Shown here in pieces: positions 1 through 52,540 of a stretch of 52,540 nucleotides of DNA (its first letter is position 1; each line of letters starts with the position of its first letter). Both the position numbers and the translations under genes were made by a program. This DNA is from an uncultured Nitratifractor sp. GTDB taxonomy: Bacteria; Campylobacterota; Campylobacteria; Campylobacterales; Sulfurovaceae. Under the pieces are notes generated by a model. The model saw only the letters and a program-made list of their open reading frames with translations, searched no databases and had not been told where the DNA came from. The stretch lies in NCBI GenBank assembly GCA_913054475.1, contig CAJXJF010000003.1, forward strand, positions 1-52,540, in the 5' to 3' direction.

Positions 1-179
1 CAAGCCGTACCATGCCTGCAAGAAAAGAGCGCCTACCAAAACATCACAGGGATATGGTGGTCTCCCCGCTCTTCCTGCTCTTTTGGGACGATAAACCCCC
101 TCTTCTATTCTTCATAAGGAATATAGGCTTTCATCTCCTCTAAGAACTTCATACCCCTCATGTTTGAAGGCATATTCAT
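1..179 (-). pseudogene. 5' part of a transposase-like gene (IS5-type N-terminal region), frame-disrupted and truncated by the window edge
   Basis: Minus strand 179->105 reads MNMPSNMRGMKFLEEMKAYIPYEE*. A different frame (111->1) reads RIEEGVYRPKRAGRAGRPPYPCDVLVGALFLQAWYGL, open to the window edge. The RPPYP..VL..ALFLQ.WYGL pattern resembles the N-terminal domain of IS5-like transposases. Confidence 0.5.
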
Positions 180-745
180 TTTACAACACCAAGGTTTTTC
201 AGGCGATACTCCATGGCTTGGCGTGAAACTTCAAACTGCTGTGCGAGTTCTTGAACAAGATCGGTAAACGGCATTTTATGCTCAAACTCTCTGATATACT
301 CGTCAACGATTTCCTGACCATATTCGATGATCAAATCTTTTGGCATGAGCAACTGTGCGGCGAAAGTATTTGCTTCGTATTCTCTCGCATCCCAGAATGC
401 GCTTCGTTTTAGACTTTCACCGGTATCTGCGAATCCGCCGTAAGCATGTTTTCCTTTCGGTGCGATATGTAAACACAAATGGCCGATTTCGTGGGCTATC
501 GTGAATCTCTCTCTTGTCACGGTGTAGTTGTTCGTTTTGTTTATGATAATTGTAGGCTGTCCGGCACTGACTTTGATCTCACCCACGATCTCTGTAGATT
601 CGGATATATAGCTTATGTCACACCCCAGTTCTTTCGCGATCGCGTAAATGTCTATCGGCGGCTCGTAGCGAAGCTTTCCAATTTTCACAAGCATATCGAG
701 AAGATCGTAGGCTCTTGTCTTTTTCCTAATGATAATGTCGGTCAT
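176..745 (-). CDS. ImmA/IrrE family metallo-endopeptidase
   Basis: 189 aa; zinc-peptidase motif FTIAHEIGHLCLH (HEIGH) in the ImmA/IrrE context. Confidence 0.9.
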   Translation of the reverse strand: MTDIIIRKKTRAYDLLDMLVKIGKLRYEPPIDIYAIAKELGCDISYISESTEIVGEIKVSAGQPTIIINKTNNYTVTRERFTIAHEIGHLCLHIAPKGKHAYGGFADTGESLKRSAFWDAREYEANTFAAQLLMPKDLIIEYGQEIVDEYIREFEHKMPFTDLVQELAQQFEVSRQAMEYRLKNLGVVK

Positions 746-1182
746 AAAGAGACTCCTTCAATACTTTCTTTTCCACCTATGACATGTTTCTTGGCTTCGT
801 CTTTTATATCTTCAATCGCCGTTTGTTTTATTTTGTCTATCTTTATTTTTATTTCATCGATTATATCTTCATTTTTCATAAGCTCTTCAATAAAAAGCTT
901 TCTTGTCGCATCGTTTTCTCTCAGTTCGCTTCCTATGACGACGATAGTCTGATGTACCTCTTTGGCTCTATCTTCGGAAAATTTCTTCGTGGCCCAAAAG
1001 CCGAGTATTGTAAGCGCCAGCGTCATCAGAATAAAAACAACGGAGACCCACATGATATAGGTATTTGCTATTGCGATCGCATCACTGCCTGTTATGTTCG
1101 TGTCAAAATTAACGAGTATTGCTGTTCCAAACCACGATCCGAGAGCACTACCAAGCAGCACTACGAGAATAAAACCTATCAT
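742..1182 (-). CDS. hypothetical membrane protein (two predicted TM helices plus coiled C-terminus)
   Basis: ORF 146 aa; hydrophobic segments at 2-25 and 40-62; stop overlaps the ImmA start (ATGA). Confidence 0.65.
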   Translation of the reverse strand: MIGFILVVLLGSALGSWFGTAILVNFDTNITGSDAIAIANTYIMWVSVVFILMTLALTILGFWATKKFSEDRAKEVHQTIVVIGSELRENDATRKLFIEELMKNEDIIDEIKIKIDKIKQTAIEDIKDEAKKHVIGGKESIEGVSL

Positions 1183-1433
1183 CCGTCATTTTTTGATAGA
1201 ATCTATGGCATTTTCAAGCCCTCTGCCACCTTCTTTATGCTCCATCGTTTCCCTCACTCATACCGCCTCCTTTCGCCCTATTCTACCCAACCCAAGTTTT
1301 AAACACCCCAAAACCCGTCCATTGAAGTACAATGCAAATGGGAAAAGGACTAAAATCCCATATCGGGTAGCTTTTGCAGGTGGAAGTCATAGGTGCGGAA
1401 GCGGCCCGCCGGGTCGGGGGCTGCCGGGAGTTG

Positions 1434-2486
1434 TCAGTTTTTCTGCTGAACTCTATCTTCTCTCACATCCTTGAAGAGTGATTCGAAACTGCCTTTGAGT
1501 TTCTCGTAGAGTTTTTCGACCATATTCTTGCCTTTTATCTCATCCTCTATCGCATCTATCTGTTTCTTCAAAGAGGCATAGGCCTGCGAATGTTTGCCCG
1601 TATAGCCGAGAAGTTCCGCTCTTTTGAGCTGCTCTTTCGCCATCTCGAGTAATTTGAGAGCGTCATCCTTCTTGTTCTTGTCGATTTTGGAAGCCTCGTT
1701 CACCATATCGGCAGCGAGCATTAGAGGTATGGGAGTTACCTCTTTTACCGTTATGAATGTAGCGAAGCCCTGTATCAATATCGCGAGTGCCTCATCCTTT
1801 TTACCCGCCTTGAGGGCTTCCTGAGCCTTCTTAGTGGCTATAGGATAGATTTTCATAGGTATATATTGTGTGATGAAATCCATCTCATCCTGCAGAGGCA
1901 GCACGATATCTCTCGCATCCTGCGTTCTCTTCTCTTTGAGCAGTTTTCCCGCTCTCTCTATCGCCTCCTCGATGATTTTGGAGTCTCCTGCGAATGTCTT
2001 TATATTTATCTGCATCGCCAGAGGCACCAAATCGAGGGAGGGGTCCGCTTTGAGCACCTTCTTGAAATCCTTGGAAGCTATCTCCAGATTTTTGGCGGCA
2101 TCGTCAACTTTACCAGCTTTTATGGCCTGAGCCGCTTTGATACTCATATCGATAGCTTCCATTATCTCCTTGGGAGCCTTCTGGATACCCTTGTGCGCGG
2201 ATGCTTCACTCGCGAAGACCCTCTGCAATCTCGCGGCCCTCGCCGCTTTGGTATTAGCTTCGAGATTCCCAGCCTTCGTCTTGGCTTCGGACTTCTCCTT
2301 GGAGTTCGCCTCTTGCACTTTGGCTTTGGCCGCCGTTTCAGACTTGGGCGCAGAAGAGTTGATCACTACTTGGGCTTCCTTTTTCGCCACACTCTCTTTT
2401 GTCGTATTTTCGGCATTTAGAGCGCTTATGCTGCCTATGAGCAAAACCCCTGCTACCGCTATCGAAATTCCAATTCTCTTTTTCAT
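1434..2486 (-). CDS. YfdX family secreted/periplasmic protein
   Basis: Signal peptide MKKRIGISIAVAGVLLIGSISALNA; helical YfdX-like body; likely start is the internal ATG at 2486. Confidence 0.65.
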   Translation of the reverse strand: MKKRIGISIAVAGVLLIGSISALNAENTTKESVAKKEAQVVINSSAPKSETAAKAKVQEANSKEKSEAKTKAGNLEANTKAARAARLQRVFASEASAHKGIQKAPKEIMEAIDMSIKAAQAIKAGKVDDAAKNLEIASKDFKKVLKADPSLDLVPLAMQINIKTFAGDSKIIEEAIERAGKLLKEKRTQDARDIVLPLQDEMDFITQYIPMKIYPIATKKAQEALKAGKKDEALAILIQGFATFITVKEVTPIPLMLAADMVNEASKIDKNKKDDALKLLEMAKEQLKRAELLGYTGKHSQAYASLKKQIDAIEDEIKGKNMVEKLYEKLKGSFESLFKDVREDRVQQKN

Positions 2487-2559
2487 ATCCACTTCCTTTC
2501 CGTTTTTGTTCGACGCAATCATCGCATCATTAGGATAACGGAGAATGAACATAGACAAT

Positions 2560-4212
2560 CTATTGTGGAAATTGATAGTTGTAGAGTTTTTCGTAATACT
2601 CTTTTACCATTCTCGAAGATGAGAAGTAGGACAATATATCGTTCATACCGTTTTTCGCTATCTTGAGCCACTCATCCTCTCTGTCGTAGTAGAGAGGCAG
2701 TATGCTCTTTTCCAGCTTCTGCATCATATTTTCGTAATCTATTCTATCTATCTCATCGTTTGGCAAAGAGGGGTCGGCGTGCTCTATCGTGAAGGAGTTT
2801 ATGCCATCCTCTTCGAATTCAGCATGCCAGCCGTCATCTATGGAGAAGTGTACCGAAGCGTTGATACCGGCTGTCATTCCGCTCGTGCCGCTCGCCTCTC
2901 TTCCCCATCTCGGAGTGTTGAGCCAGAGGTCGGAGCCCTGTTTCAGCATCTTGGAGAGTCTCAGCTCATATCCGGTCAGTACTGCGACATTGGAGAATTC
3001 CCGACTCATCCTCACCAAGTCGTTGAAAGCCTCCACCACTTTGTAATCCAGAGGATAGGGCTTGCCCGCCCAGATAATCTGTACCGGATATTCGCTATTG
3101 GCTATCAGTTTTCTGAAGCGCTCCATATCGTAGGTCAGAAGCCATGGTCTCTTGTACTGAGCGAATCGTCTCGCCCAGACGATGGTCAGCACATTGGGAT
3201 CGAAGAGTTTTCCGGTCTGGTCGGCCACCTCTTCGAAAAGTTTATGTTTCAGATGCTTCTTGCGCCCTACAAGCTGATAGTCTTCATGTTCGAACATCCA
3301 GTTCAAAAGCTCTTTGTCTGCCCAGTATCTCATATTCTGAGCGTTCGTGATACTGATTATCTCACATCTGCCCTCCACATCCTTCCACATCTCGTTGGAG
3401 ACTTTTTCGTGTATCTTCGATACAGCATTGGCTCTTTTGGCCGTCTTGAGGGCACCGACGGTCAGGGAGAACTTTTCGTCGTAGTAGTCGAGTCTCTTCT
3501 GCACTTCACCAGCGGAAAAACCGTTGAAAAAGCCCATCCTCTCCAGCATATATATATTGTGCACCTCGTTGCCGGCCATCTCGGGAGTATGTGTCGTGAA
3601 GACTATATGCTTTTTCAGCTCCTCTATATCCTCGTAGCGCTTCATCAGCTCGAATACCAGAGGCAGGGCGTGCCCTTCATTCAAATGGTAGATATCTATA
3701 TCCACTCCCATCTTCTCCAGCACCCTCACACCGCCAATACCCAGAACTATCTCTTGGGCGACTCTCGTCTCTTCGTTGGCGTCGTAGAGTTTGTGGCTTA
3801 TCGTGCGTGAGAGATGGTCGTTTTCGAAGAGATCGGTAGTGAGCAGAATGACTGGAGCGCTCTCGAAGACTTTCGCGGGAAGCAGATAGGCTTTCACCTT
3901 GACGGGTTTGCCGTTTATCTGTACCTCCACCGTAATGCCGGTCTCTTCGAGAAAGTAGTAGAACTTTCTCCTGAAATCGACTTTGAGTGTATTGTCCTCG
4001 TGCCTGCTCTGGTCGTAATATCCGTAACTCCAGAGCATACCTATACCTATGGTATGCTGTCTCTCATCGTTTACACTGCGCACATGCGAACCGGCGAGAA
4101 AGCCGAGCCCACCCGCATATGTCTTGAGAGACTGCTCTATGGCAAACTCCATCGAGAAATAGGCCACACTCTTTTTGTACTCTTCATCTATCTCGTATGG
4201 AAAGAGCTTCAT
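2560..4212 (-). CDS. alpha-glucan phosphorylase family protein (short ~550 aa form)
   Basis: VAYFSMEFAI, GGLGFLAGSH, YHLNEGHALP, FTTHTP, VWARRFAQYKRP, EASGTSGMTAGIN motifs of the phosphorylase superfamily. Confidence 0.85.
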   Translation of the reverse strand: MKLFPYEIDEEYKKSVAYFSMEFAIEQSLKTYAGGLGFLAGSHVRSVNDERQHTIGIGMLWSYGYYDQSRHEDNTLKVDFRRKFYYFLEETGITVEVQINGKPVKVKAYLLPAKVFESAPVILLTTDLFENDHLSRTISHKLYDANEETRVAQEIVLGIGGVRVLEKMGVDIDIYHLNEGHALPLVFELMKRYEDIEELKKHIVFTTHTPEMAGNEVHNIYMLERMGFFNGFSAGEVQKRLDYYDEKFSLTVGALKTAKRANAVSKIHEKVSNEMWKDVEGRCEIISITNAQNMRYWADKELLNWMFEHEDYQLVGRKKHLKHKLFEEVADQTGKLFDPNVLTIVWARRFAQYKRPWLLTYDMERFRKLIANSEYPVQIIWAGKPYPLDYKVVEAFNDLVRMSREFSNVAVLTGYELRLSKMLKQGSDLWLNTPRWGREASGTSGMTAGINASVHFSIDDGWHAEFEEDGINSFTIEHADPSLPNDEIDRIDYENMMQKLEKSILPLYYDREDEWLKIAKNGMNDILSYFSSSRMVKEYYEKLYNYQFPQ

Positions 4213-4219
4213 TTTGGAT

Positions 4220-5857
4220 TTATCCTTTTTTGGCGAATATTTTTTTGACTATCTCCACGGCATCGTTCTGGACCTGCCCGAGGTGCTCCCGAGAAACGAA
4301 ACTCTCCGCATAGATTTTGTATATATCTTCGGTGCCCGAGGGTCTGATGGCCGCCCATCCGTTCTTCGTCGTCAGCTTCAGGCCGCCGATGGGTGCTCCG
4401 TTGCCCGGTGCATTGGTGAATATTCCCGTAATCTTTTCACCGCCGAGCTCGTCGGCCTCTATATCCTGCGCTTCGAGCTCTTTGAGTATCCTCTTCTCCT
4501 TCGCATCGGCCGCCGCGTCTATCCTCCCGTAGTAGGATTTGCCGAATCTCTCTTCGAAATCGGCATATATCTCGGCTGGGTCTCTGCCGGTAACAGCTTT
4601 TATCTCCGCCGCCAGCAGTGTCATGACTATTCCATCCTTGTCGGTACTCCAGACTCCCCCATCCTTTTTGAGGAAGGATGCACCGGCACTCTCTTCTCCT
4701 GAGAAACCGAGCCACCCTTCGTACAGACCGTCGACGAACCACTTGAAGCCTACGGGCACCTCGTAGAGATCTCTACCCATATCCGCGGCCACACGCTCTA
4801 TCATGGAGCTCGATACCAGCGTCTTGCCTATCTTCAGGTCGCCACTCCACTCTTTTCTGTGGGAAAAGAGATACCAGATAGCGACCGCCAGATAGTGATT
4901 GGGGTTCATCAGCCCGCCGACGGGTGTCACGATGCCGTGTCTGTCCGCATCGGTATCGTTGGCAAACGCCAAATCGTATCTATCTTTGTAGGCCACCAGG
5001 GAGGCCATGGCGAAGGGCGACGAGCAGTCCATGCGTATCTTGCCGTCGTGGTCCAGAGTCATGAACGAAAAGGTCGGGTCGGCATAGTCGTTGAGTATAT
5101 CCATATCGAGGGAGTATCTGCTATCAATCTGTCGATAGACGGCCATAGCCGTACCCCCCAGCGCATCGGCGCAGAGTTTCAGACCGCTTCGGCCTATAGC
5201 CTCCATATCCAGAATCTCGTCCAGCGCCTCGACATATGGAGTCACGAAGTCATGCTTCTGCACCAGCGGACTCTCGATAGCCTCGGCATAGGAGACTCTG
5301 CGCAGACCCTTCATATCGGCTTCGAGTATATCGTTGGCCCGTCTCTGCACCCAGTCGGTCACATCGGTATCCGCAGGTCCTCCGTTGGGAGGATTGTATT
5401 TGAATCCCCCATCCCCGGGAGGGTTGTGGGAGGGAGTGATGACAATACCGTCGGCCCTCTCCCGCCCTTTTTCGTTGTGTCTCAATATGGCGAAAGAGAC
5501 CAGAGGTGTGGGGATATAGTCGTCGGATATTCTCACACTCACCCCATTGGCCACACAAACTTCCACCGCGCTCATCTGAGCCGGTGTAGAGAGTGCGTGA
5601 GTATCCTTACCTATATATATCGGACCAGCATAGCCCATCTTCTCGCGATATTCGCATACGGCCTGGGTGATGGCGAGTATATGTTTCTCGTTGAAACTCC
5701 CATCGAGAGAACTGCCTCTGTGTCCGGATGTCCCGAACGAGACTCTCTGGGAGCTTTCGGAAAGATCCGGCTCCAGTTCGTAATACGACGATACGAGAGC
5801 AGGGATATCGCAAAGCATATCTTTCGGAGCCTTTTCACCCGCCAACGGATGAGCCAT
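4220..5857 (-). CDS. pgm: phosphoglucomutase (alpha-D-glucose phosphate-specific)
   Basis: FGTSGHRGSS; TPSHNPPGDGGFKYNPPNGGPA; NDTDADRHGIV; GFSGEESAGASFLKKDG; RPSGTEDIYKIYAES. Confidence 0.95.
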   Translation of the reverse strand: MAHPLAGEKAPKDMLCDIPALVSSYYELEPDLSESSQRVSFGTSGHRGSSLDGSFNEKHILAITQAVCEYREKMGYAGPIYIGKDTHALSTPAQMSAVEVCVANGVSVRISDDYIPTPLVSFAILRHNEKGRERADGIVITPSHNPPGDGGFKYNPPNGGPADTDVTDWVQRRANDILEADMKGLRRVSYAEAIESPLVQKHDFVTPYVEALDEILDMEAIGRSGLKLCADALGGTAMAVYRQIDSRYSLDMDILNDYADPTFSFMTLDHDGKIRMDCSSPFAMASLVAYKDRYDLAFANDTDADRHGIVTPVGGLMNPNHYLAVAIWYLFSHRKEWSGDLKIGKTLVSSSMIERVAADMGRDLYEVPVGFKWFVDGLYEGWLGFSGEESAGASFLKKDGGVWSTDKDGIVMTLLAAEIKAVTGRDPAEIYADFEERFGKSYYGRIDAAADAKEKRILKELEAQDIEADELGGEKITGIFTNAPGNGAPIGGLKLTTKNGWAAIRPSGTEDIYKIYAESFVSREHLGQVQNDAVEIVKKIFAKKG

Positions 5858-5935
5858 CTCTCTTCTCCTTTTATAAGCTATTTGTGGAGACGGATGTCAT
5901 ATACGCCATCTCCACCACTACATACCTATCTCCAA

Positions 5936-6040
5936 ATCTACTACGGGGCCTCGATGCTTACGAATCGAGGCTCTTTGGCTTTGAGAATGGACTCGGGTTT
6001 GGCATTCGAATCTACTACAGAGCCTCGACGCTTACAAGCC
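5936..6040. repeat. divergent ~30-bp direct duplication of the 3' end of the glycine-zipper gene, ~73 bp apart
   Basis: aatctactacggggcctcgatgcttacgaatcg (5936) versus aatctactacagagcctcgacgcttacaagccg (6009). Confidence 0.6.
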
Positions 6041-6464
6041 GACTTCCATTCTTGACGATTCTTATACGCTGTCCGGGAGAGAATCTCAGCCCTTTGGCCA
6101 CCACGACTACATTTCCTCTGCCATTGTCGAGTCGTACCGTCAACTCTTGGGCGTTTGCGGAAGCTATCTGGTTTCCGGCATAGGCGCCGAGCAATCCGCC
6201 TCCAAGTGTGGCGAGGTCTTTTCCTCTTCCGCCTCCTATCATATGTCCGAGTACTGCACCAGTAGCCGCTCCCACGAGCGTACCCGCTCCATTGTCTTTG
6301 ACCACGACAGCCTTCACACTCTGTACCGTACCCGTATCGTATGTCATGACACTTTGTGTCACCACAGGAGACATCCCACCTCCAACACCCAAATCTGCAC
6401 ATCCGCTAACGAAAAAAACTCCCGCACCCAATACAAGTGCCAATGCCTCACTTTTTATCCTCAT
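6015..6464 (-). CDS. glycine-zipper 2TM (SlyB-like) outer-membrane lipoprotein
   Basis: Lipobox FVSGC; GTLVGAATGAVLGHMIGGGRGKDLATLGGGLLGAYAGNQI glycine zipper. Confidence 0.85.
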   Translation of the reverse strand: MRIKSEALALVLGAGVFFVSGCADLGVGGGMSPVVTQSVMTYDTGTVQSVKAVVVKDNGAGTLVGAATGAVLGHMIGGGRGKDLATLGGGLLGAYAGNQIASANAQELTVRLDNGRGNVVVVAKGLRFSPGQRIRIVKNGSRLVSVEAL

Positions 6465-6644
6465 CTTCTCTCTCCTTTCTGTTGAATTTTAGCTATTTTA
6501 ACACTCTTTAGCCGATAAGTAGATTAGTATTTTGAAATATCTACCAAGACCTTCTCCCTGCTTTTCCCGATAAAATATAAAAATTTTCAATTTTTTCAGC
6601 TTTGTTTCAAGATTATACATATATAATGCCACTCCACAAAGCAA

Positions 6645-6735
6645 GGACAGTTGGGTGAGCTGGCTGAAACCACACCCCTGCTAAGGGTGCGTACCTTAAC
6701 GGGTACCGAGGGTTCGAATCCCTCACTGTCCGCCA
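6645..6735 (+). tRNA. tRNA-Ser (anticodon GCT)
   Basis: Acceptor GGACAGT/ACTGTCC, anticodon loop CTGCTAA, long variable arm GTACCTTAACGGGTAC, GGTTCGAATCC T-arm, encoded CCA. Confidence 0.95.
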
Positions 6736-6977
6736 CTTCAATCTCTATTTTTATCTGATGAATAGTTTGAATCTACATTCAAGGCATATTTCAAGAGTAT
6801 AAGTATTGATTTTTCTCGAAAATCCTCGATACTGCGAATCTGATAAACTCCGGCATTTCCTGCAAAATAGCGCCAAAACACTCTCTTTGGATAATTTGAA
6901 TCTATATCTGCAATCTATTACCGCAGTTCTTCGAACAAGATAGACGACTATTCAATAGTGATTTGGAGTCGATATAA

Positions 6978-7652
6978 TCACCCCTCTATATAGTCGTCGA
7001 GCTCTCTTTGCAGTCTCTCCATATCCTTGAGCGCTATCTTTTTGCGGCCGCTCTCTATGAGACCGTCGTTTTTCAGCTGCTTGATATGTCTGTCCACCAC
7101 ATGCCGTACCGTACCTATCAGCTTGGCTATCTCTGCATGGGAGAGATTGGCCAGCAGGTCGATACCTCTTTGTTTGCTCTTTTTGAGATTGTTCACTATC
7201 AGTTTTATCAGCCTCTCTCTGGTATCCAAGAGCGTCAAATCGGCAGCGAGCTCCTCTACCTGTCTCATCTGTGAAGCTACATATTTCAGGACTATTTCAC
7301 CAAAGACCGGATATCTGTATATCCACTCTCGCGCTTTCGCTATCGGGACCCTCAATACCTCTCCATCTTCGAGGACTTCACTCATCACTTCATGCGGTTT
7401 GCCGTCGAGCAGGGTTACGGTATCGTACATATCACCTCTGCCAAGCAGATAGAGGGTCTGCTCTTTGCCGTTGTTGAGATTCATATGATAGATTTTCACC
7501 TTGCCGCTGAGGATTATATAGAAGTAGTCGAGCACCTCGTCGTAATCGAAAAGCATATCGCTCTTTTCGAAAGATATGATACGCCCATACTCCTCCATCT
7601 CCCGACGCAGAGATTCACCTATGTTCTTCATACCTTCAAGCTGAAACTGCAT
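6978..7652 (-). CDS. Crp/Fnr family transcriptional regulator (no cysteines)
   Basis: cNMP-binding-like N-terminus; HTH LSHAEIAKLIGTVRHVVDRHIKQLKNDGLI. Confidence 0.88.
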   Translation of the reverse strand: MQFQLEGMKNIGESLRREMEEYGRIISFEKSDMLFDYDEVLDYFYIILSGKVKIYHMNLNNGKEQTLYLLGRGDMYDTVTLLDGKPHEVMSEVLEDGEVLRVPIAKAREWIYRYPVFGEIVLKYVASQMRQVEELAADLTLLDTRERLIKLIVNNLKKSKQRGIDLLANLSHAEIAKLIGTVRHVVDRHIKQLKNDGLIESGRKKIALKDMERLQRELDDYIEG

Positions 7653-7836
7653 CGGTAGCCCCCTTTATTTCCAAGAATTTCATTTATAATCATTTCGGCT
7701 TTTGTTCAAAAGCTCTCTTTTGCCGTCTTCTACACTCTTCAAGATTGTGCCCAAGCCTTATTCCGGGTATATCCGTCGCATTCGCGATTTTGCATAATTG
7801 CAAAAAGAATATCTATGCGGAGCAAGCTGGAGCACG

Positions 7837-8361
7837 CTATCTCTCCAGCCTCTTGACTCTCATACGAAGTGCATCGTATTTGGTGCGCAACTCCGAAAGC
7901 TGTTCCACCCAAAATTCGTTTCTCTTCTGGGCCTTTTCGACCTCCTCTATAGCCATTTGCAAATCATCCTTGGCGCTTGCATAGGCGAATTCGAGTTCCG
8001 ATTTGAGCCTCTCGAGCTCTTTTATCTTCTCGTTGAGCGTATCTATCGTCGTGTGAGCCTCTGTGAGTCTGCGCTCTATCTCCTCCTTCTCCCTTGCGAA
8101 TCTCTTCTCCACTCCCGCACACTCTTCGAGCCTCTTTCGCATAGAGAGATCTCTCTCTTTGAGCTTCTCCATATTTTCACTAAGGAGCTGATTCCTCTTC
8201 TCTTTCTCTTTGAGAAGTTTCTCCAGATCCAGAACCCTTTCGTTCTGAGCCTTGTATCTCATCGCGAAAACTATCACGAGAAGTATGAAGGAGAGTATTA
8301 TCGAAGAGACTATCGCTCCAAGTACGATGGCGTCGGTATCCCAGGTAAGAGCTATCTTCAA
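7837..8361 (-). CDS. membrane-anchored coiled-coil protein, hypothetical
   Basis: N-terminal TM AIVLGAIVSSIILSFILLVIVFAM, then long charged coiled coil. Confidence 0.65.
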   Translation of the reverse strand: MKIALTWDTDAIVLGAIVSSIILSFILLVIVFAMRYKAQNERVLDLEKLLKEKEKRNQLLSENMEKLKERDLSMRKRLEECAGVEKRFAREKEEIERRLTEAHTTIDTLNEKIKELERLKSELEFAYASAKDDLQMAIEEVEKAQKRNEFWVEQLSELRTKYDALRMRVKRLER

Positions 8362-8365
8362 CTCC

Positions 8366-8896
8366 TCATCCTCCTATCCTGTCGTAAGCGGGAGGAAGCC
8401 GGCACTCGAGTCTGTCTCTTTCAAAAGGTTTGTCCACATATTTTATTTCGTAGAAATGGATATTCACGACATTGTCCATATCGTCTCTATAGGCTATCTG
8501 TTCCACTCTTCCCTTGGAGTCGAGTGCGATCGTATATATCTTCCCCCCGTAATTCGCGGTATATATATTATCTTTGTAGTGTTTCGCCTTCGAGAGGACA
8601 GAGCTTAGATCCAAACCGCTCTTTAGACGGTATATCGATATCTGTTCGAGATCGTGATCCACCACTGTCACTCTTTTGCCGTCGCTGCACACCTCCTTGC
8701 GGGAGGGCTTTTCATATATCCACTTCATGCTATCGGGAGAGTTCATGAAGACCTTTCCCGAATAGGAGATCGTCTTCCCCGAAGGATTGCTTATTTTCTG
8801 TATGAAATCGGCGGAAAAAGAGCGAGGCAGTCTGATAACTCCGGCACCGAGAGCGAAAGTGAGCAGTGCGGCTGCGGCAAAGTATCTGAATTTCAC
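8366..8896 (-). CDS. lolA: LolA-like outer-membrane lipoprotein carrier protein
   Basis: VKFRYFAAAALLTFALGAG signal; YSGKVFMNSPDSMKWIYEKPSRKEVCSDGKRVTVVDHDLEQ; GTG start preceded by GGAGAAAGA. Confidence 0.75.
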   Translation of the reverse strand: MKFRYFAAAALLTFALGAGVIRLPRSFSADFIQKISNPSGKTISYSGKVFMNSPDSMKWIYEKPSRKEVCSDGKRVTVVDHDLEQISIYRLKSGLDLSSVLSKAKHYKDNIYTANYGGKIYTIALDSKGRVEQIAYRDDMDNVVNIHFYEIKYVDKPFERDRLECRLPPAYDRIGG

Positions 8897-9108
8897 TCTT
8901 TCTCCTTTTTCGGACTTTTTTATATCACAGTCCGCCCCACTCTCTCGTAGTGTCGCTCTACGGAACAAGAGGGCCAAAAGCTGTTTTATGATTGTATCAT
9001 ATTTGCAAATATATCCAAAATCGCCCGGACTTGGCGAATGGGGTCCGGGCTCGGCGGAGATGGAGAGTAGAGGCGGAAAATATACTCCGTCACGAAGTGG
9101 TAGATACG

Positions 9109-10176
9109 CTATTTGGAGGCGTAGTCGGCTATGATGCTTCCCATCTCTGTAGTCGATACTATCTCTTTGGCATCGAAGGCTCCGATATCTCCCGTCCTGT
9201 AGCCCTCGGCAAGCGCTTTTTTGATCGCATTGTCTATCTTCTGTGCGGCGCTCTCTTCGTCGAGTGCATATTTCAGAAGCATGGAGGCACTCGCTATGGT
9301 GGCTATCGGATTGGCTATCCCCTGCCCCGCTATGTCGGGAGCGGAACCGTGAATAGGTTCGAAGAGACCCACTCCCTCTCCCGTACTCGCACTCGGAAGC
9401 AGGCCTATCGAACCGCTGAGCATACTGGCCGCATCGGAAAGGATATCTCCGAATATGTTTCCGGTCAAAACGACATCGAACTGTCTCGGGTCTCTGATAA
9501 GCTGCATGGCCGCGTTATCCACATACATGTGGGTCAACTCCACTTCGGGATACTCTTTGGCCACCTCTTCGACGATATCTCTCCAGAACTGACTCACCTC
9601 GAGTACATTTGCCTTGTCGACGGAACAGATGCGTTTGTCGCGCTTCATCGCTATTTCGAAGGCCACCTTCGCTATTCGCGTCACCTCTTCTCTCGTATAG
9701 ACCATGGTGTTGTAGGCTTTTTCCTCACCATACTCTCTGGGCTGACCGAAATATATACCTCCCGTCAACTCTCTGACGACCATTATATCCACACCCTTGA
9801 GCACATTCGCCTTGAGTGTAGAGGCGTTGACAAGCTCGTCGTAAACGGTGGCCGGTCTGAGATTGGCGAAGGTCCCCATCGCCTTCCTGAGTCCGAGAAG
9901 ACCGGTTTCGGGACGAAGATCTCTCTCGAGAGCGTCCCATTTGGGCCCGCCGATAGCTCCGAAAAGAACCGCATCGACCTTCTTGACCCCCTGTATCGTC
10001 TCCTCCGGCAGAGGCACGCCGGTGGCGTCTATGGCCGCTCCGCCGAGCAGAAACTCTTCGTAACTCAGATTGAACCCTTCAGAAACAGCCACGGCGTCGA
10101 GTACTTTGATGGCTTCATCCACGATTTCCGGACCTATACCGTCACCCTTTATGACAGCTATTTTATAACTTCTCAT
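9109..10176 (-). CDS. leuB: 3-isopropylmalate dehydrogenase
   Basis: [59 protein letters not shown]. Confidence 0.96.
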
Positions 10177-10671
10177 CTATTCTCCTTGCTTGGCAAGCTC
10201 TTTTTTGGCGAACTCTATAAGACCTCCGGCATCCACGAGCTCCTGCATGAATTCGGGAATTGGAACGAATTTGTAGCTCTTGCCGCTGCTTTCATCGACT
10301 ATCTCGCCGCTCTCCATATCTATTCTCACGATATCTCCCTCCCGAATCTCGTTCGCTTCGGGGAGTTCGAATATGGGAAGACCCATATTGAAAGCGTTTC
10401 TATAGAAGATTCTCGCGAAGGTGGGAGCTATGACGGCACTCACCCCCGCCGCTTTGAGAGCTATGGGCGCATGCTCGCGACTGCTTCCGCAGCCGAAATT
10501 CTCTCCCGCCACTATGATATCGCCCTTCTCCATTTTCGATACGAAATCGGGATCGGCATCCTCCATCACATGTTTCGCCAGCTCCGAAGGCTCACTCGTA
10601 TTGAGATATCTCGCCGCGATAATGAGATCGGTATCTATATTCTCACCAAATTTCCAGACTTTTCCTCTCAC
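10177..10671 (-). CDS. leuD: 3-isopropylmalate dehydratase small subunit
   Basis: VWKFGENIDTDLIIAARYL; ENFGCGSSREHAPIAL; FARIFYRNAFNMGLP. Confidence 0.95.
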   Translation of the reverse strand: MRGKVWKFGENIDTDLIIAARYLNTSEPSELAKHVMEDADPDFVSKMEKGDIIVAGENFGCGSSREHAPIALKAAGVSAVIAPTFARIFYRNAFNMGLPIFELPEANEIREGDIVRIDMESGEIVDESSGKSYKFVPIPEFMQELVDAGGLIEFAKKELAKQGE

Positions 10672-10879
10672 TCTTTTTCCTTTTGTCCAGACGGAGTGCT
10701 ACTCCGAAATTTTTCGCGATTATAACCAAAATGGATGCAAAAGCAAAATTCAAAATTTTTCGGTATAATATTAACTTCCAAAAAACGGAAGCTATGGATA
10801 CAGTAGAGAGGAGCGATGGGAGAAGAGAGCCCCTCGCCGATTTCGGATCTTCAATTTCCTCACAGGAGTACTCCGCGAA

Positions 10880-12730
10880 ATGGCTGCAAAGACAAAGAAA
10901 AAAGATATCTTCACCAGAATCGAAGAAGAGTTGGACAAGATCAAAAAAGGTGGAATGGTAACCTTCGAGAATCTTGCCAAAGAGTTCGACAAGGCACCCA
11001 CTGCGGCACAGGGCAAAAAGATAAAAAAGATGGCGGACGAAAAAGATATAGAGGTAGTATCGGCATCCGAATATGCCAAATATCTGACCGTCCAGGAAGA
11101 GCAGAAGAGAGAAGCCACCCGCAAAAGACTCAGCGAAAGCGAACTCGAAGAGGAGTTCGATATCACGAAGGAGAAGGAGCTTCTGGAGTGGAGCCGCTCC
11201 GATTCACCGGTGAGAATGTATCTCAGGGAGATGGGGAAGATTCCGCTGCTGACCAAAGAGGAAGAGATAGAGTTGAGCAAGCAGATCGAGGAGGGTGAAG
11301 ATATCATCATCGACGCCATCTGCTCGGTTCCCTATCTGATAGACTATATACTCAACTACAAGGAGCCTCTGCTCAACAGAGAGAGGAGGGTCAAGGAGCT
11401 CTTCAAAAGCTTCGAGGATAGCGGAAGTGACGACGAAGATGGCGAGCTGGACGAAGCCGACTCCAAAAACCGCAAGGCCGACAAACGGGTAACGCAGGTG
11501 ATAGAGAGTTTCAAGGCGCTCGAAAAGGCCAAAAAAGACTGGATGAAAGAGCGCAACAAAATGTTCAGAATGCAGGAGGAGGGAGCCGACGAGGAGAGTA
11601 TCTTCCACGAAAGACTCAAAGTGGCCTTCAGAAAAGACACTCTGAAAAACGCGCTCCTCAATCTCGGACCCACCAGCAAACTGATCAACGAACTGGTAAA
11701 GGCGATGGAGACTGCTCTCAAAAGCGACGACGGTTTCGAAAAGGAGCTCAAGAGGCTGGAGTATCGACTGCAGCTCTTCAACGACCAGCTCAGAGCCAAC
11801 CATAAGAAGATACTGGACAATATCATCAATATGAGCAAAGAGGATATCGCTGCCGCCGTTCCCGAAACGACCATGGTCAGCACATATGTACAGATAAAGA
11901 AACTCTTCGAAACCAGAGAGGCGAGCAAAAACAGTTTCGATCTGCCTCCCGAAAAGCTGGAGGAGATTCTCAATCAGATAAACATCGGCAAAGCCAAAAG
12001 CGAAAAGGCCAAAACGAGAATGGCGAAATCCAACCTGCGTCTCGTAGTATCCATAGCCAAGAGATATACCAACAGAGGATTGCCCTTTCTCGACCTCATA
12101 CAGGAGGGCAATATAGGGCTAATGAAGGCTGTGGACAAGTTCGAGTATCAGAAGGGATACAAATTCTCCACATACGCCACATGGTGGATAAGACAGGCTA
12201 TCAGCCGGGCCATAGCCGATCAGGCCAGGACCATCAGGATCCCCATCCACATGATAGAGACGATAAACAGAATAAACAAAATCACGCGAAAATATCTTCA
12301 GGAGACGGGTGTCGAGCCCGATACGGAGACTATCGCCAAAGAGGTGGGGCTCAGTGAAGACAAGGTGAAAAATGTCATCAAAATCACCAAAGAGCCTGTC
12401 AGCCTCGAAGCTCCGGTGGGTGACGAAGAGGATGGCCGTTTCGGCGACTTCATCCCGGACAATAGCTCCGTCAGCCCCACCGAGTCCGTAATGAACGACG
12501 ACCTGACCGAACAGATAGACGAAGTGCTCGGTCAGCTCAACGAGAGAGAGCAGGCCGTTATCAAGATGCGTTTCGGTCTGCTCGAAGACAAGAGCGACAG
12601 AACGCTCGAAGAGATAGGCAAAGAGCTCAATGTGACCAGAGAGAGGGTCAGGCAGATAGAGAGCAGCGCCATCAAAAAGCTCAAACATCCCAAAGTCGGA
12701 CGCAAGCTCAAAAACTATATAGAAGAGTGA
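10880..12730 (+). CDS. rpoD: RNA polymerase sigma factor RpoD (sigma-70)
   Basis: [75 protein letters not shown]. Confidence 0.98.
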
Positions 12731-12732
12731 TT

Positions 12733-13491
12733 ATGGCCAAAGTAGCTCATCCGCGCTTCTTCGCTCTGATAATCGGGACCGAGATACTCAACCGCAGAAG
12801 GGAGGATAGCCACTTCCTCTTCCTGAGCGAATTTCTTCTATCGAGAGGATACAGACTCTCCGGCAGTTTCGTGATAGAGGACGACCCCGCATTGATAGAG
12901 AAGAGTTTGAGCTTTCTTGCGAATATCGACAACAGTGTCGTCTTCAGTTTCGGCGGTATAGGCTCCACACCGGATGACCATACCCGCATATCGGCCGCAA
13001 GAGCACTCGAAGACGGCAAACTCTATCTACACGACGAAGCCGCCCGAATCATAGAGGATAGACTCGGCGAAAAGGCCTACCCCTACCCTATCCGGATGGC
13101 GCAACTTCCCAAAGGCGCCAAACTTCTGCACAACCCCGTAAACAGGATGCCGGCTTTCTATCTGAAAGAACGCTTCTTCTTCATGCCGGGCTTTCCACAG
13201 ATGAGCCACCCTATGGTGGAGTGGATAATGGATAATATATACAGCGAAAAAAGCGAACCGCAATTCAGAAAAACCCTTCAGGCACTATGCAGAGAGAGTG
13301 AGTTGATAGATATCATGGAGGCTCTCCCGAAAAATGTAGAGCTCTCATCTCTACCCAAACTCTATAGCGACGGCCCCAGAGTCGTGATATCCGTCTCTTC
13401 CAAAGATAAAAAGGCTGCAGAAGATGCCTATCTTCGCTTCACGAAAGCGCTCGAAGAGAGGGGTATAAACTACAGCCCGATCGAAGAGTGA
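12733..13491 (+). CDS. competence/damage-inducible CinA-like / molybdopterin-binding domain protein
   Basis: ALIIGTEILNRRREDSH; FSFGGIGSTPDDHTR; LPKGAKLLHNPV; FMPGFPQMSHPM. Confidence 0.8.
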   Translation: MAKVAHPRFFALIIGTEILNRRREDSHFLFLSEFLLSRGYRLSGSFVIEDDPALIEKSLSFLANIDNSVVFSFGGIGSTPDDHTRISAARALEDGKLYLHDEAARIIEDRLGEKAYPYPIRMAQLPKGAKLLHNPVNRMPAFYLKERFFFMPGFPQMSHPMVEWIMDNIYSEKSEPQFRKTLQALCRESELIDIMEALPKNVELSSLPKLYSDGPRVVISVSSKDKKAAEDAYLRFTKALEERGINYSPIEE

Positions 13492-13499
13492 ATATTTCG

Positions 13500-13905
13500 A
13501 TTTACCATTGCAAGAGCCTCCTCCACTACTGTGGGCAGATGGACTTCTTCTTTTCAAAGCCAAAGCGATAGTTGAGCTGTATGAACTTCGATGTCGATTC
13601 CGCGACTGAAGTCGCGGCCCCAAGATAGAAACAACTCTTCCGGGGCGGCGACTTTAGTCGCCGTAAAAACCTTATATGCAGTGTAATTTTGATTTCGCCA
13701 TCACGATATGAAGTCCGAAAATCGAAGGAAGTGGAAGCTTCAGCCTCACACAGATGGTAGATGGACTTCTACTCTCCAAAGCGATAGTTGAGCTGTATGG
13801 ACTTCAGTGTCGATTCCGCGACTTCAGTCGCCGAAAAAACCTTATATAGCGGTATGGCTTTTGTTTCGCTGTAATGTCAAGGAATCCGAATAAGAGGATA
13901 AGATC
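13500..13905 (+). repeat. modular palindromic repeat array (left copy): A-P1-spacer-P2-B-A-hybrid palindrome-B
   Basis: Palindromes CCGCGACTGAAGTCGCGG (13600-13617, followed by CCCC), CGGCGACTTTAGTCGCCG (13646-13663, preceded by GGGG) and CCGCGACTTCAGTCGCCG (13816-13833). The surrounding text is duplicated (gcgatagttgagctgtatg.acttc..tgtcgattccgcgact; aaaaaccttatat). Confidence 0.85.
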
Positions 13906-14069
13906 TATATCGAAGTTCTCCAAGAGATGCATCAGGCTTTTTGGATTGTGCCGATAATATTTTATACTTCCAAATAGCTGTGAATTTGAAGTTTGTGACG
14001 GTAGCAACAATTTCACCTACACCGCACTTTGGATATAATTGCGAAAATTTTCAATCAAGGATTAGTGAT

Positions 14070-14807
14070 ATGGGAAGAGCGTTCGAATATAGAAAAGCCG
14101 CCAAACTCAAAAGATGGGGAACGATGTCCAGAGTCTTTCCCAAACTTGGTCGCATCATAACCATAGCGGCCAAAGAGGGTGGTCCAGACCCAGATATGAA
14201 CCCGAAACTTCGAACCGCGATTTTGAATGCCAAAGCTCAGAATATGCCCAAGGACAATATAGAAGCGGCCATAAAACGGGCTATTGGTAAAGAGGCCGCC
14301 GATATCAAAGAGATAGCCTACGAGGCTAAAGGGCCGTATGGGACACTGATGTATATCGAGTGTGCCACCGACAACCCCACCCGTACGGTAGCCAATGTCA
14401 AGGCGACACTCGTCAGAAACGGCGGAGAGCTCCTTACAAGCGGTTCTTTGGACTTCATGTTCGACAGAAAGGCCGTATTCGAATTCGACAAGAGAGACGA
14501 CCTCGACCTCGAAGAGCTCGAACTTGAACTCATCGACTACGGTCTCGAAGAGATAGAAGAGGACAGAATTCCCCGGGAGAATGGAGAAGATAGGGAGATT
14601 GTCCGAATATATGGAGAGTTCAAATCTTTCGGAGAGCTCAACAAGGCTCTCGAAGATAGAGGTATAGAGATCAAAAAGGCCCAATTGCAGCGTATCCCCA
14701 ATACGCCGCTGGAGTTGAGCGAAGAGCGGATGGACGAGGTGAGTATCCTTATAGACAAACTCGAAGATGACGACGATGTGCAGGTGGTATATACCAATCT
14801 CGCTTGA
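14070..14807 (+). CDS. YebC/PmpR family DNA-binding regulatory protein
   Basis: [65 protein letters not shown] at 14070. Confidence 0.95.
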
Positions 14808-14815
14808 GAGAGATT

Positions 14816-15067
14816 ATGAAAAAGAGTCTTAGGGCCATAAGAAAGAGACTGCGCTCTCGAAACAGGGCAATCAACCCGTCGAAGCACTCTGTCGGGAGTG
14901 TGCAGGAGTACGAGAGAGCTACACGCTGTCGATGTACCGACAGATACGGAATGCCCAAAAAACTCTATGCAAGCACCTCGCAGGCCAGAGAGGCCGCGAT
15001 GGATGAAAGCCTCAAGATATACCCCTGCCCTTTCGAGCTGGGATGGCACCTCAGCGCCCGAGACTGA
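14816..15067 (+). CDS. small basic protein with Cys/His motif (possible zinc-binding)
   Basis: ATRCRCTDRYGMPKKLYASTSQAREAAMDESLKIYPCPFELGWHLSARD; directly downstream of yebC. Confidence 0.55.
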   Translation: MKKSLRAIRKRLRSRNRAINPSKHSVGSVQEYERATRCRCTDRYGMPKKLYASTSQAREAAMDESLKIYPCPFELGWHLSARD

Positions 15068-15078
15068 TTCTCTTCTGC

Positions 15079-15546
15079 CTACTTTCGTAGCGTCGCCTTG
15101 ATTCTTCCTATATTGAGAAAAAGCTCCAACATATCCTCCGTAGAGCCACATACGATATCGGCTCTCAGCAGTGTCGCCACGGCACAGCCCTCCCTCCCCA
15201 TAACAGCTATAGAGAGAGCGGCCCTTTCGAGCATCAGGGCGTCGTTGTTGCCGTTGCCTGCCACTGCACAGCGCTCGGCCCCCAAAGACTCGACGAAGGC
15301 CGCCTTTTCGGCGCTATGGTCGTCGCTCTGTAGTATCCTCAACTCCAGAGGCAGAGCCTCGAGCTCACTCGAGACCGTACCGAAGGTATCGGCGGTGAGA
15401 ACATATATCTTCATGAATTTCGCTATCTTCTTCAGGGTGTCGGCGCTCGCTTCGCCTATTCTGCCATCGAGTGCTATGGTACCGTTGTAGTCCAAAACGA
15501 GAAACTCCAACTCCAAAGTGGCATAAGATGCTATATCTATCTTCAT
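15079..15546 (-). CDS. HAD-superfamily 'soluble P-type ATPase'-like phosphatase
   Basis: LVLDYNGTIALDG; LTADTFGT; AVAGNGNNDALMLERAALSIAVMG; AAGGAG RBS upstream of ATG at 15546. Confidence 0.75.
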   Translation of the reverse strand: MKIDIASYATLELEFLVLDYNGTIALDGRIGEASADTLKKIAKFMKIYVLTADTFGTVSSELEALPLELRILQSDDHSAEKAAFVESLGAERCAVAGNGNNDALMLERAALSIAVMGREGCAVATLLRADIVCGSTEDMLELFLNIGRIKATLRK

Positions 15547-15559
15547 TTCATACTCCTTT

Positions 15560-15697
15560 TCATCCCTCCGACACGCCGTCGGAAGCACTCTGCATCTGCG
15601 TATCGGAGACTTCGGCGAAGTGCTCCATCTCCTCTTTACGCAGAATCCTGATTATATTGGTTGTTATGGTGCTCCCGGACTGTCGGTATATCGTCAC
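15560..15697 (-). CDS. putative 45-aa small protein
   Basis: GTG start: VTIYRQSGSTITTNIIRILRKEEMEHFAEVSDTQMQSASDGVSEG*, GGAGTT upstream; ends 13 bp before the HAD CDS start. Confidence 0.35.
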   Translation of the reverse strand: MTIYRQSGSTITTNIIRILRKEEMEHFAEVSDTQMQSASDGVSEG

Positions 15698-15809
15698 TCA
15701 TAACTCCGCTCGAAGAGCTCAGCTCGTTGCATTCTCCATGCGATAGTCGGTTTTCCGAATATACAGAGACGAAAATCTTCGAGAGATTCTATTTTGCATG
15801 AGTGAAATC

Positions 15810-15870
15810 GGGCCTGAAGAGGTTGGCCCCGCCTCCATCATCCCGAAAATAACATCTATTATGTTCGGGA
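15810..15870. other. two adjacent hairpins in a gene-free gap
   Basis: GGGCC-N10-GGCCC (15810-15829) and TCCCGAAaATAACATCTATTATgTTCGGGA (15841-15870). Confidence 0.5.
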
Positions 15871-16171
15871 CGAAGGTCCTATCATAGCCAGTATCTTTCG
15901 ATCTTTTCTCATCCCAACCTCGTTTCTTGTGACTTTGAAACGGCACAATCCATCCCGACCCACTATAGCTCCCGAGACCCACCGCAGAGATTGTAAAGAT
16001 AGATTATATCCATCTGTCACTTTCGGGAATGTGAATCGCCAAAGCATCCGTATCGCACTCCTGCCCACGAACTCTCTCATACCCGAATCAGCCCCTAGAT
16101 ATCGCAAGGCAGTTAGCATTAAACCATTTTGGATAAAATAGGGCGAATTTCAAAATCGGGATTGGCAAATT

Positions 16172-18835
16172 ATGATAGATTCGGTAATGAAGATTTTCGG
16201 TACTGCGAACGATAGAAGAGTCAAGCAGTATATGAAAAGGGTGCAGAAGATAAATGCGCTCGAGAGCAGATATGAGAAGATGAGCGACGAAGAGCTCAAA
16301 GCCGCCTTCGACGAACTCAGAGAGGCTGTAAGAAGCGGCGACAAGAGTATGGACGATGTACTCTACGACTCCTTCGCCATCACGAGAGAGGCCTCCAAAA
16401 GAGTCCTCGGACTGCGCCACTACGATGTGCAGATGGTGGGAGGTATGGTGCTTCACGAGGGCAATATAGCCGAGATGAAGACGGGAGAGGGAAAGACCCT
16501 CGTGGCCACACTCGCCGTAGTACTCAACGCCATGACCGGCAGAGGCGTGCATGTCGTGACCGTAAACGACTATCTCGCCAAAAGGGATGCCCACGATATG
16601 GGACAGCTCTACTCCTTTCTGGGATACACGACCGGCTGTATAGTCTCCGATATACATGAGGACGAAGAGAGAAAGGCCCAGTACGACGCGGATATAACCT
16701 ACGGTACCAACAACGAATTCGGCTTCGACTATCTGCGTGACAACATGAAGGTGAGAGCAGACGAGAAGGTACAGAGAGAACACTTCTTCTCGATAGTCGA
16801 TGAAGTGGATTCGATTCTGATAGACGAGGCGAGAACGCCTCTTATCATATCTGGTCCCGCACAGAGAGACCAGAGTCTCTACTTCAAAGCCAATCAGATA
16901 GCCAAACAGATGATACGGGGAGAGGAGCTCCCCTCCAAACCCGGAGAGCCCAAGAAGATGACGGGCGACTTCGTGGTGGACGAAAAGAACAGAACTATCG
17001 TCATGACCGAGGAGGGTCTCGAAAAGGCGGAGAAACTCTTCGAAGTGGAAAACCTCTTCAGCCTCGAAAACGCCGCCATGGTACACCATCTCGACCAGGC
17101 TCTCAAGGCACACCACCTCTTCGAAAGAGATGTGGACTATGTGGTGAGAAACGGCGAGATTGTGATAGTGGACGAGTTTACCGGAAGGCTCAGCGAAGGG
17201 AGACGATATAGCGAAGGGCTCCATCAGGCGCTGGAGGCCAAAGAGGGAGTGGTGGTACAGGAGGAGTCGCAGACACTGGCCGAAATCACCTATCAGAACT
17301 ACTTCAGGATGTACGAGAAACTTGCGGGTATGACAGGTACGGCCCAGACCGAAGCTACGGAGTTTTCCCAGATATACGGTCTGGATGTCATATCGATTCC
17401 CACGAATGTTCCCGTCAGGAGAATAGACAAAAACGACCTCATCTACAATACCGAAGAGGAGAAGCTCGATGCCGTGGTGGAGAGGGTGAAGGAGCTTCAC
17501 GGCAAGGGACAGCCCGTACTCATAGGTACGGCTTCGATAGAGAAGAGCGAACTTATACACGAACGACTGAAAAAGGAGAAGATTCCCCACAATGTTCTCA
17601 ACGCCAAGAACCATGAGCAGGAGGCGGAGATAATCAAAAACGCCGGTGCCAAGGGGGCTGTCACCGTGGCTACCAACATGGCGGGACGGGGTGTCGATAT
17701 CAAGATAGACGATGAGGTCAGAGAGCTCGGAGGTCTCGCCATAATCGGTACGGAAAGACACGAGAGTCGCCGTATAGACAATCAGCTCAGAGGTCGTTCG
17801 GGACGCCAGGGCGACCCGGGAGAGAGCCAGTTTTTCCTCAGTCTCGACGACAATCTCCTACGAATCTTCGGTGGTGAGAAGATAAGAGGCATAATGAATC
17901 GTCTCGGGGTGGAGAAGGGAGAGTATATAGACTCCAAACTCGTAACCAGAAGTGTGGAGAAGGCGCAGAAGAAGGTGGAGTCGATGCACTACGAATCGAG
18001 AAAGAACATTCTCGAATACGACGATGTGGCGAACTACCAGAGAAAAGTCGTCTATGCCTTCAGAAACCAGCTCATAGACCCTGAGTACGACATCACGGCC
18101 AAAATCGATCAAAACAGAGAGGAGCTTATATATCACCTCCTCGACGAAGCCGAGATTTTCGAAGGTGCACCGAGTGAAGATTACGACCTCGAGCGCTTCG
18201 TGAGCCTTATAAAAGAGTACAGCTTCGTCGATATCGATCCCGCCGAGCTCGAAGGCAAGGGACGGGAGGAGATAGCCAAAGAGAGCATAGAGATTCTGAA
18301 AAAGTTCTACGAAGAGAAGATGTCCGTCTTCGACGAGGAGCAGAGAAAAGAGGTCGAAAAGCTTCTTATTTTGCAGATTCTCGATACGGAGTGGAGAGAG
18401 CATCTGTATGAGATGGATGTCCTCAAAACCGGTATAGGACTCAGAGGATACAATCAGAAAGATCCTCTCACCGAATACAAGCAGGAGAGTTACAGACTCT
18501 TCCAGTCTCTCGTAGAGCGTATCAAATTCGAATCTCTCAAACTCCTCTATACTGTAGAGTTCGACTTCGGCTCACCCGAAGAGGAGATGGAGACTCTCGA
18601 AAAGATCAGAGATGAGCTGGAGATAGACGAAGAGGAGCTCATAAGCAACGAATATCAGGAGCCGCCACACTCCATAGCCGAAGCTGTGATGGGCACAGAG
18701 GAAAACGAGGGAGAGCTCAAACCCTATATAGCGCAGAAAAAGCCAAAAAGAAACGATCCCTGCCCCTGCGGCAGCGGCAAAAAGTACAAAAACTGCTGCG
18801 GTAAGAGCGGCCCCAGAAAGGGACTGCTCGCCTGA
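16172..18835 (+). CDS. secA: preprotein translocase subunit SecA
   Basis: [53 protein letters not shown]-terminal SEC-C motif [18 protein letters not shown]. Confidence 0.98.
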
Positions 18836-20052
18836 TGTTCGACTCCAGCAGCGACTCCCGGCTCATACGCCGGATAGTCCGCCACTACCTGAGATACGAT
18901 TCCGACAATCCGTTTATCTTCATATCCGCTCTTCTGGCCTTTCTCGGCATAGCCGCGGGGGTGATGGTACTCATGATAGCTATGGGAATCATGAACGGTA
19001 CACAGAAAGAGTTCGAAAAGAGACTCTTTGTTATGAACTATCCGCTCACTGTCGTATCCTACTCGGACGGAGTACGAGAATCGACCATGAAGAAGATAGA
19101 GAAGAGTTTTCCCGATATGCACTCGAGTCCCTACTATCGTACGCAGGTGATTGTGAAGAATATCAACGGAGTGGAAGGCGCCCTCCTCTACGGAGTGGAT
19201 TTCGAAAAAGAGGCCAGGATAAATCCGGTCTTCAAAAAGGCTCTGGAAAAAAGCACCCGAAAAGGCAAGTATCGTATAGTCACCGGCGACGACCTAGCGG
19301 TGATAATGGGGCTGGATATCGGCAGTTCGATAGTACTCTACTTCTCCACACAGCAGGCCGTGGGGCTGGGTACCATGCCTCTGCAGAAGCGCTTTGTCGT
19401 AGATGGTATCTTCAATTCGGGTCTTGGCTCATACGACAAGGCCATACTCTACACCACACACGAAGCCTTCGTGAAACTGCTCAAAAAAGACCCCCGAAGA
19501 TTCGACGGAGTACATATCTATACGAAAGAGCCGATGAAGAGGATAGACGATATCAAAAAGATTCTTCCCGACGATGCCGGAGTAGAGGGCTGGTGGCAAC
19601 AAAACGGCAACTTCTTCTCGGCCATGCAGATGGAGAAGAAAGCTCTTTTCCTCGTACTGCTGCTCATCATACTGGTGGCCTCTTTGAATATAGTCTCCTC
19701 TCTCCTCATGACAGTCATGAGTCGCCGAAGCGAAATAGCCCTCCTCAGAACACTTGGAGCGACGAAAAAGGAGATTTACGCCATCTTCTTCAGACTCGGC
19801 CTCATCATAGGCATGGGAGGTATAACGGCCGGTACCCTGCTCGGACTGGGCGGAAGCTGGATTCTGCGCAATTTCGATATCGTCACCCTGCCAGCAGATG
19901 TCTACGGTACGACCCACCTGCCCGTCGAGCTGGAGTTGAACGATTTTCTACTGATTATTGCCGGAACGGTTGTGATAGTCTTCCTCTCCTCCATCTATCC
20001 CGCGAGAAAGGCAGCCGCCACCGACCCTCTGCATGTACTCAGAAACGAATAG
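18835..20052 (+). CDS. ABC transporter permease, LolC/LolE-like
   Basis: N-terminal TM, MacB/LolC-like periplasmic region; SLLMTVMSRRSEIALLRTLGATKKEI; IYPARKAAATDPLHVLRNE. Confidence 0.85.
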   Translation: MFDSSSDSRLIRRIVRHYLRYDSDNPFIFISALLAFLGIAAGVMVLMIAMGIMNGTQKEFEKRLFVMNYPLTVVSYSDGVRESTMKKIEKSFPDMHSSPYYRTQVIVKNINGVEGALLYGVDFEKEARINPVFKKALEKSTRKGKYRIVTGDDLAVIMGLDIGSSIVLYFSTQQAVGLGTMPLQKRFVVDGIFNSGLGSYDKAILYTTHEAFVKLLKKDPRRFDGVHIYTKEPMKRIDDIKKILPDDAGVEGWWQQNGNFFSAMQMEKKALFLVLLLIILVASLNIVSSLLMTVMSRRSEIALLRTLGATKKEIYAIFFRLGLIIGMGGITAGTLLGLGGSWILRNFDIVTLPADVYGTTHLPVELELNDFLLIIAGTVVIVFLSSIYPARKAAATDPLHVLRNE

Positions 20053-20263
20053 TCCAGAGATTTCCCAAAGCTTCCGATAGACCAGACAAAGAGCAAGAAG
20101 TGTAATACAGAATTGTTCAAAGCTAAAACCGATAAACTCAGATTTAATCGTAAGATTTCAATGGAGAGGGAGATATCATGCAGGAGGGAGAAAATCTATC
20201 CTCGGATTTTCAAATCACCACCCTGCAAAAAGGCGAGTATAAACTCACCCTTGTGCAAATAAT

Positions 20264-21187
20264 TTAGTGGAGGTCTTTCCACTGATGCTTGTACCAGAGA
20301 TAGGCCAAGAATGCGAATACCACCATATAGAGCAGCACGATAGGACCGACCTTCTCTCTCTTGGGCTTGCTGGGATCTCCAACCTCTTCGAGGTAGGCAA
20401 ACACCTTCTCGTAACCCTCTTTGCTAAGACCTACACGAGGCATACCCGTACCGGGAAGTTGAGACTGGGGATCTTCTACGAAAGTTTCGAGGAACTCTTC
20501 GCTTCTCGCTCTTACGATGATGGAGAGATCGGGCGGAAGCTTGCCGAGATATTTGACCATATTCCCTTTGTATTCAGCCAGCTTCTCATTAAACTTCAGC
20601 TTCGCCAAATCCGCACCTGTCTGAATGTTCTTTTTCGTCTTGGGAACCTCTCCTATCTGAGTCCACTTGGCATATCTCATCTCGTGACATCTGCCGCAAG
20701 CGAACTCGTAAGCCTCTTTGGGTTTTACCTCTTTGGGAGCTATGGACTTGAAGTATGCCACAAGATCGGCCGCACTCTGGTCATCCGTAGCCATTGGAGG
20801 CATGGGGTAGGCTCTATCTTTGAACTTGTGAGCTACTATCGCGGTATGTACGGGGTCTTTCAGGAAGTGGGCAAGATACTTCTCATCCAAAAGTGCGCCA
20901 ATAAGGCTCAAATCGGGAGGATTGACACCATACGCTCCCGACGCAGATACGGGATCCATAGGAGCAGGTACGCCCTGAGACTTGATCGAGTGACAACCCA
21001 TACAGGCCGCCGCGAGCGCTTTTCCGGTCTCGGGATTACCCTTGGCCGCGATAGGCTTGAGATCTGGATATTTGAAGTTGTGACCCTCGACATGTTTGTG
21101 CATTACCGAGTGAGCATACGGCTCGACGCCTATATATACAAGCAGTGTAAAAAATACGACTATGCCGAGTTTTTTCAGATCTTTCAT
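20264..21187 (-). CDS. petC: ubiquinol-cytochrome c reductase, di-haem cytochrome c1-type subunit
   Basis: Two CXXCH motifs (CMGCH, CGRCH); C-terminal TM; operon with petB/petA. Confidence 0.9.
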   Translation of the reverse strand: MKDLKKLGIVVFFTLLVYIGVEPYAHSVMHKHVEGHNFKYPDLKPIAAKGNPETGKALAAACMGCHSIKSQGVPAPMDPVSASGAYGVNPPDLSLIGALLDEKYLAHFLKDPVHTAIVAHKFKDRAYPMPPMATDDQSAADLVAYFKSIAPKEVKPKEAYEFACGRCHEMRYAKWTQIGEVPKTKKNIQTGADLAKLKFNEKLAEYKGNMVKYLGKLPPDLSIIVRARSEEFLETFVEDPQSQLPGTGMPRVGLSKEGYEKVFAYLEEVGDPSKPKREKVGPIVLLYMVVFAFLAYLWYKHQWKDLH

Positions 21188-22419
21188 TATTTACTCCTCC
21201 TTACCGGTTTTTCCAATTTTGTAACGATAGGCAGGGTTACCCAGAGGAGGATGAATACCCATGCTGCCACTGTACCGATAGTCGTATAGACACCCACCGG
21301 AGGCACTTTACCCATGATTGTCAGCACAATCATATCCACCAAGAGAATCCAGAACCAGCATCTAAAGGGCTTTCTTCTGCTAGCAGGAGCTACATTGGGG
21401 CTTCTATCCAAGAAAGGCAACAGGAAGAAGATCACCTGTGCGAAACCGAAGGCTACGAGTCCGGGATCTTTGGGGAACGGTCTTAGAATCTCGTAACTCC
21501 AGAGGAAGTACCACTCGGGATAGATATGCGGTGGAGTCTTGAGAGGATTGGCAGGATCGAAGTTGACCGGATCCATAGCGAATTCAAAATGGTAGAAGAC
21601 CAGATAGAAGTAGATGATGAAATATATCGACATTACGAATACATCTTTGCTCAGAAAGACAGGGTTGAAAGGGATCACTTTGGACTCTTTTCTAAGTCCC
21701 GCTTTCCACTTTTGCGCTTCAGCATCGAAATCGATCTCTTCCCCATCTTGGTTGTTGACATGGGGGATTCTGAGCGTACCGAAGTGCAGTACGATCAAAG
21801 CCATAATGATTAGAGGCATCAAAAGAACATGGAGCATGAAAAATCTATTCAAGAACGCCTGTCCGGGTACATAGTCGCCACGAATCCACTCCACGAGTCC
21901 CTGGAAGTCGAGAGAGCCGAGGCTAAAGAGGTTGGTAATAACCATACCGGCCCAGTAGCTCATCTGTCCCCAGGGAAGCATATAGCCAGAGAAGGCCTCT
22001 GCGGAGAATGTGACAAAAAGAAGCATACCCGAAAGCCATATCATCTCTCTGCCTTTTTTGTAGGAACCATAGTAGATACCTGTAAACATATGAATATATA
22101 TGATGAGGAATACCACCGAAGCGGCCACACCGTGCATATGTCTCCAGAGCCATCCGTAACCGACTTCGCTCATGACTGTGTAGTTTACACTATCAAAAGC
22201 CTGCTTGGTATCGGGGATATAGTACATCAATAGAAAGATACCGCTTATGAGTAGGATTCCGAATGTGGCGGCGAGAATCATTCCCATCGCCCAGAGGAAG
22301 TTAATATTCTTGGGAATCCAATACTCCGTAGAGAGTACCTTCTGGAGTGTATCCACAGCGAGTCTTTCGTTCATCCATTTGTGTGAAAATGGTCTTGCAT
22401 TCGGATCAAAATGTGCCAT
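21187..22419 (-). CDS. petB: ubiquinol-cytochrome c reductase cytochrome b subunit
   Basis: GYGWLWRHMHGVAASVVFLIIYIHMF; GYMLPWGQMSYWAGMVITNL; PPHIYPEWYFLWSYEILR. Confidence 0.96.
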   Translation of the reverse strand: MAHFDPNARPFSHKWMNERLAVDTLQKVLSTEYWIPKNINFLWAMGMILAATFGILLISGIFLLMYYIPDTKQAFDSVNYTVMSEVGYGWLWRHMHGVAASVVFLIIYIHMFTGIYYGSYKKGREMIWLSGMLLFVTFSAEAFSGYMLPWGQMSYWAGMVITNLFSLGSLDFQGLVEWIRGDYVPGQAFLNRFFMLHVLLMPLIIMALIVLHFGTLRIPHVNNQDGEEIDFDAEAQKWKAGLRKESKVIPFNPVFLSKDVFVMSIYFIIYFYLVFYHFEFAMDPVNFDPANPLKTPPHIYPEWYFLWSYEILRPFPKDPGLVAFGFAQVIFFLLPFLDRSPNVAPASRRKPFRCWFWILLVDMIVLTIMGKVPPVGVYTTIGTVAAWVFILLWVTLPIVTKLEKPVRRSK

Positions 22420-22428
22420 ACTCTCTCC

Positions 22429-22935
22429 TTACGCCACTACGCCGGCTTCTTGCAGCTTCTTGTATTCGGGGCCGGCTTCACCCAAAACCACCTTTTTGCC
22501 ATCTACTTTGAAGGGTGGAATCACCAGAGGACTTGGAGGCGGTGACTTGAGCACCTCTCCCGCGGCATCAAACTGCCCGCCATGACATGCACAGATGAAC
22601 TTATGCTTGTCGGGGAAGTATGCGGGGATACATCCGAGGTGAGTGCAGAGTCCGATGGCTATAAAGAATTTATCTCCACCTACATTAATCAATCTCTTGT
22701 CGGAGTAGGCTTTGTCGTCTTTGGCCACTTTGAGAATGAAGATAGGTTTACCCCTCCACATCTCGGTATAGAGAACATTGGGCTCAGCCTTGCTGAGATC
22801 TACGGTGGTGAAACCGGCAGCTTTGACACTTGGCAGAGGATCCCAGGTTCGTTTGGCGGCATAGAGCGCTCCGAGAGCACCCAGGCCGGCAAACGCACCC
22901 AGAGCCTTGCCGAAGAAATCTCTTCTATCGCTCAT
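22429..22935 (-). CDS. petA: ubiquinol-cytochrome c reductase Rieske iron-sulfur subunit
   Basis: CTHLGCIPAYF and CACHGGQFDAAGEV Rieske motifs; TAT-like N-terminus MSDRRDFFGKA. Confidence 0.96.
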   Translation of the reverse strand: MSDRRDFFGKALGAFAGLGALGALYAAKRTWDPLPSVKAAGFTTVDLSKAEPNVLYTEMWRGKPIFILKVAKDDKAYSDKRLINVGGDKFFIAIGLCTHLGCIPAYFPDKHKFICACHGGQFDAAGEVLKSPPPSPLVIPPFKVDGKKVVLGEAGPEYKKLQEAGVVA

Positions 22936-22998
22936 ATTGCGTCCTTTTATGAAGATTTAGACGGATTATTATAGGACGAAAGTACTAAAAAAAAGCAT

Positions 22999-23012
22999 TG
23001 ACAAGCGTCAAA
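22999..23012. promoter_or_regulatory. FNR/CRP-family-type box TTGACaagcGTCAA
   Basis: Perfect inverted repeat TTGAC-N4-GTCAA, 64-77 bp upstream of the petA start. Confidence 0.5.
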
Positions 23013-23035
23013 AAGGGCAAAAGAGCCCCTTTTTG
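23011..23035 (-). terminator. Rho-independent terminator hairpin
   Basis: AAAAAGGGC-AAAAGA-GCCCCTTTTT; located downstream of the 23067..23918 stop (minus strand). Confidence 0.65.
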
Positions 23036-23066
23036 AAAAAGGATGTGAAGATTTTATACAGAAATA

Positions 23067-23918
23067 TCAGACAAACAGATGATAAATATCACTGCCCTTA
23101 ATCTTTCTCTCTCTCGCACCCTCTCGAACGGAATCTTCGATGAAAGTCCCAATGGCTTCTCTATCTTCGATTGACGCTCTAAAGGCACCGCACAATTCGA
23201 GCACTCTGCGTATCTTCGTAGTGCTCTCTTCTCTCTCGAGATAGAGCGTCTTCACTCCGTTGAGCGCGGCTTCGAGAGCTATCTGAAGAGATGAGCTCAT
23301 TAGAGCGTAGCCCTGCAAGAGAAGAGTTTCGTACTCCGAACTCTCATGCATGGTAGCGAAAAACTCTCTGTAGCTATCTTCGTATTTGACATAGAAGTAC
23401 TCGCCGAATATCGCTTCCACACTATCGAAAGCGAGATTTTGGGCATTCTCGAGCAGATAGAGGTCGGGGTCGCTATCTCCGTAGTAGAGCAAGACTCTGC
23501 CGTTTGCATCCACCTCTGGAAGCTTCAGCTCCCTGAATTGCCACATCCCATATCGGCCATCTATCTCGAGAGGATCGAGAACTATCTCTCCATACTTCGG
23601 GCCATCGCCGGAAGCTGTCGCGACTCTCACTACCCTCGAAAAGTCCGATACGAACTTTTCGAGCCTGCCTCCATCATCTTCGGGCGAATCTATCACTACC
23701 GAATCACCCCGTTTCGCCACCGCATCTATATCCTTGATACTCTCTATCGGTATAGCAGGAGGCAGACCCATATCCATCCCGACTCTCTGCGCCCTGAAAT
23801 CGTTGAGCAGTATCTCCGCCTCCAAACCTTTTTTGGATAGCTTTTCGTATATGGCCGCCACTCTCCTGAGCGAATCGAGCCCATGCTCTCTACCAGTGTG
23901 TGCATATAGATAGATCAT
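23067..23918 (-). CDS. hypothetical protein, possibly two-lobed GT-B/PseG-like fold
   Basis: 283-aa ORF; N-terminal [30 protein letters not shown] and C-terminal [21 protein letters not shown] patterns; overlaps the mnmG stop. Confidence 0.6.
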
Positions 23919-25813
23919 ATCTTTCCTTTCTCGGCCATCTTGATATATATATGTATTATCTCTATCGCCGCGGGAGTCACTCCACTTATTCTCGAAGCGG
24001 CGAAGAGTGTCGGTGGAGTGGCTTTGCGAAGCTTTTCCACAATTTCATTGCTCAGCCCCTGTACTCTGGAGAAATCGAAGCCCTCCGGAATCTCCACCTC
24101 CAGCATTTCGTGCATCTTGTCTATCTGGGCTCTCTGCTTCTCTATATATCTGGCATACTTGGCCTCTATGAGAAGCTGTTCGAGTATCGCATCTTCATAG
24201 GAGGCAAACTCCTCGAAGAGCGCCCTTATCTTCTCCACACTCGGCTCGGACATCCTCGCCACTATATCCACCCATGCGGTCTTGTCGTTGATTTTGCACT
24301 CGTTCAACTCTTCGAGTTTGGCACTGAACTCTTTCGTGGGTGTGGCGTAGTTTCGGCTCAGAATCTCCATGGCCGAAGAGAGCTTTTCGACCTTCTTTCC
24401 GACTCTGGCTATATACTCATCCTCGAGCAGACCGTACTTCTGCGCGTACCTGTAGAGCCTCACATCGGCATTATCCTCCCTCAGAAGCAGTCTATATTCG
24501 GCCCTGCTCGTAAACATCCTGTATGGCTCGTTCGTCCCCTTCGTAACCAGATCGTCTATGAGCACACCTATATAGGCTTCGTCCCGTCCGAGGATGAAGG
24601 GCTCCTCTCCCCTTATCGCCAAAACTGCGTTTATCCCTGCCATCAAGCCCTGGGCGGCCGCCTCTTCGTAACCAGTGGTTCCATTTACCTGCCCCGCCCA
24701 GTAGAGTCCCGATATCTTTTTCGACTCCAGAGTGTGGTAGAGTTCGGTAGGCTGGATAAAGTCGTACTCTATCGCATAGCCGAAACGGACAATCTCCGCC
24801 TTTTCGAGCCCTTCGATGGAGCGAATCATCTCTATTTGCACATCCGTGGGCAACGAGGTGTTCAGACCATTTAGATAAAACTCGTTGCTCTCTCTCGTCT
24901 GCGGTTCCACGAAGACCTGATGTCTGGGGCGTTCACTGAAACGGTTTATCTTGTCCTCTATACTGGGGCAGTATCTCGGCCCCACCCCCTCTATCTGTCC
25001 GCTGAAAAGGGGGGCACGGTAGAAGTTGCTCTCTATGATACGATGGGTCTCTTCGTTGGTATAGGTCATCCAACAAGGCAGCTGCTGCGGTTTGAAACTC
25101 TCTCTGTCGGTCCTGAACGAAAAGGGTATGGGCTCCTCATCTCCTGGCTGCTCCTGCATGAGTGAAAAATCTATACTCTCTCCAGCTATTCTGGCACATG
25201 TACCGGTCTTGAGTCTGCCTATCTCGAAGCCCAATTCCCTAAGCTGATTGGCGAGTGTCACCGAAGCAAACTCGCCCTGCCTACCAGCCTTCTGTCTGTT
25301 CTCTCCGATATGTATAAGACCGTTGAGAAAAGTCCCAGAGGCTATTATCACCTTTTTGGCGGGATATTGGTTGCCAAGCTGGGTCACCACCCCTCTGACG
25401 ACACCCCCCTCCACGACGAGACTCTCCACCATCTCCTGTTTCAACTCCAGATTATCGGTATGCAAAATCACATCTCTCATATAGATACGGTATCTATCCA
25501 TATCTATCTGTGCCCTACTCCCCCTCACTGCCGGCCCTTTGGAGGCGTTGAGTATGCGAAACTGCAGACCGGTCGCATCCGTACAGAGCCCCATCTCTCC
25601 GCCAAGAGCGTCTATCTCCTTGACCAGATGCCCTTTGGCCAATCCTCCTATGGCGGGGTTGCAGCTACTCGCACCCACCTGCTCCGCGAGAATCGTCACC
25701 AGCATCGTCTTCGCACCCATTCTCGCCGAAGCGAGGGCCGCCTCTATCCCGGCATGCCCTCCCCCTATCACTATCACATCGTAGCCACTTTGCATTCTCT
25801 TCTCTCCTGCCAT
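23915..25813 (-). CDS. mnmG: tRNA uridine-5-carboxymethylaminomethyl(34) synthesis enzyme MnmG (GidA)
   Basis: [79 protein letters not shown]. Confidence 0.98.
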
Positions 25814-25890
25814 CCCTTTTGCGCTTCTTGCCGTATCGATATACGGATTCAGGGTATAATTGCGAAATTATAGCCAATGGGGGAAAAGAT

Positions 25891-26508
25891 ATGTTCACCG
25901 GTCTCGTAAGAGAAGTCGGGGAGGTGCTCTCCACAAGAGGAAATATGATATTCATAAAATCTTCGATTCCTGCCTCTGTAGGAGACTCGATAGCCGTAAA
26001 CGGAGTCTGCCTGAGCGTCACCGAAAGTGGCGAAGAGGGTTTCTGGGTCGAAGCGGCCGACGAGACCAGACGAATCGTACCTCCGGAAAAATTCGAGGGT
26101 AGAGTGCATCTGGAGGCGGCCATGGGTATGAACGACAGATTCGAAGGGCACATAGTACAGGGGCATGTGGATACGGTGGGGGTAATAGAGGATATCCGAA
26201 AGGGGGAAAACGCCGTAGAGTTCATCGTGAGGGTGGAGCCTGAATATATCAGGTATATCGTCCCCAAGGGCTCCATAGCCATTGACGGTATCTCCCTTAC
26301 CGTAAACGAGGTCTTCGACTCCTCTTTCAGACTCACGATCATACCTCACACCATGCGCAACACACTCATATCGGAATATGAAAAGGGGAGCAGAGTCAAT
26401 ATAGAGACCGACCTCTTCGCCAGATATATAGACCATATCCTCTCCCACAGGAAGAGCGCTCCCTCCGTTAGCTGGAGAGATATCGACGCTATGCAGATGA
26501 GTTTCTAA
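25891..26508 (+). CDS. ribE: riboflavin synthase alpha chain
   Basis: MFTGLVREVGEV; DSIAVNGVCLSVTE; GHIVQGHVDTVG; KGSIAIDGISLTVNEV. Confidence 0.95.
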   Translation: MFTGLVREVGEVLSTRGNMIFIKSSIPASVGDSIAVNGVCLSVTESGEEGFWVEAADETRRIVPPEKFEGRVHLEAAMGMNDRFEGHIVQGHVDTVGVIEDIRKGENAVEFIVRVEPEYIRYIVPKGSIAIDGISLTVNEVFDSSFRLTIIPHTMRNTLISEYEKGSRVNIETDLFARYIDHILSHRKSAPSVSWRDIDAMQMSF

Positions 26509-26509
26509 G

Positions 26510-26881
26510 ATGAACATATACGACTACGAAATTCCCTCCGACGGTGAACTCTTCGAAACTCTCTATCGAAATTCGCAAACCGCGATTGTGCGTATTGTCA
26601 GCTCCGAAACTCCCGAAGAGAAACTATATATACAGGAAGAGGATGAGTGGGTATGTCTGCTCGAAGGTGAGGCACTGCTGGAGATAGACGGCAAGAAGCT
26701 GGAGATGAAAAGGGGAGACACTCTGCTCATACCCGCTCTTACACCTCATCGCGTCCTCAAGACTGCCGAAGGTACACTCTGGCTGGCTGTACATTGTCAA
26801 TCGGATTCGAGCAAAACGATGAAGACGGAAAATAGGCAGAATCGTAAACGAAAGAATGAAACCTCTCGACCTTCACAATAG
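26510..26881 (+). CDS. cupin domain protein
   Basis: VCLLEGEALLEIDGKKLEMKRGDTLLIPALTPHRV. Confidence 0.85.
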   Translation: MNIYDYEIPSDGELFETLYRNSQTAIVRIVSSETPEEKLYIQEEDEWVCLLEGEALLEIDGKKLEMKRGDTLLIPALTPHRVLKTAEGTLWLAVHCQSDSSKTMKTENRQNRKRKNETSRPSQ

Positions 26882-26887
26882 CAGCCG

Positions 26888-27349
26888 TTATAGCTCGAGT
26901 ATGAAGCTCTCTTGATAGCTCCTGCCGTCATAAAGCTCGACAAAAAGCTCTATTTCGAGCCTATCGTCATCGAGCCATCTCACAAAAGAGGCTCTCGAGC
27001 GTAGCACATCGTCACTATTGAAAGTATGTTTTCGTGCAAAACTCTTCCAGAGCCTTCGCACACGCTCTCTCCCTATTTCGACACACTCTCCATCGGCTTC
27101 GACCGTGTATATAAAGAGTGTTCCTATATTCGAGAGTAAACTCTTATACACAATGAGCTTTTTTTTCTGCGGCGAATAGTGGAGCCTACCCTCTCCCAAC
27201 TCCTTCATGTCGGCACACTCCACCCTTGCCGACTCCTCTTTTTTAACATGGACGAGCGATTTGTGCAATCCACTTTTGCAAGCTTCTACACAGCCGCCCG
27301 TACTCAATAGAGTTAGGGAGATAGATATCGACAAAAGAACCCTACTCAC
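26888..27349 (-). CDS. hypothetical lipoprotein
   Basis: Signal plus lipobox LLSTGGC; 153 aa; overlaps the upstream ORF. Confidence 0.6.
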   Translation of the reverse strand: MSRVLLSISISLTLLSTGGCVEACKSGLHKSLVHVKKEESARVECADMKELGEGRLHYSPQKKKLIVYKSLLSNIGTLFIYTVEADGECVEIGRERVRRLWKSFARKHTFNSDDVLRSRASFVRWLDDDRLEIELFVELYDGRSYQESFILEL

Positions 27350-28154
27350 CTCGGGAATCGCCTTTTAGATAGTATCCGAAGAGTTTTTTGACTGCTGCCG
27401 ATGTTTTGGGGCCAGGAATACCATCGATTCTAAGAGCCACCCCCGCAAAAGTGTTTAGAAAACGCTGAAGCCTTTTTACCTCCTCTTCGGACGAATCACT
27501 ATAAAAAAAGTACGGTTCTTTTTCGTCTGCGGCCAAAAACAGCCCTTTCTCGTCTGTAGCTGAAAGCAGGGATATCTCACCTCTTTCTTCGAGTCTTCTT
27601 AGCAGTACGGCGGCACCACACTGCTTCGATTTTGCGGTATCGGACCATGTGCCGTCGTATATATATTTACCGCAACTGTAGTGTCCCGACCATGACCAGA
27701 GGTATGGCGAGAGTACATGCTTGTGATAGAGTCTGTACCCCCAACCGTTGTATGCCTCTATCTCATAGAGTATCCTGCCCAAAGACCACTCCCCCACCCT
27801 CTCGACTCTCCTAAGCTTTAGGGCATCTATCGCACTCTCCTCCCAACTAAAGGGGGGATTTCCTCTTTTTGGTCTGCCTGCAGGCACATGGATAGTCCTC
27901 TGCTCGAGAGAGTCACCGTTGTGTAGATGTCTGTCGAAACGCATCGAGCTCTCCATATTGTGTATCACAGCTACAAAATACCATGGAATGCCAAGGGTTT
28001 CGGCGACATTCTCGTAACGCTCTTTATGCTCGAGAAGAGTGTCTGTCAAGGCATCTATCTGCGAAAAACGGGACTCTTCGTACACCATCTCTTTATAGAG
28101 CCTCTCATATTCTCTCCTTAGATTTTCACTATATACTACTTTTGCCATCTTCAT
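27342..28154 (-). CDS. peptidoglycan-binding / putative lysozyme-like protein
   Basis: Lysozyme-like VAVIHNMESSMRFDRHLHNGD; C-terminal PG-binding LQRFLNTFAGVALRIDGIPGPKTSAAVKKLFG; AAGGAGGGG RBS. Confidence 0.75.
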   Translation of the reverse strand: MKMAKVVYSENLRREYERLYKEMVYEESRFSQIDALTDTLLEHKERYENVAETLGIPWYFVAVIHNMESSMRFDRHLHNGDSLEQRTIHVPAGRPKRGNPPFSWEESAIDALKLRRVERVGEWSLGRILYEIEAYNGWGYRLYHKHVLSPYLWSWSGHYSCGKYIYDGTWSDTAKSKQCGAAVLLRRLEERGEISLLSATDEKGLFLAADEKEPYFFYSDSSEEEVKRLQRFLNTFAGVALRIDGIPGPKTSAAVKKLFGYYLKGDSRGE

Positions 28155-28303
28155 CCCCTCCTTTCTCATTTTTCCAATCATACATCTTCCCCACTTAAAC
28201 GAACAATCGACACCATAAAATAAAAACTAACATTTCACTAACGCACAATAGTATATAATTCGTTGTTTCGATCAACGGAACTAATTTATCAAAGGAGAGA
28301 AAG

Positions 28304-29266
28304 ATGGCGGAAGAGCTGAAGAAAAACGAAGAGACGCAAGATAGTCAAAACGACAATACAAATGAGGTAGAGAACAACAACGACGATACAAACAAGGCAG
28401 AAAACAGCAGCAACGATACAAACGAGGCAGAAAACAGCAGCAACGATACAAACGAGGCAGAAAACAGCAGCGACGATACGAATGGAGACAATTCCGATAT
28501 TGCACAACAGATAGCAGAGCTCTATATAGCTACATTCAACAGAGCACCAGATGAAGCTGGTCTGGACTATTGGGTAGATCGCCATAAAGATGGCATGAGT
28601 GTGGAGCAGATAGCCGAAAGCTTCTTCGATCAACCTGAGACCAAGAAGCTCTATGGTGATGATGAACTCAATACCTTCATAGATTCGGTATATGAAAATG
28701 TACTGGATAGAGCACCCGATAAGGCGGGAGCCGACTATTGGAAAGCGGAGCTTTCAAGTGGCAAAATTTCAAAACAAAAGTTCATAATAGCTATCCTAAA
28801 CGGTGCCAAAGAGCACGAAGAGGATAGAGAGCATCTCGAAAACAAGACAGGTGTAGGGATGAAGTTTGTCGAAGAGAAGCTCAACGATCCTGAATTGGCC
28901 AAACTTGTAATAGAGGACTATAAAAAAACTGGCGATGTAACTGCCGTCAAAGAGGCAATTAGCGAGTTCGCTCAAAACCACTCTCATCAGAACAAATTCG
29001 GAGATAGCGACTATAGTGAGTTCAACAAGAGTGCGCACGATTTCCATACTCAACATCTAAAAAACAGTGACGCCAAAAGCAAAGACAACCTCTCTACCGG
29101 CATCGACAATACATACAACTATGGTCATGACGATGCAAAAGACAATGGAAGTAAGTCGGAGTATTCAAAAGATGACTCCACACATGATGATGGAAACGAT
29201 AATAACGAAGTCGCACTTGTAGGAGCTCAAGAGCAAAACCATCATGAGGATATGACGGCATTCTAA
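28304..29266 (+). CDS. DUF4214 domain-containing acidic protein with low-complexity ends
   Basis: AELYIATFNRAPDEAGLDYWVDRHKDGMSVEQIAESFF and VYENVLDRAPDKAGADYWKAELSSGKISKQKFI (DUF4214-type repeats). Confidence 0.85.
   Translation: MAEELKKNEETQDSQNDNTNEVENNNDDTNKAENSSNDTNEAENSSNDTNEAENSSDDTNGDNSDIAQQIAELYIATFNRAPDEAGLDYWVDRHKDGMSVEQIAESFFDQPETKKLYGDDELNTFIDSVYENVLDRAPDKAGADYWKAELSSGKISKQKFIIAILNGAKEHEEDREHLENKTGVGMKFVEEKLNDPELAKLVIEDYKKTGDVTAVKEAISEFAQNHSHQNKFGDSDYSEFNKSAHDFHTQHLKNSDAKSKDNLSTGIDNTYNYGHDDAKDNGSKSEYSKDDSTHDDGNDNNEVALVGAQEQNHHEDMTAF
28352..28485 (+). repeat. in-frame 30-bp tandem repeat (10 aa, NDTNEAENSS), ~4.5 copies
   Basis: Units at 28352, 28382, 28412, 28442, 28472; consensus (a/g)acgatacaaacgaggcagaaaacagcagc. 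Confidence 0.9.
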
Positions 29267-29286
29267 TCTACCCGATACTCCTTGTT

Positions 29287-29304
29287 TGGCGGCCTTTGCC
29301 GCCA
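29287..29304 (+). terminator. terminator-like hairpin after the DUF4214 gene
   Basis: TGGCGGC-CTTT-GCCGCCA followed by TTTT. Confidence 0.5.
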
Positions 29305-29373
29305 TTTTCACAAACAAATGCTTTTTCCCGATAAGTTACACTATAAAAGATACTACCCAATGCCGGAGAGAAG

Positions 29374-30666
29374 ATGAACAAAGAGATACTTCGCCTGGCC
29401 ATCCCCAATATAGTCTCCAATATCTCCATTCCTCTTCTAAGTTCGGTGGATACCGCTCTCATGGGGCATATATCCCCATCCCATCTCGCCGCTTTGGGGA
29501 TAGGGGGTATGATATTCATGTTTCTCTACAGCAGTTTTGCTTTTCTCAGGATGGGCACCACCGGTATGACCGCCCAGGCATATGGTGCATCCGACTTCGA
29601 AACACTCTCCAACACACTCTATCGAGCCATTTTTCTGGCACTTGCTATTTCGCTACTTCTGCTGCTTCTGCATCGGCCTCTCTTTCTATCAGCCGCCTAC
29701 CTGATGAATATAGAGAGCGGATATTACGAACTTGCACAGAGATATTTCGATATAAGAATACTCACGGCACCCGCGGTGATGATACTCTATGTCATGACGG
29801 GTTTCTTCTTCGGGATGCAAAACTCGGCCTATCCTCTCTATATCACGCTGCTTCTGAATATAGTCAATATCGTAGCCAGTCTCTTTATGGTCAGAGTGTT
29901 GGCAATGGGTATCGAGGGGGCCGCATGGGGAACGGTGATAGCCCAATATTCGGCAATGGCGACTGCACTTGTGCTTCTTGGCAGATATGCAAAGAGGCTC
30001 CACGGCGCAAGAAGAGGCGCCATATTCGCGAAAAGTTCTCTCGCACACTTCTTCCATATAAACAGAAATATCTTCATCCGTACTCTCGCCCTCACCTTCT
30101 CTCTCGCCTTTTTCTATGCGCAAGCGGCCAAATATGGCGAAGAGACTCTCTCCGTGATGGTCATCCTGCTGCAGTTCATGATATGGATGAGCTTCGCGAT
30201 AGACGGCTTCGCAAATGCCGCAGAGAGTATCACCGGCAGATATTTCGGTGCCACTGAGAGAGAGAATTTCTACAAAGCGGTCAGACTCTCCATGCTATGG
30301 GGAGCCTCTCTGGCCCTGCTCTTCTCTCTCTTCTACCACTTCTGCGGTAGCTTTATAGTGACGATATATACTTCGGACAAGGCGATAATAGAGAGTACCA
30401 CTCCTCTTCTGCCACTGACCGCCCTGCTTCCACTGCTGGCCTTTCCCGCCTTCATATATGACGGCATATTCATAGGCATGACAGCCGTCAAAGCGATGAG
30501 AGATGCGGTACTTCTCTCCATGTTTCTCTATATGGCTCTTTTCTATCTGCTGGAGAGTTTTATGGATGCACGATACGCATTGTGGATATCTTTCGTCTCC
30601 TTTTTTCTCTTCCGGGGGCTTGTACAGAATAGACTCTTTCGCAGTAGAGGAATCAATCTACGATGA
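29374..30666 (+). CDS. MATE family efflux transporter (DinF/NorM-like)
   Basis: 430 aa, 12-TM-like; LRLAIPNIVSNISIPLLSSVDTALMGH; GASDFETL; SFAIDGFANAAESITGRYFGA. Confidence 0.9.
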   Translation: MNKEILRLAIPNIVSNISIPLLSSVDTALMGHISPSHLAALGIGGMIFMFLYSSFAFLRMGTTGMTAQAYGASDFETLSNTLYRAIFLALAISLLLLLLHRPLFLSAAYLMNIESGYYELAQRYFDIRILTAPAVMILYVMTGFFFGMQNSAYPLYITLLLNIVNIVASLFMVRVLAMGIEGAAWGTVIAQYSAMATALVLLGRYAKRLHGARRGAIFAKSSLAHFFHINRNIFIRTLALTFSLAFFYAQAAKYGEETLSVMVILLQFMIWMSFAIDGFANAAESITGRYFGATERENFYKAVRLSMLWGASLALLFSLFYHFCGSFIVTIYTSDKAIIESTTPLLPLTALLPLLAFPAFIYDGIFIGMTAVKAMRDAVLLSMFLYMALFYLLESFMDARYALWISFVSFFLFRGLVQNRLFRSRGINLR

Positions 30667-30734
30667 GGTGAACTTTCTTATGCTAAAATAGCTTTCGACA
30701 AGAAAAACGGAGAAACCTTCCAAAGGAGCAGGCA

Positions 30735-31268
30735 ATGGATATCATAAGAGTGGGAGTACTTACCACAAGCGACAGAGCGAGCGAGGGTATATATGACGAT
30801 ATATCCGGAAAAGCCATCATGGAGAGACTCGAAGAGTATCTGCAAAACGAGATAGAGTTCATCTACCGCTGTATTCCGGATGAACAGAGCACGATAGAAG
30901 AGACTCTTCTCGAGCTTGCAAGAGACAAGAAGTGCGATCTGATCGTGACCACCGGCGGAACAGGACCGGCCGAGAGGGATGTCACCGTGGATGCCACCCT
31001 CAAAGTCTGCCACAAGATACTGCCCGGTTTCGGGGAGTTGATGAGAAGCGTGAGTCTGCAGTATGTACCCACTGCCATACTCTCGAGACAGACAGCCGGT
31101 ATCTGCACCAATTCACTGATAGTCAATCTCCCGGGCAAGCCGAAATCCATCAGAGAGTGTCTCGATGCGGTCTTTCCCGCCATTCCCTACTGTATAGACC
31201 TCATAGGAGGGAACTATATGGAGGTGGACGAGAGTGTAATCGAGGCTTTCAGACCCAAACAGAGTTAG
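30735..31268 (+). CDS. mogA: molybdopterin adenylyltransferase
   Basis: IRVGVLTTSDRASEGIYDDISG; VTTGGTGPAERDVT; INLPGKPKSIRECL-type motif. Confidence 0.92.
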   Translation: MDIIRVGVLTTSDRASEGIYDDISGKAIMERLEEYLQNEIEFIYRCIPDEQSTIEETLLELARDKKCDLIVTTGGTGPAERDVTVDATLKVCHKILPGFGELMRSVSLQYVPTAILSRQTAGICTNSLIVNLPGKPKSIRECLDAVFPAIPYCIDLIGGNYMEVDESVIEAFRPKQS

Positions 31269-31277
31269 AGAGTGACG

Positions 31278-31505
31278 ATGAATATAGAATTTATAGAGAG
31301 CAGATTCGAAGAGATTTACAAGGAGCTGGAGAAAGAGGTGATGGAGATTCTCTCCGATATGAGTCTCGACAAGAGAGAGACCAATCTGAGAATGAAACCT
31401 CTAAGCTCCACCAAAAAGATACTCGAAAATGCCATAGACAGCATAAAGACGGTGCAGGAACTCGCACTCAGAGAGCTCGACGAGAGCGATAATATCGGAA
31501 AATAG
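31278..31505 (+). CDS. small hypothetical protein
   Basis: ~75 aa helical ORF between mogA and serB; MNIEFIESRFEEIYKELEKE. Confidence 0.55.
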   Translation: MNIEFIESRFEEIYKELEKEVMEILSDMSLDKRETNLRMKPLSSTKKILENAIDSIKTVQELALRELDESDNIGK

Positions 31506-31534
31506 AAAAATATGATAAAAGGGAATGAGAGAGG

Positions 31535-32161
31535 ATGATAAGACTTGCCGTATTCGATTTCGACTCTACACTGATGGATGGGGAGACGATAGATTTTCTC
31601 GCCGCCGAACTGGGACTGGAGAGAGAGGTGGCCGCCATTACCGAACAGGCTATGCAGGGGAGAGTGGATTTCTTCAAATCTCTTCAGGCGCGTGTGGCAC
31701 TGCTGGAGGGTCTGCAGATGCAAAAAGTGGACGAAATCTGCCACTCCCTTCCACTGATGCCGGGAGCGAAAGAGACTGTGGCGGAATTGAAAAAGAGAGA
31801 TATCCGCGTCGTGTGCTTTTCGGGCGGATTCAGAAACGCCACCTCCCATGCGGCCGGGATTCTCGGACTCGATGCCGACTTTTCCAACATACTGCACGAG
31901 GACGAAGGTATTCTCACCGGAAAGGTTGGAGGAGAGATGATGTTTTCCGACTCGAAAGGGCAGATGCTCGAAAGATTACAGTCGCTCCTGCGCATAAAGC
32001 CGGAAGAGACGCTCGTCGTGGGTGACGGTGCCAACGACCTGAGCATGTTCGAATATGCCGCTACGAGAGTGGCCTTCTGCGCCAAAGATATACTCAAAAA
32101 AGCCGCCACCCACATCGTGGATGAAAAAGACCTCAGACATATTCCGGATATAGTCCTGTAA
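31535..32161 (+). CDS. serB: phosphoserine phosphatase
   Basis: AVFDFDSTLMDGETID; VVCFSGGFRN; VVGDGANDLSMFEYA. Confidence 0.93.
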   Translation: MIRLAVFDFDSTLMDGETIDFLAAELGLEREVAAITEQAMQGRVDFFKSLQARVALLEGLQMQKVDEICHSLPLMPGAKETVAELKKRDIRVVCFSGGFRNATSHAAGILGLDADFSNILHEDEGILTGKVGGEMMFSDSKGQMLERLQSLLRIKPEETLVVGDGANDLSMFEYAATRVAFCAKDILKKAATHIVDEKDLRHIPDIVL

Positions 32162-32174
32162 AGAGGAGAGCGAT

Positions 32175-33932
32175 TTGAAATGTAGAATCTCCTCTTTGTT
32201 GCGCAGTGCGCTCTCTTACAAAGAGGCTATAATCAAGGGAAATCTCGCCGCCGTGGCCGCCACCGTACTCACCGTACTCATCCCACTCTTCATACCCATG
32301 CTCGTGGATGAACTCATTCTGCACAGAAGCGACACCCTCACCGGCTGGGTGGCGCAGCACATAGCCCCAATGAGTGTAAGCGGCTATCTCGCCTTTTTCC
32401 TTCTGCTGGTACTGATACTCAGGGGATTGGGCTTTCTCTTCAATGTCTATCAGGTGCGTACCTTCACATCGGTATCCAAGGATATGGCTTACAAAATAAG
32501 GAAATCGGCGCTCGAGCATCTGCGCAGAGTCTCTCTCGCAGAGTATGAAACCTCATCTCCGGGAGCGGTGGCCTCCAGACTGGTAACCGATATCGATACG
32601 ATAGACGCTTTTATCGGTACGACCGTGAGCAAACTCGTAATATCCATACTTACACTCTTCTTCAGTGCCATCGTACTGCTTCTGATAAACTGGAAACTGG
32701 CTCTCTTCATATTGCTGACCAATCCGGCAGTGGTATATTTCACCGCAAGACTCGCCAGAAATGTCGGAAAGCTCAAGAGAGAACACAACAGGGCGGTAGA
32801 GGCATTTCAGTCGAGTCTTACGGATACCTTGGAGCTTTTCCACCAAATCAGGGCTTCCGACAAGGAGAGTTACTTTTTCGACAGGATAGAGGAGAAGGCA
32901 CTCTCGCTGAGAGAGCGCTCGATAGATTTCACATATAGAAGCGACAAAGCCATAAGGCTATCTTTTCTCGTCTTTCTCGGAGGTTACGAACTTTTTCGCT
33001 CCGTCAGTATCTATTTCGCCGTATATGGTGATCTGAGCGTAGGGCTGATGCTGGCCGTATTCGGATATCTCTGGATAATGATGACTCCGACACAGGATAT
33101 CATCAATTTCCAGTATGCGCTGAGCTCGGCGAGGGCCGCTTGCGGCAGAGTCGAGAAGATATTCGCAATGGAAAGAGAAAAGTTCGTCGATAACGGCAAA
33201 AACCCCTTCGAAAAAGGCTCCTGCGCCTCCATCGTCGCCAAAGGTCTCTCTTTCTCCTATAGCGAAGGCAAAAGGGTGCTCGAAGATATCGAGCTGGAGA
33301 TAGAGGCCGGTTCGAAAGTGGCTATCGTGGGCCCCAGCGGAAGCGGCAAAACCACGCTCTCGAACATTCTGGCGGGATTCTACCCCCTCAGTGAAGGGAA
33401 ACTCTTCTACAACGGTGTACAGAGCAGGGAGATATCGCCGGCCACGATACGGGCCAACTCTCATATGATATTGCAAAATCCCAGACTCTTCAACGACACT
33501 CTGCGCTTCAATCTCACCCTCGGAGAGGATATATCCGAAGAGAAGATAGCCTATGCCCTGCGTACAGCGCAGTTGGAAGAGGTGGTACAAAACATGAGCG
33601 AAGGGCTCGATACGGTAGTGGGCAGAGACGGTGTGAGACTCAGCGGCGGGCAGAGGCAGAGAGTGGCCATCGCCAGAATGCTGCTGAAAGACCCCAAAAT
33701 AGTGATTCTCGACGAATCCACCTCGGCACTCGATGTTCACACCGAAACACGACTCTTCGCCAGATTGTGGGACTATCTGCAGGATAAAACCGTCATCACC
33801 ATAGCACACAGGCTCAGTACGATAGAGAAGGCCGAATGGATATTCGTACTCGAAGAGGGCAAGGTGGTCGATAGAGGCAGACCTCGGGATTTGATGAAGA
33901 AAGAGGAGGGATATTTCGCCGGAATGATATAA
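32175..33932 (+). CDS. ABC transporter fused permease/ATP-binding protein
   Basis: Walker A GPSGSGKTTLS; signature LSGGQRQRVAIARMLL; Walker B IVILDEST; TTG start. Confidence 0.93.
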   Translation: MKCRISSLLRSALSYKEAIIKGNLAAVAATVLTVLIPLFIPMLVDELILHRSDTLTGWVAQHIAPMSVSGYLAFFLLLVLILRGLGFLFNVYQVRTFTSVSKDMAYKIRKSALEHLRRVSLAEYETSSPGAVASRLVTDIDTIDAFIGTTVSKLVISILTLFFSAIVLLLINWKLALFILLTNPAVVYFTARLARNVGKLKREHNRAVEAFQSSLTDTLELFHQIRASDKESYFFDRIEEKALSLRERSIDFTYRSDKAIRLSFLVFLGGYELFRSVSIYFAVYGDLSVGLMLAVFGYLWIMMTPTQDIINFQYALSSARAACGRVEKIFAMEREKFVDNGKNPFEKGSCASIVAKGLSFSYSEGKRVLEDIELEIEAGSKVAIVGPSGSGKTTLSNILAGFYPLSEGKLFYNGVQSREISPATIRANSHMILQNPRLFNDTLRFNLTLGEDISEEKIAYALRTAQLEEVVQNMSEGLDTVVGRDGVRLSGGQRQRVAIARMLLKDPKIVILDESTSALDVHTETRLFARLWDYLQDKTVITIAHRLSTIEKAEWIFVLEEGKVVDRGRPRDLMKKEEGYFAGMI

Positions 33933-33955
33933 GCCTGCCTAAATCGATATCCCTT

Positions 33956-35275
33956 CTAAAGTCGTATGAGTTTGAGAGGGTCTATATATTTGGACTCTTT
34001 CGTCGCTTCGAATATCAGTTTGCTCTTGATTTTTCCGATAACCGCACCCTTTTTGACTCTGCTTCCGCTCTTGAGGCCTGGAGCAGTTTTGGAAAGTCCG
34101 GCATAGACTGTATGAAGTCTGTTTCCGTGAGCTACGACGACCACTTTGCCCAACATACTGTTTTGTCCTATATAGACCACTTTGCCATTGAGTACATTTC
34201 TCACTTTTGAAAACGGAGCGGGTGCCTTTAGTGTAACGGATTCGTTGAAGATCTTGATTTTGTATATAGGATCTATATAGGTTCCGAACTTCTTGACCAC
34301 TATCGCCCTAGAGATTGGAGAGATAGTTCTCGGGCCGGTATAGTCGTATATCTTGTTTTTATGATATGAGGAGCCGTAGCGTTTGACCTTGCTACTCTCG
34401 GCTTTGAGAGTTACGGCACTATAGTCGGCTTCACGCCCCTCGGCTATTGCCTTTTTTCTCTCCTCCTCTCTCTCTTTGCGCAATTTGGCAAGCTTTGCGG
34501 CTCTTCTCCTCAACTCCTCCTGTCTTTCGACCTCTCTGCGTTTAGCCTCCTCTATCTCCTCTTTTCTTAGAATATTGAGCTTGGCCAGAGTCAATCTGAG
34601 CATATTCTGTCTTGTTATGAGGGCCTTTAGTTTCCTCTTGTACTGCTTCTCCTGCTCGCCAAGATGTGATAGAAGCTTCTTCTTCTCTTTCTTCTTTTTA
34701 TTGTAGAGCTTTCTTTTTCTCTCTATTTCGGCTATATTTTTTTTCAGAGCGTTTCTCTCCACACTCATTCTGCTCTTTTCGAGGCGGCTTGTATCTATAC
34801 TCTTTTTGAGGGCTTTGAGGCTCTTTTTGTTCTCTCTTTTGTATATCTCGTAAGCCTCCTTGAGTATCACGCTCTTCTCACTCTTTCTGTGCATACTATC
34901 CATAGCCGCTATAACCGAAAATTGCTCCGTCAGAAGCTGTATGAATCTGTTGTATCTACTCTTTATCTTCTTATCCAGATCCGATATTTCACTATCGAGC
35001 TCCATTACTCTATTTCTGGCAGTGCCATATCTGCTCTCGTTCCTCTTCTTCTCTCTCTCCAATCTATCGAGTATCTTCTCTATGGAGGCATACTCTCTCT
35101 CCATCTTCCTGATGGAGTCGGCTATTTTGGCGAGCTGGCTATTCATCTCCTTTTTCATCTTTTCCGTCGATTCGATATTGTGTCTCGAGCTCTCGATCTT
35201 CTTTGCAATCTGAGAAGCTTCGGACTCGGAGAGAAGCAATACACAAAGCGACAATACGCCAAGCAGACTTTTCAC
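33956..35275 (-). CDS. murein hydrolase activator EnvC-like, M23 peptidase/LytM domain with coiled coil
   Basis: Long coiled coil; C-terminal KGKVVYIGQNSMLGKVVVVAHGNRLHTVYAGLSKTAPGLKSGSRVKKGAVIGKI-like LytM region; ATGA overlap with ftsX. Confidence 0.85.
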   Translation of the reverse strand: MKSLLGVLSLCVLLLSESEASQIAKKIESSRHNIESTEKMKKEMNSQLAKIADSIRKMEREYASIEKILDRLEREKKRNESRYGTARNRVMELDSEISDLDKKIKSRYNRFIQLLTEQFSVIAAMDSMHRKSEKSVILKEAYEIYKRENKKSLKALKKSIDTSRLEKSRMSVERNALKKNIAEIERKRKLYNKKKKEKKKLLSHLGEQEKQYKRKLKALITRQNMLRLTLAKLNILRKEEIEEAKRREVERQEELRRRAAKLAKLRKEREEERKKAIAEGREADYSAVTLKAESSKVKRYGSSYHKNKIYDYTGPRTISPISRAIVVKKFGTYIDPIYKIKIFNESVTLKAPAPFSKVRNVLNGKVVYIGQNSMLGKVVVVAHGNRLHTVYAGLSKTAPGLKSGSRVKKGAVIGKIKSKLIFEATKESKYIDPLKLIRL

Positions 35276-36087
35276 TCTTTTACCTCTCTACTCTTTATGG
35301 CCACACTCATGACGGCGACTATGACGATACTAAGAGATATCGATATCAAAATCAGCAAATCGGAACTTTCAAAAAGTAGATCTCTTCTCTCTTTCAACAG
35401 TTCTATGCCGCTTCTATCGGCCCAGTAGAATTTGAGAGAGAGAAAGACAATGGTAGTCATAAGTGCCGATACTATCGCATCCACTATACCCATCCTGAAC
35501 AAAACGGCACTGCGCAGCAGCATGGGTGCGCCGAAAATCTCCATTATTCGCATCCTCTCTTTGTGTGCCATCTGCCATACTTCCATCTGTTTGACGATGA
35601 GAAAGAGACTCACGATACTCATGAGTGCCACAAATGACCAAAAGAGCATCTTTATAAATATAAAAAGATTGTATTTGGAGCTGTGACTCTCGCCGAAAGT
35701 CTCCACCCTTTTCACCCATGGATCTTTGAGAAGCTTTTTTTCTATCTCCGCGGTATCTTCGCTATCGAGATAGTTGTTTAGATGCAGCGAGTAGAAATAC
35801 GGAAGGGCGTTTAGTATATCTCTGCCGGTTGTATTCCCCAGACCCTGAGCTATATCCTTGGCTATCTTCTTTCTTTCTATTCTTTTGGCATCGGCTATCC
35901 TGGAATCTATCTTCTTGAATTTCGCCTCATCCATCTGTTTTTTCGTCACGACGAGTATGGAGTAGTTGGCTTTGAGTTTCTCTTCGTAATTCGTAGTCAC
36001 TCTGTCGAAAACGAGGAAAAACTCTATCCCCAGCAATATCGACATCAACGGCAGAATAAACATCATATGTTCTCTAATTGACTTCAT
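35272..36087 (-). CDS. ftsX: cell division protein FtsX-like permease
   Basis: Adjacent to FtsE ATPase; N-terminal TM, extracytoplasmic domain, three C-terminal TMs; EIFGAPMLLRSAV. Confidence 0.85.
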   Translation of the reverse strand: MKSIREHMMFILPLMSILLGIEFFLVFDRVTTNYEEKLKANYSILVVTKKQMDEAKFKKIDSRIADAKRIERKKIAKDIAQGLGNTTGRDILNALPYFYSLHLNNYLDSEDTAEIEKKLLKDPWVKRVETFGESHSSKYNLFIFIKMLFWSFVALMSIVSLFLIVKQMEVWQMAHKERMRIMEIFGAPMLLRSAVLFRMGIVDAIVSALMTTIVFLSLKFYWADRSGIELLKERRDLLFESSDLLILISISLSIVIVAVMSVAIKSREVKE

Positions 36088-36754
36088 AGATACCCTTGTT
36101 TTCTATTATGAGATGTCTGTACGGTATATTGAATATCGTCGGAATCCTATGCGTAACGACCACGATGGTCGAACCAAGCTGTGCACAGGCATTCTCCATC
36201 AAATCCCAGATGACATTGGAGGAGTACTCATCGAGGTTACCGGTAGGCTCGTCGGCGAGAATGAGAAAGGGATTTCTCGAAAGCGCTCTGGCTACACCGA
36301 CTCTTTGTTGCTCACCACCGCTCAACTCCAGCGGAAAGCGCTCGGCATGTTCGCTCAGTTTTACATGTCTTAGAAGTTTCTGAGCCTGGGTTTTCTGAAT
36401 ATCGATACTGTAGCCGGCGATTATCAGAGGTAGCACTACATTCTTCTCTACCGTCCACTCGTTGATGAGTTTGTAATCCTGAAAGATTATTCCCATATTG
36501 GATCTGAGCGTCTGAAGTCTGCCGTGGCTGATATTGCCCATATCGAAGCCTCCCACTACGAGAGAACCGCTTTTGGGCACCAAAGCTCCGTAGAGCGATT
36601 TGAGCAGTGTCGATTTGCCGCTTCCGCTCGGACCGGTTATAAAGACAAACTCTCCTCTCCCCACTCTAAAACTGGCATTTTTGATAATCTCTTTCTTGCC
36701 ATCGTCGTATGCCAAAGTCAGGCGTGAAGTTGCTATAACATTATTGGTGGACAT
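36074..36754 (-). CDS. ftsE: cell division ATP-binding protein FtsE
   Basis: GPSGSGKSTLLKSLYGALVPKSG; LSGGEQQRVGVARAL; LADEPTGNLD; start at 36754. Confidence 0.9.
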   Translation of the reverse strand: MSTNNVIATSRLTLAYDDGKKEIIKNASFRVGRGEFVFITGPSGSGKSTLLKSLYGALVPKSGSLVVGGFDMGNISHGRLQTLRSNMGIIFQDYKLINEWTVEKNVVLPLIIAGYSIDIQKTQAQKLLRHVKLSEHAERFPLELSGGEQQRVGVARALSRNPFLILADEPTGNLDEYSSNVIWDLMENACAQLGSTIVVVTHRIPTIFNIPYRHLIIENKGIYEVN

Positions 36755-37925
36755 CGAGTAACTCTCCAATCTTTTTATGGGCTCTCATATTGGTCTTGTT
36801 GGCTACAGGCCTGCTCGGAAAGTAGTTCACGCTCCCATCCTCCTCTATAAAGAGATATTTATGTTCAGGTTTGTCGAAGTTTCCAAACGATACCTCCACT
36901 ATATACCCTTTGCTATACACTCTGTCGTAAACTCTTGTGAAATGTATGAAATATTCGTCGAAAACGAGAGAATCCGGCGGCAGTTTACCGATAGTTTCCG
37001 ACGATACTTTAGCGCAAAAAGAGAAATCTGTACAAATCTCTCTCTGCGGTGATTTCTCCATCGAATAGAGAGTCAGATTGTAAATGTTCTTCTCCTCTCT
37101 TCTCCATCGCGCCTCATATTTGCTCACGACGGGCAACTCTTCGTTCTTCTTCACTTCGAATCGTACCCGCTTCGCTTCGGAAAAGATCTCCAGAGCGTAT
37201 CTGTAGTAGTTTTCGCTATCCGTTCTAAGCTCCAAAATACCATCGATATCCAATACACGCAGCGCTTCCGATACGAAAGAGCTTCCTATGACCCTTCTAT
37301 GGGGCTTTTTGTCCCAAGGCACCGGGAAATGAACGAATATGGCTTCGGCCAGATTCGAAGGGAGCATCTCCAGCAAAAGCCTGGCATCGTAGTTGAGCAC
37401 CCAGATATTCTCCAGCTTTCTCAAAGCTATCTGCCTGAGTACCTGCTGTGCGGAGGGCGTATGTATCTCTATGCCTATATGCAGTCTATCGGGCTCTTTA
37501 CCCGCCTGATAGAGCAGATGGCGACCGCTACCGAATCCTACCTCGAGTGCGACTCTATCATAGGGGAAAATCCCTTTTTCAAAATCATCGATCTTTTTAT
37601 CGTATCGGGAGGCTATCGTCACCCTCTCTCTCGTACTCTCTATATTGGAGTGCAATATCTCGAGTCCGGCCTCTTTTGCAAGTGAGGCAAGTATTCTCTT
37701 TATGAGCTCCACATCCAGCGGTCGGCTTACACTGTCGCATCGCAAAAGCCACTCTTTTTCCTTTTTTTTCAACTCCAATATAAACTCTTTCCCGTTTTCA
37801 CCCACGAGAAGAAGCTCTTTCGGGCCTTTTTTGCAAACTGCCCTCTCTTTCAAAACGGAATCTCTCTTTGCGACTACGGCATCGAATCTTTGCGAATCGA
37901 AAGGTTTGACCTTGAGATGCGGCAT
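36741..37925 (-). CDS. trmB: tRNA (guanine-N7-)-methyltransferase, long form
   Basis: ALEVGFGSGRHLLYQA; IGIEIHTPSAQQVL; FVHFPVPWDKKPHRRV. Confidence 0.93.
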   Translation of the reverse strand: MPHLKVKPFDSQRFDAVVAKRDSVLKERAVCKKGPKELLLVGENGKEFILELKKKEKEWLLRCDSVSRPLDVELIKRILASLAKEAGLEILHSNIESTRERVTIASRYDKKIDDFEKGIFPYDRVALEVGFGSGRHLLYQAGKEPDRLHIGIEIHTPSAQQVLRQIALRKLENIWVLNYDARLLLEMLPSNLAEAIFVHFPVPWDKKPHRRVIGSSFVSEALRVLDIDGILELRTDSENYYRYALEIFSEAKRVRFEVKKNEELPVVSKYEARWRREEKNIYNLTLYSMEKSPQREICTDFSFCAKVSSETIGKLPPDSLVFDEYFIHFTRVYDRVYSKGYIVEVSFGNFDKPEHKYLFIEEDGSVNYFPSRPVANKTNMRAHKKIGELLDVHQ

Positions 37926-37936
37926 ACGATACTCCT

Positions 37937-38623
37937 CTACTCTATAGTCACTGTCGCAGCCTCACTCGCATCGGATCTGAATCCATCCGCACTTCTGGCA
38001 ATTATACGATAGCTGTATCTCCTACCCTTGGCGGCCGACATATCGATATACTCGGGACTCAAGCGCCCCTTTACATTGGCCAGATATTTCCACTCTCTTC
38101 CTTCGAGTCTGCGCTCGATGATATAATCGTGGATTCTCGGATCGGGATGGGGAGTCCAAAGTAGTTTCACGACTCCTTTATCGACTATGAAAGCCTTGAA
38201 GAAATCGACCGGAGGAAACGGACTTTTGGTCTTGACGCTCACTATCTTTCCCGGGGAGGAGCCGTAAAACAGACCGTAGGGTTTGAAGGTATAGAGATAT
38301 TTGCGGTTGGGTTTTATATCTGTATCCACGAAATGTGTGGCATAGCGATTTCCTATAGTGGCGATTTTGACATATCTCTGTTTGCTACCCTTGCCCGGTA
38401 CGGCTCTATAGACATCCACCCCTTCCACTCTTTTGTCTTGAATCTCGGACCACTCGAAACCGACACTCGTCTTGTCCACAATAGTCTTTACCTCTTTTAT
38501 CACAGGCATGGACGGATCAACCTTTAGAGCCGTCATACTTTCAACTTCAGAACAACCTGTCGCAATCAGCGAAGCTATCACCGCCGAAGAGATCATCAAG
38601 CCTCTTTTCGATCCACTTTTCAT
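37937..38623 (-). CDS. fibronectin type III-domain lipoprotein
   Basis: Lipobox LIATGC; FN3-like repeats (VKLLWTPHPDPRIHDYIIERR..., YSYRIIARSADGFRSDASEAATVTI). Confidence 0.8.
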   Translation of the reverse strand: MKSGSKRGLMISSAVIASLIATGCSEVESMTALKVDPSMPVIKEVKTIVDKTSVGFEWSEIQDKRVEGVDVYRAVPGKGSKQRYVKIATIGNRYATHFVDTDIKPNRKYLYTFKPYGLFYGSSPGKIVSVKTKSPFPPVDFFKAFIVDKGVVKLLWTPHPDPRIHDYIIERRLEGREWKYLANVKGRLSPEYIDMSAAKGRRYSYRIIARSADGFRSDASEAATVTIE

Positions 38624-39536
38624 CCGTTTCGCTCCTCTCGTAATTTTTTTTCAGGTAGGTATTCATATCTTCCGGTAGAGGTGCTTTTATCTCCATCCTC
38701 TTCCCACTCGCCGGATGGGTGAAATAGAGTCTGAAGGCATGTAGAAATATTCTATCTTTCATATTTATCGCTCCTCTATAGCCATAGAGTTCATCTGCGA
38801 GGATATGTCGCCCTATACTGGATAGATGAACTCTTATCTGATGTGTTCTACCCGTATGCAGGCGCGCCGCCACGAGCTCGGTCGTACCGCTTGCGCATCG
38901 GGCTATCTTGGCGAAATCCGTCTTTGCGTATCTACCGTCGGGTACTACGGCCATCTTCAGACGATTGGACGGATTTCTTCCTATTGATCTTTCGATTGTA
39001 AGATTATCCTTCAAAGGGTAATCTATTATCGCGAGATAGTATCTACCCATACTCTTGTTTTGAAGCTGGAGAGAGAGCCTGCTATGTGTATCGTTGTTTT
39101 TCGCCACAAGCAGAGCACCACTGGTAACCTTGTCGATACGGTGGACTATACCGTATCTCTCCTCTCCCGCGATTGTGGAGAGAGATATCCCCTTGGCTAC
39201 AAGCCAATCTACGACAGTAGCATCTTTTACCGAAGGGGCGGGATGCACGACCACACCAGCAGGTTTGTCGAGTACGAGAAGCTCTTCATCTTCATAGAGA
39301 ATTTTCATATCGAAATCGACGGGAGCGGCCTCTTTTTTTTCCGCCTCGATGAAACTGTAGGTTATTTTCTGACCCTCGTGTATCTTGTACGAGCTCTTTT
39401 CAACCACCACTCCATCGACTTCGACAAAACCGCCCTCTATAAGTTTGGCTATCTGACTTCTGCTTTGCGACAATGATTGGGATAGAACCTTGTCGAGCCT
39501 TCCTCCCCTCTCGACACTCAACTCTCCATGCTTCAA
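38547..39536 (-). CDS. RluA/RluD family pseudouridine synthase
   Basis: GIVHRIDKVTSGALLVAKN; LHTGRTHQIRVHLSSIGRHILADELYG; N-terminal S4 domain. Confidence 0.95.
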   Translation of the reverse strand: MKHGELSVERGGRLDKVLSQSLSQSRSQIAKLIEGGFVEVDGVVVEKSSYKIHEGQKITYSFIEAEKKEAAPVDFDMKILYEDEELLVLDKPAGVVVHPAPSVKDATVVDWLVAKGISLSTIAGEERYGIVHRIDKVTSGALLVAKNNDTHSRLSLQLQNKSMGRYYLAIIDYPLKDNLTIERSIGRNPSNRLKMAVVPDGRYAKTDFAKIARCASGTTELVAARLHTGRTHQIRVHLSSIGRHILADELYGYRGAINMKDRIFLHAFRLYFTHPASGKRMEIKAPLPEDMNTYLKKNYERSETDEKWIEKRLDDLFGGDSFADCDRLF

Positions 39537-39598
39537 CTACTACCTTTTTTTGAGTACGATAGCACAAAAACGGTTAATGCAATATTAATTAATATCTC

Positions 39599-40129
39599 CT
39601 AAAAAGTATGACTAAGTTGCAACAAGAAGATATCTATTCCGTCATTGGGTTCTGCGATATTGGCATTTGAGTAGTGCATATATCTGATTACGATATCAAA
39701 AGGCTCTCTCTTGATACCTATGCCAATTCTATCTTCGAATAGAAAAGAGCTCGAAAGATCTCTATTCTCTATGACGGTTTTACTAAAGAGCGATATTCCG
39801 ATTCCCGCTTCGAGATAGGGTCTATACTCGTATGGAGAATTTATCTCATAGACGAAAACCGGCGAAAAGGAGATCCCCGCATTGTGCTCTCCGTTTCGAG
39901 CCTTCCAATAGTTGGCACTCCACTCGTAATAGCCGCTGAGATAGCCGAAATCCGAATCAAGCCACTTGGATTGAAAATCTCTTTTTATACCTATCCTGTA
40001 TATATCGATATTGTCTTTACTCTGACCATAACCGATAGTCACACTTTTCGCCGCCCCACCCTCGGCACTCAATGAAGACAAAGCAGCAACCGACAGAAGA
40101 AAACACAAAGAAATACTTTTCATGCTCAT
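39599..40129 (-). CDS. PagL-like lipid A 3-O-deacylase / acyloxyacyl hydrolase family
   Basis: Signal peptide; beta-barrel pattern; RYMHYSNANIAEPNDGIDIF (PagL-type HxSN...EPNDG). Confidence 0.8.
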   Translation of the reverse strand: MSMKSISLCFLLSVAALSSLSAEGGAAKSVTIGYGQSKDNIDIYRIGIKRDFQSKWLDSDFGYLSGYYEWSANYWKARNGEHNAGISFSPVFVYEINSPYEYRPYLEAGIGISLFSKTVIENRDLSSSFLFEDRIGIGIKREPFDIVIRYMHYSNANIAEPNDGIDIFLLQLSHTF

Positions 40130-40169
40130 TCCTATAGTCCGATGGACAAGATTTTAATATTAATAAGTA

Positions 40170-42311
40170 TTATAATCTCCCTATCCTGAGATTTTCCTTG
40201 ATACACTCTATCTCTCCGAGAGGTTTGCCGATATGGTAACCTTGGGCATAGTCTATTCCTATCGCCCGAACCATTTGCAAAACAGATTCGCTATGCACAT
40301 ATTCAGCGACAGTCTTGAAACCGGCCTCTTTGGCGAAGGTTACGATGGTACGCACTATCAATTGGGCGTGAGTGTCGTGGTCGATTCTGTGTATGAGCGT
40401 GCCATCAATCTTGATGATATCTATATCGAGTGCGAGGATATTCTCGAAGTTGGAGTATCCGCTTCCGAAGTCGTCTATCGCCACCTTGCAACCGAATTTG
40501 CGTACCTCTTTTATAAAATCCTTGACTATCGCATAGTCATATATCTCTTCGCTCTCGAGAATTTCCAGCGTAATCTTCGAAGCGCTCTCTCCTGCATCTT
40601 CGAGAAGTCCGAGTATAAGATTTCTATCTTTTTGATTATACATATCGCCGGCAGATATATTCACACTGAAAGTATAACTGCATCCATGTGCGACCTCGAG
40701 TGTTCTTTTCAACATCTCATATGTCACCATACCGCTAAGCTTAGCCATTTTGGTCGCCTCGAGAAAATTTTCGGGCTTCATGACCTTTGAGTTCAATACG
40801 ATTCGCGCAAGTGCCTCGAAGTGTGTAATCTCTCCTTTGTGCATATCCATCAGAGGTTGGAAGTATGGTATCACCGTATCTTTTCGTTTTTCTAACAAAG
40901 CTTTTTTCAGCTCTCTGATAGTAGCGAGATTCCTCTCTATCTCGCTCCTGTTGTCGAGAGATTCGTTATAGATCGCTGTACGCTCTCTTTCGGATCTTTT
41001 GACATGTTTCAAGGCGATATCGGCTGTCTCGAAGAGTCTTTCTCTATCGTCGCTCGCACCAATCGATATCGAAATATCGAAAGTTATATCATCGATTTTA
41101 ATCTCTTCGTTTTCTACGAAAAGATAAGTCCTCTGCACTATCTCATCTATACTCGACGATGTGGACGAAGCGTCGTACAAGATCCCGAAATCATCGCCTC
41201 CGAGTCTATATAGGCTCATCGATTCCGAACTTCGCGCGATGAATCTCGACAATACACCTGCGAACCTCACCAACACTTTGTCTCCCATATCCGTACCGTA
41301 GAAATCGTTGATATGCTGGAAACGATCTATGTTTACAAGTATAAGCACAGGGCTCTTCAAGCCATCTTTCTCTTGCGCGAAAGCCACCCTGTTTTCAAGT
41401 CCTGTCAGAGAATCGGTCATCAAAGACTTCATCAAAACCGTATGAAGCTTGTCGAGTCTCCTATTCTCTTTCTCGACTCTAAATATGAAATAGATGACAA
41501 TCGAAAGCGAAAGGAGATACAAAAGCAACATGATCTGAACGGTATATTCTATGGTGGATAGCTCTCTCCTCGAACCGTCTTGATAGCTTTTGAGTATTTC
41601 GGAGCTTTTTTGTTTCAATTTGTCGTCGGTCAAATCTTGAAAAATCTCTATATACTCCGGAAATAGTTCTACAAAGAGTCGAACATGTCTCGAAATGGTC
41701 CTAAGTAGGGCTCTTTTTTCATTTTTGTATCTCTTTGCATATCTCTGCAACTCTTCGGCATATCCGCTCATATCGTGTAAGAAGTCGGGATCTTGCGCAT
41801 TTTTGGCTATCGAGACGGTAACACTGATTCGTGAAAGCAACAGCAATACCTTTTTCTCCTCCTCTTTCGAAGAGTCGAAAAGCTCGAAAGCTCGTAGATG
41901 AAGTGTCTGTATATAGAGAGCACTGTTTTTTATGGAGCCATTTAGGCGAACGAATCTTTCGACCTTCGAGACGAATTTATCGAAATCTTTTCTAAAATCG
42001 AGCAATTTCCAATATGCCTGTAGGTAGGATCCCTTTTTCAGAGAGCTGTCGCTATACAATCTCTCAATCGTTTCGCAAGCACGCTTCAACTCTTCGTTGA
42101 GTATATCGTAATTGAAGTAGAGAAGAATACCGTTTTTCAAAAGATCGGCTCTTATTTCGTTCAAAGTATTCTCGAGACTCATCAACTCTTTACCTACTCT
42201 ACGAGTCTCTTTATAGTACGATTCGGTAAAGCTATCGGTGAACAAGAAGATAACTACCCCGGCAAGTGCGGCCAATAGCGCCAATATAAGTCTCATCGAA
42301 ACCCAAGCCAT
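40170..42311 (-). CDS. membrane GGDEF/EAL domain protein
   Basis: N-terminal TM; YRLGGDDFGILYD; HFEALARI; AIDDFGSGYSNFENILALDIDIIKID. Confidence 0.92.
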   Translation of the reverse strand: MAWVSMRLILALLAALAGVVIFLFTDSFTESYYKETRRVGKELMSLENTLNEIRADLLKNGILLYFNYDILNEELKRACETIERLYSDSSLKKGSYLQAYWKLLDFRKDFDKFVSKVERFVRLNGSIKNSALYIQTLHLRAFELFDSSKEEEKKVLLLLSRISVTVSIAKNAQDPDFLHDMSGYAEELQRYAKRYKNEKRALLRTISRHVRLFVELFPEYIEIFQDLTDDKLKQKSSEILKSYQDGSRRELSTIEYTVQIMLLLYLLSLSIVIYFIFRVEKENRRLDKLHTVLMKSLMTDSLTGLENRVAFAQEKDGLKSPVLILVNIDRFQHINDFYGTDMGDKVLVRFAGVLSRFIARSSESMSLYRLGGDDFGILYDASSTSSSIDEIVQRTYLFVENEEIKIDDITFDISISIGASDDRERLFETADIALKHVKRSERERTAIYNESLDNRSEIERNLATIRELKKALLEKRKDTVIPYFQPLMDMHKGEITHFEALARIVLNSKVMKPENFLEATKMAKLSGMVTYEMLKRTLEVAHGCSYTFSVNISAGDMYNQKDRNLILGLLEDAGESASKITLEILESEEIYDYAIVKDFIKEVRKFGCKVAIDDFGSGYSNFENILALDIDIIKIDGTLIHRIDHDTHAQLIVRTIVTFAKEAGFKTVAEYVHSESVLQMVRAIGIDYAQGYHIGKPLGEIECIKENLRIGRL

Positions 42312-42312
42312 C

Positions 42313-43257
42313 CTACAAACCACCCTTTCGTAGGCTCTTCGGGATCTCACCGGTGAGAGTTTGCAAAAAAGCCTTCAAAAGTGCAATCTCCCTTTTGCTC
42401 AATTTAAATCCCAAATTGTAATAGCCCATTTTCGCAAGAGCCTCTTCGAGCGTGGCGGCACTGCCGTCGTGAAAATAGGGAGCCGTTACGGCTATATTTC
42501 TGAGCGAAGGTACCTTATATACATTCTTGTCATCCTCTCTTTTACTGATTGAGAACCTATCTGGACTATCTTCACTCCACGGATAGGGATTGATTAGACC
42601 CATTTTCTGATAACTGTTGCCGCCGACATTCGTTCCGTTATGGCAAGTTATACATCCAAGAGTCTTGAAAAGCCTATAACCCTCTTTCTCCTCTTCGCTC
42701 AAATCGATCTCGCCTCTGAGATATCTATCGAATCTGGAATTTGGGGTTATGAGCGTCTTTTCGAACTCCGCTATCGCATCTAGGACATCTCTATACTCTA
42801 TCTCTTTCTTCCCATATACCTTCTCAAACTCTTTTATGTATGAACTATCGTTGCGCAAATACCTCAACACTCCCTGCGAATCGTTATGCATCTCGACCGG
42901 ATTCTCTATGGGAGCGGCGGCTTGCCGAGCCAAATCCGCGGCACTGCCGTTGTACATCTGTCTGAAGTTGAATACACTATTGAAAACCGTGGGGCTGTTT
43001 CGATTTCCCTCTCGTCCTCCCACTCCATACGAAAATTTACCAACATCTGCTCCATTATTGATCCTGTGGCAGTTGGCGCAGGATACACTTCCGTCGCTGG
43101 AGAGTTTCGTATCGAAAAAGAGTCTCTTTCCGAGTCTGGCCTTGTCCGTATCGTATTGAATATCGGATGGAATCGGACTAATCGGCTCCTCGGATAGACA
43201 ACCGATTGTACTTACGAATATCGATATTACGACAAAAATTCCAAAATAAGGCGACAC
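42313..43257 (-). CDS. di-haem cytochrome c peroxidase (MauG/CcpA family)
   Basis: CXXCH motifs CANCH and CITCH; LGKRLFFDTKLSSDGSVSCANCH; VPSLRNIAVTAPYFHDGSAATLEEAL. Confidence 0.93.
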   Translation of the reverse strand: MSPYFGIFVVISIFVSTIGCLSEEPISPIPSDIQYDTDKARLGKRLFFDTKLSSDGSVSCANCHRINNGADVGKFSYGVGGREGNRNSPTVFNSVFNFRQMYNGSAADLARQAAAPIENPVEMHNDSQGVLRYLRNDSSYIKEFEKVYGKKEIEYRDVLDAIAEFEKTLITPNSRFDRYLRGEIDLSEEEKEGYRLFKTLGCITCHNGTNVGGNSYQKMGLINPYPWSEDSPDRFSISKREDDKNVYKVPSLRNIAVTAPYFHDGSAATLEEALAKMGYYNLGFKLSKREIALLKAFLQTLTGEIPKSLRKGGL

Positions 43258-43369
43258 CCTTTCTCCTCTGTCTTCTATCTTTTTTCCGAAGATAGTTCAT
43301 CTCCTTCAAACCATCCTGACGCTATAATAACTCATTATATGGAGATTTTGTCTTAAAGGATGACTTGAA

Positions 43370-44800
43370 ATGTTTGAAACGATCATCGGCTTGGAGGTTC
43401 ATGTACAACTAAATACGAAATCCAAGATTTTCTGTTCATGCCCGACCAGCTTCGCCGAACAGCAGAATACAAATACATGCCCGACCTGCTTGGGGCTTCC
43501 CGGAGCGCTTCCAGTATTGAACAAAGAGGCTGTGAAAAAGGCGGTCAGCTTCGGCTATGCCGTAAACGCCACCATCAACAGGCGTTCCATCTTCAATAGA
43601 AAAAGCTACTTCTATCCCGACAGTCCCAAAGCCTATCAGATATCGCAATTCGATGTACCTATAGTGGAAAAGGGGGAGCTCTTCATCGGCGATGGCAGAG
43701 GCGGAGAGAAACGCATAGGAATAACGAGGGCCCATCTCGAGGCGGATGCCGGCAAGAGTATCCATGACGGCGATATCTCTCTTGTGGACCTCAACCGCGC
43801 CGACACCCCTTTGCTCGAGATTGTGAGCGAACCAGATATGCGCAGTTCGGACGAGGCCGTAGAGTATCTGAAAAAACTTCACGCCATCGTGAGATATCTC
43901 GATATCAGCGACGCCAACATGCAGGAGGGCTCTTTCCGCTGCGATGTCAATGTCTCCATTCGTCCCAAAGGGAGCGAGAAATTCGGTACGAGGGTGGAGA
44001 TAAAAAATCTGAACTCCTTCAGATTCGTAAAACAGGCGATAGAGTACGAGGTGCAGAGGCAGATAGAGGCCTGGGAGGACGGTATATACGATGAAGAGGT
44101 CTGGCAGGAGACGAGACTTTTCGATACAGCCAAAGGTATGACCAAATCCATGAGGGGCAAAGAGGAGAGCGCGGACTACAGATACTTCCCCGACCCTGAC
44201 CTAAGACCGGTGGTGGTGGATGACGAAATGATGCGTATTGCCGGAGAAATTCCCGAACTCCCCGACGCGAAGGTGAAAAGATATGTCGAAGAGTTTGGAA
44301 TCAAGAGAGTCGATGCTCTGGTAATCACGGCGGTCAAAGAGATGGCATACTACTTCGAAGAGATGATGGAAAAGGGCATAAGCGCCAAAAACGCCGTCAC
44401 ATGGCTTACTTCCGAGCTCTTGGGCAGACTCAACAAGAGTGGCCTAGATATAAGCGACTCACCGGTGGATGCCGCCACACTCGCGCAACTCGTCTCGAAG
44501 ATAGAAGACGGCACCATCTCAGGAAAAGGAGCGAAGGAGATACTCGATTATATGATGCTCGAAGAGGAGAGGGATATCGAAAAGCTCATAGAGAAACTCG
44601 GTCTCGAACAGATGAGTGACGATAGCGCCATTCTCGGCATAATAGACGAGGTACTCCAGGCCAACGAAAGCAAAGTGGAGGAGTATAGAGGCGGCAAGGA
44701 GAAGCTCTTCGGATTCTTCGTGGGACAGGTGATGAAGGCGAGCAAGGGTACGGCCAACCCAGCGAAGGTGAATCAGCTTCTAAGAGAGCGCCTCGGCTGA
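43370..44800 (+). CDS. gatB: Asp-tRNA(Asn)/Glu-tRNA(Gln) amidotransferase subunit B
   Basis: [59 protein letters not shown]-type motif. Confidence 0.97.
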
Positions 44801-46416
44801 TGCTCCGCTTCAGGTCAATATTGTCGATTTTCGAAAAGTATAGGCAAAAATCAAAAAGATTTATCGACTCAGTGAAGCATAGGCTCATAACCTGGGCCGT
44901 GAAACTCGACAACTCCCGGAAACAAAAGGAGCTCAGGAAGAGGGTGGAGGATATTCTGAACAATCCGTCCAACCCCAAGAAGCGCTATCTCGACATCTTC
45001 ATAATAGTTCTCATAATCAGCTCTGTATTCATAATGATATACGAGGTCAAACATCCCCTACCGCTATGGATGGATATCTACGATATCTACTTCGTATCGC
45101 TCATCTTTCTGATCGAGTACATTCTAAGACTGTGGATATCGAGCGATATGACAAGCGAATTTGTAGAGGAGTACAACAAAGCCACCTTTCTCGGCAGAGA
45201 GTTCAAGGTGCTGCCCGCTCTTGCCAGGGGTTTGAAGAAGAAGCTCGAATTTATGATAACTCCGGCGGCCATAATAGATCTGCTCGCCATACTCCCGGCC
45301 TACAGACCGCTGAGAGTCCTCAGAATATTCGTACTCTTCAGATTTCTGAAACTGCTTAGATACACGAGAAGTATCAATCAGTTCGTCGAAGTGCTCTCCA
45401 ACAAGCGCTTCGAACTTCTCACACTGCTTCTTCTGCTCCTTTTCGTGATGATGACGGGAGCTATAGCCATATATGTACTCGAAGATATGCGCAATCCCGA
45501 CATAAAGAGTATGTTCGACGCAATCTACTGGTCGCTCGTGACCATAAGTACTGTCGGATACGGAGATATATCGCCCGTTTCGGATATGGGGCGGGTCATA
45601 GCCATGATAATAATACTCTTCGGCATAGCGATGATCTCTTTCGCCACTTCGGTTATCGTATCGGCCTTTTCCGAAAAATTGCACACACTCAAAGAAGAGA
45701 GGATAATAGACGAAATCAACAAGAGTGAAGAGTTTCTCATTATCTGCGGCTACGGACAGATGAGCAAAATGTTCTTCAGACAGTTTAGCAAGATAGATTT
45801 CAAATATATAATTCTGGACAAGAACCCAGAGAGGGTCAAAGAGGCTCTGCACGATGGATATGACGCTATTGTCGATGATGCGAGCAGACACGAAACTCTG
45901 GCACGCTTCGATACGAACAACTCGAGAGTGACGGTGATGTGCATGACGCACGACGATGTGGAAAATATCTATATCACCCTCAACGCCAAGAATATCTCTC
46001 CCAAAATCAAGGTGATAGCCAGAGCGGGAAGTGAAAATATCGTCAACAAATACAGACGGGCGGGAGCGGACCATATACTGCTTCCCAACGAAACAGCCAG
46101 TACCATGATGGCCGTAGCGATTATGCGCCCCACCATGTACAAGGCCATCGATGCCATCTTCAGCGGTAAAAATGTCGCCATGCTCGATGAAGTGATAGTC
46201 CACAGCCACGGACATCTATTGGGCAAAAAGATAAAAGATATCGACTTCAAACATTTCAAACTCATTCCGATTGGAATACAAAAACAGAATGAAAAGCGTT
46301 TCATATTCAACCCAGATCCCGAAATCGTATTAGAGCACAGAGATGTACTACTGGTGATGGGAGACAAGAGAAGTATCTCCTATTTCATAGAGATAAGTTG
46401 TAAGGATAGATGCTGA
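44800..46416 (+). CDS. voltage-gated-like potassium channel with RCK/TrkA-N domain
   Basis: S4-like RPLRVLRIFVLFRFLKLLRYTR; filter TISTVGYGDISP; NAD-binding FLIICGYGQMSKMF. Confidence 0.9.
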   Translation: MLRFRSILSIFEKYRQKSKRFIDSVKHRLITWAVKLDNSRKQKELRKRVEDILNNPSNPKKRYLDIFIIVLIISSVFIMIYEVKHPLPLWMDIYDIYFVSLIFLIEYILRLWISSDMTSEFVEEYNKATFLGREFKVLPALARGLKKKLEFMITPAAIIDLLAILPAYRPLRVLRIFVLFRFLKLLRYTRSINQFVEVLSNKRFELLTLLLLLLFVMMTGAIAIYVLEDMRNPDIKSMFDAIYWSLVTISTVGYGDISPVSDMGRVIAMIIILFGIAMISFATSVIVSAFSEKLHTLKEERIIDEINKSEEFLIICGYGQMSKMFFRQFSKIDFKYIILDKNPERVKEALHDGYDAIVDDASRHETLARFDTNNSRVTVMCMTHDDVENIYITLNAKNISPKIKVIARAGSENIVNKYRRAGADHILLPNETASTMMAVAIMRPTMYKAIDAIFSGKNVAMLDEVIVHSHGHLLGKKIKDIDFKHFKLIPIGIQKQNEKRFIFNPDPEIVLEHRDVLLVMGDKRSISYFIEISCKDRC

Positions 46417-47138
46417 TGAATAAGGGCAAGATGGGGATTATCCTTTTCGGTTATGGGAAGTTCGGCAGGAATGTAGCTCGTACACTCAAGAAGGAGGGGA
46501 TAGAGTCGATGCTTCTCATAGAGTCCGACACGGAGAACTACAACAAGGCTATCGAAGACGGTTTCGATAATGTGAAATTGATGGATGTCACAGATGATGC
46601 AAATCTCGAAGAGATAGCGGTCACAGAAGAGGACCAGCTAGTCTGTCTGATGGATGACGACCATCTCAATGTCTTTCTTGTCCTCTCCCTCAAAGCTCTC
46701 TATCCCAACAACAATGTTCTTGCACTCTCGGACTCCATATATGCCACGAGCAAACTGAAAATGGCAGGAGCCGACAGGGTGATAGACCTATATTCCGTAA
46801 GTGCGAATCGGATATACAATATCCTAAGAAAGCCCATAGCCACCCGCTTCCTCGACGGTTTCACCGATGGCAATCACGGATATAATTTCAGACAGATTCG
46901 CATACCGGAAAACTCCTTTCTGCATGAAAAGAGACTCGATGATATAGATTTCAGACGCTATGGTATCATTTTCATAGGGATGATAGATGTGGAGCTTGCA
47001 AACAGCTTCATCTTCGTGACAACAGGTCTGGAGCACAAGCTCGATGCGGGTGACATAATCGTATGTATAGGTCACTGCGAAGATCTGGACCGTTTCGAAG
47101 AGATCATAAAAGAGCCTGAGGAGGAGTGCAGAATATGA
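46416..47138 (+). CDS. TrkA-N/RCK domain protein
   Basis: MGIILFGYGKFGRNVARTLKKEG Rossmann; TrkA_C-like C-terminus; start overlaps the end of the channel gene. Confidence 0.85.
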   Translation: MNKGKMGIILFGYGKFGRNVARTLKKEGIESMLLIESDTENYNKAIEDGFDNVKLMDVTDDANLEEIAVTEEDQLVCLMDDDHLNVFLVLSLKALYPNNNVLALSDSIYATSKLKMAGADRVIDLYSVSANRIYNILRKPIATRFLDGFTDGNHGYNFRQIRIPENSFLHEKRLDDIDFRRYGIIFIGMIDVELANSFIFVTTGLEHKLDAGDIIVCIGHCEDLDRFEEIIKEPEEECRI

Positions 47139-48055
47139 ATATGGCAATCATTGGAGCGGGCAAGTGGGGAAGAGCTCTCAAGCACGCTTTTTCGGATAGA
47201 AACAGTGTCGTAATAAGCTCCAGAAGAGTACATGAGCTGGAGAACTTCGTGGATATGGACGAAGCGCTGGAGAGAGAGTATCTCGTAATGGCCATACCGG
47301 CACAGTTCGTACGGGAGTGGATGAGAGAGAATTTCACAGACAGAGGACAGAAGATTCTTGTGGCGGCAAAAGGCATAGAGACTGAAAGCGGCTCTATGCT
47401 GAACGAGATTTTTCAAAATTTTCTGCCGAAGGAGAGGATCGCCTATCTCTCGGGCCCCTCTTTTGCCGCGGAGGTTATGCAGTCTCTGCCCACGGCCCTC
47501 GTGGTCAGTTCCCAAAATCAGGAGCTTGCACGAAAGTTCGTTTCGGCCCTTCCTAGCTATATAAAAGGCTATGTCGATGACGATGTGATAGGGGCGGAGA
47601 GCGGAGGGGCCTACAAAAATGTGATCGCGATAGCTTCGGGAGTGTGCGAAGGATTGAAGCTCGGAAGCAACGCGAAAGCGGCTCTCGTATCCAGAGGTCT
47701 CGTGGAGATGGCGAGATTCGGAGAACACTTCGGTGCCAGAAAGGAGACATTTCTCTCGCTCGGAGGAGCCGGAGATCTCTTTTTGAGTGCCAACAGCATA
47801 CTTTCGAGAAACTACAGGGTCGGACTCGGACTCGCCGAAGGCAAAAAGCTCGAATCTATCCTCGAAGAGCTCGGAGAGGTCGCCGAAGGAGTCGCCACCG
47901 CCAAAGCTCTGAGCTATATAGCCCAATCTCAAAAACTCTATCTCCCCATAGCGACCGAAGTTTACGCCATGCTCAATGGCAAAGACCCCAGAAAGAGTCT
48001 GGAAGACCTGCTCGGCAAAAGTATGGAAGAACTCAGGGGAGGGCTTGATGTATAA
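47135..48055 (+). CDS. gpsA: NAD(P)H-dependent glycerol-3-phosphate dehydrogenase
   Basis: MNMAIIGAGKWGRAL; YLSGPSFAAEV; ESGGAYKNVIAIASGVCEGL; GGAGDLFLS. Confidence 0.95.
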   Translation: MNMAIIGAGKWGRALKHAFSDRNSVVISSRRVHELENFVDMDEALEREYLVMAIPAQFVREWMRENFTDRGQKILVAAKGIETESGSMLNEIFQNFLPKERIAYLSGPSFAAEVMQSLPTALVVSSQNQELARKFVSALPSYIKGYVDDDVIGAESGGAYKNVIAIASGVCEGLKLGSNAKAALVSRGLVEMARFGEHFGARKETFLSLGGAGDLFLSANSILSRNYRVGLGLAEGKKLESILEELGEVAEGVATAKALSYIAQSQKLYLPIATEVYAMLNGKDPRKSLEDLLGKSMEELRGGLDV

Positions 48056-48097
48056 TTTCGATAATTTCGATACCCAAATCAGAAAAGAGAGAAGCCA

Positions 48098-49381
48098 ATG
48101 AAAAAGATCCGTATTGCACTCGTCGTCATGACGCTCCTCTTCGCAGGATGCAGAGGACCTCACATAGGAGACAAAAACGGGTGGGGAGATGAGCAGAAGA
48201 GAGAGTTCGAAGAGATTCTCTCCAGCGACAGGTACGCTTCTCTTTGCAATCTCACCCCTCTCTACCAAGAGTATCTGCAAAGCGGAGATACTGCCGTACT
48301 GTCGAAACTGCTCGTCGGCTACAGCGTAAATCTCGCCAACAGCTGTATAGATATCGAGCACTTCAGGGAGGAGATGCGCAAAAGAGAGGAGAAGAAGATA
48401 AAATCACACTACCAAATCTCCCTACAAAACATATCTTCCGCGGAGATAATATCGAAACTGAGAGATGGCTATACGATAAAAGAGATTCTAAACAGCTACA
48501 AACCAGCCAATCCATATTTCTATATTCTCACCCGCCGTTATCTGAGATATCGTCACGGAGGTCTTTCAGCAGAGAACCTGAGGAAGCTGAAGCTAAACAT
48601 AGAAAGGACGAAAATCATGAATGACGAGGGCTGGGGGGATAGATTTATGCTCGTCAATATCCCGGAATACACCTTCCGTCTCATCGAGCACAATCGCAGC
48701 GTGATGAAGTTTCCTGTAGTCGTCGGGCGAAAAAAGTGGCAGACACCCGTTTTCGACTCCACGATGAAATATATCGTTCTCAATCCAAATTGGAATGTCC
48801 CAGACAATATAGCCAGAGACGAAGAGATTCCCAAAATCATCAGAAATCCCTTCTATCTGAAAAAGAAGAATATGTTGGTTTACAGAAACTGCGATGACGA
48901 TTCCAAACCGATAAATCCGCGCAAGGTACCATGGAGAAAGCTTCTGAGCAAAGAGTATAAAAAGAGAAATCTTCCCTACAAGATAGTGGAACTTCCGTCG
49001 GAAAAGAATGCACTGGGAAAAGTGAAGTTCATCTTTCCCAACGAATATTCTGTCTATATGCACGATACTCCCTCCAAACACCTCTTCAGGCACAAATTCA
49101 GAGCCTATAGTCACGGCTGTATAAGACTCTCCAAGCCCATAGAGCTTCTCGAGCGACTCTCCGACAGCAACCTGACTCTGGAGAGGAAGAGTATAGATGA
49201 GATATTCGAATCGAAAAAGATGCGCTACACCACACTCAAAGAGTATATCCCGGTACATATAGTCTATCTGAGCGCCTTCGTGGAGGAGGACGGGAGTCTG
49301 AAATTTTTCCACGATATCTACGGATTCGACACCATACAGAGACTTAGGGGAGAGGAGCAAGATGGCACTGAGGGGCTGTAG
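48098..49381 (+). CDS. L,D-transpeptidase (YcbB-type YkuD catalytic domain) lipoprotein
   Basis: Lipobox LLFAGC; YMHDTPSKHLFRHKFRAYSHGCIRLSKP catalytic motif. Confidence 0.9.
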   Translation: MKKIRIALVVMTLLFAGCRGPHIGDKNGWGDEQKREFEEILSSDRYASLCNLTPLYQEYLQSGDTAVLSKLLVGYSVNLANSCIDIEHFREEMRKREEKKIKSHYQISLQNISSAEIISKLRDGYTIKEILNSYKPANPYFYILTRRYLRYRHGGLSAENLRKLKLNIERTKIMNDEGWGDRFMLVNIPEYTFRLIEHNRSVMKFPVVVGRKKWQTPVFDSTMKYIVLNPNWNVPDNIARDEEIPKIIRNPFYLKKKNMLVYRNCDDDSKPINPRKVPWRKLLSKEYKKRNLPYKIVELPSEKNALGKVKFIFPNEYSVYMHDTPSKHLFRHKFRAYSHGCIRLSKPIELLERLSDSNLTLERKSIDEIFESKKMRYTTLKEYIPVHIVYLSAFVEEDGSLKFFHDIYGFDTIQRLRGEEQDGTEGL

Positions 49382-50084
49382 ATACGACAAGGGACTTTTC
49401 GAAATATCCTACGATATTCTCAATCCCGACAAGGAGAAAAGCATTCTCTTTCTCCATGGCTGGGGCAGTGAGAGAGAGATAATGAAACAGGCTTTCTCAT
49501 CCACTCTGGATTCATACAGGCATATCTATATCGATATGCCCGGTTTCGGAAAGTCGCCCAACGATATTTTTCTCGAAACAAAAGAGTACGCATCCATAGT
49601 GAAACTCTTTCTCGATGAAATCGGTATGCAGGCCGATATCGTCGTCGGACACTCCTTCGGAGGCAAAGTCGCCACTGTGCTAAATCCGAACTGTCTCGTC
49701 CTCCTCTCCTCTTCGGGAATCAAGGTGCCCAAAAGCTTCGGGGTAAAAGCCAAAATAGCCATCTACAAAACTCTGAGAAAAATGGGTCTGGGGGCACTGA
49801 GAAGATATTTCACGAGTGAAGATGCCAGAGATATGAACGATGCGATGTATGAGACCTTCAAATATGTGGTAAACGAGGATTTCGAGCCGAATTTCGAAAA
49901 GGTCGATGGCAAAGCTCTGCTCTTCTGGGGAAAATCGGACACCGCCACACCGCTATGGACTACCGAAAAGATAATGGCGCGAATCCCCGGCATCTCGAAA
50001 CTCCACACTTTCGAAGGCGGACACTACTTCTTCCTGCAACACTCCCGTGAAATAGCTTCCATAATCGAAAAGGAGTGTCCATAG
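49362..50084 (+). CDS. alpha/beta hydrolase
   Basis: ILFLHGWGSERE; DIVVGHSFGGKVAT nucleophile elbow; C-terminal GGHYFF. Confidence 0.88.
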   Translation: MALRGCRYDKGLFEISYDILNPDKEKSILFLHGWGSEREIMKQAFSSTLDSYRHIYIDMPGFGKSPNDIFLETKEYASIVKLFLDEIGMQADIVVGHSFGGKVATVLNPNCLVLLSSSGIKVPKSFGVKAKIAIYKTLRKMGLGALRRYFTSEDARDMNDAMYETFKYVVNEDFEPNFEKVDGKALLFWGKSDTATPLWTTEKIMARIPGISKLHTFEGGHYFFLQHSREIASIIEKECP

Positions 50085-50087
50085 GGC

Positions 50088-50759
50088 TTATAGAGAGTCG
50101 TACTCTATAGGATCTTCTATCCCCGCCTTTTCAAAACCTGCAAGCCTCAGTCTGCAGCTGTCACACAGGCCGCAAGCTTTTTGGCTGTTTTGATAACAGC
50201 TCCATGTATGCTCGAGCTTCACTCCGAGCCTCGAAGCCGTTTCGACTATCTCCGACTTTTTCAGATGCAGCAGCGGAGCCTCAATGGCGATGAGCGTATC
50301 GTCTTTGGTACCGAGATTGACAGCCCTCTCCATCGCTTCGATATAAAACTCACGGCAATCCGGATATCCGCTGCTATCCTCTTGAACCACTCCTATGAAA
50401 ATCGCTTCGGCACCCTCTTTTTCGGCTATGGCCGTGGCTATGGAGAGAAATATGCCGTTGCGAAAAGGTACATAGGTCACGGGAACCCCCTCTTCCAATC
50501 CGCCCGTAGGCACCTCTATCGATTCGTCGGTAAGTGCCGACGCCCCAATCACGGAGAAGAACGGAAGGTCTATCTCATATCTCTCCCGAGCTTCTAGGTC
50601 GTCGCATATCGCTCTGAAAGCTTCGAGCTCCTTTTCCTGCGTCCTTTGCCCATAATTGAAGTGTACGGCTACGAGCGTATAGCCCTCCTCTTTGGCGATG
50701 GCCGCACTTACCGCACTATCCATCCCTCCCGATAATATAACTACAGCTTTGGCAGACAT
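50088..50759 (-). CDS. queC: 7-cyano-7-deazaguanine synthase
   Basis: VVILSGGMDSAVSAAIAKEEG; VHFNYGQRTQEKE; TWSCYQNSQKACGLCDSCRLRLAGF. Confidence 0.97.
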   Translation of the reverse strand: MSAKAVVILSGGMDSAVSAAIAKEEGYTLVAVHFNYGQRTQEKELEAFRAICDDLEARERYEIDLPFFSVIGASALTDESIEVPTGGLEEGVPVTYVPFRNGIFLSIATAIAEKEGAEAIFIGVVQEDSSGYPDCREFYIEAMERAVNLGTKDDTLIAIEAPLLHLKKSEIVETASRLGVKLEHTWSCYQNSQKACGLCDSCRLRLAGFEKAGIEDPIEYDSL

Positions 50760-50812
50760 CCAGATACCCCCCTTTTACTGCGATTTTACCCTAAATTGGG
50801 TAAACTCCCGAC

Positions 50813-51235
50813 ATGGTAAGTATAGAAAACAGAAGCGAAAGCGAAATCGCAAGCGATATAGTGCACACAATCGCCGAAAGGTTCGGCGAGAGAGAAGTGG
50901 AGCTGATACTGTGCGACGACAGAGAGATAAGAGAGCTCAACCATAGATACAGAGGTATCGACAGAGCTACCGATGTACTTAGTTTCCCCACGGAGGGGGA
51001 GCTTCCCGTCCTTCCGCTGGGCTCCATCGTAATCTCCGTGGAGAAGGTGAAAGAGAAGGCCGCCGAGTACGGACATTCGCAGGAGGATGAACTCGCACTG
51101 CTTTTCATACATGGAATGCTCCATCTTGCAGGATACGATCACGAAAGCGACGACGGAGAGATGAGAGCCAAGGAGAGAGAGCTCATAGAGGAGTTCGGAC
51201 TTCCCGAGAGTCTTATAGTCAGAAACGGGGGATAG
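50813..51235 (+). CDS. ybeY: endoribonuclease YbeY (rRNA maturation)
   Basis: NHRYRGIDRATDVLSFP; FIHGMLHLAGYDHE zinc motif. Confidence 0.95.
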   Translation: MVSIENRSESEIASDIVHTIAERFGEREVELILCDDREIRELNHRYRGIDRATDVLSFPTEGELPVLPLGSIVISVEKVKEKAAEYGHSQEDELALLFIHGMLHLAGYDHESDDGEMRAKERELIEEFGLPESLIVRNGG

Positions 51236-51238
51236 AGT

Positions 51239-52189
51239 ATGGATTATCCTATTTTCGTGATATCACTGGCCACGCTGATATGGGGAGCCGATCTTCTCAT
51301 TGCGCAGAGTGAGAAGATAGCCTTGAGATTCGACATCTCCGAATATGTAATCGGCGCCACACTCATAGCGCTGGGTACCAGCCTTCCGGAGATGGCGGCC
51401 TCCATAGCCGCAAGTGCGAACCTAAAGGCGGAAATAGCTCTCTCCAATGTCATCGGAAGCAATATACTCAATATCACACTCGTACTGGCTTCCGTCTTTC
51501 TGATAGCCAAAAAGATAGAGCCGGAGAGGGACTTCTTCGCCAAAGACAGCTCTTGGGCACTCTTCCCCATACTGATATTTCTCGTTATGGCATATACGAA
51601 CAGCTTCGATAGGATAGATGGCCTTTTGCTGATATCGATGATGCTCGCATATCTGCTCTTTCTCAAAAACAGTGCCAGAGAATTACTCGCCATAGAAGGA
51701 GATGAGATCGAGGAGATACAGAAGAGCCCCTTCTCTTGGAGTCGTACGGCCTCTCTGCTCATACTGGGTTTCATACTCGTTATCGGCGGAGCCGAATTTA
51801 CCGTAGAGAGTGCCTCCAATATCGCGAGGGAGCTTGGTGTGAGCGAATGGATAATCGGTATAGTCATGGTCTCGATGGGAACCTCCATGCCCGAACTCAT
51901 AGTCTCCATCGTAGCGGCGGGCAAGGGCAAGGCCGATATGGCCATCGGCAATATCATCGGCTCGAATATGACCAATATCACTGTAGTACTCGGTGCAGCA
52001 GCTCTCGTAAATCCCATCTCTCTCGATATGAGACCCTATATCTTCGACATATCGGTAATGATAGCGGCGACGCTGATGCTGGTGTTCATCACCGCCAACA
52101 GGATGTACAGCAAACCTGCGGGTATCAGCCTGCTCGTTCTGCTCTTCATATTTCTGAAACATCTCGCAGGCACTCTATCACATGGCTGA
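51239..52189 (+). CDS. calcium/sodium antiporter (CaCA family, YrbG-like)
   Basis: Two alpha repeats: IGATLIALGTSLPEMAASIAA...NVIGSNILNI and IGIVMVSMGTSMPELIVSIVAA...NIIGSNMTNI. Confidence 0.93.
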   Translation: MDYPIFVISLATLIWGADLLIAQSEKIALRFDISEYVIGATLIALGTSLPEMAASIAASANLKAEIALSNVIGSNILNITLVLASVFLIAKKIEPERDFFAKDSSWALFPILIFLVMAYTNSFDRIDGLLLISMMLAYLLFLKNSARELLAIEGDEIEEIQKSPFSWSRTASLLILGFILVIGGAEFTVESASNIARELGVSEWIIGIVMVSMGTSMPELIVSIVAAGKGKADMAIGNIIGSNMTNITVVLGAAALVNPISLDMRPYIFDISVMIAATLMLVFITANRMYSKPAGISLLVLLFIFLKHLAGTLSHG

Positions 52190-52237
52190 GGATAAAAGGC
52201 TATCTTTATAAACAAGAGCGGTTAAACATAGCTTTAA

Positions 52238-52540
52238 AAGCAAAAATTCATCTACCCAAGTGCGACTTCAGTCGCGGATTCAACACAAAAGTTCATACAA
52301 GCTTACCATCGCCATGGATTATAAAAGTCCATCTACTTGGGGCCGCGACTTTAGTCGCGGAATTGTGTCGGAGTCCATAAAACTCGCCATCGAAATGGAA
52401 AGCAGAAGTCCATTTACCATCTATGCGTGGCTGAAGTTTCCGACTTCTTTGGGTTTCGGACTCTATCTCGCAATGGCTAAATTTGAACCCTGCTCTATGC
52501 AAGGTTCTATCGGCGACTAAAGTCGCCGCCCCTGTGAGAG
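52238..52540 (-). repeat. modular palindromic repeat array (right copy, inverted relative to the left copy, cut by window edge)
   Basis: Palindromes tGCGACTTCAGTCGCgg (52261-52277), GGGG+CCGCGACTTTAGTCGCGG (52339-52360), CGGCGACTAAAGTCGCCG+CCCC (52511-52532). The reverse complement of 52361-52510 aligns to 13664-13815 (agtccgaaa..., cttcagcc.c.ca.agatggta.atggacttct). Confidence 0.85.

Follow-up and report, generated by a model that had tools for sequence, protein, structure and literature searches.

REP-type palindromes are known to be mobilized by Y1 transposases of the RAYT/TnpA-REP kind. TnpA-REP enzymes act on single-stranded REP DNA, read the foot tetranucleotide and cut nearby (PMC8266576), and REPINs have been proposed as the unit that is moved by RAYTs (PMC3116915). 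In published surveys, most REPs are GTAG- or CGTC-tagged and RAYTs read GT[AG]G; both GTAG and CGTC REPs have been reported in a Sulfurovum strain (PMC3733652). Another type of Y1 transposase, TIRYT, combines a long protein with a GGGGWSAS repeat and has no REPs (PMC3733652; subclass 2.1 in PMC6006769). Some TIRYTs have TIR repeats that make up dispersed families (PMC3733652). Here, we analyzed a stretch of 52,540 nucleotides from an uncultured Nitratifractor sp., referred to as the window, that carries palindromes with a GGGG foot. The window is contig 3 of a genome assembly with 87 contigs, a size of 1.74 Mb and 99.94% completeness.

Palindrome arrays in the window and throughout the genome

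Direct reading of the left array confirmed the coordinates and sequences given in the preliminary description: palindromes lie at 13602, 13648 and 13818, two GGGG feet face each other across 20 bp, and modules A and B are duplicated in tandem (Table 1). On the plus strand, the order is A(-), REP I(-), 20-bp spacer, REP II(+), B(+), REP IV(+), A(-), hybrid I::II palindrome, B(+). Two plus-strand genes border the array (13533-13890), one for a MoCF_biosynth-domain protein (12727-13491) and the other of the YebC/TACO1 type (14070-14807). Members of the spacer family to which 13622-13641 belongs are present at other loci as well. The claim of three 18-bp palindromes holds as to their number, but the third (13818-13831) has no foot, joins a type I left arm (gattCC) to a type II right arm (CGaaaaaacc) and is a perfect palindrome only in its 14-bp core. 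It looks as if a deletion had removed the 46 bp that separate two palindromes facing each other. This hybrid nature is not part of the preliminary description of the array, nor are the type IV palindrome inside the "body" (13727-13749) and a second cluster (52262-52540), the elements of which (52262-52532) continue into the right end of the contig.

Table 1. Elements of the two palindrome clusters in the window
Element	Position	Strand	Basis
Linker module A, first copy	13533..13601	-	nhmmer, profile of 41 type I downstream arms
REP type I, CCGCGACTGAAGTCGCGG + foot CCCC (GGGG on minus strand)	13600..13621	-	Sequence; pattern with foot
20-bp spacer aagatagaaacaactcttcc between two facing feet	13622..13641	.	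Sequence; spacer list
REP type II, foot GGGG + CGGCGACTTTAGTCGCCG	13642..13663	+	Sequence; pattern with foot
Linker module B, first copy	13662..13726	+	nhmmer, profile of 30 type II downstream arms
Palindrome resembling REP type IV, GGAAGTGGAAGCTTCAGCCTC (degenerate version of GGAGTCGGAGGCTTCAGCCCC)	13727..13749	+	Pattern scan
Linker module A, second copy	13753..13817	-	nhmmer
Hybrid palindrome lacking a foot (left arm of type I, right arm of type II)	13818..13831	.	Sequence, nhmmer
Linker module B, second copy	13832..13890	+	nhmmer
Palindrome with degenerate foot (cccaagt)	52262..52275	+	Pattern scan of window
Linker A, second cluster	52276..52338	+	nhmmer
REP type I with foot, GGGGCCGCGACTTTAGTCGCGG	52339..52360	+	Sequence; pattern with foot
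Linker A, second cluster	52361..52425	+	nhmmer
Linker B, second cluster	52448..52512	-	nhmmer
REP type II with foot, CGGCGACTAAAGTCGCCGCCCC, at contig end	52511..52532	-	Sequence; pattern with foot

When up to two mismatches were allowed, the core matched seven times in the window (six of these exactly) versus 1.95 expected matches, and none of 100 shuffles reached seven. The <I spacer II> pair folded as single-stranded DNA with -22.7 kcal/mol (z -5.7). Readings of the array as an RNA family or a terminator were dropped, as the Rfam scan of the window returned one tRNA and no other match and no terminator-like site was found in 13450-14100. A search for an empty site at the window locus yielded none, and synteny is not conserved within the genus.

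Genome-wide, GCGACTNNAGTCGC is present in 85 exact copies compared with 0 for the reversed control pattern, and the foot-bearing pattern GGGGCSGCGACTNNAGTCGC with at most two mismatches has 84 sites (control, 0), so copies are not confined to the window. The 85 copies are a lower bound because arrays are clipped at contig ends: by our own count, 32 of the 174 contig ends lie less than 500 bp from a palindrome. On the same grounds, the assembly appears to have been fragmented by the repeat itself. The foot is GGGG, rarely GGAG, and the loop bases read from the foot are TT (46) or TC (28), together 74 of 75 sites. As foot and loop are linked in this way, the palindrome has a direction. The sole AA loop is the opposite face of a double-foot palindrome on contig 10 (L025, position 39686; GGGGCC-GCGACTAAAGTCGC-CGCCCC), a single instance of a form described for REPs of another RAYT subclass. 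The location of the repeats relative to genes was assessed for 81 copies with flanks, solely in the stretches around the repeats. Just two of the 81 fell inside open reading frames of at least 200 aa, which cover 65% of the examined DNA (binomial p ~1e-33), and eight inside those of at least 120 aa, covering 79%.

Within arrays, the succession of elements is strict: I> A (III>) <IV <B <II spacer I> etc. The two main forms, I (GGGGCC..GG) and II (GGGGCG..CG), are roughly equally frequent; linker A comes after type I and linker B after type II. Both linker profiles recur across the genome, which bears out the earlier statement that the flanking bodies are conserved. That body is, however, not one passive cargo, since part of it consists of the further REP-like palindromes III (GGAGCA-GGGACTTCAGTCCC) and IV (GGAGTCG-GAGGCTTCAGCCCC), which match REPs of other RAYT lineages. 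GGGACTNNAGTCCC occurs seven times in this genome. At four loci (L068, L074, L032, L047), a feet-out pair of III and IV, GGAGCA-GGGACTTCAGTCCC ... GAGGCTTCAGCC-GACTCC, is nested within I>..<II units. Among close pairs, 20 are feet-in and six feet-out. Feet-in I/II pairs are spaced by 46-47 bp (11 cases) or 49-56 bp (nine cases), most feet-out pairs lie 142-171 bp from each other and enclose A, IV and B, and direct I-A-I repeats have a period of 82-83 bp. A search of 59 further family genomes found neither linker A nor linker B, the only matches being short ones around palindromes. With genome-wide copies, an extragenic location, a short palindrome with a conserved, one-sided unpaired foot, inverted pairs and alternating REPs in mosaics with linker motifs, the family has the features of REPs and BIMEs that had been proposed for it.

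Y1 genes of the genome and of its relatives

The preliminary description had connected the repeats with RAYT/Y1 transposases and suggested looking for a resident gene flanked by the same palindrome. A PF01797 search of the window's genome returned a single gene (contig 64, 9029-9361) within a 255-aa protein. This gene is flanked by the inverted repeat GGGGTCAGGTGAATGTAATC / GATTACGTTCACCTGACCTC (GGGGTCAGG), which is unrelated to the REP GGGGCSGCGACTTYAGTCGC beyond GGGG, and the 2.9-kb locus around it has no GCGACT palindrome, even with two mismatches. On account of its flanks, it was rejected as the cognate transposase, and the REPs are not copies of the inverted repeats of a resident Y1 gene. 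Orthologs (54-73% identical) are present in the same-genus genomes G001, G007 and G010, which hold 0-1 palindromes. With its long protein, GGGGWSAS repeat and lack of adjoining REPs, the gene looks like a TIRYT. Short copies in tandem (GGGGTCAAAGTCTA; GACACCTCTATC) form runs behind the inverted repeats of TIRYT genes at two loci of relatives (L106 and L088). A profile of the REP-flanked RAYT clade found only the contig 64 gene and no clade member in the window's genome. A RAYT lying within the arrays could be missing from the assembly, because it is split into 87 contigs with many ends in the repeat.

The proposed connection does stand for other Sulfurovaceae. The same core is abundant in some genomes of the family and present in 0-1 copies in most others; named relatives among the genomes compared are for the most part MAGs of Sulfurovum and Nitratifractor. 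Their close pairs are directed feet outward in all 14 classifiable cases, at 20-43 bp, which is the REPIN layout, with feet GGGG/GGAG/GGAA and loops TT/TC. Among these Sulfurovaceae, same-core REPs are present on either side of Y1 (RAYT) transposases of about 180 aa. In the Sulfurovum MAG S010_maxbin2_scaf2bin.057 (G137; JALSUP010000133.1, ~23.8-24.3 kb), a Y1 gene has REP pairs of GCGACTTCAGTCGC with a GGGG foot on either side. The open reading frame of this gene reads through REP sequence at the N-terminus, and its end leaves the frame of its homologs. A second RAYT of the same MAG likewise lies between GCGACT palindromes, and the two cluster together with a support of 94/94 in a tree of Y1 proteins; this tree is partly resolved and is not taken as showing a single origin of the REP-flanked clade. 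Other clade members are bracketed by GGGACTNNAGTCCC (G052, G119), by GGAAGTG-G[CA]GACTTCAGTCCC (G043, G060) or by GGA[GA]TCGGAGGCTT[CT]AGCCCC (G140). REP IV of the window's genome, with five exact copies there, is an exact 21-base match to the copy beside the G140 Y1 gene, and a single loop base distinguishes one copy of REP III from a REP bracketing the G052 Y1 gene.

The closed genome G011 from the same genus has 14 GCGACTTYAGTCGC palindromes and no strong match to the profile of the REP-flanked RAYT clade. Seven equal-scoring Y1_Tnp matches in 143-aa frames (IS200 type) were seen in the complete sequence G011:C1 next to its 14 GCGACT palindromes. Two groups of Y1 candidates were rejected. 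Neither the fetched flanks of ~172-aa Y1 proteins of relatives (L185-L189, L167, L180) nor the fetched stretches around Y1 genes of an Opitutaceae MAG (L162, L169, L177, L181-L184) contained a G.GACT..AGTC.C palindrome. The Opitutaceae MAG Nm470_bin120, named as belonging to a different phylum, has many copies of GGGGCGGCGACTTTAGTCGCCG (L111, L117, L123, L137, L141, L149), which is identical to the 22-mer of REP II in the genome of the window, through either convergence or transfer.

Origin of the family and alternative readings

We consider it probable that the family is an orphan composite BIME, in which REPs I and II with a GGGG/GGAG foot, REPs III and IV, and linkers A and B of this genome only were tandemly amplified between genes and the RAYTs were lost. 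In such a scenario, an ancestral Y1 (RAYT/TnpA-REP) enzyme would, during replication, have bound the foot and the hairpin on single-stranded DNA and would have cut and moved REP pairs, whereby REPs of different RAYT lineages may have come to adjoin one another. Through slippage or recombination, tandem units with periods of 82-83, 168-171 and about 190-216 bp would then have expanded or contracted, and footless and double-foot hybrids would have arisen where DNA between facing palindromes was deleted. Later loss of the RAYTs would have left an orphan population still able to form stable hairpins between genes. Tandem growth and hybrids are read from the sequence, and slippage, recombination or RAYT-mediated deletion would be their cause. 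By analogy with the relatives, the REPs of the window's genome were presumably mobile, and a RAYT of the REP-flanked clade probably once moved them. Several points count against an orphan composite BIME: a RAYT could be missing from the 87-contig assembly with its many ends in the repeat; feet-in pairs are commonest here, opposite to the feet-out REPINs of the relatives (14 of 14); linkers A and B have no known counterpart among the 59 other family genomes searched; and the repeats have a GGGG foot, whereas characterized RAYTs read GT[AG]G.

The moving unit could also be not a REP pair but the whole A-<I-spacer-II>-B block (~190 bp, feet inward), MITE-like and with A and B as its ends. This arrangement is found at several loci with unique DNA on both sides (L032, L040, L049, L067), and feet-in pairs, the commonest pairs, cluster at 46-47 or 54-56 bp. 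Still, A and B have ragged outer ends that vary between loci, L028 has a lone feet-out I>..<II doublet that lacks both linkers and relatives have feet-out pairs only, and we regard a MITE-like block as rather unlikely.

Somewhat more doubtful is a chimera of REPs from at least three RAYT lineages with its own linkers A/B that became a self-standing replicating unit after the loss of all three RAYTs, with the GGGG-flanked TIRYT or another enzyme acting on it in trans. If this were true, REP populations could outlive and change their transposase. We assign a still smaller chance to a mosaic that remains mobile and is served in trans specifically by the 255-aa contig 64 TIRYT. No Y1 gene other than the one for this protein was found in the genome of the window, the terminal inverted repeat of this gene also starts with GGGG as do the REPs, and dispersed TIR families exist for some TIRYTs, but the absence of any relation past GGGG, the lack of the palindrome in the 2.9-kb locus of the gene and the 0-1 palindromes in genomes with orthologs all speak against it. 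Finally, a selected chromosomal site (regulator operator, nucleoid/gyrase site or transcript-end hairpin) instead of a mobile repeat is very improbable: the copies are intergenic, six of 16 analyzable clusters lie between convergent genes compared with five of 47 adjacent gene pairs in the window, and stable hairpins are predicted, yet the left array lacks a terminator-like site and an Rfam match, most family genomes hold 0-1 copies, the copies carry long linkers confined to the window's genome and matching REPs bracket Y1 transposases in relatives. A secondary use of the REPs by the host is possible.

The Sulfurovaceae GGGG/GGAG REPs adjoin Y1 enzymes of one clade and their stems differ in few bases (GCGACT, GGGACT, GAGGCT), so that nature offers a series in which the recognition of foot and stem by RAYTs can be tested. 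REP populations that apparently lack a transposase of their own are available in the window's genome and in G011, a closed genome, and bear on whether REPs persist, decay or are taken over after RAYT loss.

Comparison with described REP systems

With BIMEs and REPs of E. coli (Y, Z1, Z2; PMC2817692, PMC6006769), the family shares foot and hairpin, extragenic location, alternating orientation, more than one cognate REP form (I and II like Y and Z) and REP/linker mosaics. It differs in its GGGG/GGAG foot instead of GTAG, in the long linkers A and B, in a mosaic that mixes REPs matching several RAYT lineages and in that searches of the genome yielded no cognate RAYT. REPINs (PMC3116915) are likewise inverted, hairpin-capable REP doublets that also occur in tandem clusters including flanking sequence, and the relatives have compact feet-out doublets as the repeated unit. 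In the window's genome, in contrast, the commonest close pair is feet-in at 46-56 bp and feet-out pairs are mostly 142-171 bp apart. A RAYT-served REPIN does not apply to this genome because a cognate RAYT flanked by the REP was not found there; G137 has one.

Tagged palindromes, HH/TT dimers, conserved or variable spacers and an intergenic location are shared with the GTAG/CGTC super-families (PMC3733652). The tag, being neither GTAG nor CGTC, places the family outside both and agrees with the earlier view of the GGGG foot as non-standard. Moreover, CGTC REPs are without a transposase, whereas relatives of the window family adjoin one. The contig 64 gene resembles TIRYT or subclass 2.1 (PMC3733652, PMC6006769) in its long C-terminal extension, the repeat start GGGGTCAG, which fits GGGGWSAS, and the lack of an adjoining REP; unlike the REP family, its inverted repeat has no relation to GCGACT palindromes. 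The REP-flanked Y1 proteins of the relatives resemble TnpA-REP subclass 2.4 (PMC6006769) in their NH[VLI]H and YIxNN motifs and length (~180-190 aa), in the REP read through in the RAYT open reading frame of G137 and in the occurrence of double-foot REPs. Their W motif is not WQ and their foot is not GT[AG]G, and the resemblance is not a formal subclass assignment. What is new compared with all these systems is the GGGG/GGAG tag and the fusion of REPs of several RAYT lineages in one mosaic.
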